Position numbers and translations under genes: made by a program. Under the pieces are notes generated by a model, which saw only the letters and a list, made by a program, of their open reading frames with translations, searched no databases and had not been told where the DNA came from. Below are positions 1-64,000 of a stretch of 64,000 nucleotides of DNA, piece by piece (position 1 is the stretch's first letter; each line of letters starts with the position of its first letter). This DNA comes from Sphingorhabdus sp. 109 (lineage in GTDB: Bacteria; Pseudomonadota; Alphaproteobacteria; Sphingomonadales; Sphingomonadaceae): assembly GCF_902506555.1 (NCBI RefSeq), contig NZ_LR732707.1, forward strand, positions 3,061,290-3,125,289, read 5' to 3'.

Positions 1-499
1 CATATTTGACCGCGCCGCCGATGGTATTGCGGCCATAAAGCGTGCCCTGCGGTCCGCGCAGCACTTCGATGCGCTCGACATCATAAATATCCAGCACCGC
101 AGCTTGCGGCCTGTTGAGATAGACATCGTCGAGATAGATTCCGACACCTTGCTCGAAACCGGAAACCGGATCCTGCTGGCCGATGCCGCGGATGAAGGCG
201 GAGAGGGTCGAGTTGGTGCCGCGCGATGATTCAAGCGTCGTGTTGGGCGTGGTCAGGCCGATATCGGTAATGTCGACCGCGCCTTGCTGTTCCAGTCTCT
301 CCGCGGAATAAGCCGTGATCGCGATCGGCACATCGGTCAGCCGTTCTTCACGGCGCCGGGCGGTGACGACGATCGCACCGTCATCATTGTCTTCCGAAGC
401 CATTTCCGAAGACTGAGCCTGAACTGCGGCCGGGGCGACAAGACCACCTGCGAGGCCGGTGATGATCGCTGCATAACTAACGCTGTGCTGAAATTTCAT
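1..499 (-). CDS. TonB-dependent receptor, N-terminal part (cut by window edge)
   Basis: The first 166 codons of an outer-membrane TonB-dependent receptor are read from ATG at 499 to the left window edge. Residues 1-29 look like a signal peptide ending VQAQ. A TonB-box-like stretch IVVTARRREE follows at about 43-52, and then the plug domain with the motif VERIEVLRGPQGTLYGRN, typical of this family. The barrel lies outside the window, so the substrate cannot be guessed. The gene is divergent from the TetR gene at 624, and an inverted repeat sits between them, which suggests local control of uptake by that regulator. The start is supported by an AGGAGG-like site just upstream of the ATG. Confidence 0.93.
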   Translation of the reverse strand, partial: MKFQHSVSYAAIITGLAGGLVAPAAVQAQSSEMASEDNDDGAIVVTARRREERLTDVPIAITAYSAERLEQQGAVDITDIGLTTPNTTLESSRGTNSTLSAFIRGIGQQDPVSGFEQGVGIYLDDVYLNRPQAAVLDIYDVERIEVLRGPQGTLYGRNTIGGAVKY

Positions 500-559
500 G
501 AAAGCATCCTCCTTGAATATCTGCCTGGCATTTCCAGGTCGTTGGCCGGCCTATATTGA

Positions 560-581
560 AAGTTGAACCAATATTCAACTT
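560..581. promoter_or_regulatory. inverted repeat, probable TetR operator
   Basis: Perfect 8-base arms AAGTTGAA (560-567) and TTCAACTT (574-581) are separated by six bases. They lie midway between the divergent TonB receptor (start 499) and TetR gene (start 624). Size, symmetry and position are what is expected of a TetR-family operator. Binding by the neighbouring regulator is inferred. Confidence 0.55.
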
Positions 582-623
582 AGAAATTTGCTTATCCGGT
601 TAAATGCGGTTAGCCGTGACATT

Positions 624-1247
624 ATGGCCACTGAATATAGCGAACATATTGAGTCTAAGGACAAACAGCCGCGCACCGCGCGCGGGCTGAGGACCAAGCG
701 CAAGCTGCTAGACGCGGCGGCGCTGGAATTTGGCGAGAAGGGTTTCCACGAAGCCTCGATCACCGGAATCACCCAGCGGGCGGGCACCGCGCTGGGCAGT
801 TTCTACACTTATTTCGATTCGAAGGACGAGCTGTTCAGCGCCCTGGTCAGGGATATGAGCGCGCGGGTGAAGAGCCATGCGGCGGGCGCAATGACCGAGT
901 GGCAGAATGCGCTGGAGCGGGAGAAGCAGGCGCTCGAAGCCTTCATGACCTTCGCGCGCGAGCATAAGGAAATCTATCGAATCATCGATGAAGCCGAATT
1001 TGTCGATCCGGCGAGCTATCGCATGCATTATGAAGAAACGGCCCGGCGCATTTACGAACGGTTGCAGGAAGGTAGCAGCGCCGGAGACTTGCGGGGCGGA
1101 CTGGAAGAGGCGCACGCCTGGGCGATCATGGGAATGAACGTCTTTCTCGGCCTGCGCTATGGAATCTGGTCAGAAGAAAAATCGCCCGGCGAAATTGCCG
1201 AGCTGGCCAACAGTCTGCTGGCAGAAGGTATCGCGATAAAACGCTAG
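624..1247 (+). CDS. TetR/AcrR family transcriptional regulator
   Basis: A 207-residue ligand-responsive repressor. The N-terminal helix-turn-helix spans roughly residues 22-70. It includes RTKRKLLDAAALEF and the recognition region AGTALGSFYTYFDSKDELF, which is classic TetR. The all-helical C-terminal half would hold the ligand pocket. An upstream ATG at 588 would add 12 residues; the start at 624 (MATEYSEH) is preferred because it matches family length. The gene is divergent from a TonB receptor and convergent with the Rieske oxygenase gene, so it probably controls one or both neighbouring units. Its ligand is unknown. Confidence 0.9.
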   Translation: MATEYSEHIESKDKQPRTARGLRTKRKLLDAAALEFGEKGFHEASITGITQRAGTALGSFYTYFDSKDELFSALVRDMSARVKSHAAGAMTEWQNALEREKQALEAFMTFAREHKEIYRIIDEAEFVDPASYRMHYEETARRIYERLQEGSSAGDLRGGLEEAHAWAIMGMNVFLGLRYGIWSEEKSPGEIAELANSLLAEGIAIKR

Positions 1248-1267
1248 TCCCTCCTATCGGGATGTCC

Positions 1268-1298
1268 GCACCGGCGAGGGCCTTGCCGCCGCCGGTGC
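1268..1298. terminator. hairpin between convergent tetR and Rieske genes
   Basis: Perfect 9-base arms GCACCGGCG (1268-1276) and CGCCGGTGC (1290-1298) fall in the 69-base gap between two convergent stop codons. There is no strong T-run on either side, so it is a likely but not classical bidirectional terminator. Confidence 0.55.
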
Positions 1299-1316
1299 GT
1301 TGCTGTTCCATTCGGC

Positions 1317-2666
1317 CTATTTCGCCATCCAGGCTTCGAGATTCTCGTGGAAATAGCGAACCCGGCGCTCCTGCCAGGCGAGATAGTCACGCTCGTAGCC
1401 GCGGGAGCGCAGACCGCGCTGCTGGACTTCCCAGACCTCGACATCCTGATCGATGCCCGGCCCCATCGAGACCTCTTCCACGGTGCCCTGTACATGGGGC
1501 GCCGGCACGGACGTGTCGACCCACTCGGCCATGCTCTGCGAATAATAGCGGTCGGTGCCTTCGGGGAAGAGGGTCATATACCACATGTCGAAATAGCATT
1601 TTTGCGGATCGCTCTCGTGCGGCCGCGCGCGCAGCCAGATATTGCCGTCCGGCTTCAGGCTGAACGACAGGTTCGGGAAGATCGTATAATGCCAGTGATC
1701 GGTCAGCTGCGAGTCCTGATAGGCGGAGAAGTCGAAACCTTTCTCCGCGCCCAGTTCGCGCTTGGCCTTTTGCAGGGCCAAGCGGATCTCGCCGGTTTTG
1801 CCCTGGCGGTAGTCATCCGGATTGAGGCCCCAGAATTCCAGTTCCTCGGCCAGTTGCTCCAATGTTTCCTTTTCGCCGCCGCGAAGCGTCTTGGTCGGTC
1901 CGGCCCCGGGCATGATCATATGCGCATGGCCTTCCGGATAGAGATCAAATTTGCAGTGATGGTGCGAATATTCCATCACGAACTTGGTCTGCGGATGGAC
2001 GAAAGGCACATGATAGCTTTCGTTGAAATTGTCCTGGATCAGCTTCCAGTTGAAATTGCCCTCGACCGTGACCCAGTGGGTCCGCTTCATCTTGTCCATC
2101 GGATAGGTTTCGATCTGCTCGGCAATCGGTCCGAGATATTCGCGCAGCGGCACAGCATTTTCGTCCATGTTGATCCAGATGAACCCGGCCCAGACCGTGC
2201 ACTGCACGGGCTTGAGATTGAGCTTGCCGCAGGGCGAGCCCTGCAAAAAGTCGGCCTCGTCGGGCACTGCCTTGAGATTGCCGGTAAATTCATAGGCCCA
2301 GCCGTGATAGGGGCAGGTCAGTCTCTTGCCCCGGGCATTGCCCTGCTCGCCGGTGACCAACGGCATGCCGCGGTGCTGGCAGACATTGTAAAAGGCCCGG
2401 GTCTCGCCATCCTCGCCGAGGATGCAGACAATGGTTTCCGGCCCGAAATCGGCGGTGATCCAGTCCCCGGCCTTTTGCAGCTGGTCGGCAACCCCGGCAA
2501 TTTGCCAGGTCTTGGTCCAGATCGTGTCCCATTCCTTGTCGGCCCATTCCTGCGAATAATAGCGGTCAGGCGTAATCGGCGTGTTGCGGAATTCGGGATC
2601 GCGCAGCTTCTCGGTCGCGGCCTTCAGCGAAGCGGCGGAGCGGTCTGCAGTGACGACGTCGGACAT
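1317..2666 (-). CDS. Rieske [2Fe-2S] aromatic ring-hydroxylating oxygenase, alpha subunit
   Basis: A 449-residue terminal oxygenase. The Rieske centre ligands are C96-x-H98 and C118-x2-H121 (NVCQHRG and CPYHGW). The mononuclear iron motif includes H219 and H224 within NESYHVPFVHP, next to D212 and E216. Such enzymes add one or both atoms of O2 to aromatic or alicyclic substrates and need a ferredoxin/reductase pair; neither is encoded nearby. The gene lies 52 bases downstream of a SnoaL-like gene and behind a TonB receptor on the same strand, a probable operon linking uptake with oxidation. The substrate is not deducible. The length fits a single-component alpha subunit. Confidence 0.92.
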   Translation of the reverse strand: MSDVVTADRSAASLKAATEKLRDPEFRNTPITPDRYYSQEWADKEWDTIWTKTWQIAGVADQLQKAGDWITADFGPETIVCILGEDGETRAFYNVCQHRGMPLVTGEQGNARGKRLTCPYHGWAYEFTGNLKAVPDEADFLQGSPCGKLNLKPVQCTVWAGFIWINMDENAVPLREYLGPIAEQIETYPMDKMKRTHWVTVEGNFNWKLIQDNFNESYHVPFVHPQTKFVMEYSHHHCKFDLYPEGHAHMIMPGAGPTKTLRGGEKETLEQLAEELEFWGLNPDDYRQGKTGEIRLALQKAKRELGAEKGFDFSAYQDSQLTDHWHYTIFPNLSFSLKPDGNIWLRARPHESDPQKCYFDMWYMTLFPEGTDRYYSQSMAEWVDTSVPAPHVQGTVEEVSMGPGIDQDVEVWEVQQRGLRSRGYERDYLAWQERRVRYFHENLEAWMAK

Positions 2667-2718
2667 GGTACTATCTCCTAAAATATTCCTGTACTGGGCT
2701 TATAATATCATATGCGGG

Positions 2719-3264
2719 CTATCGGGCGAAATGGGCGTAGGACGGATCCTCTTCGCCGCGGACGCCAAAACTGTAATCGGGCATGTTGGCACGGTCCCAG
2801 ATGTCGGTCGACGGGCTGATGCTGCTCCAGTCGTAGACTGCCCCGCGATGGGCGAAACGCCACGCCCCGTCGCGGCGCTCGAACCGGTCGAGATAGCGGC
2901 CGGCGGCAATCATGAAATTGTCGCTGCCGTCCTCTGCGGGTATTGCGTGATGGGCGATGAAATAGCTTTCGCCATAAGCGGTGTCGCCGTCCAGCCGGAT
3001 CAGGACATTGCCGATCATATGCTGGGTACGGTGCATGCCTGACAGGACTTCCATCACCCAGGGGGTGAAATCTTTCGCGCTGCCCTTGTAGCTGCCGTGG
3101 TCATCGGTTGCATCGGGATGGAACAGCTGGTCGACCAGCCCGGCGTCGCAGCGGTCGATCGCCCGCGCCATGCGATGCACCAGTTCGGCACAGTCCTGCT
3201 TGTCGAGCATATCGGAGATGCGTTGTTCGCGCGACGGTGCAGATCGCGGTTCGGCTGTGGTCAT
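2719..3264 (-). CDS. SnoaL-like (NTF2-fold) protein
   Basis: 181 residues. The N-terminal region EQRISDMLDKQDCAELVHRM and the later segment DQLFHPDATDDHGSY are typical of the SnoaL_4/NTF2-like fold. Members include polyketide cyclases, dehydratases, isomerases and the beta subunits of ring-hydroxylating oxygenases. An upstream ATG at 3324 is possible, but the ATG at 3264 has AAGGAG eight bases ahead and is preferred. Its position directly before the Rieske alpha gene makes either a structural beta-like partner or an enzyme of the same pathway likely. No catalytic assignment is made. Confidence 0.82.
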   Translation of the reverse strand: MTTAEPRSAPSREQRISDMLDKQDCAELVHRMARAIDRCDAGLVDQLFHPDATDDHGSYKGSAKDFTPWVMEVLSGMHRTQHMIGNVLIRLDGDTAYGESYFIAHHAIPAEDGSDNFMIAAGRYLDRFERRDGAWRFAHRGAVYDWSSISPSTDIWDRANMPDYSFGVRGEEDPSYAHFAR

Positions 3265-3331
3265 GGTCCAGTCTCCTTGTCTGTCGGCATAGCGATCCGT
3301 CAGCATCGCCATGCCCTTGTTCAAACGCGCG

Positions 3332-5878
3332 CTAGAAGCGCACAGTGGCCTGCAGGGTTACTGTGCGCGGGAAGGCACCATAGCCGATATTGTCGCTCGG
3401 TACCGCCGTCGCCGTGCCAGTACCCGACCCGGTTGATGGCGCTGAGCCGCCACCGGTGAAGTAGAATTTGTTGGTCAAATTCTTGCCGATCAGGGCGAGC
3501 TGCCAGCGGTCGTCCGCAGCGCCAATACGCAGGCCGGCGTCGAGGATGGCGTAAGAGGATTGTCTGGTGCCCGGATCGCCGAAGCTCGAGGAGATATAGG
3601 AGTCGCTGTAGCGCATATCGACATTGGTGCCGAACTTCAGACCGGCGGATATTTCAGTCTCGTAGGCGACGCCGAGCGTGCCGGTCCAGTCCGGTGCCGC
3701 CGATGTTGCAACGCCGCTGAGATCCTGGGAGGGGACACCGCCGACCACCAGCGAACAGCCAGCGGCGATCGACTGGCCGCTGTAACAAGGCGCGATAAAA
3801 TCCTCATAGCGCGCTTGATTATAGTTCAGATTGCCGCGGACCCGGAGGCCGGGGATTGCATAAGGTGCATATTCCAGCTCCAGCTCGACCCCCTCGCTGC
3901 GAGCACTGCCCGCATTATAGGTGATATAGGCAAAGATCGCGCTGTTGAAAAAGTCGACCTGCAGATCGGTATATTTATAATTATAATAGGTCAGATTGGC
4001 CTGCAGCTGGTTGTCGGCCAGGTTTGACTTGATGCCAACTTCATAGCCTTTGCCCTTTTCCGGATTGAAGGTGAGGTCGCCGGCCGGATCGGGCGACAGG
4101 GCCGAATTGATCGCGCTATTCGAGAAACCGCCCGATTTATAGGCGACGCGATAGGCGCCATAGAGCATGATATCGTCGGTCGGCTTCCAGCGCAGGGTGA
4201 AATCGGGGGACCAGTCGTTGAAGGTCTGGTCGCCAAAAATCGTGCCGTTTACCGCTGCGCTTTCGGGCAGGAAGAGCCCCTGCAAGCCGCTATTGACATA
4301 AGGCTGGCTGAAGCGGCTTTCCTTGGTTTCGTGGATATAGCGGACACCGCCGGTCGCTTCGAGTGTCGGCGTGATCTGCCACATGACCTGACCATAAGCG
4401 GAAAGAGTCTCACCCTCGGTTTCTGAATCCTTGGAATAAGCGACATAGCGGTTCTGTGCCGATGCGCTGGAATCCTCCAGATTGGCGAACATCACCGCCT
4501 GGTAGAAATCGCGCTTGGTGCTTTGGTATAGGCCGCCAATCATCAGGTTCACCGGCGCATCGAAATCGGTCAGCGCGCGTAGTTCCTGGCTGAAGGCGTG
4601 ATAGGTGGCATTTTCCGTTGCCCAGACGCCGGCGCTCAGAAAGTCGCAGTCGCAGGCGAATTTGTTGTTGTTCCAGTTATAGTTGGTGATCGAGCTGATC
4701 GTCACATAATCGAGCGCATATTCGAGCGATCCGGTCGCTGCCCAGCTTTTATATTTATTGTACAGTGCGCCGTCGTCGCGCGCGAACGGATAATCCTGGG
4801 CGATATCGACCGGGAAATCATTCTGGTGGGTGACGAAACCGCCGTCACACGGATAATTGGGGGCATTGGTGGTCTGGCCCGTGACGCAATTGGTGGCGAC
4901 ATAGTTCCAGCCATTGCCGACCGTGCGATTATAGCTGCCGGAAACCTTGAGTTTGGCGGTCAGCCGGTCGTCCGGTTCATATTTCAGGGTCACCCGGCCG
5001 ATCAGCTCGCGTTCCTGCGGGGCTTTCGTTGCTGCCGGCGCGGCAGTGTGCGGATTGGTCGTGCCGGTGGCGACATCGAGCGTCGGATAGTCGATCGTCT
5101 GCTGCTGGTTGGTATAATAGCCGCCCCACATGCGCGATCCGCGCACCGCGACCCGGACACCGAGACTGTCGGTCAGGGGCTGCGAAACAATCGCTTCGGC
5201 GAACGCCCGTTCGGCAGCGAACTCATAGCCGACCCGGCCGATATATTCCGGATCATAGCCGGGATCCGCAGTGGTCAGCGAAATCACGCCAGCGGTCGCA
5301 TTTTTGCCGAAGAACAGCGACTGCGGGCCTTTCAGCACCTCGACGCGGGCGAGATCGAAAAAGCCCTCGTTGATGATCCGGCCCTGACCGTAATAGACGC
5401 TGTCGACGACGATCGCGACCGACTGTTCGATCCCGATGGAAGTGGCGGACGAACCGATGCCGCGCAGGGTCAGCTGCGCCCCGGCCCCGTTGGAGGCGCG
5501 GGCGATGGTGAAATTCGGAGTCGCTGCGGCGATTTTCTCCAGGCTCGACAGGTCGCGCTGCTGGATTTCCTCGCTGGTGATTGCCTGGACCGACACCGGA
5601 ATCGACTGGACCGTTTCCTCGCGGCGGCGGGCGGTCACGACGATCGCCTGCAGCCCGCCGGACTGGTCCCTGATGTCCGCTTCGGACGAATCGGCCGAGT
5701 CGACAGCGGCCTGGCTTGAAATGGGCGGAGCGAGACCATGACCCGGTTCGATCGCAACGGAGCCGCCCTGCGGCTGGGCACCGGAGGTCTGTCCATGGAC
5801 CGCCGTCGGCGCCACCAGCAGGGCCGCCACAATCGATGTTCCGTAAAGTAAATCTGCACGCAAAGCGGTCTTTGCCAT
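3332..5878 (-). CDS. TonB-dependent receptor (848 aa)
   Basis: An outer-membrane active transporter. It has a signal peptide ending near AVHGQ, a TonB box GLQAIVVTARRREET, a plug with VEVLKGPQSLFFGKN, and a long barrel ending in an aromatic residue (TVRF). The ATG at 5878 follows AGGAGGG, so it is preferred over an in-frame ATG at 5959 that lacks a ribosome site. It leads a same-strand series with the SnoaL-like and Rieske genes (gaps 67 and 52 bases), which suggests import of the oxygenase substrate. The sequence resembles the large Sphingomonadales receptor family used for diverse organics rather than a siderophore receptor. Cargo is unknown. Confidence 0.93.
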   Translation of the reverse strand: MAKTALRADLLYGTSIVAALLVAPTAVHGQTSGAQPQGGSVAIEPGHGLAPPISSQAAVDSADSSEADIRDQSGGLQAIVVTARRREETVQSIPVSVQAITSEEIQQRDLSSLEKIAAATPNFTIARASNGAGAQLTLRGIGSSATSIGIEQSVAIVVDSVYYGQGRIINEGFFDLARVEVLKGPQSLFFGKNATAGVISLTTADPGYDPEYIGRVGYEFAAERAFAEAIVSQPLTDSLGVRVAVRGSRMWGGYYTNQQQTIDYPTLDVATGTTNPHTAAPAATKAPQERELIGRVTLKYEPDDRLTAKLKVSGSYNRTVGNGWNYVATNCVTGQTTNAPNYPCDGGFVTHQNDFPVDIAQDYPFARDDGALYNKYKSWAATGSLEYALDYVTISSITNYNWNNNKFACDCDFLSAGVWATENATYHAFSQELRALTDFDAPVNLMIGGLYQSTKRDFYQAVMFANLEDSSASAQNRYVAYSKDSETEGETLSAYGQVMWQITPTLEATGGVRYIHETKESRFSQPYVNSGLQGLFLPESAAVNGTIFGDQTFNDWSPDFTLRWKPTDDIMLYGAYRVAYKSGGFSNSAINSALSPDPAGDLTFNPEKGKGYEVGIKSNLADNQLQANLTYYNYKYTDLQVDFFNSAIFAYITYNAGSARSEGVELELEYAPYAIPGLRVRGNLNYNQARYEDFIAPCYSGQSIAAGCSLVVGGVPSQDLSGVATSAAPDWTGTLGVAYETEISAGLKFGTNVDMRYSDSYISSSFGDPGTRQSSYAILDAGLRIGAADDRWQLALIGKNLTNKFYFTGGGSAPSTGSGTGTATAVPSDNIGYGAFPRTVTLQATVRF

Positions 5879-6218
5879 TCCGTCATCCCTCCTAGAAATT
5901 TTGTGCGCTTTTGCGCTTTCCGGAAAGCTATCGAACTGCGGATATTTTGCGCCTAGCAAAAATGCCCTAACAAAATAAGGAGCGAGTAAGCATGCAATAA
6001 AGAGGCGCTATTATTGGGAGAAATAGTTGTAGCTATTAAAGTTGATAGGAGAGGGGCTGGCGGGCTGCAAGTTGACTGCGGATGTTCCGGCGTCTCCAGG
6101 CACCATGGTTGCCCGTCGCGCCGGTGGTTCACCATGTCACAAATGTTTCCCGACCTGACCTCCCGCTCCGGATGCGTCGATTCGCTCGAACTCCCGACTG
6201 CCCATGCTCCGGCGTGCG
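5879..6218. other. 340-base intergenic region, no gene seen
   Basis: This lies between the GST stop and the TonB receptor start, both on the minus strand. It should carry the receptor-operon promoter, but no convincing -35/-10 pair, operator or small coding frame with a ribosome site was found. Confidence 0.5.
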
Positions 6219-7127
6219 TCAATCCTGCACGGAAAATCCTATGCGCGGGAAATGGACAACGACCGCCCCGGTCAACGGATCTTCGCGTCTGATCGCGACA
6301 TGATGTTCGGACGAGCCGACGAGGATGCCGGTGACCGGGTCGCGTCCGTAATCGTCGGCGGCAACGGTTACTGCCTTGCCTTCGAGCTGTGCGTCGCGAG
6401 GCGCGACTGTGCCCGACAGCGGTTCGGAAGTCCGCGCCAGATGGAGCGAGTCTTCGCGGCTCATGGACGATCGGTCGCCATGGCCAACCGCCGTCACCCG
6501 CTGCAGCCAGTGAGGCACATGCGCCACATCCTCGAACAGGCTTGCCGCTGGCGGGAAAGCGGACCGGACGAACCACAGGTTATAATAGCTGTTCGCATCG
6601 ACCAGTCCCGGGCGATCGCCGGTCAGAAATCTGCGCCCGTCCGCAAGCTGATCGGATAGCAGGGCCATATGCGCCCGGAACTGCGCTTCCATATGGGGAA
6701 TGGCGGCCTGCATCGCCACCGGATCAAACGGACGTCCGGAAAGCGCGATGCGATCTTTGACAAAGGCATCCGGGACTTTGTCGCCGAGCCCTCCGAAGAT
6801 GATCGCCACCGCGGCCTGAAACAGCACGCGGTCCGACCATAATGCGTTGGCATAAGCCAGGCCAGAATCGCCCTGCGGAAACAAGGTCGGATCGGGATAG
6901 CGTCGTTCCAGTTCGCGCACGATCAACTGACTGTCGCAATATATGTCTGCGCCGATCTGCATTACCGGAATACGGCGGTATCCGCCGGTCAGCGCCACCA
7001 GCTCCGGCTTGGGCATGATGACCGGCTGATCGACTGCTGCCCAGGCCAGCTTCTTGATGCCTAGGCAAACCCGTATCTTTTCGGAAAATGGCGAGCTGTC
7101 ATATTGATGAAAAAGAATGGCGGTCAT
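6219..7127 (-). CDS. Glutathione S-transferase family protein with C-terminal extension
   Basis: 302 residues. The N-terminal thioredoxin-like GST domain (about 1-78) has YDSSPFSEKIRVCLG in the active-site loop and the cis-proline/glutathione motif RIPVMQ. A helical GST C-domain covers about 90-215. Usual GSTs stop near residue 215-230; here about 75 residues follow (from EGKAVTVAADDYGRDPVTG on), rich in beta-type sequence. The gene neighbours a Rieske/TonB unit on the same strand, consistent with conjugation or ether/dehalogenation chemistry in catabolism, though this is inferred. The tail may be a substrate or partner domain. Confidence 0.85.
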   Translation of the reverse strand: MTAILFHQYDSSPFSEKIRVCLGIKKLAWAAVDQPVIMPKPELVALTGGYRRIPVMQIGADIYCDSQLIVRELERRYPDPTLFPQGDSGLAYANALWSDRVLFQAAVAIIFGGLGDKVPDAFVKDRIALSGRPFDPVAMQAAIPHMEAQFRAHMALLSDQLADGRRFLTGDRPGLVDANSYYNLWFVRSAFPPAASLFEDVAHVPHWLQRVTAVGHGDRSSMSREDSLHLARTSEPLSGTVAPRDAQLEGKAVTVAADDYGRDPVTGILVGSSEHHVAIRREDPLTGAVVVHFPRIGFSVQD

Positions 7128-7345
7128 TGCGGCTCCTCCGGCGACGTTTCCAGTCGATGACGGAATTGGCAGAAGCGGTCAACGTGATATGGCGTCATTC
7201 GATACCCCGTCTCGCCCGATCCGTGAAAGGCATTCCCGGGGGGCGCATGGAGGTCTCCGGACGAAACGGTACAAGCGAATTGCTTGGCATGCCGGCTATT
7301 GGGTCAATGGGGGTTCGGCTTTGCAAGCCGTCGATCTGACCGCGC

Positions 7346-7960
7346 TCACGGGTTCCTGACCTTGAGGATTGCGGGTAGCAGAAAGTCTTTGAGAAAGGCC
7401 CGCTGATCATTATCTCCATAATCATCGCGAATAAAGAGCAGTGCATGGACATTCTGGATCAGGTCAACGATGCGTTCGTTGGTGAGATCGTTACGCACTA
7501 GATCATGTTTTCGGCCTTCCTCCAGCACGGGCGACCAGATCTTCATCATGTTCTTGCGAACGGTATCGGTTCCCCGAAACATGAACTGTTCGACACGATG
7601 ATTGGTATCTTCTCTCACAATTTCGCTAAACAATTTGTCCTGCCGTCCGGCCGCAACGGATTCGATTGATCCTTCGATCAGGGCGTCTTCAATGGTTTTG
7701 AACTGACGGAGCCGCGATTTCACGCCGGCTCCCATCTCGTTCAGACGTTGATTGAGAATATGTTCAATCAGCGTCGGCCGGTCGTCGAACAAACGGTAGA
7801 GGGTTTTGCGCGAAATACCCGCTTCATCGGCAATGTCCGCCATGGACGTGCGCTGCGGGCCATATTGCTGGAAGCATCGTATGGCCGCATCGCAAACGGT
7901 CTGTTTGGCGGCATTGGTGGTACTGGATTCGGTCTCCGCTTCTGCATCCTTTTCCAACAC
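7346..7960 (-). CDS. TetR/AcrR family transcriptional regulator
   Basis: 204 residues with an N-terminal TetR helix-turn-helix at about 20-65: VCDAAIRCFQQYGPQRTSM, then IADEAGISRKTLYRLFDDR. The C-terminal helical ligand domain is divergent, as usual. It lies directly downstream of the amidohydrolase gene on the same strand (72-base gap). The amidohydrolase/TonB intergenic region 9791-10019 carries a near-palindrome, so control of that divergent pair is the simplest idea. The ligand is unknown. Confidence 0.9.
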   Translation of the reverse strand: MLEKDAEAETESSTTNAAKQTVCDAAIRCFQQYGPQRTSMADIADEAGISRKTLYRLFDDRPTLIEHILNQRLNEMGAGVKSRLRQFKTIEDALIEGSIESVAAGRQDKLFSEIVREDTNHRVEQFMFRGTDTVRKNMMKIWSPVLEEGRKHDLVRNDLTNERIVDLIQNVHALLFIRDDYGDNDQRAFLKDFLLPAILKVRNP

Positions 7961-8032
7961 ACTTCCCCTTGTTTCTTCCCGTCTATAGGCCAGCCGGTAA
8001 GGATACGTCCAGATCGAGAAATCGCGGTCCGA

Positions 8033-9790
8033 TTACTCGGCGGCTACCGCAAATAGAGGGGACGATACCGATGTCACGCGATCAAAGATGCCGGGAGTGG
8101 CCCCCGTTGGCTTGTCTTGTTCATGGGTAATCTGTCCGTTCACCAGCACATAGTCATAACCCCCGGCTCTTGCCTGACGCCGCCAGTCGCCGCCGGGCAT
8201 GTCATGGACGAGTTCATATTGGCTCATGTCAAAATGAAGCTTGTCGAGGTCATAGACGAGCAGGTCAGCCTTGAACCCTGGCAGCAATGCGCCTCGGTTG
8301 CGGATTTTCAGCGACTTTGCACATTTCAGGCTCAGCTGGAAATGCATGTCCTCTAGCGTCATCCGCTTTTCCTCGCGCACCAGCCAGATCAGCAGATCGG
8401 TTGCATAATGTGCCAGTCCGAACGCCTTCGTATGGGCCCCTCCGTCGGACCCGCCGCCAACGACACCGGCGTGGGAAAGATATTGCAGTGCCTGTTCCGG
8501 TGATGTTGCGGAGATTGGCGGCGACTTCATTTGCAAATCCAGTCGCGAACGCACGCCCAGATCCAGCATGGCAGCAATGACACTCATGTCCATCTGTTCC
8601 GCCACCTCGGCAAGGGTTTTGCCGAGAAACGGTTTCAGCGCGGGTTCGTCACCCACCGCTATGACGGTTTGCCCTGCCAAGCCTGCCGCACCGCTCGAGG
8701 GGCCGGCTTCGGCATATTGTTGCTCGAACCGCTGGACAAATTCCGAATTGTCGATCAGCCTGAGCACCTGTTCATCGGAATTGCAGGCAACAATTTCGCG
8801 GATTGCCGGCAACTGTCCACCCGCAGTGTCCAGTTCCCGTATCCCGCATTCCACCCAGCCGCGATTCAACATGCAGCCCGCGGTGATGTCACAGCCTCCA
8901 GCCCGCATTGCATCCAGCCAGTCCAGGTCGTGGGATACAATATCTTCAAGCATGTCATGGGTAAGGAACGTATTGTGGATCACCCTGACCCCGGTGCCTT
9001 TCACCATTTCGGCGACCCGCTCAGTGATCGAACGGTCGCCATAATAGACGATTTGCGGGAGCATCTGGATGATGCCTTCCCCACGGTCCGCAAGCGCGCG
9101 GCAAATCTCGACTATGGCATCATGATCCATGGAATCCGTCGGCATGCAGGTTCCGTCGATGTCGAGGTGCGAATTTCCCTCGGCACCCATGACCGACATG
9201 GAAATACCAATCGCACCGGCATCCATCGCCTCGTTGATCAGCCGATGGATTTCGGACATTTCTTCCGCATTCGGGCTGCGCGTCTTGGCCGCTTCGATGC
9301 CCATGACATAAATGAGCAACGGGTTGAGAGGCAAATAAGTCAGGACGTTCACGCCCTTGGCCAGCTTGCGAACATTTTCCAGATATTCCGGAAAAGATTC
9401 CCAGTTCCAGGGCAGCGCCGCTCGCTGATGGGCCACGGGTATTTGTTCGGTTGTTTCGAGCATGCCCATCAGTCGCTCGCGATCCTTTTCGCGGACAGGA
9501 GCGATGCCGAACCCGCAATTGGCGTTGGCGACCGTCGTCACGCCATTGTGAGCAGCGTCGAGGCAATAGGGATCCCAGAACAGGGCCGCGTCATAATGGG
9601 TGTGCTGCGTGATATGCCCGGGAGCGACAATCCGGCCTGATGCGTCGATGCGCTTGTTCGCCTCTCTTCGCTTCAGATTTCCGACTTCGATGATCGTGTC
9701 ACCGACGATCCCCACATCAGCATATGTGCCCGCACCACCAGTGCCATCGACAACAAAACCATTTTCGATGATAGTATCAAATATCTGCAT
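8033..9790 (-). CDS. N-acyl-D-amino-acid deacylase-type amidohydrolase
   Basis: 585 residues of the amidohydrolase superfamily, D-aminoacylase branch. The metal-binding HTHYD is at 63-67; NCGFG and the C-terminal DGGAH motif fit that branch. Such enzymes hydrolyse N-acyl-D-amino acids or similar amides through a one- or two-zinc site. The ATG at 9790 has AAGGAG about seven bases upstream and is preferred over the ATG at 9823. The gene is divergent from a TonB receptor and followed by a TetR gene, so it looks like an inducible uptake-and-hydrolysis module. The true substrate could be a non-amino-acid amide. Confidence 0.87.
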   Translation of the reverse strand: MQIFDTIIENGFVVDGTGGAGTYADVGIVGDTIIEVGNLKRREANKRIDASGRIVAPGHITQHTHYDAALFWDPYCLDAAHNGVTTVANANCGFGIAPVREKDRERLMGMLETTEQIPVAHQRAALPWNWESFPEYLENVRKLAKGVNVLTYLPLNPLLIYVMGIEAAKTRSPNAEEMSEIHRLINEAMDAGAIGISMSVMGAEGNSHLDIDGTCMPTDSMDHDAIVEICRALADRGEGIIQMLPQIVYYGDRSITERVAEMVKGTGVRVIHNTFLTHDMLEDIVSHDLDWLDAMRAGGCDITAGCMLNRGWVECGIRELDTAGGQLPAIREIVACNSDEQVLRLIDNSEFVQRFEQQYAEAGPSSGAAGLAGQTVIAVGDEPALKPFLGKTLAEVAEQMDMSVIAAMLDLGVRSRLDLQMKSPPISATSPEQALQYLSHAGVVGGGSDGGAHTKAFGLAHYATDLLIWLVREEKRMTLEDMHFQLSLKCAKSLKIRNRGALLPGFKADLLVYDLDKLHFDMSQYELVHDMPGGDWRRQARAGGYDYVLVNGQITHEQDKPTGATPGIFDRVTSVSSPLFAVAAE

Positions 9791-9902
9791 CGCTCTCTCC
9801 TTCAGGTCGACCTTTCGACTCACAAACTTGATAAATATGTTGAAATTCCGCCGAATTCTTCAGCGAGGCGGGTATCCAAACATATGGTCCAGTTTTGGCA
9901 CA

Positions 9903-9926
9903 TGACACATATATCGTAATATGTCA
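9903..9926. promoter_or_regulatory. near-palindrome in divergent promoter region, candidate operator
   Basis: Outer arms TGACACAT (9903-9910) and ATATGTCA (9919-9926) match at seven of eight pairs around an 8-base centre. The site lies between the amidohydrolase (start 9790) and TonB receptor (start 10020) and ends nine bases before a TTGACA element. A TetR-type operator for the regulator at 7346-7960 is inferred. Confidence 0.45.
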
Positions 9927-9934
9927 CTTGATTA

Positions 9935-9962
9935 TTGACACAAAAAACAAACTATGTATCAA
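9935..9962 (+). promoter_or_regulatory. candidate sigma70-type promoter for TonB receptor
   Basis: TTGACA at 9935-9940 and TATCAA at 9957-9962 are 16 bases apart and about 57 bases upstream of the receptor ATG at 10020. The -35 is perfect; the -10 is a 5/6-type match. Proximity of the palindrome at 9903-9926 would allow repression. Confidence 0.45.
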
Positions 9963-10019
9963 GAGACAAGCAATGCAGGATCGGGCATAGACCCGACTGC
10001 GAAAACAAGGGAGGATGTT

Positions 10020-12230
10020 ATGTCGCGTGCCAATGGCTCGAATTTTCACGCTCGTGGTCGTTTTTTGAAATCTGTGCTGATGGTTAGCAGCGCGTTTATC
10101 TTGCCGGGCACAGTGCTGGCGCAGGCCGGTCCGACCGACAATGCCGACGAGGCTTCCGATATCATCGTGGTGACGGCTACGAAACGCGCCGCCGATATTC
10201 AGGATATTGCAGCATCAATTTCACAAATCGGTGGTGATGACCTCGAAATGCGGGGCATTGGCGACATTGAAAACCTGTCCGCGCAAATTCCAAATCTGAC
10301 CTTCGGGAAATTTGGCGTCAATTCCTTCATCACCTTGCGGGGTATCGGGACGACGGTTGATTCCGGCGTGGCCGAGCCATCGGTCGCCACCTATGTCGAC
10401 GGTATCTTCCTGCCGCGTTCCACGATGGGGGTCTTGCGCCAGATCGATCTCGAGCGGGTGGAAGTATTGCGGGGGCCGCAAGGAACGCTTTATGGCCGAA
10501 ACGCAACCGGCGGCGCGATCAATTTCGTGCCGCGTGCGCCGAGCAGAAATTTCGAAGGCGGGTTTCGTGTTTTTGGTGAAAGCCGCAACGGCTACGGCGG
10601 AAGCGCTTATCTCTCGGGACCGCTCGGCGAAAATGTGGCGGTCAGGGTCAGCGGCGGTTTCGAAAAACAGGATGGCTATGTGGAAGTCCTCAACACCGGG
10701 CAAGATCTGGGCGAGACCGATATCCACTTCGGACGCCTTGCCGTCCGTATCGAACCATCGAGCAACCTGACGGTGGATATGGCCGTGCAGTTTGAAAAAA
10801 GCGATGGTGATGTCGGCTGGCAATCCATATCGACCGCTCCAGTGAATGTTCTGGGCTTGGTTCAGTTGCTGAATGCGCCCCCGACCAGCGCCGGTCTTCC
10901 GGTCCCCAATTTTTCCACCGTTCCCAATACCGTGTTCAACGATGGCCGGAACAGCGCTTCGAACCGGACCACCATCGCTTCGCTGAAGCTGAACTGGGAT
11001 ATTTCAGACGAGGTGTCGATTCGCAGCACAACGGGTTATGTCGATCATGATGTGAGCACTTATTTCGATGCGGACGGAACCGATTTCTTTTTCGCCGATC
11101 TGGTCGATTCCACTCGACCATCGGAATCCTTCAGCCAAGAACTTATGTTCTATGGCGAGAACCAGTGGCTGAGCTGGCTTGTGGGCGGTTTTTATTACGA
11201 GGAAGATTTCGGGCTGACTCTGCCTGTCGATTTCAATGCCGCGGCTCTGGGCATCGGGCCTCCCAATGTACGGGTCCCCGTCTTGGCTGGCGACCTGCGA
11301 GAGGAAACGACGTCCTATGCCTTGTTTACCGATCTGGAGATTTCCATTACCCAATCGCTCAAGCTGCTCGCCGGGGCGCGTCTGAACTGGGAGGAAAAGA
11401 ACTTCACCTTTTTTGGAGCGCCTTCACCGGCTGGCAAGATCGACACCAGCGATTTCCTGCCTAAGCTGGGCCTCCAGTATGAGATCGATAATGACGTGAA
11501 TTTCTACGTCCAGTGGCAGAAGGGCGTCAAGTCGGGTGGACATCAACTGGCGGCGCCGGACCTGTTCGCTCCCGAGGAACTCAATTCGTTTGAAGGTGGC
11601 ATAAAGTCGCGATGGCTGGATGGAATGGTCACCTTCAACGCATCGGCCTTTTTCTATGACTATAAGGACTTGCAGGCGACCATCACCATTCCGCCGACGA
11701 CAACGCAGATCGAAAGCGGCGATGCCGAAATATTCGGGCTGGAAGCCGAACTGTTCGTCGTGCCTGCCGATAATATCAAGCTGAACTTCGGTGCATCGTT
11801 TCTGGACAGTGAATATACCGATCTGACCTCGGCCGATCAGACCGTGCCGGGATCACCCAATGTCGACCTTTCCGGGGCCGAGCTTATCAGGGCGCCCAAA
11901 GTGACATTCAACGCCGGAGCCGAGTGGAATATTCCGGTGCAATCGGAACTTCTCGGAAATATCACCTTCAGGGGCGACCTGTTCTATTCGGACAGCTTCA
12001 AGCTTACCTTTTTCGCCTATCCGGAAACGACGCAAAGCGCTTATGCCACGGCAAATCTGTCGGTTACATTGACCGACAGTTCCGACCGGTTCCAGTTGCG
12101 CGCCTATGTAAACAACGTCACCGACAAGATCATCCTTAACAATGCCAGCTTCCTGGCAACGAGCGGTTCGTTCATCGCTATTCACAGTGAACCGCGTCAT
12201 GGCGGCGTTTCGTTTTCCGCCCGTTTCTGA
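10020..12230 (+). CDS. TonB-dependent receptor (736 aa)
   Basis: An outer-membrane receptor. The signal peptide ends at about residue 39 (VLAQ), the TonB box is DIIVVTATKRAADIQD, and the plug contains VEVLRGPQGTLYGRN. The barrel ends in SFSARF with the expected terminal phenylalanine. The ATG at 10020 follows GGGAGG, so it is chosen over an ATG at 9954. It is divergent from the D-aminoacylase-type gene and followed by an esterase on the same strand. The trio suggests import of an amide or ester compound followed by hydrolysis; the substrate is inferred, not shown. Confidence 0.93.
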   Translation: MSRANGSNFHARGRFLKSVLMVSSAFILPGTVLAQAGPTDNADEASDIIVVTATKRAADIQDIAASISQIGGDDLEMRGIGDIENLSAQIPNLTFGKFGVNSFITLRGIGTTVDSGVAEPSVATYVDGIFLPRSTMGVLRQIDLERVEVLRGPQGTLYGRNATGGAINFVPRAPSRNFEGGFRVFGESRNGYGGSAYLSGPLGENVAVRVSGGFEKQDGYVEVLNTGQDLGETDIHFGRLAVRIEPSSNLTVDMAVQFEKSDGDVGWQSISTAPVNVLGLVQLLNAPPTSAGLPVPNFSTVPNTVFNDGRNSASNRTTIASLKLNWDISDEVSIRSTTGYVDHDVSTYFDADGTDFFFADLVDSTRPSESFSQELMFYGENQWLSWLVGGFYYEEDFGLTLPVDFNAAALGIGPPNVRVPVLAGDLREETTSYALFTDLEISITQSLKLLAGARLNWEEKNFTFFGAPSPAGKIDTSDFLPKLGLQYEIDNDVNFYVQWQKGVKSGGHQLAAPDLFAPEELNSFEGGIKSRWLDGMVTFNASAFFYDYKDLQATITIPPTTTQIESGDAEIFGLEAELFVVPADNIKLNFGASFLDSEYTDLTSADQTVPGSPNVDLSGAELIRAPKVTFNAGAEWNIPVQSELLGNITFRGDLFYSDSFKLTFFAYPETTQSAYATANLSVTLTDSSDRFQLRAYVNNVTDKIILNNASFLATSGSFIAIHSEPRHGGVSFSARF

Positions 12231-12265
12231 CCTCCCGTGCCGATACTGACGGTCGGCAAACCTGA

Positions 12266-12291
12266 GCGTGGTGGTTGTCCGGCCACCACGC
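12266..12291 (+). terminator. hairpin after TonB receptor gene
   Basis: Perfect 9-base arms GCGTGGTGG (12266-12274) and CCACCACGC (12283-12291) lie 36 bases after the receptor stop. The following AATTTGC is only weakly T-rich, so termination strength is uncertain. Confidence 0.5.
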
Positions 12292-12366
12292 AATTTGCAA
12301 AACTCGGACATCGCAGGCGTCGTTCCGGAGGGATGCACACCTGTGCAATTGTGGGACTGAAAATTC

Positions 12367-13344
12367 ATGCATCATGAACTGGGCGATATTGATCCGCAAT
12401 TGAGACGGACGGCCATCATGGCGAAGATTCTCTTTCGCCCCGCGCTATGGCATTTCAGATTGATGCACTGGCTGATGTCCCGGCTGGAGGGAAAAGTGTC
12501 GGCGGGTCTCTCGCTGGAGCAACGATGGATCGACCGGTCAGATGGAAGGGGGCGCATCCGGCTATGTGTTTACCGACCGGATACAGCCGCCTCCCAATCC
12601 GAACTTCCGGTCATCCTCTACCTGCACGGTGGCGGCTTTGCGATGGGAAATCCTGAAGCGACCGGTTCGGTGATCGCCAGAATGATCGAAACCCGGCCGT
12701 GTATTGTGGTGGCGCCGGACTATCGGAAATCGATAGTGGCTCCCTATCCTGCCGCCATCGACGACTGTTTTGACGCTCTATTGTGGATCGACAGCCATCG
12801 GAAGCCGCTGCGCGCTGCCGATAATCGGATTGCTGTCGTCGGGCACAGTGCCGGAGGTGGTCTGACGGCAGCCGTCACCTTGCGCGCAAGAGATCGAAAA
12901 ACGGTCGATATCGCGTTCCAGATGCCGATTTATCCGATGATTGACGACAGGATGAACAATCCGTCGGTCGTCGACAATAATGCGCCGGCATGGAACGAGA
13001 AAAGCAACCGCCTGGCTTGGGACATTTATCTGCGGGATCTGCACGATCGACGATGCGCCATTCCCTATGATGCGGCTCCCGCACGGGCGACTGATTTTTC
13101 GGGCCTGCCCCCGACCGTCACCTATGTTTCTGAACTCGATCCGTTCAAGGATGAAACATTTGCCTATGTCGACCGGTTGCGCGCAGCCGGCGTGCCGGTT
13201 AAATTCCAATATTATCCCGGCGCCTTCCATGGCTCCGAAGTGCTTGCTCCGAAGGCTTCGGTCAGCAAGGCGATGGTAGCGTTTTTTCTCACCGCCTTTG
13301 CCGAGGCCATGGACGGGCGGTTTGAAACCTGGGCAACGGAATAG
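12367..13344 (+). CDS. alpha/beta hydrolase, hormone-sensitive-lipase family esterase
   Basis: 325 residues. The oxyanion-hole motif LYLHGGGFAMG, the nucleophile elbow VVGHSAGGG with catalytic serine, the acid region SELDPFKDE and the histidine in PGAFHGSE give the complete triad of the HSL (family IV) esterases. These hydrolyse short-chain esters and lactones. No signal peptide is evident, so it is probably cytoplasmic. A later ATG at 12418 (MAKILFRP) is a possible start. It follows the TonB receptor on the same strand, but a hairpin intervenes, so co-transcription is uncertain. Confidence 0.9.
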   Translation: MHHELGDIDPQLRRTAIMAKILFRPALWHFRLMHWLMSRLEGKVSAGLSLEQRWIDRSDGRGRIRLCVYRPDTAASQSELPVILYLHGGGFAMGNPEATGSVIARMIETRPCIVVAPDYRKSIVAPYPAAIDDCFDALLWIDSHRKPLRAADNRIAVVGHSAGGGLTAAVTLRARDRKTVDIAFQMPIYPMIDDRMNNPSVVDNNAPAWNEKSNRLAWDIYLRDLHDRRCAIPYDAAPARATDFSGLPPTVTYVSELDPFKDETFAYVDRLRAAGVPVKFQYYPGAFHGSEVLAPKASVSKAMVAFFLTAFAEAMDGRFETWATE

Positions 13345-13790
13345 GGCCATTTGTCGGTGAAACCAGCGGTCGTGTGGCGATGACAGGAGAAAGGCCGCGA
13401 CGAGTGGCATCCGCAACAGCGTCGAACCGGATATCTGGTGCGGCCTGCCGACCCTCTGTAACGCCTTTCCCTCCCGGCCCGCCGCCACAGCGAAGGCACC
13501 GCTGGTCTCGACGAGTGCCTTGGCCGACGACCCGGGAGGCAGGCATGGTTTCGGAGTATCGGGTTTGCAAAGAGATGTGTGGCTCGGCTGCATTGGCAGA
13601 TGCACTACGGAAACATCGAACTGGAACGGACGCCGATCACTTTTGAATCAAGCATAGGCGGCGTACGCACGAGCATGAATCGCCTCGATCTGCCGGCAAG
13701 CCTTCAGCGCTTAGTGTAAATCCTACGTTTGCTGTCTGATGATCAATGGGAAAACGCTTCCAAGTCGTCTCGCATAACCCATTGAAATAA
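13345..13790. other. gene-poor region beside tRNA-Arg, nothing recognised
   Basis: About 445 bases between the esterase stop and the 3' end of tRNA-Arg. Open frames exist on both strands, but none has a ribosome site, recognisable domain or convincing composition. It may be a decayed gene or the remains of an insertion at the tRNA 3' end; no integrase motif was found. Confidence 0.4.
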
Positions 13791-13867
<77 letters not shown>

Positions 13868-13961
13868 CGGGGCGTTGTTTCGCCGGATGCGCATGTAGCA
13901 GCGGATTTGCCGCTTTGCCAACAGATTATTCCATGTCCGGAAAATGCCGCCGGCTGTAGCG

Positions 13962-14369
13962 CTAGTCCTGGCTTTTTTCTTTCGGAATTTTCTCGATTTT
14001 CTGGAACTTTCCGAGACCGCAGGCACCGCGCGTGTCGAGGCGGCCGCCGGTCTGGCTGAGCACATGGATGATGTCGACATTGCACAGCCGGTTGGTCGAG
14101 GTCTTGTAGGAAAAGGCTTCTTCAAAGCCGAGGCCGCTGCATTTGCTGGGCAGCCTGTTGCGATAGATGTCGCCGTTGCGCATCTTGAAATCGATGGTCT
14201 GGTCGTCGATCACATCGGTCGATCGGATGCTGGAGCGCATGATACAGCTTTCCGGCTCGCCAATTTCGCGAATTTCATATTTGTCATCGTCCGAAGCTCT
14301 GTCGGCGGCAAAGGCGGCGCTGCCGGCGGCGAGGACCGAGGCGAGGATGAGAGGGGTCTGAAAGCGCAT
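13962..14369 (-). CDS. small secreted protein, DUF6491-like
   Basis: 135 residues with a clear Sec signal peptide ([20 protein letters not shown], cleavage after AFA). The mature part contains [16 protein letters not shown] and [15 protein letters not shown], plus four cysteines (C42, C77, C95 and C116). This layout resembles the DUF6491 group of sphingomonad periplasmic proteins, from memory of the family pattern. No function is known. It stands alone between tRNA-Arg and nth, both on the same strand. Confidence 0.8.
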
Positions 14370-14452
14370 AGTCGTCTCCTGCGGATGGTTTCCATCTTGG
14401 GCTTCAGTTTACATTGAATCACATTTCGCGAAGCTGAATATCATCCGCAATA

Positions 14453-15148
14453 TTACGGGGTTCCCGTCCAGCCTTCCGGTGCCGGTGTCTTCTTCTTGAA
14501 GCGGCACAGATCGGCAACCGGACAGCGCCAGCATTCCGGCTTGCGCGCCTTGCAGATATAGCGGCCATGCAGGATCAGCCAGTGATGGGCGTGGACGCGA
14601 AAGGGCGCAGGGGTCTGCTTCTCCAGCTTTTTCTCGACCGCCAGCACGGTCTTGCCCTGCGCCAGACCGGTCCGGTTGCCGACCCGGAAAATATGCGTGT
14701 CGACCGCGAAGGTCTCGGCACCGAAGGCGCAGTTCATCACCACATTGGCCGTCTTGCGCCCGACACCGGGCAGCTTGACCAGCGCGTCGCGGTCCGCCGG
14801 AACCTCGCCGGCATAGTCGGCGATCAGCATTTCCGACAGCGCGATTACATTTTTCGCCTTGGTGTTATAGAGCCCGATTGTCTTGATATGTTCCTTCAGC
14901 CCGTCGAGTCCGAGGTCGACCATCTGCTGCGGCGTCTTGACCTCGGCGAACAATCGCCGGGTCGCCTTGTTGACGCCGATGTCGGTCGACTGCGCTGATA
15001 GCGCCACGGCGACCACCAGCTGATAGACATTGCCATAGTTGAGCTCGGTTTCGGGCGCGGGATTGTCGGCGGCGAGGCGGGAATAGAATTCGAAGATATC
15101 GGCTTTTTTCATGCGCGCCGTCATGGCCGTTCGGCGATCAAAATACAA
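14453..15148 (-). CDS. nth: Endonuclease III
   Basis: A 231-residue base-excision-repair DNA glycosylase/AP lyase for oxidised pyrimidines. The helix-hairpin-helix LPGVGRKTANVV carries catalytic K132, and D150 follows in FAVDTHIFRV. The C-terminal [4Fe-4S] cluster is C199-x6-C206-x2-C209-x5-C215, the standard spacing. The length is normal for alphaproteobacterial Nth. An alternative ATG at 15124 (MTARMKK) would fit the family N-terminus as well; no strong ribosome site separates the two. Confidence 0.96.
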   Translation of the reverse strand: MYFDRRTAMTARMKKADIFEFYSRLAADNPAPETELNYGNVYQLVVAVALSAQSTDIGVNKATRRLFAEVKTPQQMVDLGLDGLKEHIKTIGLYNTKAKNVIALSEMLIADYAGEVPADRDALVKLPGVGRKTANVVMNCAFGAETFAVDTHIFRVGNRTGLAQGKTVLAVEKKLEKQTPAPFRVHAHHWLILHGRYICKARKPECWRCPVADLCRFKKKTPAPEGWTGTP

Positions 15149-15214
15149 TCGCCTGGCGGCTGGTGCCGTGGGAGCCGGCGGCGGATGGCAACCGGGATCG
15201 CCGGCGAACTGGCC

Positions 15215-15616
15215 TTATTGGGAGGTTCGGCGCTCGTCGAACCATTGCCGCATGATCGCCGATTGGCAGCCGGTAAAGCCGAACGTGCCAACCACCGAGC
15301 AGCTGTCCGGGCGACCGGGGCGGGCGGCTTCATCATGCGAGGCAACGGTGGAGGACCAGCTCTGTTCGCCTGCCTGCTCCTCTTTGCTTTCGCGCAATTC
15401 GGGGGGAATGCGATAGCGTTCCGATTCGGGGCGCTGGGCGCAAACGACAATCTCGTCACCTTCCGCCTCGGGACATTCGTCGTCGCCGAAGGTTACGAGA
15501 ATGTTGATCCGCTCCGGCGTGTCGAGCTCGGGGGTCGGGTCGGCAACCGCGCCGACCGACCAGAGCAGGGCCGTGATGGCGATCAGGCCGGTGGTTGCGA
15601 AGTTTCTGGAGGACAT
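15215..15616 (-). CDS. conserved secreted protein of sphingomonad type
   Basis: 133 residues with a signal peptide (SRNFATTGLIAITALLWSVG, cleavage near AVADP). The mature part has EIVVCAQRPESERYRIP, a segment I recognise from many uncharacterised sphingomonad periplasmic proteins. It also has C97 and C106 near the end, which could form a disulfide. The start has an AGGAA-like site. It lies upstream of nth on the same strand, 66 bases away. No function can be given. Confidence 0.8.
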   Translation of the reverse strand: MSSRNFATTGLIAITALLWSVGAVADPTPELDTPERINILVTFGDDECPEAEGDEIVVCAQRPESERYRIPPELRESKEEQAGEQSWSSTVASHDEAARPGRPDSCSVVGTFGFTGCQSAIMRQWFDERRTSQ

Positions 15617-15765
15617 GATTTCCGGCCTTTTTCCTTGTCCCGCCCCGTCGACGGTGCCCCCCCGGTCCTTCCGGCCATAACTAGAAATATGTTGCGCTTT
15701 ACTGAATGAATTGTGGGCAAATGTGAGGATGTCACAGCAGTTTTGGCGAGCAGAAGGCGCCCGGA

Positions 15766-16548
15766 TCAGGGCCGCGCAATCATCCCGCCGTCGAGCGCCA
15801 GCGTCTGGCCGATCATCCAGGAGGATGCGCGCGAGCAGAGATAGAGAGCGGTGCCGGCGATATCCTCCGGCGCGCCCATGCGGCCACGCGGGATCTGCGA
15901 GAGCGCCATTTTCGTCATGCCGTCATTCTCGACAATCTGCTTGGTCATATTGCTCGGGAACAAGCCGGGCGCGATCGCGTTGACGTTGATATTATATTGG
16001 GCGAGATCGGTGGCCAGATGTTCGGTCAGCTTGATCACGCCGGACTTGCTGGCGGTATAGGCATAGGTCGGCATGCCCGAATTTCGGATGCCGTTGATCG
16101 ACGCGATATTGACCACCCGCGCCGGTTCATCGGCGCTGCCGGAGGCTTTCAGGAGCGGCAGGAATTTCTGGGTGGCGAAGAAGATCGACTTGATATTGAT
16201 GTCCATCACCTTGTCCCAGCCCGATTCCGGGAAATCCTCGATCGAGGCGCTCCAGTTCGCACCGGCATTGTTGATCAAGATATCGATCTTCTCTTCGCGT
16301 TCGCCGATCGCCGCGACCAGCGCCGCGATACCCTCGACCTTCGACAGGTCGGCCCGGATCGCGATACATTCGCCCATTTCGGAGAGTTCGGCGGCCATCG
16401 CCATCAGCCGCTCTTCCTTGCGGGCGGTGATATAGACCCTCGCGCCATTTTCGATCAGGCCGCGCGCCATCATCGCGCCGATGCCGCTGGAGCCACCGGT
16501 GACCACAGCCACTTTACCCTGGACATCAAATAAGCTCTTCATCGACAC
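15766..16548 (-). CDS. SDR family oxidoreductase
   Basis: A 260-residue classical short-chain dehydrogenase/reductase. The cofactor motif TGGSSGIG is near residue 17 and NNAG near 90. The catalytic pair is in TYAYTASKSG (Tyr-x3-Lys shape), with serine in NIASING upstream. The downstream PG motif is NAIAPGLFPSNM. The substrate could be an alcohol, keto group or 3-oxoacyl thioester. It is a single gene with its own short 5' region and no pathway partner adjacent. Confidence 0.92.
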   Translation of the reverse strand: MSMKSLFDVQGKVAVVTGGSSGIGAMMARGLIENGARVYITARKEERLMAMAAELSEMGECIAIRADLSKVEGIAALVAAIGEREEKIDILINNAGANWSASIEDFPESGWDKVMDINIKSIFFATQKFLPLLKASGSADEPARVVNIASINGIRNSGMPTYAYTASKSGVIKLTEHLATDLAQYNINVNAIAPGLFPSNMTKQIVENDGMTKMALSQIPRGRMGAPEDIAGTALYLCSRASSWMIGQTLALDGGMIARP

Positions 16549-16661
16549 GCCCGTTCTCCCGTTAATTCACAAGCTGCCACCCCTTTCACATCGCCCCGGA
16601 AAAGTCCACGCGTGACTGGTGCGGCGGGTGGCGAACGATATCGTTGCTGCGGGTGGTGCGC

Positions 16662-16922
16662 TCAGTCGCCCTGAACCCGGTCCATCATGTCCATGAAATC
16701 CCGCGCCGAATTGCGATCGGCCTCGTCCTCGAAGGCTTTGTCGAGATCCAGATGGGTGCCGAGCATATAAAGCACTGCCCATAGAGCAAAGCGCCGTCCC
16801 CGATCCTTTTCCAGACCGAAGTCGACGCGCATATGTTCGATACCCGCGTCCATCGCTTCCGGCTGGATGGCGGCAAGGTCGGCGGTGCCGAAATAGCGTT
16901 GCAACTGGTCATTAAAATCCAT
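16662..16922 (-). CDS. hypothetical small acidic protein
   Basis: 86 residues without signal peptide or membrane segment. The sequence is mostly helical in appearance, with WAVLYMLGTHLDLDKAF in the middle and a highly acidic end. No domain is recognised. It is divergent from the membrane protein gene at 17065. Coding is supported by codon pattern and clean ends; the ribosome site is weak. Confidence 0.65.
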   Translation of the reverse strand: MDFNDQLQRYFGTADLAAIQPEAMDAGIEHMRVDFGLEKDRGRRFALWAVLYMLGTHLDLDKAFEDEADRNSARDFMDMMDRVQGD

Positions 16923-17064
16923 CGGGCGGGCTTATGCTGTCCGGTGGATATTGGCAAGCCGGGTGACCGAGACGGCGCTCGGATCTGCGGATGGCGCGCA
17001 AGGGAACAGGGACGGCTTCCCCCCTCCACCGGGAACGGATCGCCACCTCGCGCGTATTCTGGGC

Positions 17065-17547
17065 ATGGGGACAAGAAAGACAGCGACGGAGATTTTTTCC
17101 TGGACGACAATTGGCCTCTCGCTGGCGCTGCTGGCGGGCATGGCGCTTGGTGACCTGACCCGGCAAGCGATGCACGCCCGTCTCTACGCCCCGCTCGCAG
17201 CCGATCCGGTCGAGCGCGATGCGCTCGGGCAAAATGCCTACAAGATGCCCCATGTTCCGGCCAGAACAACCCCGGTGCAGCCTGCGCACCATACCGGCGC
17301 GGGCTATGAGATCGGCCGTTATCAGAAGGGCGTCCGCATTCTGGCGCCGCAGGAACCGGCCCGCAAGGCCGACCGGCTACGGCTGAAGCGGCTGCAGGCC
17401 TGGAGCGAGGGGGCTTTCGGCTCGGATACCGGCTATCCAGAGGTTGCGGGCGAGGGGAAGGACCCCAGGGACGTCTATGCCCCTATCAATGTCGGCGCTG
17501 TCAGGGATGCGCCAGAAATGGCGGCCATGTCGGCTAGCGGAGCTTAG
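17065..17547 (+). CDS. hypothetical single-pass membrane protein
   Basis: 160 residues from ATG at 17065. One hydrophobic segment (WTTIGLSLALLAGMALG, about residues 11-27) is followed by a polar, proline-rich exported or cytoplasmic tail. An in-frame ATG at 16951 would add 38 unlikely residues. No domain is recognised. It is convergent with dapB, 38 bases away. Confidence 0.65.
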   Translation: MGTRKTATEIFSWTTIGLSLALLAGMALGDLTRQAMHARLYAPLAADPVERDALGQNAYKMPHVPARTTPVQPAHHTGAGYEIGRYQKGVRILAPQEPARKADRLRLKRLQAWSEGAFGSDTGYPEVAGEGKDPRDVYAPINVGAVRDAPEMAAMSASGA

Positions 17548-17585
17548 CGGGACCGGAGCAACCGGTTCTATTCGCAAGCGGTGCT

Positions 17586-18314
17586 CTACAGTCCAAGAAC
17601 CCCGTCCATACCATACCGCCCGGCACTCTGCTCAACCAACCAGCCAGCCGCCTTCACGGCCCCCCGCGCGAAGATCATCCGGTTTTCCGCCCGGTGGGTC
17701 AGCTCGATCCGTTCCTCGTCGCTCGCCAATATGACCGTATGATCGCCGGCGACCGATCCGCCGCGCAATGCCGCAAAACCGATCGCGCCCTTTTTGCGTG
17801 CGCCGGTGATGCCGTTGCGGCCGCTTTCGCTGTTGTTGGTCAGATCAATGGCGCGCCCCCGCGCCGCTGCTTCGCCCAGTAATTTCGCGGTGCCGCTGGG
17901 GGCGTCGACCTTGTGGCGGTGGTGCATTTCGACGATTTCGATATCCCAGTCGTCGCCCAGCCGGCTCGCCGCCTGCTCCACCAGCGCCGCCAGCATATTG
18001 ACTCCGAGCGAGGTGTTGCCGGTCTGCAGCACGGGGATTTTGATCGCGGCCTCGTCGATGGCGGCATGATGCGCTTCTTCCAGACCGGTGGTGCCGATGA
18101 CGATCGGCTTGCCGGCAGCCACGCAGGCATCGAGCGTTGCCTGCAGCGCTTTCGGTGAGGAGAAGTCGACCAGCACGTCGCTTGCCGCCACCAGCGCCGT
18201 CACATCATCGCCCTGATCCGCGCCGCCGGCGTGGTTGTGGCCCGCTTCCTCTATCGCCGCGAACAGCGCCTGTCCCATGCGGCCCTTGCTGCCGATAATT
18301 CCGATGGCTGTCAT
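17586..18314 (-). CDS. dapB: 4-hydroxy-tetrahydrodipicolinate reductase
   Basis: 242 residues; NAD(P)H-dependent step of the diaminopimelate/lysine pathway. The N-terminal nucleotide motif is GIIGSKGRMGQ. The family signature EMHHRHKVDAPSGTA holds the catalytic histidine pair and lysine, and the C-terminal tetramer region is present. The ATG at 18314 is chosen (AGGGA ahead); an ATG at 18350 would add 12 residues not expected in the family. The lysine pathway partner lysA is 31 kb away in this window. Confidence 0.96.
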   Translation of the reverse strand: MTAIGIIGSKGRMGQALFAAIEEAGHNHAGGADQGDDVTALVAASDVLVDFSSPKALQATLDACVAAGKPIVIGTTGLEEAHHAAIDEAAIKIPVLQTGNTSLGVNMLAALVEQAASRLGDDWDIEIVEMHHRHKVDAPSGTAKLLGEAAARGRAIDLTNNSESGRNGITGARKKGAIGFAALRGGSVAGDHTVILASDEERIELTHRAENRMIFARGAVKAAGWLVEQSAGRYGMDGVLGL

Positions 18315-18357
18315 GTTGGGGTCCCTGTCTTTGGTCCTGTTGTGCGACACTCTCTAG

Positions 18358-18448
18358 CCGCTCGTGTCGAGCGAAGTCGAGACACGTTGGAATGAAATTT
18401 CTCGCGCCTGCGCCCCATATGCTTCTCGACTTCGCTCGAAGCGAACGG
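18358..18448. repeat. REP-like inverted repeat pair
   Basis: TCGAGCGAAGTCGAGA at 18367-18382 recurs inverted at 18424-18439. The flanks also match (CCGCTC at left, GAACGG at right). The pair fills the dapB/sirtuin intergenic gap. This is the layout of a bipartite extragenic palindromic element as found scattered in sphingomonad genomes. No function is seen in the sequence. Confidence 0.7.
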
Positions 18449-18461
18449 TTATGGGGGCCGA

Positions 18462-19178
18462 ATGCTGCAAAGATTCAACAATATCGTCATCCTCACCGGC
18501 GCCGGCGTCAGCGCCGAGAGCGGGGTGGCCACCTTTCGCGGGCCGGATGGCCTGTGGGAGGGGCACCGAGTCGAGGATGTCGCGACGCCCGAGGCCTTTG
18601 TCCGCGATCCCGATCTGGTGCAGAAATTCTACGACGAGCGCCGCGCCAAGCTGAAGACGGTGGAGCCCAATGCCGCGCATCAGGCGCTGGCAAGGCTCGA
18701 CCAAACCTGGGCGGGCGAACTGCTGCTGGTGACGCAAAATGTCGATGACCTGCACGACCGCGCCGGTTCGCAGCGCCTGTTGCATATGCACGGCGAGCTG
18801 AACCGCGCCTGGTGTCTGGCCTGCGATGCGCGCTCGCCGTTCGACGGGGATATGGCTTCCGGCCCGCCCTGTCCTGCCTGTGGTCAGACCGGAAGCCTGC
18901 GGCCCGACATCGTCTGGTTCGGTGAAATGCCCTATCAGATGGAGCGGATCGAGCAGGCGCTGCGTTCATGCGATCTGTTCGTGTCGATAGGCACATCGGG
19001 CGCGGTCTATCCGGCCGCCGGCTTCGTCCAGACCGCGCGCTATCACGGCGCTCGCACGCTGGAGATGAACCTCGATCCGTCGGAGGGCAGTTTTCATTTC
19101 CACGAAAGCCGAATGGGCAGGGCAGGCGAGCTGGTGCCCGACTGGGTCGAACAGGTCCTGTCGCACGGGCTGTGTTGA
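18462..19178 (+). CDS. cobB: NAD-dependent protein deacylase, sirtuin family
   Basis: 238 residues. The NAD-binding signature is GAGVSAESGVATFRG, followed by TQNVDDLHDRAG and catalytic H110 in LHMHGEL. The zinc-binding cysteines are C118-x2-C121 and C137-x2-C140. Tyr57 and Arg60 in KFYDERR form the Y-x2-R pair of class III (SIRT5-like) sirtuins, which read succinyl/malonyl groups as well as acetyl. The protein has a compact bacterial length. It is followed two bases later by the GFA-type gene, so probably co-transcribed. Confidence 0.94.
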   Translation: MLQRFNNIVILTGAGVSAESGVATFRGPDGLWEGHRVEDVATPEAFVRDPDLVQKFYDERRAKLKTVEPNAAHQALARLDQTWAGELLLVTQNVDDLHDRAGSQRLLHMHGELNRAWCLACDARSPFDGDMASGPPCPACGQTGSLRPDIVWFGEMPYQMERIEQALRSCDLFVSIGTSGAVYPAAGFVQTARYHGARTLEMNLDPSEGSFHFHESRMGRAGELVPDWVEQVLSHGLC

Positions 19179-19179
19179 G

Positions 19180-19527
19180 ATGGCGTCGATGCGAGGCAGC
19201 TGCCACTGCGGCGCGGTGCTAATCACCGTCCCGTCCCCGCCCGAACAGGTGACGCGCTGCAACTGCTCGCTGTGCCGCATGACCGGCTGGATCGGCGGCT
19301 ACTGGCATCCCGATGAGGTGACGATAGAAGCGCAGCCCGATGCGCTGAACCCTTATGTCCAGGGCGACAGGATGATCACCACATGGAATTGCGCCCGCTG
19401 CGGCACGCCTGGCCACTGGACCCCGCGGACCGCGCCGCCCGAACGCATGGGCGTGAATATGCGGATATTCGATAGCCAGGAGTGGCGCCATCTGCCGGTT
19501 CTGGACGTTGACGGCGCGCGCTTCTAG
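19180..19527 (+). CDS. GFA/CENP-V family zinc protein
   Basis: 115 residues. The start GSCHCGAV and the later CNCSLCRMTG, plus CARCGTPG, give the cysteine pattern of the GFA (glutathione-dependent formaldehyde-activating)/CENP-V fold, which binds two zinc ions. Many members are not formaldehyde enzymes, so only the fold is claimed. The ATG comes one base after the sirtuin stop codon, which implies coupled translation. An in-frame ATG at 19189 (MRGSCHCGA) is possible. Confidence 0.88.
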   Translation: MASMRGSCHCGAVLITVPSPPEQVTRCNCSLCRMTGWIGGYWHPDEVTIEAQPDALNPYVQGDRMITTWNCARCGTPGHWTPRTAPPERMGVNMRIFDSQEWRHLPVLDVDGARF

Positions 19528-19651
19528 CCACGCGCGGCGTAAAGACTCTTCTTTTCAATATGATAATGGTTCGTTAAGCCGATTGCAGTTTTGCCGTTGA
19601 TTACAGTTGTCGCGGCAACCGGACAACGAACTAGCGACAGGGAGTAAAATT

Positions 19652-19810
19652 ATGAACGAGAATGAGCAGAAGCCTGCTGGCCGGATCGGGAAAAGAAAAT
19701 ATGAAAAGCCGACCCTTGTCCTGTTGAGCGATCCGACGAGGGTTGAAGGAAAGACTTTCTCGCGCACCTACGAGGGCACGTCTGCGGGTCGTGGTTTCGG
19801 AGTCAGCTAG
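19652..19810 (+). CDS. orphan lasso-type RiPP precursor-like peptide
   Basis: 52 residues, with GGGAG seven bases before ATG at 19652. The N-terminal half (KRKYEKPTLVLLSDPT) has the Y-x2-P-x-L pattern of lasso-peptide leaders, the site read by the RiPP recognition element. The C-terminal GKTFSRTYEGTSAGRGFGVS could be a core in which G33 and E41 would be nine residues apart, a permitted ring size. Against it: there is no Thr two residues before this Gly, and no B (protease), C (cyclase) or transporter gene in the window. It is best called precursor-like. A non-RiPP small protein is possible. Confidence 0.6.
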   Translation: MNENEQKPAGRIGKRKYEKPTLVLLSDPTRVEGKTFSRTYEGTSAGRGFGVS

Positions 19811-19953
19811 CTGATAGCGCCCGTGGCGCCATTTGTACGGCCCGAGCGCGTTGTATGCAACTCGGTCTGTCGAGCGGACAAGACCGGTCGGTCTACGCCC
19901 GGGTGATGGAGAATTTCGCTGTCTTTCAACCGCACCGGATACGGAGCCTGACA

Positions 19954-21078
19954 TTGCGAAAATTTCCCATCTGCCTGCTCTCGACAATTTGCGCCTTTGT
20001 GCTGGCTCCCGCTGCTGTTGGACAGCAGCCTGAGGGCAGCGGCGATCAGGCGACGGCCAATAGCCTGGCGGGCCGCTACAGCCTCGCCGGGGTGATGGAA
20101 ACCGCGGCGCAACTGCAGCTGGCGGCAGATGGCAGCTATAAATGGGTGCTGATGGTCGGCAATCTCGACCTGTATAGCGAAGGCCGCTGGACCCAGGCGG
20201 ACGGGCAGGTGGTTCTCGGCCCGCACCGGTTCGGCAATGACCGGCCGGTTTTTGCGCTGGGGGCATCTTATCCCTGGGGTGACGAAGAAAGAGAGTCCGC
20301 TCATGGCCGCGATATGATCCGTCTGCAGAATCGCGCGAAGTGGCAATGCGCCTTCCTCGACAATGGCGGCTATTATGCGTCTTCCGGCGCTCCTATCTCG
20401 CAGGAAGATATGACTCCGGCGCAGCGCTATGAAGTCGCTGTCGCCAGCGAACAGGAATTGCGGGCCGCTTATGAGCAGGCAATCGACGCCTATTTCGCCC
20501 GTGACCGGTCCGATCCCGATGACAGTCTGGAGGTCTCCGCGCGCACGGCGAGACGAAACTGGGGCCATGCGGTCGCAGTGCTAGCCAAGAGCGCGCGGGC
20601 GGTGGGCAAGACCGCCCGCTATCAACCGCCCTCGCTGCCCGCCGACTGTTTCTTCCTGTCCGACTACCGGCCCGAATATGCCGGCGATCAAACGGGGCCC
20701 TGGATCGACTGGCGCGACGGTGTCGGCATTTGGGTCAACCGGCGCGAGCGGCCCGACGCTCGGCTGGATATCGATGCCGCCTTCACTTTCGCCGACGGTG
20801 GTGTCGAGACGGCCAGCAGCCATGAACTGGGTTTCGCCTTTGTCCCCGCGACCGCCAATCGCCAGCTGAAGGCGATCAGCCTGATCCTGCGGCACGACGG
20901 TGGCGAATATTCTTCCCGCTTTGAGCTTGCGCCGGACCCCGATGCGCGGGTTCATGAAGTGAAGCTGGACCGCAGGGTTTTGATAAAGCCGCCGTTCGAG
21001 CAGCTCCGGCTGAATATTAGCGGCGACCGGCTGGTGCCGGCGGATGGCAGCGGCGGCGCCTATATCAGGCGTGACTGA
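19954..21078 (+). CDS. secreted protein of unknown function
   Basis: About 374 residues from TTG at 19954, which has GGAG seven bases upstream and begins directly at a signal peptide (LRKFPICLLSTICAFVLAP). An in-frame ATG at 19855 would place 33 odd residues ahead of that. The mature part begins with a small domain, AGRYSLAGVMETAAQLQLAA to YSEGRW, that looks like a beta-rich lipocalin-like or DUF4-type repeat. The C-terminal half (about 250-374) is a separate all-beta region. No catalytic motif is seen. It follows the RiPP-like gene by 144 bases. Confidence 0.75.
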   Translation: MRKFPICLLSTICAFVLAPAAVGQQPEGSGDQATANSLAGRYSLAGVMETAAQLQLAADGSYKWVLMVGNLDLYSEGRWTQADGQVVLGPHRFGNDRPVFALGASYPWGDEERESAHGRDMIRLQNRAKWQCAFLDNGGYYASSGAPISQEDMTPAQRYEVAVASEQELRAAYEQAIDAYFARDRSDPDDSLEVSARTARRNWGHAVAVLAKSARAVGKTARYQPPSLPADCFFLSDYRPEYAGDQTGPWIDWRDGVGIWVNRRERPDARLDIDAAFTFADGGVETASSHELGFAFVPATANRQLKAISLILRHDGGEYSSRFELAPDPDARVHEVKLDRRVLIKPPFEQLRLNISGDRLVPADGSGGAYIRRD

Positions 21079-21087
21079 ATATGCGAA

Positions 21088-21121
21088 GGGCCCCGCCCAC
21101 TACAGAGGCGGAACGGGGCCC
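21088..21121. terminator. strong hairpin between convergent genes
   Basis: Perfect arms GGGCCCCG (21088-21095) and CGGGGCCC (21114-21121) sit between the secreted-protein stop (21078) and the NmrA-like stop (21138). There is no clear T-run, but the GC-rich stem and convergent position support a bidirectional terminator. Confidence 0.6.
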
Positions 21122-21137
21122 GTGAATGGTTCTGGCT

Positions 21138-22073
21138 CTAGCCCGCCGACGGCCGGTGCGCGTCATCGGACCAGTCCTGCCGTGCTGCCCATTGCTCGAG
21201 CGTTTCAAATTCGACCTCCGGCAGGCGCCGGTGCATGTAATCGGTGTTGACCAGAAACGGCTGGGTCGGGGAATCATTATTATAATGATAGAAGGACGCG
21301 ATAAAGTCGCGCATCGGCTGTTTCTCTTCTTCCGCCATCGAATCGCCCAGAGCGTCGACCAGCAGCGCACCGAATTCTTCCGGTGTGCAGGGATCATATC
21401 TGATTTCCCGGCCGAACACGCGCGACAGGGCCTCGGTCACCTCGGTCGGTTTCAGCGCCTGCGGGCCGCCGATATTCATCCAGGCGCCTTCCAGATCGGG
21501 ACGGGCCAGCGCCGCCGTCATGCATTTTCCGACATCGTCGAGGCTGATCCAGTTGGCCGTCAGATGGGGCTTGTGCGCATAGACATAGCGATCTTCATGG
21601 ACAATGAAGGGGCGCGCCCAATTGGTCAGCAGATTGTCCATGAACAGCACCGATCCAAAGACCGTCGCCGGTATGCCGGTGCGGAACAGGGCGTTGATCG
21701 CCGGGGTGTTCTCGCCGTAGCTATGGGCTTCACCGGGCTGATCGGGAATCCAGCCCGACGTGTTCCAGACAAACCGGTCAAGGCCGGCCTCGAGAGCCGC
21801 CGAACCCAATTTGGCGACCAGCTCCGCGCGATTGCCGGGCGATTGCAGGGGATGGGTGTAGAACACCGCGTCCGAGCCTTCCAGTGCCGGCACAAATGTG
21901 GATTCGTCGGACAGATCAATGATCCGGGTCTCATCGGCGGCATTGCTGCCGCCAAGGTCGGGGTTTTCGCTGCGCGAAAGGGCCCGGACCTTGTGCCCGG
22001 CCGCGGCCAGCTGTCTCATTTGCGCGAGACCCTGTCGTCCGGTTGCGCCCACTACGGATACCAATGCCATCAA
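21138..22073 (-). CDS. NmrA-like NAD(P)-binding protein
   Basis: 311 residues of the atypical SDR/NmrA group. The Rossmann motif VVGATGRQG is close to the N-terminus, with a basic RALSR segment after strand 2 suggesting NADP. No Tyr-x3-Lys catalytic pair is evident, so it may be a redox sensor or a reductase of the isoflavone-reductase type. It is the last of a run of minus-strand accessory genes. The ATG at 22073 or 22070 is possible. Confidence 0.87.
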   Translation of the reverse strand: MMALVSVVGATGRQGLAQMRQLAAAGHKVRALSRSENPDLGGSNAADETRIIDLSDESTFVPALEGSDAVFYTHPLQSPGNRAELVAKLGSAALEAGLDRFVWNTSGWIPDQPGEAHSYGENTPAINALFRTGIPATVFGSVLFMDNLLTNWARPFIVHEDRYVYAHKPHLTANWISLDDVGKCMTAALARPDLEGAWMNIGGPQALKPTEVTEALSRVFGREIRYDPCTPEEFGALLVDALGDSMAEEEKQPMRDFIASFYHYNNDSPTQPFLVNTDYMHRRLPEVEFETLEQWAARQDWSDDAHRPSAG

Positions 22074-22180
22074 TCTCTCTCCTGTTTTATTTTCTAGGAG
22101 GAAAATCTAGGCGCGCGGCTGTGCTCTCTCAATGCATCAATTAGTCAGGGGGCTGGCACTGCCCTTTTGCGGAGCGCCCT

Positions 22181-22585
22181 CTACAGATGCTTGGTCACGA
22201 ACAGAAAGATGATCCACAGCGCCAGCGCCACCATCATCAGCCAGGTCGCCACCACGCCCAGCTGGCGAAAGCGCGGCGAGCCGCCCCTGTGATGCTGGGC
22301 CATGCCGACAATATGGGCAACCCGGCCGATCAGGAAGACCGCGGCGATAATCGTGATGCCGATATGATGGGCATTGGCGAGTTCGAGGATCGCGAGCATG
22401 ATCAGGAAGATCGGAGCATGTTCGGACAGATTGGCATGGGTGCGCCGGGCGGCGAGAAGATCGGGATTGTCGCCATCACCAAAGCCGATCTGGTTAGCAA
22501 TGCGGACCTTGACCGTGGCATAGGCGCAATAGATCAGCAGCAGCGCACAAATCGCGGCGGCGAGGCCGGTTACCGGTAATGTCAT
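22181..22585 (-). CDS. MAPEG family membrane protein
   Basis: 134 residues with four hydrophobic helices. The segment RRTHANLSEHAPIFL between helices 1 and 2 is typical of MAPEG proteins (microsomal GST and eicosanoid enzymes). Bacterial members are inner-membrane proteins with suspected glutathione-dependent detoxification activity. AGGGAGGAA precedes the start. The next gene upstream is a VOC protein on the same strand. Confidence 0.9.
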   Translation of the reverse strand: MTLPVTGLAAAICALLLIYCAYATVKVRIANQIGFGDGDNPDLLAARRTHANLSEHAPIFLIMLAILELANAHHIGITIIAAVFLIGRVAHIVGMAQHHRGGSPRFRQLGVVATWLMMVALALWIIFLFVTKHL

Positions 22586-22710
22586 GATATTCCTCCCTGT
22601 GTTTTCGGGAGTTTAACCGATTCTGGGTAAAGCGCAACTTGCAGGGCAGGCGGACGCGGCTGCTGCTCTTGCGGGTTTGCTGGCAACCAGAATCGACCGT
22701 GCAGCTATTT

Positions 22711-23298
22711 TCATGCGGAGGGCGCGGTCATTCTGCCCCGTATCGGCGAAACCGCGGCAGCCGGATCCATCAGCATGAGCTCATCGGGCGGCACCCCGTT
22801 GCGGAGCCGTGCCAGCCAGTCGTCGGGGTCATATTCTGTACCAACGGGGTTCTGGTCAATGGTTTCGCCATGGAAATAGGCGCTGCCTTCTGCTTTGGTC
22901 GGAAACACATCGACGGAAAATTCCATCTGGTTGCCATCGGGGTCGGCATAATAGAGCGATGCGCTCATGCCGTGATTGACGCACCAATAGGGCCGGATCC
23001 CCGACGCGTTCAGCGTTTCGTAATTTGTCAGCAGATCGTTCAGTGACTCATATTCCCACGCGACATGATCGACGCCAATCATGCCGCTGTCATCCTTGTC
23101 GTCCGGATCGTCCGGACGGATCACGCCGAGATCGGCGAAAGCGAAGCGATGATGTTCTTCATCGAAGGTGAGGAAGGCCAGCGCCGGGTTCTGGTATTGA
23201 ATTCTGGCACCGAAAACCGTGGCATACCATTGCAACATTTCCTCAAAGCGGCGGGTCCGGTAGACCACGTGGGCGAGCGCAGAGGGTGATTTGATCAT
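22711..23298 (-). CDS. VOC family protein, extradiol-dioxygenase-like
   Basis: 195 residues. The metal triad of a vicinal-oxygen-chelate enzyme can be placed: His in ALAHVVYRT, His in VDHVAWEY, and Glu in QMEFSVD. It is a single VOC unit with an added C-terminal region. Similar proteins are annotated as biphenyl-2,3-diol-type dioxygenases or glyoxalases; I cannot choose between them. The ATG at 23298 has AGGAG eight bases ahead; a longer frame to 23520 reads through untypical sequence. It is flanked by MAPEG and MFS genes. Confidence 0.85.
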   Translation of the reverse strand: MIKSPSALAHVVYRTRRFEEMLQWYATVFGARIQYQNPALAFLTFDEEHHRFAFADLGVIRPDDPDDKDDSGMIGVDHVAWEYESLNDLLTNYETLNASGIRPYWCVNHGMSASLYYADPDGNQMEFSVDVFPTKAEGSAYFHGETIDQNPVGTEYDPDDWLARLRNGVPPDELMLMDPAAAVSPIRGRMTAPSA

Positions 23299-23440
23299 GC
23301 AGGGTCTCCTGTGTTTATAAGGGTTCGGGAAGGGGCACAGTCTTCCGCGCCCAGAAATTGCACTGTACGCGGTATCGCCGAGGCGGAAGAGGCAAGAGCC
23401 AGGCCGAGGTGCGCCAGAATATGGGGTTTTATATCGCCCA

Positions 23441-24778
23441 CTAGCCGGCCCGCTGTTCGTATTCATTCGCCCGACTGCCGGCGCCAACTCCGGCGAACAG
23501 GCACAGGGCCAGTCCGGCAAGAGACAGGGCAGCTACCGCATAATAGGCCCCCGCATAGCCGCTGCTTTCGACGACCCATCCCGAGCCGCCCGATAAGAGT
23601 GACCTGGCGAGATTGGGAGCGGCCATGAACAGGGCAAACAGACTTGCGGCAACGGTCGGATCGCAAAGTCGCATCGCCCAGACGATGAGAACGATGGTCA
23701 GGAGAAGTGCGACAATATACTGGATAGCATATATTGCCATGAAGGCTGTACTGCCCTGCCATATTTTATAGGTTGCACCCGCTAGGATTGCCGCAAGAGC
23801 CAGGATAAGAAAAAGCACCGTCGTAGAATTGCGCAGGCCCGCCCAGCGCACGAGAAATGTTGTCATCGTGGCACCGGCGATTGCTGCGACCAGCCCGACA
23901 ACACTGGCAAAACTGCTGTAGTCGTCACTCCCCCAGCCCAGTTGCTGGACCGCGAGCGGGGGCGCGACGGAATCCAGGAAAGCAAAAGTTGCCATGGCCA
24001 ATCCGGCCCCGGCCAGGAACAGGAGAGTCTGCAGCGATAGCAATGACCTGAAAATACCCGCGAGGATCGGGAGCCAGGCTGCGTGCTGGCGTTCGGTGCA
24101 TTCTGATGAAGGTCGGCCGCCGGTCCAAGGGAAAAGCCGTTCTCCGGGCCGTTCCCGGAACAGCGAAACGAACAGGGAAGCAATCCCGACAAAAAGGCCA
24201 AACAGAAGCGCCATGATCGAAATTTGGTCATCGACCAACAGTTGTCCGGCGATAAAGGCGGCGGTAGAAATGCCCAGTGTCTGGGAAGCAAACATGAAGC
24301 CATTAACGGTGGTTCGCTCTTCTTCCGGCACGAGGTCAACCGTCATGCCATCGACGGCCACATCATTGAAGGTGGCGCACAGATTGAGTGTGAAACAGAA
24401 GGCCGTGAGCAATAATATCTGGCTGGCAGCCGGATCGGCAATTGCCAGGCCGAACAAGGTTGTCATCATCAATGTTTGAGCGACCAATATCCATGACCGA
24501 CGCCTGCCCATCGGTCGATAGGTAAACCGGTCCATCAAAAGGCCGTTAAAAAGTTTCAGCGACCAGGGGAATAACGCTGTTCCCACAAAGCCGCCAATTT
24601 CTATCGGCGAGGCGCCTCGGTCTGCGAGCCAGGCGGGAATGGCGATCGTGCTCAACCCGACAACGATACCCTGCATGAAATAGAGCAATATGATCGCGGT
24701 ACACCGCAAATATATGCTTTCGGACATTGCCGGAAAAGCAGGGTAACCCCGGTGGAGGGCAGGACTTGGATCATCCAT
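23441..24778 (-). CDS. MFS transporter, AmpG-like
   Basis: 445 residues with 12 predicted membrane helices. The loop between helices 2 and 3 holds LMDRFTYRPMGRRRSW, which resembles the AmpG/PAT-type motif A. The substrate is unknown; related proteins move muropeptides or acetyl-CoA-type solutes. The start ATG at 24778 overlaps the stop of the upstream SnoaL-like gene (ATGGATGA), so translation is probably coupled. An ATG at 24796 is also in frame. Confidence 0.88.
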   Translation of the reverse strand: MDDPSPALHRGYPAFPAMSESIYLRCTAIILLYFMQGIVVGLSTIAIPAWLADRGASPIEIGGFVGTALFPWSLKLFNGLLMDRFTYRPMGRRRSWILVAQTLMMTTLFGLAIADPAASQILLLTAFCFTLNLCATFNDVAVDGMTVDLVPEEERTTVNGFMFASQTLGISTAAFIAGQLLVDDQISIMALLFGLFVGIASLFVSLFRERPGERLFPWTGGRPSSECTERQHAAWLPILAGIFRSLLSLQTLLFLAGAGLAMATFAFLDSVAPPLAVQQLGWGSDDYSSFASVVGLVAAIAGATMTTFLVRWAGLRNSTTVLFLILALAAILAGATYKIWQGSTAFMAIYAIQYIVALLLTIVLIVWAMRLCDPTVAASLFALFMAAPNLARSLLSGGSGWVVESSGYAGAYYAVAALSLAGLALCLFAGVGAGSRANEYEQRAG

Positions 24779-25139
24779 AAAAAAATCGCTCTTCAACGAT
24801 CTTTTGGTCGCGGACGCTGTAGGTGGCGATCTCGCTAAAAGGTTGCCGCTCGCCCGTGGCGCGGCGCTTGATCAACATGTCTATAAACAGAGCAAAATGG
24901 TCGCCTGTGATAAAAGGGCCATCAATGTTGAGCTCTTCCATCGCGCTGTGCTCCAGCCAGCTAGTCAGCTTGTCGTGCGCGGCCTTATATCCCGATACGA
25001 TGGCCGGGCCACGTCCCCTGCTATTATCCGGCTCCATGCTGACGATATCGACGGCCCAATATTTTTCTGCCGCAGAAACCGCCCGCCCACTTAGTAGCAA
25101 TGATGAAAAATCATGCGCCAGATCTCCAAGATCATTCAT
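24771..25139 (-). CDS. SnoaL-like protein
   Basis: 122 residues, NTF2-like fold. LGDLAHDFSSLLLSGRAVSAAEKYWAVD begins the family pattern, followed by GYKAAHDKLTSWLEH and IDGPFITGDHFALFIDM. The last strand, IATYSVRDQKIVEERFFYG, is the usual SnoaL end. It is probably a small isomerase, hydratase or lyase. It overlaps the MFS gene, so the two work as a pair, perhaps transport and modification of one compound. Confidence 0.82.
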   Translation of the reverse strand: MNDLGDLAHDFSSLLLSGRAVSAAEKYWAVDIVSMEPDNSRGRGPAIVSGYKAAHDKLTSWLEHSAMEELNIDGPFITGDHFALFIDMLIKRRATGERQPFSEIATYSVRDQKIVEERFFYG

Positions 25140-25173
25140 ATCGTCCTCTTCCTGTGTTCGGGCCCAGCAGAAG

Positions 25174-25213
25174 AATCCGGCGGAGGGCGGGTCGCAAAAC
25201 CATCCGCCGGATT
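25174..25213 (-). terminator. terminator after secreted-protein gene
   Basis: Eleven-base perfect arms (25174-25184 and 25203-25213, AATCCGGCGGA and TCCGCCGGATT) lie downstream of the 150-residue gene. On the minus strand the stem is followed by CTTCTTCTG, a weak pyrimidine tail. Confidence 0.65.
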
Positions 25214-25275
25214 GGGGTGCGGCCTGGCCGGTTGATGCAAAGGGATGCGATCTCCGGTCAGACCGAATTGCGAAG

Positions 25276-25728
25276 CTAGCGGATGGTCGCCTCCTGCAGC
25301 GTCATCGACCCTGTAACCTTGCGAAATTTCGCCCGGTTACCGGATTCGGCATCGAGCTGCGCGTTGGTCCTGCTGTCGAAAGCCTCCCATTCCTTGTTCC
25401 GTTTTTCATATTCGGCGCCGCTAGGGAGATAGGGAAAGGTCTGTGTCAGATACATGTGCGGTTCGCCCTCACGGGGATCGATCGTGAAGTAGATTTTATA
25501 ATCGCTGATCCAGCCCTTCGACTTGGCGAAGTCCTGATTTTTCTTCCATTCGCCAGCCAGAAATTTGGCATAGGCCAGCGTGCCACCATCTTCCAGATAA
25601 ATGCCGGTCATGGTCGTGTAGTCACCGGCGACCAGCGGGAATTCGTCGGCCATCGCCGGCGTGGCCAGAGCCAGTGGCGCTGCCACGGTGAGGGCGGTTG
25701 CCATCATCATCTTTTTCATCAGTTTCAT
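25276..25728 (-). CDS. secreted protein of unknown function
   Basis: 150 residues with a signal peptide (MKLMKKMMMATALTVAAPLA, cleavage near AMADEF). The mature domain contains YTTMTGIYLEDGGTLAYAKF and WISDYKIYFTIDPREGEP. No cysteines remain. The pattern is common among small sphingomonad periplasmic proteins, but no family name is assigned. It is followed by a strong hairpin, then the SnoaL/MFS pair. AGGAGA precedes the ATG. Confidence 0.75.
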   Translation of the reverse strand: MKLMKKMMMATALTVAAPLALATPAMADEFPLVAGDYTTMTGIYLEDGGTLAYAKFLAGEWKKNQDFAKSKGWISDYKIYFTIDPREGEPHMYLTQTFPYLPSGAEYEKRNKEWEAFDSRTNAQLDAESGNRAKFRKVTGSMTLQEATIR

Positions 25729-25933
25729 ACGTCTTCTCCTGTTTTTTTTCGGTCAGCGAGGCTAAGGCAATATCGAATTTTACAGCCCCCCATGTTCGGC
25801 AAACACAGCTCTCCCGTTGTCAAAAACCGGGATTTCCGGTCCGCCTGACTTGCCATCTGTGTCTGCAAATTCGATGGGATGACGATGCGTCCAAAGGTAA
25901 CATCGCGTCAACGGCGCTACCGTCAATAATACG

Positions 25934-28063
25934 TCAATTCGGTGTAGACGGGTCGGGCAACAGGTCCGGCCAGCCATATTTTTCCCATGCCGCGACCAAT
26001 CCGATGTGTCTGGCAAAGTCCATGAATCCCGGGTGATGGCGAGTCTGTCTTATCGGTTCGACATCGGCCCAGAGCGACATCAGGCTAACCATATTGGGCG
26101 GCGTGATCTGCTGGCCGAGGGTTTTGAAGACCATCGGCGCATAGCCCATCCAGACTGCCGGCCAGACTATGGTCGGATCACAGGGATCGGGCAACGTCCT
26201 GTGCAGCATTTCCAGAATCTGGCAATATTGCTCGCGCGCCTCTGCGTCGCCGCTGTGGATGCCTCTGGCCGCGAGCAGCCAATAGGCGTCCATCGCTTCG
26301 GGGGCCATTGGTGTCATGCCCGCTGGCGCAAAAATCACGCTGTTCATGAGCGACCGCGATTTCTGATATTGTTCTATCGCGAGATCGCGGTCGCCCGATG
26401 TCGCGGTCGCCGCCGCCAGATGTAGCGAAGGCTGGCCGAGGTCGGTCATCCGCTGCCCCGCCTCTATCGCCGCTTCGATATTGCCGAGGTTGAGGTGGGC
26501 CGCGCATAACATGGCATAATTCCGGCCATCGACAGGATCCTGATCAATCGCTGCTTCGACATAGGGCAATGCCTCGGCCGTCCGTCCGCAATAGAGCAGA
26601 AAGGATCCCAGACGCATGACTACAGCAGGATTTTCAGGCTCCAGCTTATAGGCTTTGAAAGCTAGATCCAGGGCACCGACGGCGTCATTCCTGGTCCATT
26701 GATACAGGCCAAGCATGGCATAAGCATGTCCCTGTTTCGGCGAGAGTTCGATGGCCTTTCTCGCGCATTCAGCCATGCGTTCCGCTTCACCCAATTTGTC
26801 GATACAAGGGGTGAAGACGGAGGTGTAGACATGCGCCTCGGCCAGGGCGGTCCAGCATTCGGCAAACTCTGGTTCCATCTCCAGCGCCTGCTCCAGCAGT
26901 TTGATGGCCGTTTCGAGTACACCATCGCCGATCGCCCGGCGGGTCAGGGCCCGGCCCTGCAGATAGAGGCCATAGGCTGCCTTGTTATTTGTCATCCGGC
27001 GGACGTCATGGTCCGTTATGTCCAGCTCGAGCGCCGCGCACAATTCCCGGATGACCGCGCGCGCAACCTGCTCGCGCGACGCGAATATATCGTCTTCCGT
27101 GCCATCATAGACATAGCCCCAGCTCTCGAAACCGGTCCGGCCGTCGATCAGGCGCACGTTGATGCGGACATCACCACCCTGCCGCTGAACCGATCCTTCA
27201 ACCAGATGGGAGACATGCAGCAGATCGGCAATTTCCGGCAACGAAAGACCGCTATCCTTGAACTGGAATGAGGAAGTACGACCGGCGACCAGGAGCTGTG
27301 GCACCAGTCCCAGCGTGGTGATCAGTTCGTCGACAATGCCATCGGCAAAATAGCCCCGGTCATCCTTGTTATCGAGAGAGGCAAAGGGCAATATCGCGAT
27401 CCGTGTTCTGCCACTTTGCCGGTCGGCCATGATGACGCGGGACGAGGCTGGATGCCGTACCATCCACGCATCCAGCAACCTGTCATGCGCGGCCAGATCC
27501 CCGGATGCTTTCAATTTTGCCAGGGCGTCACTGACGCTGATTTGCAGCCTCTGTTCTATGGATTGCCTGCGCTCGGCAAGCCAGGTTTCGAAATCTTCTC
27601 CAAAATGCAGCTGATCGAGGACCGGCTTGCCGCCTATCGCCAGCAGCAATGCTGTCGCCTGCGCCCAATCCCCGGCGGCGAGCGCGTTTTCCAGATTCTG
27701 CAGCTCGGATCGGACCGAGCCGCTATTCAGGCTCACCCGGCTCCGCGATACTTCCAGCAATTCGCAATCCGCTGCGGCCAGCAGTTTCCGTAAATCGAGC
27801 AGGCATTGCCGCAGGCTGGCCCGGGCCTGTGCCTCAAACCGGCCGGGCCACAAAAGCTTGCTCAGATGGTTGCGGTCAATCGGCTCGTCCGGCGCGAGAC
27901 AGAGCATCGCCACCACGGCGCGCGCGCGCCGGTTGGAGATGATGATTTCGCTGCCGTCGGGCGCCAGCAGCTGAAAGCCGCCAAACAGCGAAGAGCGCGC
28001 TGCTGCAACGGGTTGCGACAACTTCTCCTGCTTGCTCGCAAAATCCAAAATCTGTTCCCCCAC
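25934..28063 (-). CDS. winged-helix / TolB-like / TPR signalling protein
   Basis: 709 residues. An OmpR/SARP-type winged helix covers about 25-100 (IIISNRRARAVVAMLCLA, then RASLRQCLLDLRKLL). A helical BTAD-like region follows to about 200. The segment RIAILPFASLDNKDDRGYFA to LVEGSVQRQG is the TolB-N/FlgO-like fold seen in CadC-like and adenylate-cyclase-associated regulators. About eight TPR-type helices fill 380-700. No cyclase domain is present, and no membrane helix is obvious. It probably binds DNA with the wing and senses a partner through the TPRs. It lies just upstream of the secreted-protein gene, a possible target. Confidence 0.85.
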   Translation of the reverse strand: MGEQILDFASKQEKLSQPVAAARSSLFGGFQLLAPDGSEIIISNRRARAVVAMLCLAPDEPIDRNHLSKLLWPGRFEAQARASLRQCLLDLRKLLAAADCELLEVSRSRVSLNSGSVRSELQNLENALAAGDWAQATALLLAIGGKPVLDQLHFGEDFETWLAERRQSIEQRLQISVSDALAKLKASGDLAAHDRLLDAWMVRHPASSRVIMADRQSGRTRIAILPFASLDNKDDRGYFADGIVDELITTLGLVPQLLVAGRTSSFQFKDSGLSLPEIADLLHVSHLVEGSVQRQGGDVRINVRLIDGRTGFESWGYVYDGTEDDIFASREQVARAVIRELCAALELDITDHDVRRMTNNKAAYGLYLQGRALTRRAIGDGVLETAIKLLEQALEMEPEFAECWTALAEAHVYTSVFTPCIDKLGEAERMAECARKAIELSPKQGHAYAMLGLYQWTRNDAVGALDLAFKAYKLEPENPAVVMRLGSFLLYCGRTAEALPYVEAAIDQDPVDGRNYAMLCAAHLNLGNIEAAIEAGQRMTDLGQPSLHLAAATATSGDRDLAIEQYQKSRSLMNSVIFAPAGMTPMAPEAMDAYWLLAARGIHSGDAEAREQYCQILEMLHRTLPDPCDPTIVWPAVWMGYAPMVFKTLGQQITPPNMVSLMSLWADVEPIRQTRHHPGFMDFARHIGLVAAWEKYGWPDLLPDPSTPN

Positions 28064-28178
28064 CAGCGGGGTAGCATAACGGGATATGGTTCAGGTGCAA
28101 TTAATCAATTGGCGCCGCCGGCGCCTTTGCCAGGGACGATTCGGGTGGCACGCAGCATTTCATCTTGCGAAAGCGGCG

Positions 28179-29051
28179 CTATGTTGTTTTCCCATCGGCC
28201 CGCCGGGCGAAATCTTCGGCGAGCGTGATGCTGCCATGGGCGGGTGCGGTCATGTCTATTTGCGAGGCGGCGAGGAAAAATTCCATCGGACCAAGCTGTT
28301 GACTCCAGCCCAGTTTCTTGCCGCAGTCCAGCAAAAACCGGGCCAGCCCTAGCGGGATATGGGTGATGCGTGGTGGTAGACCCAGTGCTTCGAAGGCCTT
28401 TTGCGCGATTTCGTTCTGGGACAGCGACTGGGGGCCGCCAATATGGATGCGGGATATCCGGTCCCGGGTCGCGCCAACACAGGCGGAGGCCAGATCGGCC
28501 CCGTCCATGGGACTCATCCTGGCCTCGCCATCACCAAAGAGAAATATCCGCCCCTTCCTCGCCATATCGAGTAGTTCGGCAAGATCGGTATAGAAGCCAC
28601 TGGGGCAGATGATCGTCGACCCGATCGGCGCCTCCGCCAGGGCCTTGGCAAATCGCGTCTTGGCCGCCGCCATGGGGACGTGCGCCATGGCTTCGGCGTG
28701 CAGCACATGGATATAGGCGAAATGCTCGACACGCGCTCGCACAGCAGCATCCAGAAGATTTTTATTGGCCTGATAGTCAACCGCGTCATAGCCCAGTCCG
28801 TCTTGCTGGCGGGTTATGCCGAGCGCCGAGACAATCAGATCTACGCCGTCAAAAACCTCGCCCAAAGCGTTCGCTCTTGTCGCTTCGCCGAAGATGACCC
28901 GATCAATCTGGTCATCGAGATCGATCAGCTTTTCCGGATGGCGGGCGAGAGCATGCACCCGGTACCCTGCCCTGTGATAGGCCTGGACCAGATGCCGGCC
29001 CAGATAACCGGTAGCGCCGGCGATCAGGACGGTGGCTTTGCGGTCGGTCAT
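28179..29051 (-). CDS. NAD(P)-binding protein, NmrA/atypical SDR type
   Basis: 290 residues. The Rossmann motif LIAGATGYLGRHLV sits at the N-terminus, and VSALGITRQQ forms the fourth strand. The ATG at 29051 with GGGAGA upstream is chosen; a longer frame to 29360 reads the opposite strand of the lipoprotein gene. Related proteins reduce or epimerise sugars, or act as quinone-oxidoreductase-like complex I assembly factors. The function is left open. Confidence 0.88.
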   Translation of the reverse strand: MTDRKATVLIAGATGYLGRHLVQAYHRAGYRVHALARHPEKLIDLDDQIDRVIFGEATRANALGEVFDGVDLIVSALGITRQQDGLGYDAVDYQANKNLLDAAVRARVEHFAYIHVLHAEAMAHVPMAAAKTRFAKALAEAPIGSTIICPSGFYTDLAELLDMARKGRIFLFGDGEARMSPMDGADLASACVGATRDRISRIHIGGPQSLSQNEIAQKAFEALGLPPRITHIPLGLARFLLDCGKKLGWSQQLGPMEFFLAASQIDMTAPAHGSITLAEDFARRADGKTT

Positions 29052-29076
29052 GAAGCGTCTCCCGGATGAAAATCGA

Positions 29077-29391
29077 TTAACGGCAGCGCCGCTGTTGCTC
29101 CCACTGAATGGCGCGCCTCGACCTGCGGTGGTCATCGGCTTCGAGGAAGCTGAAATCGGAGTCCAGACCCAGCATATCTTCGTCGCGGCCACTTTCGAAA
29201 AGGCTGGCGACTCCGGTGATCGCACCGGTGCGGCGCGCCGAGCGTTCGGCCCGGCGTTCATAATCCAGCGCCGTCGCCAGCTGGTCGCAGGACAGGTTGC
29301 TGAATTTCGCAGCACGCTGTCCAACGGTGGTGCAGCCACTGGCGAGCAAAGGGATCGCAAACAATGATATAATGGCTTTCGTCATGATCAT
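29077..29391 (-). CDS. small lipoprotein
   Basis: 104 residues with a lipobox LASGC at residues 16-20, so it is a membrane-anchored lipoprotein. The mature part has CDQLATALDYERRAERSARRTG and a short hydrophobic GVASLF segment. This resembles small sphingomonad lipoproteins of unknown role. An alternative start is ATG at 29385. It lies 25 bases upstream of the NAD(P)-binding gene on the same strand. Confidence 0.75.
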   Translation of the reverse strand: MIMTKAIISLFAIPLLASGCTTVGQRAAKFSNLSCDQLATALDYERRAERSARRTGAITGVASLFESGRDEDMLGLDSDFSFLEADDHRRSRRAIQWEQQRRCR

Positions 29392-29412
29392 GGACTTTCA
29401 TAATGGAGGATG

Positions 29413-29445
29413 GTCCGGACGGGACAGGGGACATCCCGTCCGGAC
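29413..29445 (-). terminator. terminator after outer-membrane barrel gene
   Basis: Twelve-base perfect arms (29413-29424 and 29434-29445, GTCCGGACGGGA and TCCCGTCCGGAC) around a 9-base loop lie 10 bases past the barrel gene stop on the minus strand. No T-run follows, but the stem is very stable. It would separate this gene from the lipoprotein gene. Confidence 0.65.
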
Positions 29446-29454
29446 ATGGACGAT

Positions 29455-30102
29455 TCAGAAGCGGAAGGTTACGCCGCTGAGAATCTGATCGGATGCGAGG
29501 GATCCATTGAATTCCTTGCGCCGATATTCGGCCCGCAACGAGACATTCTTGTCCACTGCATATTCAAGGCCGCCGCCGAACAAAATCCCTTCGGCGGTAT
29601 CGCTACCGCTCGCGACGGGCGAAGCATCGCCCGGAACATAAGCACGAATGCGATATCTGTTGATGCTGTAGCCGATGCGGCCGTAAGCAAGCAGCCGCGG
29701 CGTGATCGTTACGCCAAGCCGGAACGAAATATCGCCGGACCATTTTGAATCCAGCTGGATCGATCCGCCGGACAGAACGGGCGCCGTGAGCGTTTTTCCA
29801 TCGGGGCTGAAGCCTGCTTCGACCCCGACGACAATATTGTCAAACTGGTGATCATATCCAACGATGCCGCCATAGGCGATGCCGTTGCTTTTATCGGCCA
29901 AGGGGACATCGAGCGTGTCAGGCAATACCGTTTCATTGATCGAGCGCTCTTCCCAGCCCGCCTGGACACCAAGAGAGATGCCGTCGAAATAATTCCGACT
30001 GGGCTGCGAATGGGCGGGAGAGGCAAAGGCTACGCCCGCTATCATGAAGATGGCGATGATGCCGGATGGGGGCAGGCCTGGTTGTATGTTTTCGGTTTTC
30101 AT
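29455..30102 (-). CDS. outer-membrane beta-barrel protein
   Basis: 215 residues. A signal peptide (GIIAIFMIAGVAFASPAHSQ) is followed by alternating beta strands: ISLGVQAGWE, IAYGGIVGYDHQF, ISFRLGVTI, LLAYGRIGYS, FGGGLEYAV. It ends in VTFRF, with the terminal phenylalanine of the BAM signal. It fits an eight-stranded OmpW/Opa-like porin family protein. It stands between the GlxA-type regulator and its own terminator. Confidence 0.88.
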   Translation of the reverse strand: MKTENIQPGLPPSGIIAIFMIAGVAFASPAHSQPSRNYFDGISLGVQAGWEERSINETVLPDTLDVPLADKSNGIAYGGIVGYDHQFDNIVVGVEAGFSPDGKTLTAPVLSGGSIQLDSKWSGDISFRLGVTITPRLLAYGRIGYSINRYRIRAYVPGDASPVASGSDTAEGILFGGGLEYAVDKNVSLRAEYRRKEFNGSLASDQILSGVTFRF

Positions 30103-30155
30103 ATTCGGTTCCTTTTGATTGATATTTGGTCTGGGTTGAGGGTGAGTTGATCCGC

Positions 30156-30177
30156 TGCGCCAGACGAGTCTGGCGCA
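30156..30177. repeat. perfect 10-base-arm palindrome
   Basis: Arms TGCGCCAGAC (30156-30165) and GTCTGGCGCA (30168-30177) are separated by two bases. It lies between the GlxA-type gene stop and the barrel gene start, 54 bases upstream of the barrel ATG. It could be a terminator for the upstream gene or an operator for the barrel gene; the 2-base loop argues for an operator. Confidence 0.5.
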
Positions 30178-30257
30178 AGGAACGGGTTGGCAAATTGGGA
30201 GAGAGACCGTTTGCTAGAGACTAGTCAGCGGTCTTCAGAGGCTTCAGGCAACATGGT

Positions 30258-31298
30258 TCATGGCGCGTGCTCCTCCTGTGTCCTGGCTATGGTGATACGA
30301 AAACGATCGCGATAGTCGGTCGCGGATATTCCAAGATGGCGCTGGAAAACCCGGCGCATTCGCTCCGCGGTGCCAAAACCGGTCTGGCGGGCAATCTGTT
30401 CGACGGGAATATCCGTCTGCTCCAGTTCTACCCGCGCTTTCTGCAACCTCGCCGCTTCGACATAATGGGCCGGTGTCATGCCGGTCTCTTCCTTGAACTT
30501 GCGAGTAAAGCTGCGCTCCGACATGGCCGCGCGCGAGGCAAGCGACGCGACCGTCAGGTCATCGACACTATTCGCCAGAATATGATCAAGCGTTTCGCCA
30601 ATTCTTGGATCTTCTGCTTTCTGCGCGATCAGATTGGCGCTGAACTGGGTCTGGCCGCCGGGGCGCATCATATACATCACGTTATAGCGTGCGACCTTCA
30701 GGGCGACATCATGCCCCCAGTCTTCTTCCAGCAACGCCAGAGCGAGGTCCATACCGGCCGTGACGCCCGCCGACGTCCAGATGTTCCCGTCGCGGATGAA
30801 GATTGCATCCGGTTCGATGGTCACGTCCGGATAGCGCTGGCCGAGTATCGGGCACCACCACCAGTGAGTCGTCGCTCGGCGTCCGTCGAGCAGGCCAAGT
30901 TCCGCCAGGATCATTGCACCGGTACAGATAGAAACCACCCGCTTCGCCCGAGCGGCAGCGTGCCCCACATAGTCCATCAAGGCTTTGTCCTGCATGGCTT
31001 CTGCGGTTCCGTGACCGCCTGAAATGATCAGCGTGTCGATGTCTGCGATGTCCCGTTTCGCGGTTGCAAATGACTGGCCGGCCTGCAGGTTGAGACCGCT
31101 GGTTGTTGAGACATTGCCTCTGCTATGGGCGACAAGGTGGATCGTGTAGGGCGATATGCCTTCCGGCAGGAAAAGCGTAGCGCCGGTGAGCACTTCGAGC
31201 GGTCCCGCGACGTCCAATATATGCGCGTTCGGATATGTAACCATGACCACATTCCGGGCTTCGCTTGCAGGCTGATTTCTATTGTCTTTTCTCATCAT
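30258..31298 (-). CDS. GlxA family transcriptional regulator (DJ-1/PfpI + AraC)
   Basis: 346 residues. The N-terminal DJ-1/PfpI-type domain (about 15-200) has SGGHGTAEAM and the nucleophile-like elbow VSICTGAMILAELG. Two AraC helix-turn-helix units follow (about 225-330: AMSERSFTRKFKEETGMTP, then PVEQIARQTGFGTAERMRRV). Such regulators activate genes for uptake or degradation of amino-type compounds. The siderophore-receptor/amidohydrolase unit lies just upstream on the same strand, a likely target. Confidence 0.92.
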   Translation of the reverse strand: MMRKDNRNQPASEARNVVMVTYPNAHILDVAGPLEVLTGATLFLPEGISPYTIHLVAHSRGNVSTTSGLNLQAGQSFATAKRDIADIDTLIISGGHGTAEAMQDKALMDYVGHAAARAKRVVSICTGAMILAELGLLDGRRATTHWWWCPILGQRYPDVTIEPDAIFIRDGNIWTSAGVTAGMDLALALLEEDWGHDVALKVARYNVMYMMRPGGQTQFSANLIAQKAEDPRIGETLDHILANSVDDLTVASLASRAAMSERSFTRKFKEETGMTPAHYVEAARLQKARVELEQTDIPVEQIARQTGFGTAERMRRVFQRHLGISATDYRDRFRITIARTQEEHAP

Positions 31299-31524
31299 GG
31301 CTAGACAATAGCGCAGATTGCATTTCGCCGTTAGGACAATGACCCCACTTTTCCCGCCAATATTTCCCAGGTCTCGACCGTCGGAAACATGGCCGTGAAT
31401 CCGGGGCTTGCGGATCGGCCGCCCGCATGCCGGCAGGCGCTATACTCCGCTTCGCCGCTGGTCTGGCCCACAAAGGGATCAGTCGCGCCAGGCCTCTCGT
31501 ATCGGAAACGGATGCGGGCTGCCT

Positions 31525-33648
31525 TCAGAAACTCCGCCCGACCCGGAACGCAAAGTTCCGTGACGCCTGTGGCATCAATGCAGTTCCGGACAACAGATAG
31601 ATTTTTTCGTTGGTCAGGTTGCCTGCATTGACCTGCACGCGCCAGCCGTTTTTTTCATATCCGACCATGGCGTCCAGACGGGTATAGGAGGGCAGTAGAA
31701 AGCCGTCGGCGGGAGCCGCCTGTGTTCTCAGCAGCGCTTCGCGCTTACCGGAATAGAAGAGACCGAGCCCGAAGGTGAATCCGTCGAGCGGTCCTTGCTC
31801 GAATCGATAGCGGCTCCACAGGCTGCCGCTCCATTTTGGCGCGCCGGGCAGGGCGGCACCGATCAGAAAGCGGCTGTCTTCTGTAACCTCCGCGTCGATA
31901 TGCGCTGCAGCGAAGGTGATAGCCAGGCCAGGCACCGGATTGGCCGCAATATCCATCTCGACGCCCCTGCTGCGCTGTTTGCCGGACTGGACGTTGAACG
32001 CAGGATTGTCGGGATCGGGTGTGGCCACATTGGATTTGGTGATTTCGAACCCTGCGAGCGAAAGCGTTATCCGGCCGTTCAGCCATACCTGCTTCCAGCC
32101 TATTTCAAATTGTTCCCCGGTTTCCGGATCAAGGAAAGTCCCGTCGGCCTGACGCGCGGAACTGGGCGTGAAACTGCTGCTGTAGCTGCCGAACAGACTT
32201 GTGTTCTCGGCTGGCTGGAACAGCAGGCCGATCTGCGGCGAAGTGGCCTTGTCGCTGTTGTTGCGGGTTTCCGCGTCGGCGAGACGGTCATAATCGCGAT
32301 TGTCGATCCATTCCTGACGGATGCCGGCCAACAATTTGAAACTGTCCGATAAATGCATCAGATTCTGGGCATATAGCGCGGTGCCATCGCGATCATTGTC
32401 CGAAGAAAACAGCGGGAAAGCGAACTGATCCCCGGCCACGGCGCCATATACGGGCGTGAAAAGATCTATATTGTCGAGATTCTGAAACTCGAACGCAAAT
32501 TCCTGACCCGTGGTATAATGTTCCAGACCGGCGGCAAACTGGTTGCGGATGCCGGCAAGTCGGAAGTCACCAATCACTTCATGCTGGGCGATGAAGCCGA
32601 ACTGGCTTTCATCGGTGTCATAGGCAACGCGCAAAACCGTGCGGTCATCCGCGTCGACAGCGTAGAATGACCGCAAATTATATTCACCACTGGTGCGGCT
32701 GTAGCTGATATTCTGCCTGATCCGCCAGTCCGAAGAAATATCATGCTCTAGCAGGGAACTGACGAAATAGGACTGGACATCATTGATGCCATCCTCCTCG
32801 CCGAGAAAACGGCTCACCGGGACGCGCAGCGAATTGGCGATGCGGGGCAGGCCGATATCCCAGGTAAACTGGCTGTCCGTATATTCCCCGCGGACCAGCC
32901 ATCGTGTCTTATCGCCCAGCTGCAGCGAGACGGCCGGTGCAACAAACAGGCTGCGGCTTTCCACCAGATCACGATAGCTGTCCGAATCCTCATAGGCGGC
33001 ATTGAGACGCAGATTGATGCCCTGGGTCAGCGGCGTGCCGGCATCAATTTCCGCCCGGTAGAAATCGAAACTGCCCAGGATGGCAACGGCATCAAGATGG
33101 GCTTCGTCTTTTGGTTGTTTTGTGATCGTGTTGACGATCCCGCCCGGATTGATCGCGCCGTAGAGAACCGAGGCAGGCCCCTTGAGCACTTCGAACCGTT
33201 CGACATTGGCCGTATTGCGAAGGGAATAGAAGCCCGGATCGCGAAAGCCGTCGCGCAGGGTCACTTGTCCAAGATCAAATCCGCGCAGAAATGTGCCGAA
33301 ATTCTGCGTCCCGCCATAACCTGCCTTGGGTTGCGCGCCGGACACGGTATCCAGGGCCTGGTCCAGACGAACCAGACCGCGATCTTCGATCAGCTCTTCC
33401 GATACGACCACGACCGTGGATGGCGTGTCCATCAGCAAGGCGGCATTTTTTGTACCGGTCAGGGCGTCGCTGGCAACATAATCGTTGACCATCCGGCCTG
33501 TAACCAGAATTTCACTGCTATCGAGGGTCTCCTGCCGGTCCTTGTTCCTTTGCCGCTCATTTGCCGGACCGTCGCCGGCTTCTTTTGCCATCGCAGGCGG
33601 ACACACCATGGCACAGGAAGTCAAAAATGGTATGAGATAACGTAACAT
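31525..33648 (-). CDS. TonB-dependent siderophore-type receptor
   Basis: 707 residues. A signal peptide ends near AMAKE. The plug starts DTPSTVVVVSEELIEDRG, with VERFEVLKGPASVLYG and NTITKQP as in the ferrichrome/FhuA-like siderophore receptors. The barrel ends NFAFRVGRSF. It is 44 bases downstream of an amidohydrolase gene on the same strand, so both are likely one transcript. The combination suggests uptake of a peptide- or amide-containing ligand that is then hydrolysed. The ligand is inferred. Confidence 0.93.
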   Translation of the reverse strand: MLRYLIPFLTSCAMVCPPAMAKEAGDGPANERQRNKDRQETLDSSEILVTGRMVNDYVASDALTGTKNAALLMDTPSTVVVVSEELIEDRGLVRLDQALDTVSGAQPKAGYGGTQNFGTFLRGFDLGQVTLRDGFRDPGFYSLRNTANVERFEVLKGPASVLYGAINPGGIVNTITKQPKDEAHLDAVAILGSFDFYRAEIDAGTPLTQGINLRLNAAYEDSDSYRDLVESRSLFVAPAVSLQLGDKTRWLVRGEYTDSQFTWDIGLPRIANSLRVPVSRFLGEEDGINDVQSYFVSSLLEHDISSDWRIRQNISYSRTSGEYNLRSFYAVDADDRTVLRVAYDTDESQFGFIAQHEVIGDFRLAGIRNQFAAGLEHYTTGQEFAFEFQNLDNIDLFTPVYGAVAGDQFAFPLFSSDNDRDGTALYAQNLMHLSDSFKLLAGIRQEWIDNRDYDRLADAETRNNSDKATSPQIGLLFQPAENTSLFGSYSSSFTPSSARQADGTFLDPETGEQFEIGWKQVWLNGRITLSLAGFEITKSNVATPDPDNPAFNVQSGKQRSRGVEMDIAANPVPGLAITFAAAHIDAEVTEDSRFLIGAALPGAPKWSGSLWSRYRFEQGPLDGFTFGLGLFYSGKREALLRTQAAPADGFLLPSYTRLDAMVGYEKNGWRVQVNAGNLTNEKIYLLSGTALMPQASRNFAFRVGRSF

Positions 33649-33692
33649 ATATTTGCTCTATCTATATTGGGATTGCGGAAGTGCGGATATTG

Positions 33693-34988
33693 TTAATTCA
33701 AGGTGATGGACGGTGGCGGGCCGGAGCGGTCAACGCGCTGCCCGCCTTTCCAGATTGCAACGATATTGCGCGTATCGCGGATATCGACCGTCGGATCACC
33801 GGATACGAGCAACAGATCGGCCCGCTGGCCGGCGGCGATGCGGCCACGGTCGGAAATATGAAAGGTGTCGGCGACGGCAGCGGTTGCTGCATGAAGGGCG
33901 GCAATCGGCGATGCACCGCTCTCGACCAGCAACTCCAGCTCCCTGTGCATGCTGACGCCAGGCCAGACCCAGCCGTTTATCGCGTCGCTGCCGACAATGA
34001 TACGGATACCGGACCTGTGCAACGTTCCCACCAGCGCCAGCAATTCGGGCCCGTTGCGGGGTGACGGGGGCACGTCAAACTCGGATGTCAGCATATCCAC
34101 TCCGCTGTCGTCGAGCTCGGCCCGCAGCCGCGGGTCCTGCAGCATGGAGCGCGGTCCGTCGGGCTTGTACATTCCTGCATAAACTCCGATGGTAGACATC
34201 AGGGTGATGTTCTTTAGTTTCATCTTGCTGATCATCGCCGGCGTGACGCCGCCGCTCCACGGATGCGCAATGATGTCGACGCCAGCATCAATCGCCCAGT
34301 GCGCGGTCTTGCGCTCGCTGATATGGGCAATCACCAGCAGATTTTTCCGATGGGCTGCCTCGGTAACCGCGTGCATCATGGCGGCGTCCATGCTGGGCGT
34401 ATTCATGCCTGGGAAAAAGCCCGGTTCCGCTACCAGTTTGATGTAATCGACCCGCGCGGCGATGCGGTTGGCGAGCCACCGCTCGATATCGTCAATATTC
34501 CTGATCGAGTCTGCTTCGGGGTCTCTTGTCCCATGGCCGTTCGGTACATTTCCAGCCTGACCCGCAGACCAGAAATCAGCATAGCTGGCATCGGGTTCGC
34601 GTTTGATCCGGGCGCGCAGGGCCTGCAGCTTGTCTTCGGGCGTATAGGTGTCAAATACGCTCGTCACGCCCATACGGACCGATGCCTGCAAACCTTCCAG
34701 CTTTCCGCTGGTGTGATAATGCGCGTCGAGCAGACCGGGAAGCAGTGTCATTCCCCGGCCGTCAACGATAGCGAATGTTTCATGCCGTTTGAATTCCGGC
34801 GTCGCGGTCCCGGGCTCTATTGCCGCGATCACCCCTTCTTCGACAATCACTGTGGCCTTCGGTACCACCATTTCGCCGTCAAAAACCCGGACATCGACGA
34901 TGGCGAAAGGCTGCGCGGCCGCAACGGAGGTCGCCATGACCATCAGCAGGAAAACCGCGGCAAGATGTTGGAAATATTTGCGCATCAC
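33693..34988 (-). CDS. secreted amidohydrolase (prolidase/imidazolonepropionase-like)
   Basis: 431 residues. A signal peptide (residues 1-25) is followed by the metal motif DAHYHTSG (H90 and H92). YIKLVAEPG has the lysine that is carboxylated in two-metal members. Histidines follow in VIAHIS and IIAHPWSG, and the aspartate in VGSDAINGW. Such enzymes hydrolyse peptides or cyclic amides in the periplasm. It precedes a siderophore-type TonB receptor. A 19-base palindrome sits ten bases upstream of its start. Confidence 0.88.
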   Translation of the reverse strand: MMRKYFQHLAAVFLLMVMATSVAAAQPFAIVDVRVFDGEMVVPKATVIVEEGVIAAIEPGTATPEFKRHETFAIVDGRGMTLLPGLLDAHYHTSGKLEGLQASVRMGVTSVFDTYTPEDKLQALRARIKREPDASYADFWSAGQAGNVPNGHGTRDPEADSIRNIDDIERWLANRIAARVDYIKLVAEPGFFPGMNTPSMDAAMMHAVTEAAHRKNLLVIAHISERKTAHWAIDAGVDIIAHPWSGGVTPAMISKMKLKNITLMSTIGVYAGMYKPDGPRSMLQDPRLRAELDDSGVDMLTSEFDVPPSPRNGPELLALVGTLHRSGIRIIVGSDAINGWVWPGVSMHRELELLVESGASPIAALHAATAAVADTFHISDRGRIAAGQRADLLLVSGDPTVDIRDTRNIVAIWKGGQRVDRSGPPPSITLN

Positions 34989-34997
34989 CGATGGCGC

Positions 34998-35016
34998 AAT
35001 GATATACTATATCATT
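34998..35016. promoter_or_regulatory. near-start palindrome, candidate operator
   Basis: AATGATATA (34998-35006) and TATATCATT (35008-35016) are perfect arms around a single base. The site is ten bases upstream of the amidohydrolase ATG (34988) and would overlap its promoter or leader. A repressor site is likely; which regulator is unknown. Confidence 0.55.
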
Positions 35017-35050
35017 CGGAGCAAGACATTTTCTACTCTGCTGGACATTT

Positions 35051-35068
35051 TAGGGTAATGGTACCCTA
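35051..35068. repeat. inverted repeat at moeB-like 3' side
   Basis: TAGGGTA (35051-35057) and TACCCTA (35062-35068) pair around four bases. It lies eight bases past the moeB-like stop (35076), so on the minus strand it may act as a terminator. It could also be a second operator of the amidohydrolase unit. Confidence 0.4.
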
Positions 35069-35075
35069 TCGGCAA

Positions 35076-35855
35076 TTAAGTTTGCACAGGCGTGCCGCAG
35101 CTTTTGCAATGCGGGTCCTTGGGCAGGTTGATGCTGCGCATTGCGGGGGCAAGGCCATCGAATAGCAGGAGTTTTCCGGCGGGGTCCTGGCCGAATCCGG
35201 TGATCACGCGGATCGCTTCCATCGCCGCGAAGCTGCCCATCAGGCCGACCATTGCGCCGAGAACGCCAACTTCACTGCAATTGTCGCAATCATCGGGGTC
35301 GAGCGCGTCACCGACGAAACAGCGGTAGCAGGGCTTGTCCTCTTCCCAGCCGCGGAACGTGCCAAGCTGTCCCTGGAACTGCCCGATCGCCGCGGAAACC
35401 AGCGGAATATGGTGCCGGAGCGAAATGTCGGAAACCAGCAGGCGGGTCTGGTAATTGTCCGATCCGTCGATGATCGCGTCGAAGGGTGCAAAAAATGCTG
35501 CGCTGTCCTCTTTCAAATGCTGCGCGGTAAGTCTTTGATTTATAGGATTAACTTCAATATCGGGGTTGATCCGCTGTGCAGCAACTTTGGCAACATCGAC
35601 TTTTGCGCTTCCGACATCATTTTCGGTAAACAAAACCTGCCGCTGCAGATTCGAGAGGGAAACGATATCATCGTCAAAAATGGTCAGCGCGCCAATTCCT
35701 GCGGCCGCCAGATATTGAATCGCCGGACAACCGATGCCGCCCGCTCCGACAATCAGAATATGCGCGCCGAGTATCTTTTTCTGCCCCGCCCCGCCAATAT
35801 CGCGCAACACAATATGGCGCGCGTAGCGGTCGAGCTGTTCGTCAGAAAGGTTCAA
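35076..35855 (-). CDS. moeB: HesA/MoeB/ThiF family adenylyltransferase
   Basis: 259 residues of an E1-like enzyme that activates the C-terminal Gly-Gly of MoaD or ThiS. It has the ATP motif GAGGIGCPAIQYLA and LSNLQRQVLF. Zinc cysteines are in CYRCFVGD and CDNC, with CKSCG at the end. No rhodanese domain is present. MoeB versus ThiF cannot be settled. It is the last gene of a four-gene run (coaBC, dut, small orf, this) with gaps of 1-4 bases. Both roles link to sulfur transfer. Confidence 0.9.
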   Translation of the reverse strand: MNLSDEQLDRYARHIVLRDIGGAGQKKILGAHILIVGAGGIGCPAIQYLAAAGIGALTIFDDDIVSLSNLQRQVLFTENDVGSAKVDVAKVAAQRINPDIEVNPINQRLTAQHLKEDSAAFFAPFDAIIDGSDNYQTRLLVSDISLRHHIPLVSAAIGQFQGQLGTFRGWEEDKPCYRCFVGDALDPDDCDNCSEVGVLGAMVGLMGSFAAMEAIRVITGFGQDPAGKLLLFDGLAPAMRSINLPKDPHCKSCGTPVQT

Positions 35856-35859
35856 TAGC

Positions 35860-36258
35860 CTACCAGTAGAATTTCAGGACGCTGCGTCGCCAAGCGGGTT
35901 TCTTGTCGGGTGTCGATTGCATGTTATTCTTGCCGATCCGGGCAAAATAGCGGGCGACATATTCTTCCAAGGCCGGACATTGGATGGAAATCGGCGTCAC
36001 CTGGCGGAGACTCCTCTTGCCATCCACCAACAGCAGGACCTGGACAAAATAATTTTCCCCATCGAACAGCTTTTCTGTCGGTGTGCAACCGTCGGTCAGC
36101 TTTTTCGCCTCCAGCGATTCCTTGTAGCTATATTCCGGCTTTCGTCTGAATTCCGCTACCGGCACGGCGCGTAAATCGTCGGGTACCGGCGGGATTGCGG
36201 AACTGTTGACCGAACCGGTCTGCAGTGCTGCCGCGAGTATTAGAGTCGAAATACTCAT
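35860..36258 (-). CDS. small secreted protein of unknown function
   Basis: 132 residues. A short hydrophobic start (STLILAAALQTGSVN) may be an export signal. The body has GENYFVQVLLLVDGKRSLRQ, which recalls the TonB C-terminal beta pattern but is too short to assert. Two cysteines occur, C58 and C94. GGGAG precedes the ATG. It lies between dut and the moeB-like gene, almost without gap, so it shares their transcript. Confidence 0.7.
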   Translation of the reverse strand: MSISTLILAAALQTGSVNSSAIPPVPDDLRAVPVAEFRRKPEYSYKESLEAKKLTDGCTPTEKLFDGENYFVQVLLLVDGKRSLRQVTPISIQCPALEEYVARYFARIGKNNMQSTPDKKPAWRRSVLKFYW

Positions 36259-36261
36259 TTT

Positions 36262-36708
36262 CTACACTCCCGTTGATCCAAAGCCACCTTCTCCTCGCGC
36301 AGTCTCGTCGAGTCGGTCAACCTCTTTGAGAATGCCGCGCTGGACAGGTGCGACGACTATCTGGGCGATGCGGTCGCCGCGCTGGACAACGAAGTCCTTC
36401 TCGCCGTGGTTGATCAGGATGACTTTCAGCTCGCCGCGATAGTCGCTGTCGATGGTGCCCGGGGTGTTGGGAATGCTGACCCCTTTTTTCAGCGCCAGTC
36501 CCGAGCGGGGCCGGACCTGGATTTCATAGCCGTGAGGAATGGCAAAGGCGAAGCCCGACCCGATCAGGCCCCGCCCGGCCGGTGCGATCGTGAGATCTTC
36601 CGCTGCCCGTATATCCATTCCGGCCGAACCGCTGGTTTCATAGGAAGGCAAAGGAAGGTCGCCGGCGTGGTCTAGCCGCTTGACGGCAATATCGACGGGT
36701 TCGAACAT
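36262..36708 (-). CDS. dut: dUTP diphosphatase
   Basis: 148 residues, trimeric dUTPase that removes dUTP and makes dUMP. All five motifs are present: [44 protein letters not shown], and the C-terminal [10 protein letters not shown] arm. The ATG at 36708 overlaps the coaBC stop (TGATG), so translation is coupled. Upstream codons in frame to 36777 read coaBC and are excluded. Confidence 0.97.
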
Positions 36709-37964
36709 CAGGATATTTCCTCGCTGATTTTGGTGACTATACGCCGGGCCACTTCCGGTTTCGGAAGGCGATCCCATATCTCGCTGCCCGACTGGGTGAC
36801 GATGTGAACGCTATTGTCAGCGCCGCCCATTACGTCTCCGGACACATCATTGGCGACAATCCAGTCGCAGCCCTTCTTTGCCAGTTTTGCCTTGGCATGT
36901 TCTGCTATATTCTCGGTCTCGGCGGCGAAGCCGACAAGCAGGCTGGGCCGCTGCCGGTGGCGCGCCAAGCTGGCCAATATGTCGGGATTTTCTGTCAGCT
37001 TGAGCGGTGCAGGTGCGGCACCCTTTTTCTTGATTTTCTGCCCGGACGGACTGTCTGCGCGCCAGTCGGCGACGGCCGCAACCATGATAGCAACATCGGC
37101 GGGCAGGGCGTCGTGTACCGCCTTTTCCATCTCGACCGCAGTCTCGACATCAATTCGCGTGACGCCAGCAGGCGTTGTCAGATGTACGGGGCCAGCGACC
37201 AAGGTCACCTGTGCGCCGGCTTCTGCGGCAGCGGCGGCAATGGCAAATCCCTGACGGCCAGAAGAGCGGTTGGCGATATAACGGACCGGATCGATCGGTT
37301 CATGGGTCGGGCCGGCTGTGATCAGCACATGCTTGCCGCGTAATGGACGATGCCGGTCGGGAGCAAAGGCAGGCTGTCCGTCGAGCGGGTTTTGACCCGG
37401 ATCGGGCGCTGTCGGAGTTTGTGATCCCAGTATAGCGCCGATTTCCGCCATGATTGCTGCAGGTTCCGGCAAGCGTCCGGGACCATATTCGCCACAAGCC
37501 ATATCGCCTTCATCCGGATGCATCACGAGAATCCCGTCGGAACGGAGCTGTTCGATATTCCGCTGGGTCGCGGCGTGCTGCCACATCCGTACATTCATAG
37601 CCGGGACCGCCATGACCGGTGTATCGGTTGCCAACAACAAGGTCGTCGCCAGATCGTCGGCAACGCCGCCCGCCATTTTGGCCAGCAAATTTGCGGTAGC
37701 GGGACAGACGACCACCAGATCGGCTTCGCGGCTAAGCTGGATATGACCCATTTCCGCTTCATCTTTCAGCGACCAGAGCGTGGTGTGCACTTCGTTTTCC
37801 GACAAAGCTGCCAGCGTCATCGGCGTGACAAATTGTGCTCCGGACTCCGTCAGCACGCATCGGACGGTCATCCCTGCCTTTCGGATTAAGCGAATAAGCT
37901 CCGCTGCCTTGTAGGCGGCAATTCCACCACCGATTATCAACAGTATATGTTTGGGCTTTTGCAT
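36708..37964 (-). CDS. coaBC: bifunctional PPC decarboxylase / phosphopantothenate-cysteine ligase
   Basis: 418 residues. The N-terminal half is the FMN-dependent decarboxylase ([14 protein letters not shown], then PAMNVRMW, the substrate motif). The C-terminal half is the ligase, with [20 protein letters not shown] and the KIKKKG region. Together they make 4'-phosphopantetheine from phosphopantothenate in coenzyme A synthesis. The ATG at 37964 has AGAAGGAAG upstream; a longer frame to 38414 reads the opposite strand of the lipoprotein gene. It is coupled to dut. Confidence 0.97.
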
Positions 37965-38088
37965 AGCGCTTCCTTCTGCATTTTGGTTGATCGCCATGCA
38001 ACACATTTGATTATCGCGGCAGCCTTTGATATCTGACCGACAACGAAAACAGCGGGTCGCATTCCAAATTGCCAACGGGAGGCGGGAC

Positions 38089-39075
38089 ATGGATTCCAGA
38101 TCACTGATAACGACGATCGCTATCGCCCCGATGCTGGTTTTTGCGGCATGTTCCGGCGCTGCCGACAGGACGGATCGGCAAGACGATGTCACGGTCAGTG
38201 AATCGGTGGAAGACTCTCTGGATGCCGGGGATGCTGTTGTAGATGCAATGGATGAGGCAAGCGACGAGGCTGCCGCTGACGCTTTCGAAGATGCGGCTGA
38301 GGCTGCTGCAGATGCCGTAGCCGAAGAGAGGACCGGCGTTAGTGAAGCGGCGGAAGAAGATCCGATCCGCAATGCTGCCGGGCAGTCGGTCGACGTTTCG
38401 CCTGTGCAGACCATCTGGTGCGGTGATGTTCGTAAACGCGTTCCGGCCGGACTCTGCGAGGATTATCGCGATCAGATTGCGGATCTTGATCAGGGGATTG
38501 CGGCATTTGATCCGCCGCGCGACATGGTGAAAGGACAAGCTAGCGAAGTGCGTCTGGCGATCGGGCCGGAGGAAGAAGAGTTGCGCATTAAATCGCTGGC
38601 GGGTGACCAGGGCATGGCCGCAACTGCAGGCATTGAAATTGGCGCGAAGATGCGCGCGAGATTGACCGGACGCGCGTTCGACATAGATCCGGATATTCCG
38701 GTCGATCTCGAGATGGGCCGTTCGCGGCGCAAAGTGTGGGCTTGGGATGTCACTCCGAAAAGGGAAGGCACTCATCCCTTGTCCGCCGAAATCACTGTTC
38801 TTGCAACCGACGGAACGATTCTTAACCGCTATCCGAGCGATCTGATCAGGGTCAATGTTACCGTCTCGCAAAGCGAGGCCCGGGAGATTGCCAGAGCTGA
38901 ACGGGCCAAAAAGCGGGCAGAGGCTGAACAAAAGGTGGGTTTCTGGACTAGAATGGCCAAGCTGCTGCTCGAATTCTGGTGGGCCGCGCTTGCCCTGCTG
39001 AGCGGTATAATCGGCGGCTGTTTTTATCTGAGAGACAAGCTGCGGAACGCCAAGGCCACGCCACCACCGGCGTGA
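38089..39075 (+). CDS. lipoprotein with C-terminal membrane helix
   Basis: 328 residues from ATG at 38089 (GGAGG ahead). The lipobox is LVFAAC near residue 20. Residues about 30-100 are very acidic and Ala-rich. A middle domain (WCGDVRKRVPAGLCEDYRDQ with a CxxxC-like pair; then RKVWAWDVTPKREGTHPLSA) is beta-like. A helical basic linker leads to a hydrophobic segment (LLLEFWWAALALLSGIIGGC) and a short basic tail. A lipid anchor plus a membrane helix on one protein would span the periplasm. The family is not recognised. It is convergent with ubiB. Confidence 0.78.
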   Translation: MDSRSLITTIAIAPMLVFAACSGAADRTDRQDDVTVSESVEDSLDAGDAVVDAMDEASDEAAADAFEDAAEAAADAVAEERTGVSEAAEEDPIRNAAGQSVDVSPVQTIWCGDVRKRVPAGLCEDYRDQIADLDQGIAAFDPPRDMVKGQASEVRLAIGPEEEELRIKSLAGDQGMAATAGIEIGAKMRARLTGRAFDIDPDIPVDLEMGRSRRKVWAWDVTPKREGTHPLSAEITVLATDGTILNRYPSDLIRVNVTVSQSEAREIARAERAKKRAEAEQKVGFWTRMAKLLLEFWWAALALLSGIIGGCFYLRDKLRNAKATPPPA

Positions 39076-39077
39076 AA

Positions 39078-40637
39078 TCAGACGTTAGTGTAAAGCCAAA
39101 CTGCACCGGCTCCGGCAGCGGCAGCAACAACCGTCGTCAGGGCATAACGCCAGAATTCTCCGCTTCCGCCTCTTTTCCGTTTTTCCCAGATCAATTCGAC
39201 ATCAGCCACAGGCGGTGGTGGTGGCGCACCGCCCTGGCGGGGGAGTTGGGCATCTAACCGACGAACGATATCGGGAAGCATCAACAGCGTGTCGACATCC
39301 GCATTAATCCGGTCGGCGATCGCGGCCTCAGGTCCCAGTTCGCCGCGGATCCATTCCTTCACGTAGGGGCCGCTGGCATCCCACATGTTGATCGTCGGAT
39401 TGAGGTCGGTGGCGATGCCCTCGACCATCACCATCGTCTTTTGCAGCAGCAACAGATGCGGCTGGGTTTCCATATCGAAATCGCGGGTGATGGCGAACAG
39501 CCCGTCCAGCATATCGCCGACCGACAGTTCGCTGACCGGTTTGCCGCGCATCGGCTCGCCGACCGCGCGCAGGGCTGTGGCGAAATCCTCCATGCTGTGG
39601 TGATCCGGAACATATTGCGCTTCGAAATGGATTTCCGCAACGCGTTTGTAATTGCCGGTGGTCAGGCCGTAGAGGATTTCCGCCAGCCAGAAACGGGCTT
39701 TTTTGTTGATACGTCCCATGATGCCGAAATCGATGGCAACAATCGTTCCGTCTGCCTTCACGAACAGATTGCCCTGATGCATGTCGGCATGAAAATAGCC
39801 GGCCTCGATTGCCTGCTTCAGGAATGTGTGGACAAGACGGCTGGCGATTGCATCCAGATCATGGCCCGCCGCTACCAGAGCTTCGCGGTTCGAGATTTTA
39901 ACCCCGTCAACCCAGTCCAGCGTCAATACCCGGCCCGAAGTCCGGTCCCAGTCGATAGCCGGAATCTCAAATTGATCCACCTGAGCCATATGTTCGGCCA
40001 GTTCCGAGGCGCTGGCGGCTTCGCGGCGCAGGTCCAGTTCGCGCATGGTCCAGCGCCTGAAATTGGCGATAACCAGTTGCGGACGCAGGCGGGCGGCCTC
40101 CCCGCCCAGAGCCTCGAGATGTGCCGCAGCCCATTCGTAGGTTTCGATATCCCGGGAAAATTTCTTGATGATGCCGGGGCGCAATACTTTGACGGCAACA
40201 TCCTTGCCATCAAGCGTGGTTGCGCGGTGCACTTGGGCGATTGATGCGGCGCCCACCGGATCGGGATCGATGTGACTGTATAGTTCGTCCAGTGGCTTGC
40301 CGAGGCTGAACTCGATCTCGTCGCGAATCGAGTCGAAGGGAACCGGCGGCAGACTGTCCTGCAGTTGCAGCAAATCGCGGGCCGCCGCTTCGCCGATTAT
40401 GTCAGGCCGGGTCGCCAGCGTCTGGCCGAGCTTGATCGCGGCCGGGCCAATGGCTTGCAGGGCTGCTGAATAATTGGGCTCCTTCGGCTGAATCGTACCG
40501 ATCCGGGCGATGCGAAACAGGCGCCGGACCTGCGGCGGCGTTGCCTTGTGCTTTTCAAGATCGCGGAGTGCGCCATGTTTGGCGAGCGTGCGACCCCATT
40601 TGAGGAGACGGAATATATGGGTGCGGGAACTGGTCAT
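39078..40637 (-). CDS. ubiB: ubiquinone biosynthesis protein UbiB (ABC1/ADCK-type)
   Basis: 519 residues of the atypical kinase family required for ubiquinone synthesis. The KxGQ motif is in IKLGQTLATRPDIIG; ASIAQVHRAT carries the alanine-rich loop, and VAVKVLRPG holds the kinase lysine. HADMHQGNLFV and AIDFGIMG are the catalytic and metal loops. The C-terminal hydrophobic segment WRYALTTVVAAAAGAGAVWL anchors it in the inner membrane. It lies 13 bases downstream of ubiE on the same strand. Confidence 0.96.
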   Translation of the reverse strand: MTSSRTHIFRLLKWGRTLAKHGALRDLEKHKATPPQVRRLFRIARIGTIQPKEPNYSAALQAIGPAAIKLGQTLATRPDIIGEAAARDLLQLQDSLPPVPFDSIRDEIEFSLGKPLDELYSHIDPDPVGAASIAQVHRATTLDGKDVAVKVLRPGIIKKFSRDIETYEWAAAHLEALGGEAARLRPQLVIANFRRWTMRELDLRREAASASELAEHMAQVDQFEIPAIDWDRTSGRVLTLDWVDGVKISNREALVAAGHDLDAIASRLVHTFLKQAIEAGYFHADMHQGNLFVKADGTIVAIDFGIMGRINKKARFWLAEILYGLTTGNYKRVAEIHFEAQYVPDHHSMEDFATALRAVGEPMRGKPVSELSVGDMLDGLFAITRDFDMETQPHLLLLQKTMVMVEGIATDLNPTINMWDASGPYVKEWIRGELGPEAAIADRINADVDTLLMLPDIVRRLDAQLPRQGGAPPPPPVADVELIWEKRKRGGSGEFWRYALTTVVAAAAGAGAVWLYTNV

Positions 40638-40650
40638 TGCTGCTGTGCGC

Positions 40651-41391
40651 TCAGACTTTCCAGCCGCTATGAATGGCGACCAGCCCGCCCATCATCGGCT
40701 CTACTTTGGTCTGGCTGAATCCGGCTGCATGAATCATGGCGCGGAATTCTTCCATCGGCGGGAATTTGGCGATCGATTCGGCAAGATAGCGATAGCTGGC
40801 TTCATCATTTGCCAAAAGCTTCCCGACTTTCGGCAGAATATGGTGGGAATAGCTATGGTAGACCTTGTCAAAGCCGGGCCATCTGGTCTGCGAAAATTCC
40901 ATGCAATAGAAACGCCCGCCATATTTGAGCACGCGATGGGCTTCTGCCAAAGCCTTGTCGATATGGGTGACGTTCCGGATGCCGAAGACGATCGTATAGG
41001 CATCGAAATGGGCATCGGGGAAGTTCAGGTCTTCGGCATTCTGCTGACTCCAGACCAGGCGCGTCTCGTCCTTGTCGAGCGCTCGTTCGATCCCCTCGGC
41101 CAGCATTTCCGCATTGATATCGGCAACCGTGATGTCGGCGCCGCTATCAACCATACGAAAGGCAATATCGCCGGTGCCGCCGGCCATGTCGAGAATCGTT
41201 TCGCCTGCCCGCGGCTTGACGCGGCGAACGAAGCGGTCTTTCCACAGGCGATGGGTTCCCGCGCTCATAGCGTCGTTCATCACATCATATTTGGATGCAA
41301 CGCTGGAGAAAACGGCGCCAACCTTGCCGACTTTCTCGTTCTCTTCGACCTCTTCATAGCCGAATGAGACGGTTTTGCTTTCGATGGCCAT
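40651..41391 (-). CDS. ubiE: ubiquinone/menaquinone C-methyltransferase
   Basis: 246 residues, SAM-dependent. Motif I is ILDMAGGTGDIAFRM, and the family signature VFGIRNVTHIDKAL is clear. It methylates the ring of the quinone precursor. It starts the ubiE-ubiB pair and is divergent from mutM, an order typical of Alphaproteobacteria. Confidence 0.97.
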   Translation of the reverse strand: MAIESKTVSFGYEEVEENEKVGKVGAVFSSVASKYDVMNDAMSAGTHRLWKDRFVRRVKPRAGETILDMAGGTGDIAFRMVDSGADITVADINAEMLAEGIERALDKDETRLVWSQQNAEDLNFPDAHFDAYTIVFGIRNVTHIDKALAEAHRVLKYGGRFYCMEFSQTRWPGFDKVYHSYSHHILPKVGKLLANDEASYRYLAESIAKFPPMEEFRAMIHAAGFSQTKVEPMMGGLVAIHSGWKV

Positions 41392-41496
41392 TTTTTATCC
41401 GTGCTGATTATTCTATGAAATCCCGAGTAGACGAGCCTTGGCAGCACTGCAATCACTCTATAGCTGCCCTTCGGACCGTAACAGAAAAGGAATGCC

Positions 41497-42309
41497 ATGC
41501 CCGAGTTGCCGGAAGTGGAAACGACCGTCGCCGGTTTGCGGCCGGTGCTAGAGGGGCAGCGTCTGACGATGGTCGAGCCGCGCCGCGCGGATCTGCGCTG
41601 GCCGATCCCGGTGGATTTACGGCAGAGGATGACCGGTGCGGTGGTAACCTCGCTCGGCCGGCGGGCGAAATACGGGTTGATCGAAACCGATCGCGGTGAT
41701 GTGATGATCTTTCATCTCGGCATGTCAGGCCGCTGGAGGATTGATCCCGAAGAAATAGAAAAACACGACCATCTCCTGGTCGAAACACAATCAGGGCGCC
41801 GGTTGACGCTCAACGATCCGCGCCGATTCGGGGCGTTGGATATAGTTCGCCGTGAGAATCTGGGCCATTACAGGCCATTTGTCGCGATGGGGCCGGAGCC
41901 TCTCGGTGACGATTTCACAGGTGGCTATCTGAAAGCGGCAACCAAGGATCGCAAAGCCCCGATCAAACAGATATTGCTGGACCAGCGCACCGTTGCGGGA
42001 CTCGGCAATATTTATGTGTGCGAGGCTCTGCATATGGCGGGCATATCTCCAGGCCGAAAGGGCGCCGCGATATCAAAGCCGCGTTACGAACGGCTGGTTG
42101 CCGCGATCAAGCAGGTTCTGATCGCGGCCATAGCGGCCGGCGGATCATCCCTGCGGGATTTCGTGCAACCGGACGGAGAACTGGGATATTTTTCCAAAGA
42201 TTGGCGGGTCTATGGCCGCGAAGGCGAAGCCTGTGAATGTGGTGGGCCAGTGTTGCGGCGAGTCGACAGCGGACGGTCTACCTTTTACTGTTCGCATTGT
42301 CAGAAATAA
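41497..42309 (+). CDS. mutM: formamidopyrimidine-DNA glycosylase
   Basis: 270 residues. It begins MPELPEVETT, with the Pro nucleophile and Glu. The lysine in GRRAKYGLI and the H2TH domain (ILLDQRTVAGLGNIYVCEAL) follow. The zinc finger is CECGG with YCSHCQK at the C-terminus. It repairs 8-oxoguanine and Fapy lesions. AAAGGA lies directly before the start. Confidence 0.97.
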   Translation: MPELPEVETTVAGLRPVLEGQRLTMVEPRRADLRWPIPVDLRQRMTGAVVTSLGRRAKYGLIETDRGDVMIFHLGMSGRWRIDPEEIEKHDHLLVETQSGRRLTLNDPRRFGALDIVRRENLGHYRPFVAMGPEPLGDDFTGGYLKAATKDRKAPIKQILLDQRTVAGLGNIYVCEALHMAGISPGRKGAAISKPRYERLVAAIKQVLIAAIAAGGSSLRDFVQPDGELGYFSKDWRVYGREGEACECGGPVLRRVDSGRSTFYCSHCQK

Positions 42310-42325
42310 GCCATTCACTAAGCTA

Positions 42326-42354
42326 TTGACGAGAATCAGCTGTCACGCTATTGG
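42326..42354 (+). promoter_or_regulatory. candidate promoter of rpsT
   Basis: TTGACG (42326-42331) and TATTGG (42349-42354) are 17 bases apart and 68 bases upstream of the rpsT ATG. The match is moderate, but the position fits a ribosomal-protein gene. Confidence 0.5.
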
Positions 42355-42421
42355 CCGCGCTCTTGAGCCGGAAGCTGTCCGACAAGTACCGGCATTTAAT
42401 TTCAGATTTTGAGGGTTTTTC

Positions 42422-42682
42422 ATGGCTAATACGCCGCAAGCAAAAAAACGTATCCGTCGCAACACGCGCCGCACCGCGATCAACAAGAATCGCCTGAGCC
42501 AGATCCGCACCAAGATCAAGGCCGTAGACGTTGCGGTTGAGGCCGGCGACAAGGACGTGGCAGCAGCAGCCCTTAAAGCCGTACAGCCGGAACTGGCGCG
42601 CGGTGTTTCCAAGGGCCTGTATCACAAGAACACGGCTTCGCGGAAATTCAGCCGGCTGACAAAGCGGGTCGCGGCGCTCTAA
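42422..42682 (+). CDS. rpsT: 30S ribosomal protein S20
   Basis: 86 residues. The start [20 protein letters not shown] and the end [14 protein letters not shown] are diagnostic of bS20. The protein is highly basic and helical. It is monocistronic, with its own promoter candidate and a strong terminator. Confidence 0.98.
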
Positions 42683-42707
42683 ATAGCCCGATCAGTCTAG
42701 ACAGAAT

Positions 42708-42737
42708 AACCCGCCCGATTGTGGCGGGTTTTCTTTT
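42708..42737 (+). terminator. rho-independent terminator of rpsT
   Basis: Arms AACCCGCC (42708-42715) and GGCGGGTT (42723-42730) with a 7-base loop are followed by TTCTTTT. This is the clearest classical terminator in the window. Confidence 0.88.
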
Positions 42738-42935
42738 GGGCGATCACTACACTTCGAATCGCACATAGTCGGTATGTCGATCTCGTGATCGACTAAAAAT
42801 CCTGTTTTCTCTTGTGCTGTTGGTCCGAAAGGGGCCAAGTCGGTGCAGGGCGTCAATCTGTCGCTGTTCAAAGCCGGTTCAGCCCGGCCTCTCTATCTTG
42901 CGCACCATTATGGTGGGTAATTTGAAGGAAGAAAC

Positions 42936-43595
42936 ATGACTAATTTCACGAAACATGTCTGCAATCGCAGGCGCTTCTCTATGCTGGCACCGGTCGCACT
43001 ATTGTCGCTGGCCGCTTGCGCAACGCCGTTTCGTGCGGATGTCCAGCGTTTTGTCGCGCTTCCCGACACGACGGGCCAGAGTTTCGCCGTGGTTGCCGCT
43101 GATCCCGATCTGTCGGGTGGCCTGGAGTTTGGCCAATATGCGATGCTGGTCGAGCAGAAGATGCTCGAACTCGGATACCAGCGCAGCGATGATCCTGCTG
43201 CGGCAGAGCTGATCGTCAGCATGGACTATGAAATTGACAAGGGGCGCGAGAAAGTCGTTGCCGATCCCGACCCGTTCTATCCTTCTGCCCGTTTCAGCGG
43301 ATATTACAGACGTCCTGGTTATCGCTATGGATTCCACGATCCGTTCCTTTACGGCGGCTACGGTTTTTCCGGCTATAATGGCGTCCGCAGTTTCACCGTC
43401 TATACCAGCGAGCTGGACATGAAAATTGACCGTGCTGCCAATGGCGAACGTCTGTTCGAAGGCAAGGCCGAGGCCTTGTCGCGGTCAAAAAATCTGACCT
43501 ATCTGGTGCCCAATCTGGTCGAAGCCATGTTTACCGATTTCCCGGGCAACAGCGGCGAGCGGGTCCGGATATCCATCGCCCCCGAAAAAGAATAG
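42936..43595 (+). CDS. DUF4136-type lipoprotein
   Basis: 219 residues. The lipobox LSLAAC is at residues 23-28, so it is lipid-anchored. The mature part, AELIVSMDYEIDKG and LFEGKAEALSRSKNLTYLVP, matches the DUF4136 family pattern (outer-membrane lipoproteins of unknown role). GAAGGAAG precedes the ATG. The middle RYGFHDPFLYGGYGFSGYNG is Gly/Tyr-rich. It is convergent with dnaA. Confidence 0.88.
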   Translation: MTNFTKHVCNRRRFSMLAPVALLSLAACATPFRADVQRFVALPDTTGQSFAVVAADPDLSGGLEFGQYAMLVEQKMLELGYQRSDDPAAAELIVSMDYEIDKGREKVVADPDPFYPSARFSGYYRRPGYRYGFHDPFLYGGYGFSGYNGVRSFTVYTSELDMKIDRAANGERLFEGKAEALSRSKNLTYLVPNLVEAMFTDFPGNSGERVRISIAPEKE

Positions 43596-43610
43596 ACCGG
43601 CTGCCGGCTG

Positions 43611-43636
43611 GCTTGAAAGCCGTTCAGCTTTCAAGC
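43611..43636. terminator. hairpin across the dnaA stop codon
   Basis: Ten-base perfect arms GCTTGAAAGC (43611-43620) and GCTTTCAAGC (43627-43636) enclose a 6-base loop that contains the dnaA stop codon (43624-43626). The DUF4136 gene stops 15 bases before it. It probably ends transcripts from both sides. Confidence 0.6.
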
Positions 43637-45060
43637 TGGCGGAGCAGCATCCGGACATCATTGTCCATTTCGCTGTCTTCGCCGCGCAATTGCTCGACCA
43701 GCTTCACAGCATGGATGACCGTGCTGTGGTCGCGGCCGCCGAATTTGCGTCCGATTTCCGGATAGCTGCGCGGTGTCATCACCTTGGCCAGATACATTGC
43801 AACCTGGCGCGGCCGGGCCACCGCGCGGGCGCGGCGCTTGGATGACATTTCGTTGCGGTCAAGCCGGTAATATTCGCAAACCGTGCGCTGAATTTCGTCA
43901 ATCGTGATCCGGCGGCGGCAGGCGCTCAATATGTCCGACAATTGCTCTTCGGCCAGTTCGCGGGTGATCTCGCGTCCGGTCAGCTGTGCATAAGCGAGCA
44001 ACTTGTTGAGTCCGCCTTCCAGTTCGCGCAGATTGCGGCTGATTGTACGGGCAAGAAAATCGACGACCTCTTCCGATACATTCTGGTGCGGCATGCTCGC
44101 GAGACGATGCTCGAGAATGTCGCGCCGCAGTTCGAGGCCGGCAGACTGGATGTCCGCGACCAACCCCATGGACAGCCGCGACAAGAGGCGCTGGTCGACG
44201 CCATCGAGCGCCTGCGGCGGACGGTCTGCGGCAACCACCACCCGCTTGCCCTGACTGATAAGCGAATCGACCGTGTGGAGAAATTCTTCCTGCGTCGAAT
44301 TCTTGCCGACGATGAACTGGATGTCATCGATCATCAGCAGATCCGCTTCGCGCAGCGATGCCTTGAATTCCATGCCCTCGTTGCGGCGCATCGCGGAAAC
44401 AAATTCGATCATGAACCGTTCGGCGGACATATAGATGATCGTCGAAGAGGGGAATTCTTCGCGAAATGCATGGCCGATGGCGTGCATCAGATGAGTCTTG
44501 CCCTGACCGGTGGAGGACTGGAGATAGAGCGGACTGAACAGCGGTTTTTCGGCAGCGGCTGTGCGTTGAGCGGCGTTAAGCGCGAGAATATTCGAGTGAC
44601 CGGCGATAAACTGGTCGAAGGTCATCCGCGGGTCGAGGTCCAACCGGAACTTGCTTTCGGAAACAGCCTTGCGGCTCGCCGGTGCCGCAGTGCCATTGAG
44701 CGGGGAGACGCGGGCGATTTTTGCAGAGCCTGACTGTGCCTGGAACACCAGATCGGTGACCGCCGGATGATGGGCTTTCCATGCCAGCAGCAACCGCTCG
44801 GCATAGCGGTCCCGCACCCAGGTGGCCGCAAATTCCGAAGGGAGTTCCAAATGCAACGATCCGTTACCCGAATCAAACAGAGCGAGCGTGATCGGCTTGA
44901 TCCACTGGCCGAAAATCTGCGCGCCCAGATCGCGGCGCAAACCGCTGCATATCTTGCGCCAGCTGGCTTCCAGATCACCAGAAATCACAGTCTCATCCGC
45001 AACAGCGGCGTCAACCGACAGTCCGCTATCCCGGCCTTCTATATTCTTACTCACTAGCAT
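43624..45060 (-). CDS. dnaA: chromosomal replication initiator DnaA
   Basis: 478 residues from ATG at 45060. Domain I is at the N-terminus (WRKICSGLRRDLGAQIFGQW). The AAA+ domain has Walker A in SSTGQGKTHLMHAIG and Walker B LLMIDDIQFI. Domain IV has the DnaA-box-binding helix GGRDHSTVIHAVKLVEQL. The Walker A loop has STGQGKT where most have GVGLGKT. An alternative start is GTG at 45054, which has a better-spaced GGGGG. A 16-base palindrome and a single DnaA box lie upstream. Confidence 0.97.
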   Translation of the reverse strand: MLVSKNIEGRDSGLSVDAAVADETVISGDLEASWRKICSGLRRDLGAQIFGQWIKPITLALFDSGNGSLHLELPSEFAATWVRDRYAERLLLAWKAHHPAVTDLVFQAQSGSAKIARVSPLNGTAAPASRKAVSESKFRLDLDPRMTFDQFIAGHSNILALNAAQRTAAAEKPLFSPLYLQSSTGQGKTHLMHAIGHAFREEFPSSTIIYMSAERFMIEFVSAMRRNEGMEFKASLREADLLMIDDIQFIVGKNSTQEEFLHTVDSLISQGKRVVVAADRPPQALDGVDQRLLSRLSMGLVADIQSAGLELRRDILEHRLASMPHQNVSEEVVDFLARTISRNLRELEGGLNKLLAYAQLTGREITRELAEEQLSDILSACRRRITIDEIQRTVCEYYRLDRNEMSSKRRARAVARPRQVAMYLAKVMTPRSYPEIGRKFGGRDHSTVIHAVKLVEQLRGEDSEMDNDVRMLLRQLES

Positions 45061-45181
45061 CCCCCGACAACATCCCCGTTTGGCGCGCGATCCCGACGCC
45101 GATACTTGACCGCAGATCCAGAATTCAGCAGCCTTCAATTTCCCCAGCCATGGGAATCAATCGAGCACAAATGTGCGTTGC

Positions 45182-45197
45182 TGAAAACGCGTTTTCA
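45182..45197. promoter_or_regulatory. 16-base perfect palindrome upstream of dnaA
   Basis: TGAAAACGCGTTTTCA is fully self-complementary with no spacer. It lies 122 bases upstream of the dnaA ATG, suitable for a dimeric regulator. No family consensus is recognised. Confidence 0.5.
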
Positions 45198-45391
45198 ACG
45201 ATGATCTCTATTTTCCAATTAGGCTTTGATATGGCGATTGCAGCCATCAGCCGAGCCTTCTTAGTAAGCCCCTCTGCATGAGTCGATCAAGGGCGCTCCT
45301 GTAAAAAAAATGAAATATAACGATTGACAGCGGCAAGCCGTGGATTTTGCTAAAAATCTTTTTAACACACTGATATATATAAGTTATATGC

Positions 45392-45400
45392 TGTGGATAA
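45392..45400 (-). promoter_or_regulatory. DnaA box
   Basis: TGTGGATAA is the exact reverse complement of the DnaA box TTATCCACA. It follows an AT-rich stretch (ATATATAAGTTATATG). It lies between dnaA and tRNA-Val, so it may serve dnaA autoregulation. Only one exact box was found by eye. Confidence 0.6.
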
Positions 45401-45594
45401 GGATGTATAACTTGCGAATCGCGGAGTCAGCTAGGGTTCTGGTTAATGACGAAATGATCATGGCAAGCCGGCATGGAAAATCTGTTCCGGAGCATCTTGT
45501 TTGCCAAGCCCTGCAATTGGGCTTGCCAAAGGCGTCGGGATTTGGCAATGGCGCTCGCCTGACCTCGACGATGCTGATAGGCATCCTGTCATGG

Positions 45595-45670
<76 letters not shown>

Positions 45671-45717
45671 TCATCCCGATAGAAGCCGGTGATGGTTCGC
45701 TCGTGCGATTCACGTTA

Positions 45718-46389
45718 TCAAAAGTTCAATATTGCGACAACGAAGCCTAGCGTCAGCGCAACTGCAACGATCGCTGGCACAAGCCGCGGCCGGTTTTCCG
45801 GTAACGTCTGCTCTGGAAAGTCAGCGCGCAACCGGTAGCCGGTGATCATCGGTCCAACGAGAGTTGCTTTGAACAGAAAATGATAGACCGCAACCGCAGA
45901 GATATGAAGTCCGATCAGAATCGCCAGCAGATTGAAATTGAACTCGTGGATTTCCGCCAGCTGCCTTCCGGTATCGAAGGATATCAGAATGGCGAGGGGC
46001 CCCGATTCAAGTCCATCGACATCTACGGCGAACAATCCGGTCGCGATCTGGGTGGCGAGGGCCGTCAGCAGCGCAAAGACGCCGAGCACAGCAAGCGGGC
46101 TGTGGCCAAAGCTTGGGTTATATTTCCGGGTCCGCAAATGCGCGAGATAAGATTTTAGCGACCCCAGCCTGCGAATCATAGGCAAGAAGCGTGCTGTCCA
46201 AGTTCCGACCAGCCCCCAAATCAGACGAAAGAGGACCAGAGCGAACATGGTCAGGCCCAGACTTCTGTGCCAGTCCATATGGCCCTCTTCCGCGGTCCAC
46301 CAGAGCAGGGGCACGAGAATCACCATCAGCCAGTGGACAAGCCGGATGGCCACATCCCAGACCAGAATGCGCGGCATATCCACTGTCAT
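45718..46389 (-). CDS. cytochrome b561-type membrane protein
   Basis: 223 residues with about five membrane helices. Histidines for haem b are placed in IRLVHWLM, in MDWHRSLGL and in LIGLHISAVAVYHFLF, as in the Ni/Fe-hydrogenase-type b561 family. It passes electrons between quinol and a periplasmic carrier. It starts six bases after the cytochrome c' stop, so both form an operon. ATG at 46377 is another start. Confidence 0.9.
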   Translation of the reverse strand: MTVDMPRILVWDVAIRLVHWLMVILVPLLWWTAEEGHMDWHRSLGLTMFALVLFRLIWGLVGTWTARFLPMIRRLGSLKSYLAHLRTRKYNPSFGHSPLAVLGVFALLTALATQIATGLFAVDVDGLESGPLAILISFDTGRQLAEIHEFNFNLLAILIGLHISAVAVYHFLFKATLVGPMITGYRLRADFPEQTLPENRPRLVPAIVAVALTLGFVVAILNF

Positions 46390-46395
46390 CGCGGG

Positions 46396-46911
46396 CTAGT
46401 CGTCCAACCGATATTTGTCGTGGCAGGCTTTACACGTGCCACCCGTTGTCTTGAAAGCGGCGGCCACTGCCTCGACATCGCCACCCTGTGCGGCCGTTTC
46501 CAGTTTCGCGGCTGCGTCCTGCATCGCCACTACCTTGCTGTCGAAATCATCCTTATCTTCCCAGATGATCGGAAGCGCTTCCGTTTCCACGCCCGAGTCG
46601 GGCCCGGTTCCTTCGGGAAACCAATCAATCATGTTCGCTGCTTCCGTCGGTACGGCTGCAGCGGCGGCCTGAATCTGTGCAAGATCAGGGCTGCTCGCCC
46701 GCAACTGATCGCTGATGGTTTTGAAGGCCTTGCCTATTTTCTTGAGTTGCGCTTGTCGCGTCTCGATCTGTTCCTTCACGGTAAGGCCATTGGCAAGCTC
46801 AACGTCGGAAGTGTCGGACACCGGACCCGTGTCCGCATTCTGGCTACAGGCTGACAGTAGCGCCAGTCCGGCGATTGCGGGCAGTATCATATGGGTTTTG
46901 CGAGGCTTCAT
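46396..46911 (-). CDS. cytochrome c' (class II c-type), lipoprotein
   Basis: 171 residues. The lipobox LLSAC at about 17-21 follows a signal peptide. The mature part is helical, and the haem motif CKACH is near the C-terminus, as in cytochrome c'/c556. Start at 46911 with AAAGGAG ahead; a longer frame to 47175 reads the opposite strand of the tlpA region. It is paired with a b561 gene, which suggests an electron-transfer unit. Some c' proteins bind NO. Confidence 0.9.
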   Translation of the reverse strand: MKPRKTHMILPAIAGLALLSACSQNADTGPVSDTSDVELANGLTVKEQIETRQAQLKKIGKAFKTISDQLRASSPDLAQIQAAAAAVPTEAANMIDWFPEGTGPDSGVETEALPIIWEDKDDFDSKVVAMQDAAAKLETAAQGGDVEAVAAAFKTTGGTCKACHDKYRLDD

Positions 46912-47041
46912 TAGGTTCTCCTTTAGGCAGTGGTGTCGAAGAATAACGGCGTTCGGTGTAAATACAATCAGTTCTACGTTGCAGGTGCCGCCAACGCCTT
47001 GATTCGCTGGTTCACCAAATAGCGCTTGCGGGGGCGAGCAA

Positions 47042-47629
47042 TCAGTTTTCCGCCAGAGTTTCTTCCAGCAAGGCGGCGGCCTTGGCGCCATCCCAATCCA
47101 TTGCCCCAATGACTCGCCAGACTTCCTTGCCTTGCGCGTCGTAGAGAACGGTGGTCGGCATGACGCCAGAGCCAAAACCGAAACTCAGGCCATTTTCCGG
47201 ATCGATATAGGGTTCAAGCTCCGTAAAATTCCGGTCTTCGAAAAACGGGAGGACCTTTTCCCTGCCCTGAATGTCTTGCGACACCACCAGTAGCTTGAGC
47301 CGCGATTTTTCGCGAGCCGCCAGATTGTCCAGCATGGGCATCTCCACTATGCACGGTCCGCACCAGGTCGCCCAGATGTTTACCAGCAACGGTTGGCCGA
47401 TGAAGTCGCTCAGTTGCACGGTGCTTCCGTCGGGAGCCTGAAAAGGGGTGTCGATCATGGCTGTACCCCGCCGGGAGATATCCAGCTTCCCGACCATAGT
47501 CTTGCCGCTTTCGCCAGGCTCGCCTGATTCCCCGCTTTTGCTGTCAGCAAATTCTTGCCCCGGTCCGTTCGATTCTCTATCGCAGGCCGCTAAGTTAATC
47601 AGCAAAAGCATGAACAGGACGGTTCGCAT
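47042..47629 (-). CDS. TlpA-type thiol-disulfide oxidoreductase, lipoprotein
   Basis: 195 residues. The start at 47629 gives [19 protein letters not shown] with a lipobox LAAC. The linker after it is Gly/Glu/Ser-rich. The thioredoxin fold has WATWCGPC and the cis-proline region [10 protein letters not shown]. It probably reduces periplasmic disulfides, for example for cytochrome c assembly. An alternative start is 47659. It is divergent from argH, with the two starts nearly overlapping. The cytochrome c' gene lies downstream. Confidence 0.9.
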
Positions 47630-47657
47630 CACAAAAGGCACAAAAAATTCCAATATC

Positions 47658-49034
47658 ATGTGGGGTGGCAGGTTTGCCGATGGCCCTTCCTCAATCATGC
47701 GCGAGATAAACGCGTCCATCCCGTTCGACAAGAAATTATGGCGGCACGATATCCGCGCAAGTCTGGCGCATGTTGCGATGCTGGCGGAACAAGGCATCGT
47801 CGAAGCCGATGACGCGACCCAGATCATCAACGGCCTGAACCAGATTGCTCAGGAATATGAAAAAGACGGGGTGCCCGAGAATCTCGATCTCGAAGATATT
47901 CATATGCACGTGGAAGCGCGGCTGGCGGAAATTATCGGTCCGGTGGCGGGCCGGCTGCACACGGCGCGTTCCCGCAACGATCAGGTCGCGACCGATTTCC
48001 GCCTTTGGGTCCGCGAAGCCATGGATATGGTCGATGACGCGCTGGGAAGTCTGCAAAAGGCTCTGGTGGATCGCGCCGAAGAACATGCGGACATGATCAT
48101 GCCCGGCTTCACCCATTTGCAATCGGCCCAGCCGGTCAGTCTTGGCCATCATATGATGGCCTATTACGAAATGATCCGGCGGGACCGTTCCCGGTTTGCC
48201 GATGCGCGGAAGCGGATGAATGAATCGCCGCTTGGGGCGGCAGCGCTGGCGGGAACCGGCTTCCCGATTGATCGCGAGAAAACGGCGGCGATGCTGGCTT
48301 TCGATCATCCGACCGGCAACAGCCTCGATTCGGTGTCCGACCGGGATTTCGCACTCGATTATCTGATGGCGGCAACCCAGTGCAGCCTGCACCTATCTCG
48401 GCTGGCGGAAGAATTCGTCATCTGGGCGAGCCAGCCGTTCGGTTTCGTCAAACTGCCGGACAGTTTTTCGACCGGCTCCTCGATCATGCCGCAGAAACGC
48501 AATCCCGATGCGGCCGAACTGGTTCGCGGCCATTGTGGACGGATTGCCGGTGCGATGAATGCGCTAGTGATCACGATGAAGGGTCTGCCGCTTGCTTATT
48601 CGAAAGATATGCAGGACGACAAGCCACCGGTGTTTGAAGCGCATGATTTGCTCGGCCTGTCGATCGCCGCGATGACGGGAATGGTCGCCGAAGTGGAATT
48701 CAGCGGGAGCCGGATGCGTGCTCTGGCCGAATCCGGCTTCTCGACTGCAACCGATTTTGCCGACTGGCTGGTCCGCGAAGCCAAATTGCCGTTTCGCGAA
48801 GCGCATCATGTTACCGGTGCCGTGGTTTCGCTGGCAGAAGAGCAAGGCTGCGGCCTCGCCGATCTTTCGCTCGAGCAATTTCAGGCCATCGACGACCGGA
48901 TCCATGCAGGCGTTTTCAACGTGCTGAGCGTTGATGCTTCCGTGGCCAGCCGATCCAGCTATGGTGGCACGGCGCCGGATCAAGTAAGGCTGCAGGTTGC
49001 AAAGGCCAGAGAAACACTGGGCCCGGAGAGCTGA
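47658..49034 (+). CDS. argH: argininosuccinate lyase
   Basis: 458 residues. It starts [11 protein letters not shown], the usual ArgH beginning. The family signature [12 protein letters not shown] holds the mobile loop with catalytic serine; [16 protein letters not shown] is the second conserved block. It forms arginine and fumarate from argininosuccinate. An upstream in-frame ATG at 47610 would add 16 residues. It is followed by a small lipoprotein gene and lysA. Confidence 0.97.
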
Positions 49035-49035
49035 A

Positions 49036-49287
49036 ATGAGCAAAATTCGTTCGATTCTGTTGCTGGCGGGAGCGGCCGTGATTCTGACTGCCTGCGGTAA
49101 TCGCGGCGCATTGCAACCGGCCAAGGGCGAAACCCTGCCTCCTCCGGTCTATGGTGAAATGGAAACGCCCAGCGGCGAGGACCTGCTGGTACCATCGAGC
49201 CAGGCGATGCCGGAACGGAGCGACGAATTGTTACGGCGGTCGGAAAAACGGCAGGATGACGAATTCGATCTGCCGCCACCTGGCTAA
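49036..49287 (+). CDS. lptM: LptM-like small lipoprotein
   Basis: 83 residues, starting one base after the argH stop. The signal peptide ends at lipobox LTAC followed by GNRGALQPA, the short CGxxGxL signature of LptM/YifL proteins. These assist assembly of the LPS translocon LptDE. A proline-rich acidic tail follows. In E. coli the homologue lies beside dapF; here it sits between argH and lysA, a place seen in Alphaproteobacteria. The assignment rests on signature and context. Confidence 0.8.
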   Translation: MSKIRSILLLAGAAVILTACGNRGALQPAKGETLPPPVYGEMETPSGEDLLVPSSQAMPERSDELLRRSEKRQDDEFDLPPPG

Positions 49288-49318
49288 CTTTCCCCCCAAT
49301 ATTTGAAAGTATTATCAA

Positions 49319-50578
49319 TTGGACCATTTTCAGCTCAAGAATGGCGTTGTGCACGCGGAAGATATTCCGTTGCCGAAAATTGCCGAGGAAGTCGGCACCC
49401 CTGTCTATGTCTATTCGCGTGCAACGCTTGAACGGCACGCGCGCGTGTTTCGTGAAGGGTTGAAAGACGCGGGCAAAATCCATCTCGCTTTTGCCGTGAA
49501 AGCCAACCCCAATCTTGCCGTCCTTCGTATTCTTGCCAATCAGGGCTATGGCGGGGACGTGGTGTCCGGCGGGGAAATGCAGCGGGCGCTGGCCGCTGGC
49601 ATGAAGGCAGAGGATATCGTTTTCTCCGGTGTTGGAAAGAGCCGCGAAGAGCTGACTCTGGGCTTGGACAAGGGCATTGGCCAATTCAATCTGGAATCGG
49701 AAGAGGAAGGCGTGATGCTCGCGGAAATCGCGGCTGCCCGCGGGGAGAAGGCCTCGGCAACGCTGCGCGTGAACCCCGATGTCGATGCCGGCACCCATGC
49801 TAAGATCTCGACCGGCAAGAAAGAGAATAAATTCGGAGTCGGGATCGACGTCGCGCCGGATATCTACGCGCGTCTGTCCAGGCTCGAAGGGCTGAACCTG
49901 CGCGGTGTTGCCGTGCATATCGGCAGCCAGTTGCAGAGCCTCGACCCGCTAGAAAAATGCTATACCAGAATAGGCGAACTGGTTGAGCAGTTGCGGGCTG
50001 CCGGTCACACCATCTCCCATGTCGACTTAGGCGGTGGCTTGGGCGTGCCTTACAAGCCGGAAGACAATCCGCCGAGCCCGGCGGAATATGGCGCCATGGT
50101 CGCGCGGGTTACCCGGCATTGGGATGTCACCCTGATGTTCGAGCCGGGCCGGGTGATTGCCGGGAACAGCGGCATCATGATCACCAGGGTCATCCGGATA
50201 AAACCGGGTGTGGATAGCGATTTTGTCATTGTTGACGCAGCGATGAATGATCTGATGCGGCCTGCGATCTATGACGCCTGGCATGATTTTGCAGCGGTGG
50301 AGCCCCGCGGTGAAACGATGGTGGCATCGATCGTCGGGCCGATTTGCGAAAGCAGTGATATTTTTGCCAAGGAACGCACGGTAGATCGCGTCGAAACCGG
50401 CGATCTCGGAATATTCCGGACGGCTGGTGCTTATGGTGCAACCATGGCCAATACTTATAACAGCCGGCCGCTGGTGCCGGAAGTTTTGGTTGATGGCAAC
50501 CGCTATGCCGTGGTCGCCGAGCGGATCGAACCGGCGACCATCATGGCAGCGGAGCACGTGCCCGACTGGCTGAAATGA
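49319..50578 (+). CDS. lysA: diaminopimelate decarboxylase
   Basis: 419 residues; PLP enzyme forming lysine. The PLP lysine is in HLAFAVKANPNLAVL, with VHIGSQL, HVDLGGGLGVPY and the EPGR phosphate motif following; CESSD is near the end. The start at 49319 is TTG, with MDHFQLKNG as expected for family N-termini; the ribosome site is weak. It is 31 bases past the lptM-like gene. Confidence 0.96.
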   Translation: MDHFQLKNGVVHAEDIPLPKIAEEVGTPVYVYSRATLERHARVFREGLKDAGKIHLAFAVKANPNLAVLRILANQGYGGDVVSGGEMQRALAAGMKAEDIVFSGVGKSREELTLGLDKGIGQFNLESEEEGVMLAEIAAARGEKASATLRVNPDVDAGTHAKISTGKKENKFGVGIDVAPDIYARLSRLEGLNLRGVAVHIGSQLQSLDPLEKCYTRIGELVEQLRAAGHTISHVDLGGGLGVPYKPEDNPPSPAEYGAMVARVTRHWDVTLMFEPGRVIAGNSGIMITRVIRIKPGVDSDFVIVDAAMNDLMRPAIYDAWHDFAAVEPRGETMVASIVGPICESSDIFAKERTVDRVETGDLGIFRTAGAYGATMANTYNSRPLVPEVLVDGNRYAVVAERIEPATIMAAEHVPDWLK

Positions 50579-50623
50579 ACCCCGCATCCGCTAACGGCGG
50601 ATCGGCTTACATAGGTGAATGCG

Positions 50624-51400
50624 ATGAACCAGTTGCCTATTTTCGTCAATTTAGAGGGTCGCAAGATCCTTCTCCTCGGTAGCGGGGAAATGGCCGATGC
50701 AAAACGGCGTCTCTATCAACGCGCCGGCGCGACGATCACCGACGATGAAAATGCCGACGGGCTGGTGCTCGCGGTGGTTGCACTGGAAGATGATGACGAA
50801 GCGATCGCAGCAGTAGCGCGTCTGAAAGCCAGAGGTTTGCTGGTCAACGCGGTCGACCGGTCGGCGCTTTGCGATTATACCACGCCGGCGATCATCGATC
50901 GTGATCCGGTGCTGTTGGCGCTAGGCACGGGCGGTGCATCGGCGGGACTGGCCAAGGCGCTGCGGCAACGGCTGGAGCAACTGCTACCGGCCAGTCTGGG
51001 GACTCTGGCAAATGGCTTGCTGGCGCAGCGGGAACGGATCCAGCAAAGGTGGCCGGAGGCCAGCGCGCGACGCAAGGCGATAGACGCCGTTCTCGATCCG
51101 GGCGGTCGACTTGACGCGCTGGTCGAGCATGATCTGGAAGAATTGGAAGCATGGCTGGACCAGCCGCATGGCGAGGCGCGCTCGCAAGTCATCGATCTGG
51201 AATTGGCAAGTATCGATCCCGATGATCTTACCCTGCGCCAGGCGCGCTGGCTGGGGCAGGCCGACCAGATTTTTGCAAGTGCGGATGTGCCGGAGGCTGT
51301 ACTCGACCGTGCACGGGCAGATGCCGGGCGTTTCGCCCTGACATTGTGGGACGAAACGCCTATAGGGGGGCTGACCTTGCGGATACGGATGAAAAGATGA
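50624..51400 (+). CDS. precorrin-2 dehydrogenase-type protein (CysG N-terminal domain) with SUMT vestige
   Basis: 258 residues from ATG at 50624 (GTG at 50615 also possible). The N-terminal NAD-binding part (NLEGRKILLLGSGEMADAKR) and the dimer region (about 115-180) match the siroheme synthase dehydrogenase/ferrochelatase domain. The end (about 205-245: DPDDLTLRQARWLGQADQIF, then a VLDRARADAG stretch) resembles the first 40 residues of the methyltransferase SUMT domain, but its catalytic remainder is missing. Function could be siroheme synthesis, with methylation supplied elsewhere. Confidence 0.8.
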   Translation: MNQLPIFVNLEGRKILLLGSGEMADAKRRLYQRAGATITDDENADGLVLAVVALEDDDEAIAAVARLKARGLLVNAVDRSALCDYTTPAIIDRDPVLLALGTGGASAGLAKALRQRLEQLLPASLGTLANGLLAQRERIQQRWPEASARRKAIDAVLDPGGRLDALVEHDLEELEAWLDQPHGEARSQVIDLELASIDPDDLTLRQARWLGQADQIFASADVPEAVLDRARADAGRFALTLWDETPIGGLTLRIRMKR

Positions 51401-51870
51401 ACGGAATTTCCGAAATCGCCAATGCCAATATCGTAACGGTGCTTCAAACCGCTCTGGCTCCTGCATTCTTGCTGGTTGGTATCGGAGCCATGCTGAACCT
51501 GTTTGCCGGCCGTCTGGCGCGGATCATCGACCGGTCGCGCGATCTGCAGGAACTGTTCAAGTCGACAGCCGGGAAAGAGCACCAGCTTGTCGTTGCCGAA
51601 CTGGGCGATCTGCAGGTGCGGCTCAGGGTCGTCAACAGCGCCATTTTCCTGAGCGTTGTCAGCGCGATCACGGCCTGCGCGCTGATCGGCATATTGTTTG
51701 TCATGGAGCTAACCGGGATTGATCTGTCGCTGGCGATCGCGAGTGCCTTTGTCGTTGCGATCAGTCTGCTTTCCATGGCTCTCGTCCAGTTTCTGCGGGA
51801 AGTGCGGATCGGGGTCCGCGACTTCATGATCCGCGAGGAATATCTCGAGAGAGCGGATAACGGGCAATGA
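51397..51870 (+). CDS. DUF2721 family membrane protein
   Basis: 157 residues. The ATG overlaps the previous stop codon (ATGA), so translation is coupled. Three hydrophobic helices are seen (FLLVGIGAMLNLFAG, FLSVVSAITACALIGILFVM, and one near 120). The RLARIIDRSRDLQEL loop and the pattern fit DUF2721. No biochemical role is known. Confidence 0.88.
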   Translation: MNGISEIANANIVTVLQTALAPAFLLVGIGAMLNLFAGRLARIIDRSRDLQELFKSTAGKEHQLVVAELGDLQVRLRVVNSAIFLSVVSAITACALIGILFVMELTGIDLSLAIASAFVVAISLLSMALVQFLREVRIGVRDFMIREEYLERADNGQ

Positions 51871-51872
51871 AA

Positions 51873-51906
51873 AGAGGCTGCCGATCCCTTCGGACCAACA
51901 GCCTCT
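51873..51906 (-). terminator. rho-independent terminator on minus strand
   Basis: AGAGGCTG (51873-51880) and CAGCCTCT (51899-51906) form an 8-base stem. On the minus strand it is followed by TTTC, so it ends the small transcript from 52058. It also lies just after the DUF2721 stop and may act on both strands. Confidence 0.7.
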
Positions 51907-51953
51907 GAACATGGGTCAGCGGTAGGAAGTGCCGCTGCCGGGTTGCCTGACCG

Positions 51954-52058
51954 CTAGATCAGATTGGCCCCCCGAACGGATTTTTCCGACCCCTGTGCTG
52001 AACCATGAGACATCGGACCACCTCCTTTCGCTTGTGAATGAAATACGAACTGTTGCAT
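51954..52058 (-). CDS. very small gene (34 or 19 codons) with extended Shine-Dalgarno
   Basis: A minus-strand frame from ATG at 52058 (GGAG eight bases ahead) encodes 34 residues. A second ATG at 52013 in the same frame (MSHGSAQGSEKSVRGANLI, 19 residues) is preceded at 52015-52028 by AAAGGAGGTGGTCC. This is complementary over 14 bases to the 16S 3' tail with one G-U pair. A terminator stem with a T-run follows at 51906-51873. So a complete short transcription unit is visible. The product has no known domain, and the RNA itself may be the active agent. Confidence 0.55.
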   Translation of the reverse strand: MQQFVFHSQAKGGGPMSHGSAQGSEKSVRGANLI

Positions 52059-52174
52059 TGAAACTTCTCCGCTGTTCGACGCTGTAAATGTGAATCAACG
52101 CCGGTTTCCGAACAAGTCTTGAATTAATTTATTTTGCTGTCACAATTGCGCGTTCCGGCCTGACGCCGAGCCGT

Positions 52175-52720
52175 TCAGCGGCGACAATCCTCGACAACAC
52201 GACTGAATTGCGGCCATGCCGGGACTGCGATAGACTTGAGACCCGTGGTTTCTATGGCAAAGCGCCCACGGCTATAGGCGATGCGGTCCAGCATGATATC
52301 GCCGGGCGATATCGATATTGCAGCATAAGGCGGCGTTCCCCCGCTACTCTTGGCGGGATAGGATTGCAGGCCGGCGCTCGCGCGCAACACCATTTTGGCA
52401 CCATTGCCCACTGCTCCAGCGCGGGACAGGAATATTTGCCCGCGCGGTCGATCGCAACGGATCATCACGGTCGCAGGCTCGTCGGTTGCCCCGAATAATG
52501 CCAGTGATCCGCGCTCGTCTTTCCGATAGACCCAGTCGCCCGTGGTGATTGGCCAGTCTGTCCATTTGCCCTGAGGCTGCGCCGGAGGCTGGGGCGCCGC
52601 AGGGTTTGAGACAGGCTTCACCGGCTCTGGCGCCGGTGCTGGTTCCGGCGGTGCGGAAGAACAGGCCGCCAGTGTCAGCACAGCGATTGAAAAACTAAGC
52701 GGGGATGAAATGATTCTCAT
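52175..52720 (-). CDS. lipoprotein of unknown function
   Basis: 181 residues. The lipobox LTLAAC ends at residue 20; a proline-rich linker (PAPEPVKPVSNPAAPQPPA) follows. The mature domain is beta-like (ITTGDWVYRKDERGSLALFG, then VMIRCDRPRGQIFLSRAG) with two cysteines. No family is assigned. It is divergent from tlyA, 50 bases away. Confidence 0.75.
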   Translation of the reverse strand: MRIISSPLSFSIAVLTLAACSSAPPEPAPAPEPVKPVSNPAAPQPPAQPQGKWTDWPITTGDWVYRKDERGSLALFGATDEPATVMIRCDRPRGQIFLSRAGAVGNGAKMVLRASAGLQSYPAKSSGGTPPYAAISISPGDIMLDRIAYSRGRFAIETTGLKSIAVPAWPQFSRVVEDCRR

Positions 52721-52770
52721 GACAAAGGAATATGGCCAAAAGCATGACGCTAGGCTAGTCCTGATTTCCC

Positions 52771-53523
52771 ATGAGCCAGTCCAATCCCAAAGCCGCCAAG
52801 CAGCGCGTCGACCAGATATTGACGGATCGCGGCCTCGCCGAAAGCCGGGCCAGGGCGCAAGCTTATATCATGGCCGGTCTGGTGACGGTGAATGGCAAGA
52901 AAATCGACAAGTCGGGACAAAAGATAGCCGGTGATGCGGCGATTATAGTCAAAGGCAAGGACCATCCGTGGGTTTCGCGGGGCGGCATCAAGCTGGATCA
53001 CGCACTGCGGCATTTTGACATTGATGTGTCCGGGATGACCGCGATGGATGTCGGCAGCAGCACCGGTGGTTTTACCGACGTTCTGCTCACCGGTGGAGCG
53101 GCAAAGGTCTATGCTGTGGACAGCGGCACCAACCAGCTTGCCTGGAAGTTGCGGCAGGATGACCGGGTCGTGGTCCACGAGCAAACCAGCGCCCGCGTTC
53201 TCACCGATCAGCATATTCCGGAAACAGTCGATATCATCGTGTGCGATGCGAGTTTTATTTCACTGGTCAAAGTGCTCGAGCGACCGCTCGAATTTGCCGG
53301 CGATAAGGCGATTCTGATGGCGCTGATAAAACCGCAATTCGAGGCAGAGCGTCAGGATGTCGGCAAGGGTGGCGTCGTTCGGGACGAAGCGGTCCGGCTG
53401 GCGACCTGCGATAAAGTGAGGGACTGGCTGATTGCGTCGGGCTGGGACATTCTCGGAATTACCGAAAGCCCGATCACTGGTCCCAAGGGCAATGTAGAGT
53501 TTCTTATCGGGGCAACAAAATAG
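52771..53523 (+). CDS. tlyA: TlyA family rRNA methyltransferase
   Basis: 250 residues. An N-terminal S4 RNA-binding domain (RVDQILTDRGLAESRARAQA to about 65) is followed by an FtsJ-type methyltransferase with SAM motif MDVGSSTGGFTDVL and a later KPQFE region. It fits the 2'-O-ribose methyltransferases that modify 16S/23S rRNA. In pathogens some act as haemolysin-like proteins; here the rRNA role is more likely. It is divergent from the lipoprotein gene. Confidence 0.93.
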   Translation: MSQSNPKAAKQRVDQILTDRGLAESRARAQAYIMAGLVTVNGKKIDKSGQKIAGDAAIIVKGKDHPWVSRGGIKLDHALRHFDIDVSGMTAMDVGSSTGGFTDVLLTGGAAKVYAVDSGTNQLAWKLRQDDRVVVHEQTSARVLTDQHIPETVDIIVCDASFISLVKVLERPLEFAGDKAILMALIKPQFEAERQDVGKGGVVRDEAVRLATCDKVRDWLIASGWDILGITESPITGPKGNVEFLIGATK

Positions 53524-53599
53524 GAAGCGGGCTGTTTTTGCCGACCTTATGGAACCGCACCGCTTGTCATTGGTACTGTTTCTTCCTAGCTGAAAGATT

Positions 53600-54766
53600 A
53601 TGGCCATTACAACAGAACCCGCTCTACTCCCGACCGTCCCGCATATCGGGGCTGCTTTTCAAAGCTTGATCACCGATTCTTCCAACTGGCTGGCCGACAA
53701 TTATGTGGAACTTATCATCGCGCTTGCCATAGGCACCGCGATTTTCTTTCTGCTCGGTGCGATCAAGCGTTTCGCCGCCCGTTACGTGCGTAACAATGAC
53801 GGCCTGACCGGATATCGCACCATCATCGTCAAGGCGATCGCCCGGACCAGCAAGATATTCATGCTGATGGTTTCCGCCCAGCTCGTTGTCAGCTTTGCCA
53901 ATGCACCGACCAGCGTCGACCGCATCGTGCAGGGGCTATTCACCATTGCCATAGTGATCCAGGCAGCAATCTGGCTCCGTGAAATCATCCTGGGCCTGAT
54001 CCTCCGCCGGACCTCGCAGGATCCTGACCAGCACGAGACGCTGCACAGCGCCATGACCCTGATCCGCATATTGGTGACGTTCGTGCTGTTTGCGATCGCA
54101 GCGATCATGATCCTCGACAATCTCGGGATCAATGTCACAGGCCTGATTGCCGGTCTCGGGGTCGGCGGTATCGCCATCGGTCTTGCGGCGCAGGGGATTT
54201 TCTCCGATCTCTTCGCCGCGCTGTCGATCATCTTCGACAAGCCGTTCCGCGCCGGTGATACGATCACCTATGGCACGACGACGGGAACGATCGAAAAAAT
54301 CGGTCTGAAAAGCACGCGCTTGCGCTCGATCATGGGGGAAGAGGTGATTATATCGAACACCAATCTTCTCGACATGGAAATAACCAATCTGACCCGTCTG
54401 GCACGGCGGCGCACCCGGTTCGGCATCGGGGTCATTTACCAGACGAAGCCCGACGACGCCCGTCGTATTCCCGGTTTGTTGAAAGAAATTGTCGAAGCCC
54501 ACGATGCGAATTTCATCCGCTCGGGTTTCATCGGATTTGGCGACAGCTCGATCGATTTCCAGCTCGATTTCGATATTATGAGCAGCGAATATGAAGTGGT
54601 GTTTGAAGGACGGCATCGCATTGGCCTGGCCATCCTGCAACGCTTCAACGAAGAGGGGCTTGAATTTGCTTATCCAACACAAACCACCTTTACCGCTGCG
54701 CCCGATGGAGAGATGATTCTGCCCTACCCCGAGGGGGGCTTCCCCGTGACGGTCACCAACGACTAG
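53600..54766 (+). CDS. mechanosensitive ion channel, MscS family
   Basis: 388 residues. Three or four N-terminal hydrophobic helices, then the pore helix VTGLIAGLGVGGIAIGLAAQ with the usual Gly/Ala pattern, and the beta-domain start FDKPFRAGDTI. The C-terminal alpha/beta vestibule is present. It opens on membrane tension to release solutes. It is a single gene, 76 bases after tlyA. Confidence 0.93.
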   Translation: MAITTEPALLPTVPHIGAAFQSLITDSSNWLADNYVELIIALAIGTAIFFLLGAIKRFAARYVRNNDGLTGYRTIIVKAIARTSKIFMLMVSAQLVVSFANAPTSVDRIVQGLFTIAIVIQAAIWLREIILGLILRRTSQDPDQHETLHSAMTLIRILVTFVLFAIAAIMILDNLGINVTGLIAGLGVGGIAIGLAAQGIFSDLFAALSIIFDKPFRAGDTITYGTTTGTIEKIGLKSTRLRSIMGEEVIISNTNLLDMEITNLTRLARRRTRFGIGVIYQTKPDDARRIPGLLKEIVEAHDANFIRSGFIGFGDSSIDFQLDFDIMSSEYEVVFEGRHRIGLAILQRFNEEGLEFAYPTQTTFTAAPDGEMILPYPEGGFPVTVTND

Positions 54767-54876
54767 CGTTCCGTAACGGCAGCGCCGGGCTGAAGAAATT
54801 CCTTGTTAATTGGCCGATTAACGGGGACAATGCGCTCAAAATTCGACTCCGATCTAAACTATAAAGGAATTGCCAA

Positions 54877-56055
54877 ATGCGTGACGCAGTCATCGTTTCC
54901 ACCGCCCGTACCCCTATCGGGCGCGCTTATAAAGGCGCTTTCAACACCACCACAGGCGCCACCCTCGGCCATTATTCTGCCAAGGCCGCCGTCGAAAGAG
55001 CAGGCATTGATCCCGCGACTATCGACGATGTCGTCTGGGGCAGCGCGTTGCAACAAGGTTCGCAGGGCGGCAATCTGGCCCGTCAGGTTGCCCTGCGCGC
55101 CGGTTTCCCGATCGAAGTGCCCGGCATGACGATCGACCGGCAATGTTCTTCGGGTCTGATGGCGATTGCCACGGCATCCAAACAGGTGACGCTGGACATG
55201 ATGGACATCGTTGTCGGCGGCGGACAGGATTCTATCTCGACCGTCCAGACCCCGGAAATGCGGGTTCAGCCAGATCGCGAATTGCTGAAGATGCATGATG
55301 ATATCTATATGCCGATGCTGCAGACGGCTGAAGTGGTTGGCGAGCGCTATGGTATCAGTCGCGAAGCCTGCGATGAATATGCCCTGCAGTCGCAGATGCG
55401 CACCGCAGCGGCTCAGGAAGCCGGTCGTTTCGACGACGAAATCATCGAAGTGACCACCACAATGGGTGTCCAGGACAAGGAAACCAAAGAGATTTCCCAT
55501 GTCGAGGTCACGATCAACAAGGATGAAGGCAATCGTCCGTCAACCACACTCGAAGGCCTGCAGAAGCTGCAGCCCGTTCTCGGACCGGACAAGATCGTCA
55601 CCGCCGGCAACGCTTCGCAGCTTTCCGACGGGTCGGCAGCCAGCGTTGTTATGGAAGCAAAGGCAGCCGAAAAAGCCGGTCTCAATCCGCTGGGCCGCTA
55701 TGTCGGCATGGCGGTTGCCGGTACCAAGCCTGATGAAATGGGCATCGGTCCGGTGTTCGCAATTCCCAAATTGCTCGAACGCTTTGGTCTGAAAATGGAC
55801 GATATCGGCCTCTGGGAACTCAATGAAGCCTTTGCTGTGCAAGTGCTTTATTGCCAGCAGAAGCTCGGCATTCCCGACGAACTTCTCAACGTCAATGGCG
55901 GCTCGATCTCGATCGGCCACCCCTATGGCATGACCGGCGCGCGTTGTACCGGTCACGCTTTGATCGAAGGCAAGCGTCGCGGCGCGAAATATGCCGTGGT
56001 AACCATGTGCATCGGCGGCGGACAGGGCGCAGCCGGCCTTTTTGAAATTTTCTAG
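54877..56055 (+). CDS. acetyl-CoA acyltransferase (thiolase II)
   Basis: 392 residues. The nucleophile cysteine lies in [22 protein letters not shown] and [16 protein letters not shown] follow, with the second cysteine in [10 protein letters not shown]. It can cleave 3-oxoacyl-CoA or condense acetyl-CoA. AAAGGA precedes ATG. It is followed by a hairpin and an ABM gene. Partner beta-oxidation genes are not nearby, so the true role is open. Confidence 0.95.
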
Positions 56056-56070
56056 AAATCAGAACACAAC

Positions 56071-56094
56071 GGGCCGGCGGGAAATCGCCGGCCC
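56071..56094 (+). terminator. hairpin after thiolase gene
   Basis: GGGCCGGCG (56071-56079) and CGCCGGCCC (56086-56094) form a 9-base GC-rich stem, followed by ATTCTT. It is between the thiolase stop and the next gene's ribosome site, so termination or partial attenuation is likely. Confidence 0.7.
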
Positions 56095-56117
56095 ATTCTT
56101 ATCAGGGAGAGACTATC

Positions 56118-56411
56118 ATGGCAGCAGTAGGCATTATCGCGACATTGACCGTGGCCGAGGGCAAGAATGCCGATTTCGAAGCCGCTTTTTCCGAACTCAT
56201 GGCGGCAGTTCGCGCCAACGAGCCGGGCAATGAATTCTATTCGGTCTTCCAGAGCAAGGAAAACCCGCAGCAATATAAAGTGCTTGAGCGCTATGTTGAT
56301 CAGGCCGCTCTCGATGCGCACGGAAAATCGGACCATTTCCGCGCTAGTGGTCCCAAGCTTGCGCCGTGCATGGCGGCTGCTCCGGTGATCGAACAGCTCG
56401 ACGCTATCTAG
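56118..56411 (+). CDS. antibiotic biosynthesis monooxygenase (ABM) domain protein
   Basis: 97 residues, ferredoxin-like fold. IIATLTVAEGKNADFEAAFS and EFYSVFQSKENPQQYKVLER give the usual ABM start and middle strand; HFRASGPKLAPC ends it. Such proteins oxidise quinone-type compounds, degrade haem, or are stress-related. GGGAG precedes ATG. Its stop shares CTAG with the convergent epimerase gene. Confidence 0.88.
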   Translation: MAAVGIIATLTVAEGKNADFEAAFSELMAAVRANEPGNEFYSVFQSKENPQQYKVLERYVDQAALDAHGKSDHFRASGPKLAPCMAAAPVIEQLDAI

Positions 56412-57388
56412 CCCGTCCAGCCGGCGGGAGATATGATCCCGTTGTCGAAGCGAAATCCACCGGGCCGGTCCCTGGCGAGCAGTAGCGGGCCATCGAGATC
56501 GACCCAGTGCGCAAGCTGTGCCAGCGCGAAGGCTGGTCTTATCCCCAGTGATGTGGACAGCATGCAGCCGACCATGATTTTCAGGCCCGTCGCCTGCGCC
56601 GCATGGGCGATCGCCATCGCTTCGGTCAATCCGCCCGCCTTGTCGAGCTTGATGTTCACCGCATCATAAAAGGGAGCAATCCGTTCTATGTCGGCGCTGC
56701 TATGGCAGCTTTCGTCGGCGCAAAGCGGGATGGGTGACCGTATCCCGCCGAGCAAATGATCCCGTCCGGCACTGACCGGCTGTTCGATCAATTCGACGGC
56801 ATATTGCGCCAGCCGTGTGGCTTCGGCTGCAATGTCGAGATCGTTCCAGCTTTCATTGGCATCCACGATCAAACGGGCCGCGGGTGCTCCGCGGTGGACG
56901 GCGGCAACGCGCGCATGGTCGTCCCGACCGGACAATTTCAGTTTCAGCAGCCCATGACCCTTTGCGGCGGCTTTCCGGGCCTCTGCTTCCATGAAGGCTG
57001 GTTCGCCAAGCGAAATCGTGAAGGCGGTGGTCAGCGGAGCCGGTTTAGGCAAGCCAGCGAGCTGCCAGAGGGGCTTGTCTGTTTGCCGGCATTCCAGGTC
57101 CCAGAGCGCGCAATCGATGGCATTGCGGGCGGCACCGCGAGCCATATTCTGTAGCAGGACTGCCCGATCGAGATTCGGATGCTCTAAGACAAATTGTGAA
57201 ATTTCAGTTGCACATTTGTCGGCGCTTTCGCCTTCATAATAGATCGGAGTTGCTTCGGATCTGCCGGTGAACCGACCATCCGACAGTTCGCAGTGCACGA
57301 CGTCAACATGGGTCTTTGCACCCCGGCTGATGACGAAGGCACCGGCGACCGGCCAGGTTTCTATGGAAACGGATGCGTGTATCATCAT
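56408..57388 (-). CDS. enolase-superfamily dipeptide epimerase-like enzyme
   Basis: 326 residues. The KxK pair K149-L-K151, metal ligands D176, E202 and D225, and K247 in NIKLDKAGG match the muconate-lactonising subgroup with two acid/base lysines, as in L-Ala-D/L-Glu epimerase. It probably epimerises cell-wall dipeptides, helping muropeptide recycling. Other dipeptide specificities are possible. It is convergent with the ABM gene. Confidence 0.9.
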   Translation of the reverse strand: MMIHASVSIETWPVAGAFVISRGAKTHVDVVHCELSDGRFTGRSEATPIYYEGESADKCATEISQFVLEHPNLDRAVLLQNMARGAARNAIDCALWDLECRQTDKPLWQLAGLPKPAPLTTAFTISLGEPAFMEAEARKAAAKGHGLLKLKLSGRDDHARVAAVHRGAPAARLIVDANESWNDLDIAAEATRLAQYAVELIEQPVSAGRDHLLGGIRSPIPLCADESCHSSADIERIAPFYDAVNIKLDKAGGLTEAMAIAHAAQATGLKIMVGCMLSTSLGIRPAFALAQLAHWVDLDGPLLLARDRPGGFRFDNGIISPAGWTG

Positions 57389-57440
57389 TTTCTGCTTCTA
57401 TTGCGCGGCTCGGGTGGGGTCACTCATTTTGTAGGTTTTC

Positions 57441-58835
57441 TTAAGGGTTTGGCAGAATCTTGGGCCGGACATTGCCGGTCACGCGTTTCGCGACCGGTAG
57501 CCATTTCGCTTCATTTGACCGGCGTGTCATATAAGTGTCGAGACCGATTTGCAGTGCTACCAGCATATAGACAAAGGGCTGATAGGCGATGCCGACAAAC
57601 AATGCACCCACGAGGTAGATTATATGGCCGTGCTGCAATGCGGTGGCGAGGGGAGCGACCCATTGCTCGCCTTCTTTTTTCGATCGCGTAAATTTCCGAC
57701 GCAATATTTCCATGCGCCACAAACCGCCAACATGGATGATCAGCCAAAGGATCAGGCCCGGATAGCCCTGTTCGCCCAGCATCTCGAAATAACTGCTGTG
57801 AAAGGCGCGGGCCTCGTCCTCGACCAGTCTGGCTTCGACATCGTCCGGATCGATGTCCCACTGCTCATATTGCTCGACATCCACTTCCGATAATTCGTAG
57901 GTCAATTTGTTGATCCGGTAGACGTCGAAACCGCCACCGAAGGGGTGCTGTTTGACATAATCGAGGGTCCATCGCCAGACCGCGAGGCGAGTGGAGGCAG
58001 ACTGGTCGGCTTCGTAATTTTCTATCGTCGCCATCCGCTCCGTGAAACTTTGCGGAAGAAACGGAATCGACATGAGGCCGATAGCCGTCGCCAGGCCGGC
58101 GTAGAGCAGTCTGTAGCGGACGAAGCGCAGCTGTAGTACGGCGAGCACTCCGATGCACACCAGCCCCGTCCGGGCCTGTGTCCCGATGGGAATGAGAAGA
58201 GCGGCAAAGACCAGTGCATAGGCAAATAGCTTCACCCGCCAGTCGGGCGGGAAAATCGTGCCGTAATGAGCGAGCCAGAGAATCAGCGGGATGATGCAAA
58301 TGGCTACTGTCGAGATAATCGACCCTTCGTAAAGGCCGCTGTTATTATCGACCAGCAGAACGAGCACGCCGTAGCCGCCGCCGGACAGCAATGTTTTTAT
58401 CCCTCCGGTAATGATCAGGGTTCCGGCGCATAATACCATGAACAGGGCCAGTGCTTCCAGACGCAACCGGGTCTTGAGGGTTAGCGGCAGGAAGATCGCG
58501 AAAACCAGCGCCTTCCACACCCAGTCCCATTTTTCCAGAGCGGCCTCGGGGACTTCGGCCTGCACCGTGGTATAGCCGCAATAGGCAAGCAGCAGGATCA
58601 TCATCGCCTGCCGAACGGAAAATCGACTGTCCTGCTTGTTGTCCGCGAACATATAGCCGAACAGCGCAAGGGCAAAGAGGATCAGCGAAAGGGGCACGGA
58701 GTTGAGCATGAAATAGCTCAGCCGCTGCGGAGCCACGATATCGACATAGGCGTAAATCAGGGTGAACAGGAACGGGCGCTTGAAGGCAATGAAGAGCAGC
58801 GCCACAATATATCCGACGAAAAACAGATCACGCAT
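57441..58835 (-). CDS. O-antigen ligase/polymerase homologue, exosortase-A-associated type
   Basis: 464 residues with about ten hydrophobic helices. RPFLFTLIYAYVDIVAPQRL at the start and LVLLVDNNSGLYEGS to IIPLILWL in the middle resemble the putative O-glycosylation ligase of exosortase A systems (TIGR03097-like). It transfers or polymerises a glycan on the periplasmic side. ATG at 58835 is used; ATG at 58871 also exists. It is divergent from the glycosyltransferase at 59104. No exosortase gene is in the window. Confidence 0.85.
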   Translation of the reverse strand: MRDLFFVGYIVALLFIAFKRPFLFTLIYAYVDIVAPQRLSYFMLNSVPLSLILFALALFGYMFADNKQDSRFSVRQAMMILLLAYCGYTTVQAEVPEAALEKWDWVWKALVFAIFLPLTLKTRLRLEALALFMVLCAGTLIITGGIKTLLSGGGYGVLVLLVDNNSGLYEGSIISTVAICIIPLILWLAHYGTIFPPDWRVKLFAYALVFAALLIPIGTQARTGLVCIGVLAVLQLRFVRYRLLYAGLATAIGLMSIPFLPQSFTERMATIENYEADQSASTRLAVWRWTLDYVKQHPFGGGFDVYRINKLTYELSEVDVEQYEQWDIDPDDVEARLVEDEARAFHSSYFEMLGEQGYPGLILWLIIHVGGLWRMEILRRKFTRSKKEGEQWVAPLATALQHGHIIYLVGALFVGIAYQPFVYMLVALQIGLDTYMTRRSNEAKWLPVAKRVTGNVRPKILPNP

Positions 58836-59103
58836 CGGGCTGCGATTCGTTCGGTCGTAACTGCTTCGCAAAACCGATGGGTTCCTTGTCGCGTTCCGGC
58901 GGCGGTTCGACGTCGAGATCGTCCCGGTGCATCAGGCGCCAGGCGGCAATGAGCAACAGTCCATGCGTCAAAGCGATAGAAAGATTGTCTACCATTTCAC
59001 TCTTCATCCTGGCCTGAGCGGTGATAACACGCCCTTCTAGGCTTGCGCGATACAGGCATTGGGTTGACGGGACGTTAATCCTTTTTTGGCAGGGCTCGAG
59101 GCC

Positions 59104-60336
59104 ATGACGCGAATATTACATATTTTGGACCACAGCCTGCCGCTGCACAGCGGCTATTGTTTTCGCACGCGGGCGATCATGAAGGCACAGATTGCCAGCG
59201 GCCTGACCGTGGCCGGTGTAACCGGTGTCCGGCAGAACCAGCATGGCTATGTAGCGGAGCAGTTGCTGGAAGAATTTGACGGACTGCAGTTTTTCCGGAC
59301 ATTGGCTCAGGTTCAGGGTCCTTCCCCCTTGCGGGAATGGCGTGAAGTTGCGGTTCTGGCAGAGCGGATCGAACAGGCGGTCCGGGAATGGCAACCGGAT
59401 GTTCTCCATGCCCATTCTCCCGCCCTCAACGGGCTGGCCGCTTTACGGGCCGCCGAGAAGACGGGGTTGCCGCTGGTATATGAAATTCGTGCTTTCTGGG
59501 AGGATGCCGCAGTCGGCAATGGCACCGGCCGCGAAAACAGCCCGCGCTACTGGCTGACCCGGCAACTGGAAAACCATGTGGTCAATGGCGCTGATGCGGT
59601 TGCGGTGATCTGTGAAGGTCTGCGATCCGACTTGATCGGACGCGGGGTAAGGCCTGAAAAGATCACCGTATCCCCGAATGGCGTTGATCTGGACCTGTTC
59701 GGCGAGCCGCCGGCACGCGACGAATCGCTGCTGAAGGAAATGGGCCTTGCCGGTAAGCCGGTGCTGGGTTTTATCGGCAGTTTCTATGATTATGAGGGGC
59801 TCGACGATCTGGTCGCGGCTCTGCCAATTCTGCAGGCCTCCCATCCGGACGTGCACCTGCTGCTTGTCGGTGGCGGTCCGATGGAAGAAGCGCTCAAATC
59901 GCAGGTCGATCATCTGGGGATACAATCAGCCGTAACCTTCACCGGCCGGGTGCCCCATGAACAGGTGGAGCGCTTCTATGGCCTGATGGATATCATGGTC
60001 TACCCGCGCAAGCCGATGCGGCTGACCGAACTGGTAACACCGCTCAAACCGCTTGAGGCTATGGCGCAGGGACGGCTGGTAGCGGCATCGGATGTCGGTG
60101 GCCACCAGGAACTGATTAAAGATGGGGTTACCGGTACGCTTTTCCCTGCGGGCGATCCGGAAAAAATCGCCGAAAAACTGGGCGCTTTGCTCGATAACAG
60201 CACTTCCTGGGCGCAAGTCATTGAAGACGCAAAGAAATTTGTCGAGGCGGATCGTAACTGGTCGTCAAACATTTTGCGTTACACCCCTGTTTACCAAGGG
60301 TTGATAGAGCGCAAATCGTTCGAGCGCGCGGCCTGA
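59104..60336 (+). CDS. glycosyltransferase family 4, exosortase-A-associated
   Basis: 410 residues, GT-B fold. The N-domain starts RILHILDHSLPLHSGYCFRT, as in the exosortase-A-linked group (TIGR04063-like). The C-domain has VSPNGVDLDLF, GFIGSFYDYEG and the EX7E-like region PLEAMAQGRLVAASDVGG. It adds a sugar from a nucleotide donor. An earlier TTG at 59086 is possible. One base separates it from the next gene. Confidence 0.92.
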   Translation: MTRILHILDHSLPLHSGYCFRTRAIMKAQIASGLTVAGVTGVRQNQHGYVAEQLLEEFDGLQFFRTLAQVQGPSPLREWREVAVLAERIEQAVREWQPDVLHAHSPALNGLAALRAAEKTGLPLVYEIRAFWEDAAVGNGTGRENSPRYWLTRQLENHVVNGADAVAVICEGLRSDLIGRGVRPEKITVSPNGVDLDLFGEPPARDESLLKEMGLAGKPVLGFIGSFYDYEGLDDLVAALPILQASHPDVHLLLVGGGPMEEALKSQVDHLGIQSAVTFTGRVPHEQVERFYGLMDIMVYPRKPMRLTELVTPLKPLEAMAQGRLVAASDVGGHQELIKDGVTGTLFPAGDPEKIAEKLGALLDNSTSWAQVIEDAKKFVEADRNWSSNILRYTPVYQGLIERKSFERAA

Positions 60337-60337
60337 G

Positions 60338-61387
60338 ATGGTGGAGAATGACGTGGAGCAGATACAGCAGGACTTTATTCGGTTCAAGCAGCCCGCAATG
60401 GCGGTCGCAGGCGGTATTGCCGCAGCACTGGTGATAGCAACCCTGCCGCATGTCTATCTTGAAAATATTGTCGGCATGACCGGACTGTCGGAAATCGTCC
60501 CTGCTGCGGCACCGCCGCTCGGGAATACCGCGCGCGGCCTGATCGCGATCGCCGCTGGTATGGTTTCCGCTTCCGCATTGTATCTTTTTTTAAATCACAA
60601 GACGAACTCACATGAAGGAGGCTCCGATATGAGCTTGGCACTACGCAAAAATCTGACGACGGAGCCGGTGGCCGAGGAACGGGACGGAAAATCACGATTT
60701 TCGATGCCCAAGCTGAACCTTTCGGCCAAATCATTGACCAAATTTCTGAAAAAGCCCAAAAAAGCTCCGGGCCAGGTGACCGAACTGAAGGACCTGCCGG
60801 ATGTCCGGGCCGCCGACCGGCATCCCGATGCTCCGGTGCGCCAGCCGATTTTTGCTGCATCCGATCTGGGCACGCCACTGGCCGAATCGATCAAGCGGTT
60901 TGATCCGGCCGAGCCTGAGCAAAAGCGCGCTGAGCCAGTGATGCAGGCGGAGTCACCGGTCGCGATGGCCGAGCCTGCAGCCAAAAAAGTCACGGCTCCG
61001 GAAGCCGGAGAAAAACAAGCGTCTGACCGTATTGAAGATGCCGCTCCGCTCAAAACATCGAGCGCCGAGCGCGAAAATCTTTCCACCCTGTCTCTGGCGC
61101 AGCTTGCCGACCGCCTGGAAGCCGGGCTTCGGCGTCTCGAAGTTCTGGAAAGGCGCGAGTCAATCGCGCCGCCTGCGGTGCCTGCACAATCCGCACCCAG
61201 TCCAAGTGAGAAGGCTACGTCGGTAGAGGCGGCCAATGAGCCCGCTCCGGTTGCAATTCCACCTCTGCGGTCGGTCGAGGCGGTCGAAACGGCTGACATT
61301 GACACCGAATCGAGACGGCAGGCCGACATGGATGCGGCTTTGAAGGCGGCGCTTGGCACTTTGGAGAAAATGACGGCTCATCGCTGA
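60338..61387 (+). CDS. hypothetical membrane protein with long charged tail
   Basis: 349 residues, starting one base after the glycosyltransferase stop, so co-translated. Two hydrophobic segments (AMAVAGGIAAALVIATLPHV and ARGLIAIAAGMVSASALYLF) occupy residues 20-85. The rest is Ala/Pro/Glu/Lys-rich and low in complexity, with a short coiled-coil-like stretch (LSLAQLADRLEAGLRRLEVL) near 255-275. No family is recognised. It may scaffold the glycan-synthesis complex. Confidence 0.75.
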   Translation: MVENDVEQIQQDFIRFKQPAMAVAGGIAAALVIATLPHVYLENIVGMTGLSEIVPAAAPPLGNTARGLIAIAAGMVSASALYLFLNHKTNSHEGGSDMSLALRKNLTTEPVAEERDGKSRFSMPKLNLSAKSLTKFLKKPKKAPGQVTELKDLPDVRAADRHPDAPVRQPIFAASDLGTPLAESIKRFDPAEPEQKRAEPVMQAESPVAMAEPAAKKVTAPEAGEKQASDRIEDAAPLKTSSAERENLSTLSLAQLADRLEAGLRRLEVLERRESIAPPAVPAQSAPSPSEKATSVEAANEPAPVAIPPLRSVEAVETADIDTESRRQADMDAALKAALGTLEKMTAHR

Positions 61388-61393
61388 TCCTAT

Positions 61394-61729
61394 TCAGGTC
61401 TCGACCGGATCGACGATTAGCAGGGCGTCCACCTGCAATTGCTGCTCCGACTGTTGCGTGACCAGCATATCCGCGACAAAATGACCGGGAATTGCAAATT
61501 CATGGCTCGGAAGGATGTCGGCCAGTTTCCGCAACGTCTCCGGACGGGATATATCCTTCCGGTCAACCCGGACAGTGTATCGCGTTCCGGCAAAGGTTAT
61601 GCTCGCCCACGCGCGTTCGCGCTTTAATGTGACCCGCAGGTGACTGCCTGCCAGCGTTGCCATCTGCCGGATCAGCAACGAGCCGGGATCGCGCGGACAG
61701 GCTTTCCTTTGCGCTCGCTCAGCCGGCAT
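61394..61729 (-). CDS. hypothetical protein downstream of HTH gene
   Basis: 111 residues. The ATG at 61729 overlaps the HTH gene stop by 11 bases, so translation is coupled. The core is basic (HLRVTLKRERAWASITFAG, then RYTVRVDRKDISRPETLRK), then a hydrophobic FAIPGHFVADMLVTQQ and acidic end. No family is recognised. It is convergent with the membrane protein gene. Confidence 0.6.
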   Translation of the reverse strand: MPAERAQRKACPRDPGSLLIRQMATLAGSHLRVTLKRERAWASITFAGTRYTVRVDRKDISRPETLRKLADILPSHEFAIPGHFVADMLVTQQSEQQLQVDALLIVDPVET

Positions 61730-61907
61730 GTTCTGTCCGCCACATCTGCATGAAATCTTCCGCCCGCTCCGAAATGTCCCGACCGGGCTGGCGCCCGTTA
61801 CGCAAATCCTGGACAAAACGGGGATCTCGAACCGAAAGCCGGCCGAATTTGGTCCACGACATGTCGGTTTCGCGCAGAAATATCTCGATTTTTCGCAATA
61901 ATGGCAC
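61719..61907 (-). CDS. small HTH protein, sphingomonad type
   Basis: 62 residues from GTG at 61907, which has AAGGAG seven bases upstream; an ATG at 61952 lacks a ribosome site. The sequence LLRKIEIFLRETDMSWTKFG then RLSVRDPRFVQDLRNGRQPG is a compact helix-turn-helix known to me from several sphingomonad genomes as an uncharacterised regulator. It overlaps the next gene and faces an S24 repressor gene across two palindromes, so it may bind the same DNA. Confidence 0.75.
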   Translation of the reverse strand: MPLLRKIEIFLRETDMSWTKFGRLSVRDPRFVQDLRNGRQPGRDISERAEDFMQMWRTEHAG

Positions 61908-61956
61908 CGGTATTCTCCTTCTCGCCGCCAGTCGCTCGATCGGGCGACTCATTGAA

Positions 61957-61970
61957 TAGGGAAAATCCTA
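61957..61970. promoter_or_regulatory. operator-like palindrome 1
   Basis: TAGGGAAAATCCTA, with flanks that extend the pairing to AATAGG and CCTATT (61955-61972). It lies between the HTH gene (start 61907) and S24 gene (start 62048). A similar site is 39 bases to the right. Confidence 0.6.
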
Positions 61971-61995
61971 TTTGAAATGCGATTTCCTACATGTC

Positions 61996-62009
61996 TAGGA
62001 AAAATCCTA
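61996..62009. promoter_or_regulatory. operator-like palindrome 2
   Basis: TAGGAAAAATCCTA, a 5-base-arm palindrome nearly identical to the site at 61957-61970. A lone half-site, ATTTCCTA, lies between them at about 61982-61989. Two to three sites facing a repressor gene are typical of cooperative autoregulation. Confidence 0.6.
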
Positions 62010-62047
62010 TTGCCAATTTCGGCCAGTGCCATTATGTTGTGGCGGCT

Positions 62048-62701
62048 ATGTCCGATGATCCCCGTGCCCATCTCGAACATCTGATCCGCAAGAACGGGCA
62101 TGGCTTTGCCGCGATCTCGAAGATGCTCGGCAAGAACGCCGCCTATATCCAGCAATATATCCGCCGCGGAGTCCCTAAAAAACTGGACGAGGAAGACCGC
62201 CGCAGACTGGCCGAATTTTATGATGTCGAGGAACGGCTGCTCGGCGCTCCCGCTCAGCGCGAATCGCACCGGTCTGCCCCGGTTACTCCGGATGGGTTGT
62301 TGCGTATCAGACAATTGCAGGTGGGTGCATCGGCTGGATCAGGTGCGCTGGCGGATGACGAATATGCGGAATCCATGGGTTTTGGACGCAAATGGCTCCG
62401 GCGGCTGGGCGCTGATCCTGCCCATATGTCGTTGATTGCGGTCGACGGTGATTCGATGGTTCCGACTCTCGGCGATGGCGACGACATCATGGTGGATCAC
62501 AGCGCTGCGTCTCGGCCCTTGCGCGACGGCATCTATGTGCTGCGCATGGATGACGTGCTGCTGGTCAAACGGATTGCGATGGGGCCGTCGGGAAAGCTTT
62601 CGATCCGCAGCGATAATCCGCAATATCCGGATTGGGAGGATGTCAGTGCGGAAAGCGTAAACATCATCGGCCGGGTCGTCTGGACCGGACGGCGGCTGTA
62701 A
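62048..62701 (+). CDS. S24 family (LexA/CI-like) repressor
   Basis: 217 residues from ATG at 62048. The N-terminal HTH spans about 5-60 (LIRKNGHGFAAISKMLGKNA, then YIQQYIRRGVPKK). A possible self-cleavage site, GASAGSG, is near 98-104. The S24 catalytic Ser is in VDGDSMVPT and Lys in LLVKRIAMG. It probably represses its own divergent promoter through the twin palindromes. An ATG at 61991 would add 19 residues. Confidence 0.9.
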   Translation: MSDDPRAHLEHLIRKNGHGFAAISKMLGKNAAYIQQYIRRGVPKKLDEEDRRRLAEFYDVEERLLGAPAQRESHRSAPVTPDGLLRIRQLQVGASAGSGALADDEYAESMGFGRKWLRRLGADPAHMSLIAVDGDSMVPTLGDGDDIMVDHSAASRPLRDGIYVLRMDDVLLVKRIAMGPSGKLSIRSDNPQYPDWEDVSAESVNIIGRVVWTGRRL

Positions 62702-62757
62702 CGCCTCTCCATTTTGGGGCCTTGCAACTTGCGCGTTGCACAGCCAAATAGTCTTTC

Positions 62758-63420
62758 ATGACAGATGCACCTTTAAAGGCCGTGGTTATTCCGGTCACGC
62801 CGCTCCAGCAGAATTGCACACTCCTCTGGTGCACCAAGACCAACAAGGCCGCTCTGAGCGATCCGGGCGGCGATCTAAATCGCCTGAAAGCGGCAGTCGA
62901 AGAGCATGGTGTCGATCTGGAGAAGATCATCATTACCCATGGCCACCTTGATCATTGCGGGCAGGCGGGGATGCTGGCGGAAGAACTGGGGATACCAATC
63001 GAAGGGCCGCACAAGGATGATCTGTTCTGGATTGACCAGCTCGACGGTGATGGCGCCCGCTATGGCATGGAAGCGAGGAGCTTCGTTCCCGATCGTTGGC
63101 TGGAGGACGGCGACCAGGTCACCGTCGGCGATCTGACGCTCGATGTAATCCACTGCCCGGGTCATACGCCGGGTCATGTAATTTTCTATCATCAGCCATC
63201 GCGGCTGGCGGTGGTCGGCGATGTTATATTTCAGGGGTCAATCGGCCGAACCGATTTCCCGCGCGGCAATCATCAGGATCTGATCAACGCCATCACCCAG
63301 AAGCTCTGGCCGCTCGGCGACGATGTGACTTTCATCCCCGGCCACGGCCCGACCAGCCAGTTCGGCTATGAACGCAAGACCAATGCGTTTGTTGCAGACG
63401 ATGTGCTGGCGGCGCGCTAG
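62758..63420 (+). CDS. metallo-beta-lactamase fold hydrolase (glyoxalase II-like)
   Basis: 220 residues. THGHLDHCGQAG is the HxHxDH zinc motif; HCPGHTPGH, VGDVIFQGSIGRTDFP and PGHGP follow in order, the usual layout of YcbL-type hydrolases. They cleave thioesters such as lactoylglutathione or act on other small substrates. Its stop shares CTAG with the convergent gene. Confidence 0.92.
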   Translation: MTDAPLKAVVIPVTPLQQNCTLLWCTKTNKAALSDPGGDLNRLKAAVEEHGVDLEKIIITHGHLDHCGQAGMLAEELGIPIEGPHKDDLFWIDQLDGDGARYGMEARSFVPDRWLEDGDQVTVGDLTLDVIHCPGHTPGHVIFYHQPSRLAVVGDVIFQGSIGRTDFPRGNHQDLINAITQKLWPLGDDVTFIPGHGPTSQFGYERKTNAFVADDVLAAR

Positions 63421-64000
63421 ACAGTGCCGCTATCCTCGGCTGTAGTTTCGCCGCCAGCGAAGATTGACAGGTCGGTGGCCATGACTTCATCGAGCAGATC
63501 GCGTTTCTGAACGAATCTGTTGGCCATTCGTGTGTCCTTGGCGAGATGGGGCTTCAGATAGGGTAGTACCTCGAGAGGATTTCGCTTCGCCAGAGTCTCC
63601 CAGATAACCATTGCGGTGATCAGCATCCGTTCATTCAGATAGCCCTGCCGCTCATATTGCCAGCCTTCGTTGCTGCCTGCGAAATTCCATGCGCTGGTAG
63701 CCATGAAAATTCCGAAACCCAGATAGACCGAACAGAGATCGGTTGTCAGTTCATGCACTTCCCAGCCACCCGGTGGCGCTGTTTTCGCCGTGCTCATAAG
63801 ATAATGGGACAGCTCATGGGCAAAGGTCGCGATCAGTTTGGCTGGATCGCCGAGCTGGCTGGGGTTATAGCTGATCTGTGCATGATATTGACCGTCGGCC
63901 GCTTTCAGAAGCCGATATTCCCCCGCCGGTGTATGGCTGTCGTGTGTGAGCATTTGGCCTGACTCCAAAGCCATCTCGCGCGTCTGATCGCCTTGCACCA
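63417..64000 (-). CDS. HExxH-motif protein, 5' end outside window
   Basis: About 194 codons are visible; the frame is open to the right edge, so the start is missing. HELSHYLM carries the zincin motif HExxH. Histidine and acidic residues in WEVHELTTDLCSVYLGFG could supply further metal ligands. NERMLITAMVIWETL is helical. No family is recognised; a metallopeptidase-like fold is inferred from the motif only. Confidence 0.7.
   Translation of the reverse strand, partial: VQGDQTREMALESGQMLTHDSHTPAGEYRLLKAADGQYHAQISYNPSQLGDPAKLIATFAHELSHYLMSTAKTAPPGGWEVHELTTDLCSVYLGFGIFMATSAWNFAGSNEGWQYERQGYLNERMLITAMVIWETLAKRNPLEVLPYLKPHLAKDTRMANRFVQKRDLLDEVMATDLSIFAGGETTAEDSGTV

Follow-up and report, generated by a model that had tools for sequence, protein, structure and literature searches.

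The stretch of DNA analysed here, which we call the window, comprises 64,000 nucleotides of the genome of Sphingorhabdus sp. 109 (G000; C2:3061290–3125289). Behind genes of the SIR2 and GFA families, it contains an intact 52-codon open reading frame (ORF) on the + strand at positions 19652–19810 (C2:3080941–3081096 on the chromosome). The 52-residue product, MNENEQKPAGRIGKRKYEKPTLVLLSDPTRVEGKTFSRTYEGTSAGRGFGVS, is divided by us into a leader, MNENEQKPAGRIGKRKYEKPTLVLLSDPTRVE, and a core, GKTFSRTYEGTSAGRGFGVS, at a predicted boundary. A sequence-only reading of this DNA had proposed an orphan, lasso-type precursor here, served by remote enzymes, or else a distinct class, and translation bears out the description on which that proposal was based: a leader-like YEKPTL occupies residues 17–22, and in the 20-residue C-terminal part, Gly33 to Glu41 span nine residues inclusive. 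The features of the locus are as follows:

19652–19810, + strand: gene for the putative lasso-type precursor (A), 52 aa (ORF translation, homologues and alignment of 17 members).
19522–19651, + strand: upstream region alignable with the upstream regions of five array members in the genomes G024 and G015 (six sequences, 63% mean column identity).
19639–19644, + strand: probable ribosome-binding site AGGGAG, a few bases before the ATG (read from the sequence).
19652–19747, + strand: predicted leader, residues 1–32, ending in ...TRVE (boundary placed by the alignment and by Thr at −2 in 10/17; predicted cleavage).
19700–19717, + strand: YEKPTL, residues 17–22, presumed binding motif of B1 (RRE), with Tyr at −16 ([YW].KP in 17/17, Y/W at −15 to −17).
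19748–19807, + strand: predicted core, residues 33–52, GKTFSRTYE followed by GTSAGRGFGVS, with a predicted macrolactam between Gly33 and Glu41 (Glu at core position 8/9 in 17/17).
19805–19807, + strand: codon of the C-terminal Ser (Ser52), predicted kinase target (Ser last in 17/17; HprK-like protein in the genome).

Near the gene, we found neither a sigma-70 consensus site nor an Rfam match. Could so short an ORF be open merely by chance? The window protein matched nothing in Pfam or NCBIfam; all 17 members of its family (described below) likewise lacked NCBIfam matches, and in Pfam they gave only three single-member matches, with E ≥ 0.15. Against a chance ORF stand the conserved homologues behind SIR2 and GFA genes in two species and the fixed pattern that runs through the entire family. 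This conservation already refutes the explanation, to which we assign a negligible probability. The ORF is a real gene that very probably encodes the precursor of a lasso peptide.

The single protein was searched against 98 genomes (G000 included), 22 of which had a match at E ≤ 1, mostly weak. Outside G000, the best matches came from two species of its genus (G024 and G015), and G003 gave a weaker one. At the matching place behind the SIR2 and GFA genes, G024 has a tandem array of three precursors and G015 one of two. A profile built from 12 members (A1) was then run over 32 genomes of the genus. Its matches at E ≤ 0.1 comprised four in G000, 11 in G024 and five in G015, besides a single match in G003 and weak hits in G029 and G007; no plasmid-borne relative was found at this threshold. 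We count 17 members (alignment A2) from three related species: ten in G024, four in G015, and three in G000 (the window gene, C2:2829519–2829668 and C2:3362060–3362191). Left out of the count are the weak G029 and G007 matches, two G000 matches (E of 0.38 and 0.95) that showed no such ORF, a degenerate relative in G003, three peptides with the tail SEIHEKTDALLTSLFRAS, and precursor-like genes of other genera (G033, G226, G054 and G135), some of them without Lys at core position 2.

Two of these excluded groups have features of their own. The G003 relative (L034:3210–3386) has a YERP leader and keeps the GK start of the core, with Glu at core position 11 and none at 8 or 9. The SEIHEKTDALLTSLFRAS-tail peptides (L069/L095 at G000:C2:2059334–2059408, L076 in G024, L089/L098 in G015) are 42–48 residues long and have a YxKPEL leader; they are near-identical overall, their tail is identical in three species, and no acid occupies the lasso position. 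They are possibly a different RiPP, or a peptide of fixed function, with the same leader.

Comparison of the homologues, as the sequence-only reading had suggested, reveals a conserved frame: the leader motif, Lys34, Glu41 and the terminal Ser of the window precursor recur in its relatives. Core position 1 was fixed by an invariant Lys column, that is, by alignment, and the cleavage is a predicted one. In this numbering, residue 1 is Gly in 14 members (Gly33 in the window precursor), Ser in two and Ala in one; position 2 is Lys in all 17 (window positions 19751–19753); and Glu lies at position 9 in 11 members, the window precursor with its Glu41 included, and at position 8 in six. The 17 cores contain 17 Glu in total, every one of them at 8 or 9. 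When the core residues were shuffled 20000 times, Glu fell at 8/9 in an average of 2.3 of the 17 members, with a maximum of nine. The predicted ring sizes are 8 and 9, and the tails behind the ring Glu vary from 7 to 11 residues across the family.

The Thr customary at position −2 had been noted as absent from the window precursor, and indeed the residue there is Val, which only one other member has in common with it. Position −2 is Thr in ten members, Ala in three, Val in two and Ser in two. Ile, Val and Ala are known exceptions to Thr(−2). Lasso precursors with Ile or Val(−2) are described in PMC10368454 from groups that include the Sphingomonadales; a kinase or phosphotransferase is encoded in each of the Sphingomonadales clusters that its authors found. 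With Thr(−2) present in 10/17 members and Ile/Val(−2) precursors in print, Val(−2) need not stand in the way of a lasso assignment. The same source places the leader motif at −17 to −12; the YEKPTL spacing of the window precursor, with its Tyr at −16, is one residue shorter.

The alignment displayed neither an intact hydrophobic helix nor core conservation outside RiPP logic, with one exception: the invariant Lys2, a residue that is not required by lasso chemistry and that lasso logic does not explain. Its presence in 17/17, while residue 1 varies (Gly in 14, Ser in two, Ala in one), favours a RiPP that is made by lasso-type enzymes with another linkage, either a side-chain amide between Lys2 and Glu8/9 that leaves residue 1 free or an unthreaded ring. 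Asparagine-synthetase-type lasso C enzymes, however, use the N-terminal amine. Moreover, the leader-related genes of G033 and G226 have Glu at position 8 yet no Lys2, their cores starting with Gly-Pro and Gly-Thr. We consider such a linkage very improbable.

A shared upstream regulatory motif of the dispersed precursor genes was sought with a Gibbs sampler and not found. For the upstream regions of 15 of the 17 members, it scored 114.1, 130.9 and 144.0 at widths of 10, 14 and 18, where the highest scores among four letter-shuffled controls per width were 108.4, 129.3 and 143.4; the sampler was home-made, and the controls got fewer restarts, which favours the real set.

The window holds no lasso protease or cyclase gene, just as the sequence-only reading had it: none of the listed Transglut_core3, Asn_synthase or PqqD matches falls inside. 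The further claim that the window lacks a transporter gene was not quite accurate, for an MFS transporter gene is located at 23441–24796. Nothing ties this gene to the peptide. By eye, MFS genes of the same kind occupy the matching place in G024 (L031:15119–16489) and G015 (L032:14201–15550). Two other genes are candidates for export: the MFS gene next to the B2 gene (see below) in G000 and, by eye, in G024 also, and a gene for a 1102-residue permease/FG-GAP protein. The latter is a fusion of an ArsP_1 permease with FG-GAP repeats and UnbV_ASPIC (L031:10505–13813 and L032:10162–13470); it directly follows the precursor array in G024 and G015, occurs in two of the 32 genus genomes and has no match in G000. 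A protein with a CxxxCxxC-type motif is encoded beside three precursors, one in G000 and two in G024 (L094:9292–9993, L097:9033–9674 and L037:8585–9292), and the one of the three that was tested corresponds to Pfam CxxCxxCC. It is a possible tailoring partner.

A search for lasso B and C proteins elsewhere in the genome had been recommended, and it located homologues of B1, B2 and C. In genome-wide Pfam searches, Transglut_core3, Asn_synthase and PqqD proteins occur together at C2:3457844–3460418, a locus (L055, about 3.458–3.461 Mb) that lies ~377 kb from the window precursor gene. Six Asn_synthase and three PqqD matches in the genome exceed the Pfam cut-offs, as does only one Transglut_core3 protein, the one at L055. 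On the NCBIfam lasso models, B1 (83.8 bits, cut-off 80) and B2 (74 bits, cut-off 33) pass, and the best model for C, lass_lactam_cya, gives 226.7 bits, below its cut-off of 525. C keeps SGGIDS. We could not assign a catalytic Asp in B2, a point that we count against maturation in trans. The same B1-B2-C set is present in G024 and G015, with B1 87–88% identical. Beside L055, no family-like precursor was found among the small ORFs with a leader motif in 18.5 kb, a search that a precursor of another kind could escape; beside the sets of G024 and G015, nothing resembling the family was found in 19.5 kb, and no profile member is there. A precursor gene usually lies within its B/C cluster, an arrangement that the chemistry does not require. 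The window gene does not lie within such a cluster; its distance from the enzymes bears on gene layout, not on the identity of the peptide.

The conserved residues of the family, together with the B1, B2 and C homologues 377 kb away, lend computational support to the proposal of an orphan precursor served by remote enzymes, as do leader-related genes situated 2–5 kb from a B2 relative in two other genera. We consider it likely that the window gene supplies the precursor (A) for a class II-like lasso peptide, with maturation in trans.

L055 is not the only candidate for the source of the enzymes. A second, partial lasso-type locus (L056, about C2 1.988–1.998 Mb) carries genes for a PqqD protein (with 59.6 bits, short of the 80 that lasso_PqqD_Bac demands), a lasso-C-like protein (248.4 bits, below the cut-off of 525), an HprK-like kinase near 1.992 Mb, a sulfotransferase, a GT8 glycosyltransferase and a Trp_halogenase-family protein. 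With PqqD, lasso-C-like, HprK-like, sulfotransferase and GT8 proteins to offer, this locus might mature a real precursor encoded in the window. However, the sole Transglut_core3 protein over the cut-off in the whole genome sits at L055, and none is near the precursor-like gene that L056 has of its own (L056:7919–8095). The product of that gene, WDRPTVLTFDVIRATE-GGTFDFNSPGDDAWYSS, has a different, WDRP leader and acids at core positions 5, 11 and 12, with none at 7–9. According to PMC13381572, whether the leader motif begins with W or Y directs recognition by two Bacillota RREs; substitutions were tolerated in part, and FusB1, another RRE, bound leaders of both kinds. The analogy with those two RREs suggests that precursors with Y leaders go to B1 of L055 and those with W leaders to the adjoining PqqD (at L056, and at L037 in G024). 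Maturation of the window precursor by L056 seems unlikely to us.

The kinase of L056 may nevertheless take part in maturation by the L055 enzymes. The HprK-like proteins of G000, G024 and G015 (L056, L090 and L091) carry an H...GxxGxGKS...DD motif; in Pfam Hpr_kinase_C, the L056 protein scores 28.9 bits (below the cut-off of 33.3) and the L090 protein 35.7. In G024 and G015 the kinase adjoins B1-B2-C, and in G000 it does not. Because PadeK, ThcoK and SyanK (the last from Sphingobium) are reported to phosphorylate the C-terminal Ser of lasso precursors (PMC9266682, in part), the invariant terminal Ser of the family fits paeninodin-type kinases. The genes for such a modification are present, namely precursors ending in Ser and HprK-like proteins, and phosphorylation is predicted. 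A GT8 glycosyltransferase recurs in kinase-bearing lasso-type loci (L037:4312–5196, L056:10980–11867 and L137:8633–9556).

An orphan precursor may also be a relic that was left after its cluster broke up and processing was lost. The 1102-residue gene beside the arrays of G024 and G015 is missing from G000; the degenerate relative in G003 (L034:3210–3386) lacks Glu at positions 8/9; and G002, a genome outside the clade of G000, G015 and G024 and 80% complete, has a B2 gene, a B1 match of 35 residues and no precursor match, and none of the ORFs on its 10.8 kb contig was recognised as C. All of this is in keeping with decay. In the window gene, however, the ORF, the ribosome-binding site, Glu41 and the terminal Ser are all intact, and G000 has open reading frames for B1, B2 and C alike. 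Furthermore, dN is lower than dS when the window gene is compared with its counterpart, the first array gene of G024 (leader, 0.32 and 0.76; core, 0.36 and 1.21), although these are rough estimates from hand-gapped alignments of very short sequences. Four pairs were compared in this manner. The counterpart pair L031c/L032b has a conserved leader (dN 0.05, dS 0.21) and a core that changes fast (dN 0.60, dS 0.40), and in two of the four pairs, dS was saturated in the leader or in both parts. We judge that a decaying relic is an improbable explanation, and maturation in trans by the L055 enzymes continues to be our preferred one.

In a tree of 20 genomes built from the SIR2 gene alone, G000, G015 and G024 form one clade (86/89). 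For this reason, their joint possession of precursors and enzymes is counted as a single event, and the co-occurrence at the level of the genus (the same 3/32 genomes) was not used as statistics. We examined instead 396 genomes drawn evenly from the order. Five of them have a match to the A2 profile at E ≤ 0.01, and 23 have one to B2 of L055 at E ≤ 1e-10. Four genomes belong to both groups (hypergeometric probability 4e-5, or 0.008 without G000 and G024), and 19 of the 23 have no match to the precursor profile. The fifth precursor match, in G389, which has no B2 match, is not beside a B2 gene in the ORF lists read by eye, and it is probably due to chance.

From other genera, seven regions that surround a B2 relative or a precursor match were read by eye as ORF lists. 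A precursor-type gene in G033 (E of 7.5e-6) lies about 1.9 kb from B2, and weak matches in G054 (E of 0.0066 and 0.0094) lie 4–5 kb from B2; this layout resembles that of a classic lasso cluster. The closest B2 outside the genus in the sample (64%) belongs to G247, in which a single stretch contains a precursor-like ORF with a W leader and a final Ser, a motif-bearing kinase, a B1 relative, a GT8 protein and B2; by look only, the intervening ORFs resemble a sulfotransferase and C. Near the B2 gene of G515, no precursor, B1 or C was recognised in the by-eye list. Taken together, this looks like a normal lasso family, in one clade of which precursors and enzymes were separated and the precursors multiplied.

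Based on homology, maturation of the window precursor might proceed as follows. The PqqD-like B1 from L055 would bind the YEKPTL leader, and the HprK-like lasso kinase from L056 would phosphorylate the C-terminal Ser52. The B2 cysteine protease would cut after Val-Glu(32), and the asparagine-synthetase-like C would close a nine-residue macrolactam between the amine of Gly33 and the side chain of Glu41, with the tail GTSAGRGFGVS threading the ring. The same enzymes could serve at least two further dispersed precursors of G000, those at C2:2829519–2829668 and C2:3362060–3362191. All of the chemical steps and the pairing of precursor with enzymes are inferred from sequence. The weakest links are this chemistry, the unexplained Lys2, and the assignment to L055 over L056. 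We also count against maturation in trans the rarity of Val(−2) in the family, the C score below its cut-off, the kinase apart from B1-B2-C in G000, the single event behind the co-occurrence in G000, G015 and G024, the negative outcome of the search for a common upstream motif, the weakness of the G054 matches, and the B2 genes without a precursor match in G002, in G025 (which has two B2-family proteins of its own) and in 19 of the 23 order-level genomes.

For the clade as a whole, we lean towards a decentralised lasso system. Its single B1-B2-C set, with no local precursor, would serve 3 to 10 precursors scattered along the chromosome, each on its own or grouped in short tandem arrays, as a lasso counterpart of the prochlorosins. 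The precursors would have a fixed frame (Y/WxKP leader, small-Lys start, Glu8/9 and terminal Ser) around hypervariable cores.

The peptide class, its enzymes, Val(−2) and the C-terminal Ser are already known; the unusual part is the layout. The family resembles paeninodin (PadeA/PadeK) and SyanA/SyanK of Sphingobium yanoikuyae, which are phosphorylated class II systems with separate B1 and B2. In those systems, precursor, kinase and B/C share one cluster, whereas the precursors of G000 are dispersed and the kinase belongs to another locus. Presumably, the core pattern of the family (GK...E...GPS) also differs from the paeninodin and Syan sequences. A YxxPxL leader, Ile/Val(−2) and an associated kinase are further features of BsfA of Bradymonas sediminis and of precursors from Acidobacteriaceae and Sphingomonadales (PMC10368454, in part), and our family may overlap with the Sphingomonadales sequences of that paper. 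Unlike the window precursor, BsfA is encoded inside its cluster and receives its phosphate at Ser3, in the ring; the window precursor has its Tyr at −16 and its conserved Ser at the C-terminus. The likeness to prochlorosins and synechococsins, the lanthipeptides of ProcM and SyncM, is one of genome layout only: according to PMC10783134, a single enzyme there acts on many precursors, which combine conserved leaders with variable cores and some of which are scattered singly over the genome. Their lanthionine chemistry and their enzymes are unrelated to those considered here. A search by title and abstract opening, with most subscription journals outside its range, returned no report of dispersed lasso precursors served in trans, and the portion of a 2026 review available to us (PMC13352647) uses neither “orphan” nor “multiple precursor”.

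Lasso peptides are usually sought beside the genes for B and C. Should one enzyme set be able to serve precursors encoded hundreds of kilobases from it, some will have been overlooked and lasso diversity undercounted; mining that is limited to the neighbourhoods of lasso cyclases would miss such precursors. Across the three species, one could also readily compare the features that a promiscuous lasso machinery would fix with those that it would allow to vary, with ring sizes of 8 and 9, Thr, Val, Ala or Ser at position −2, and tails of 7 to 11 residues.
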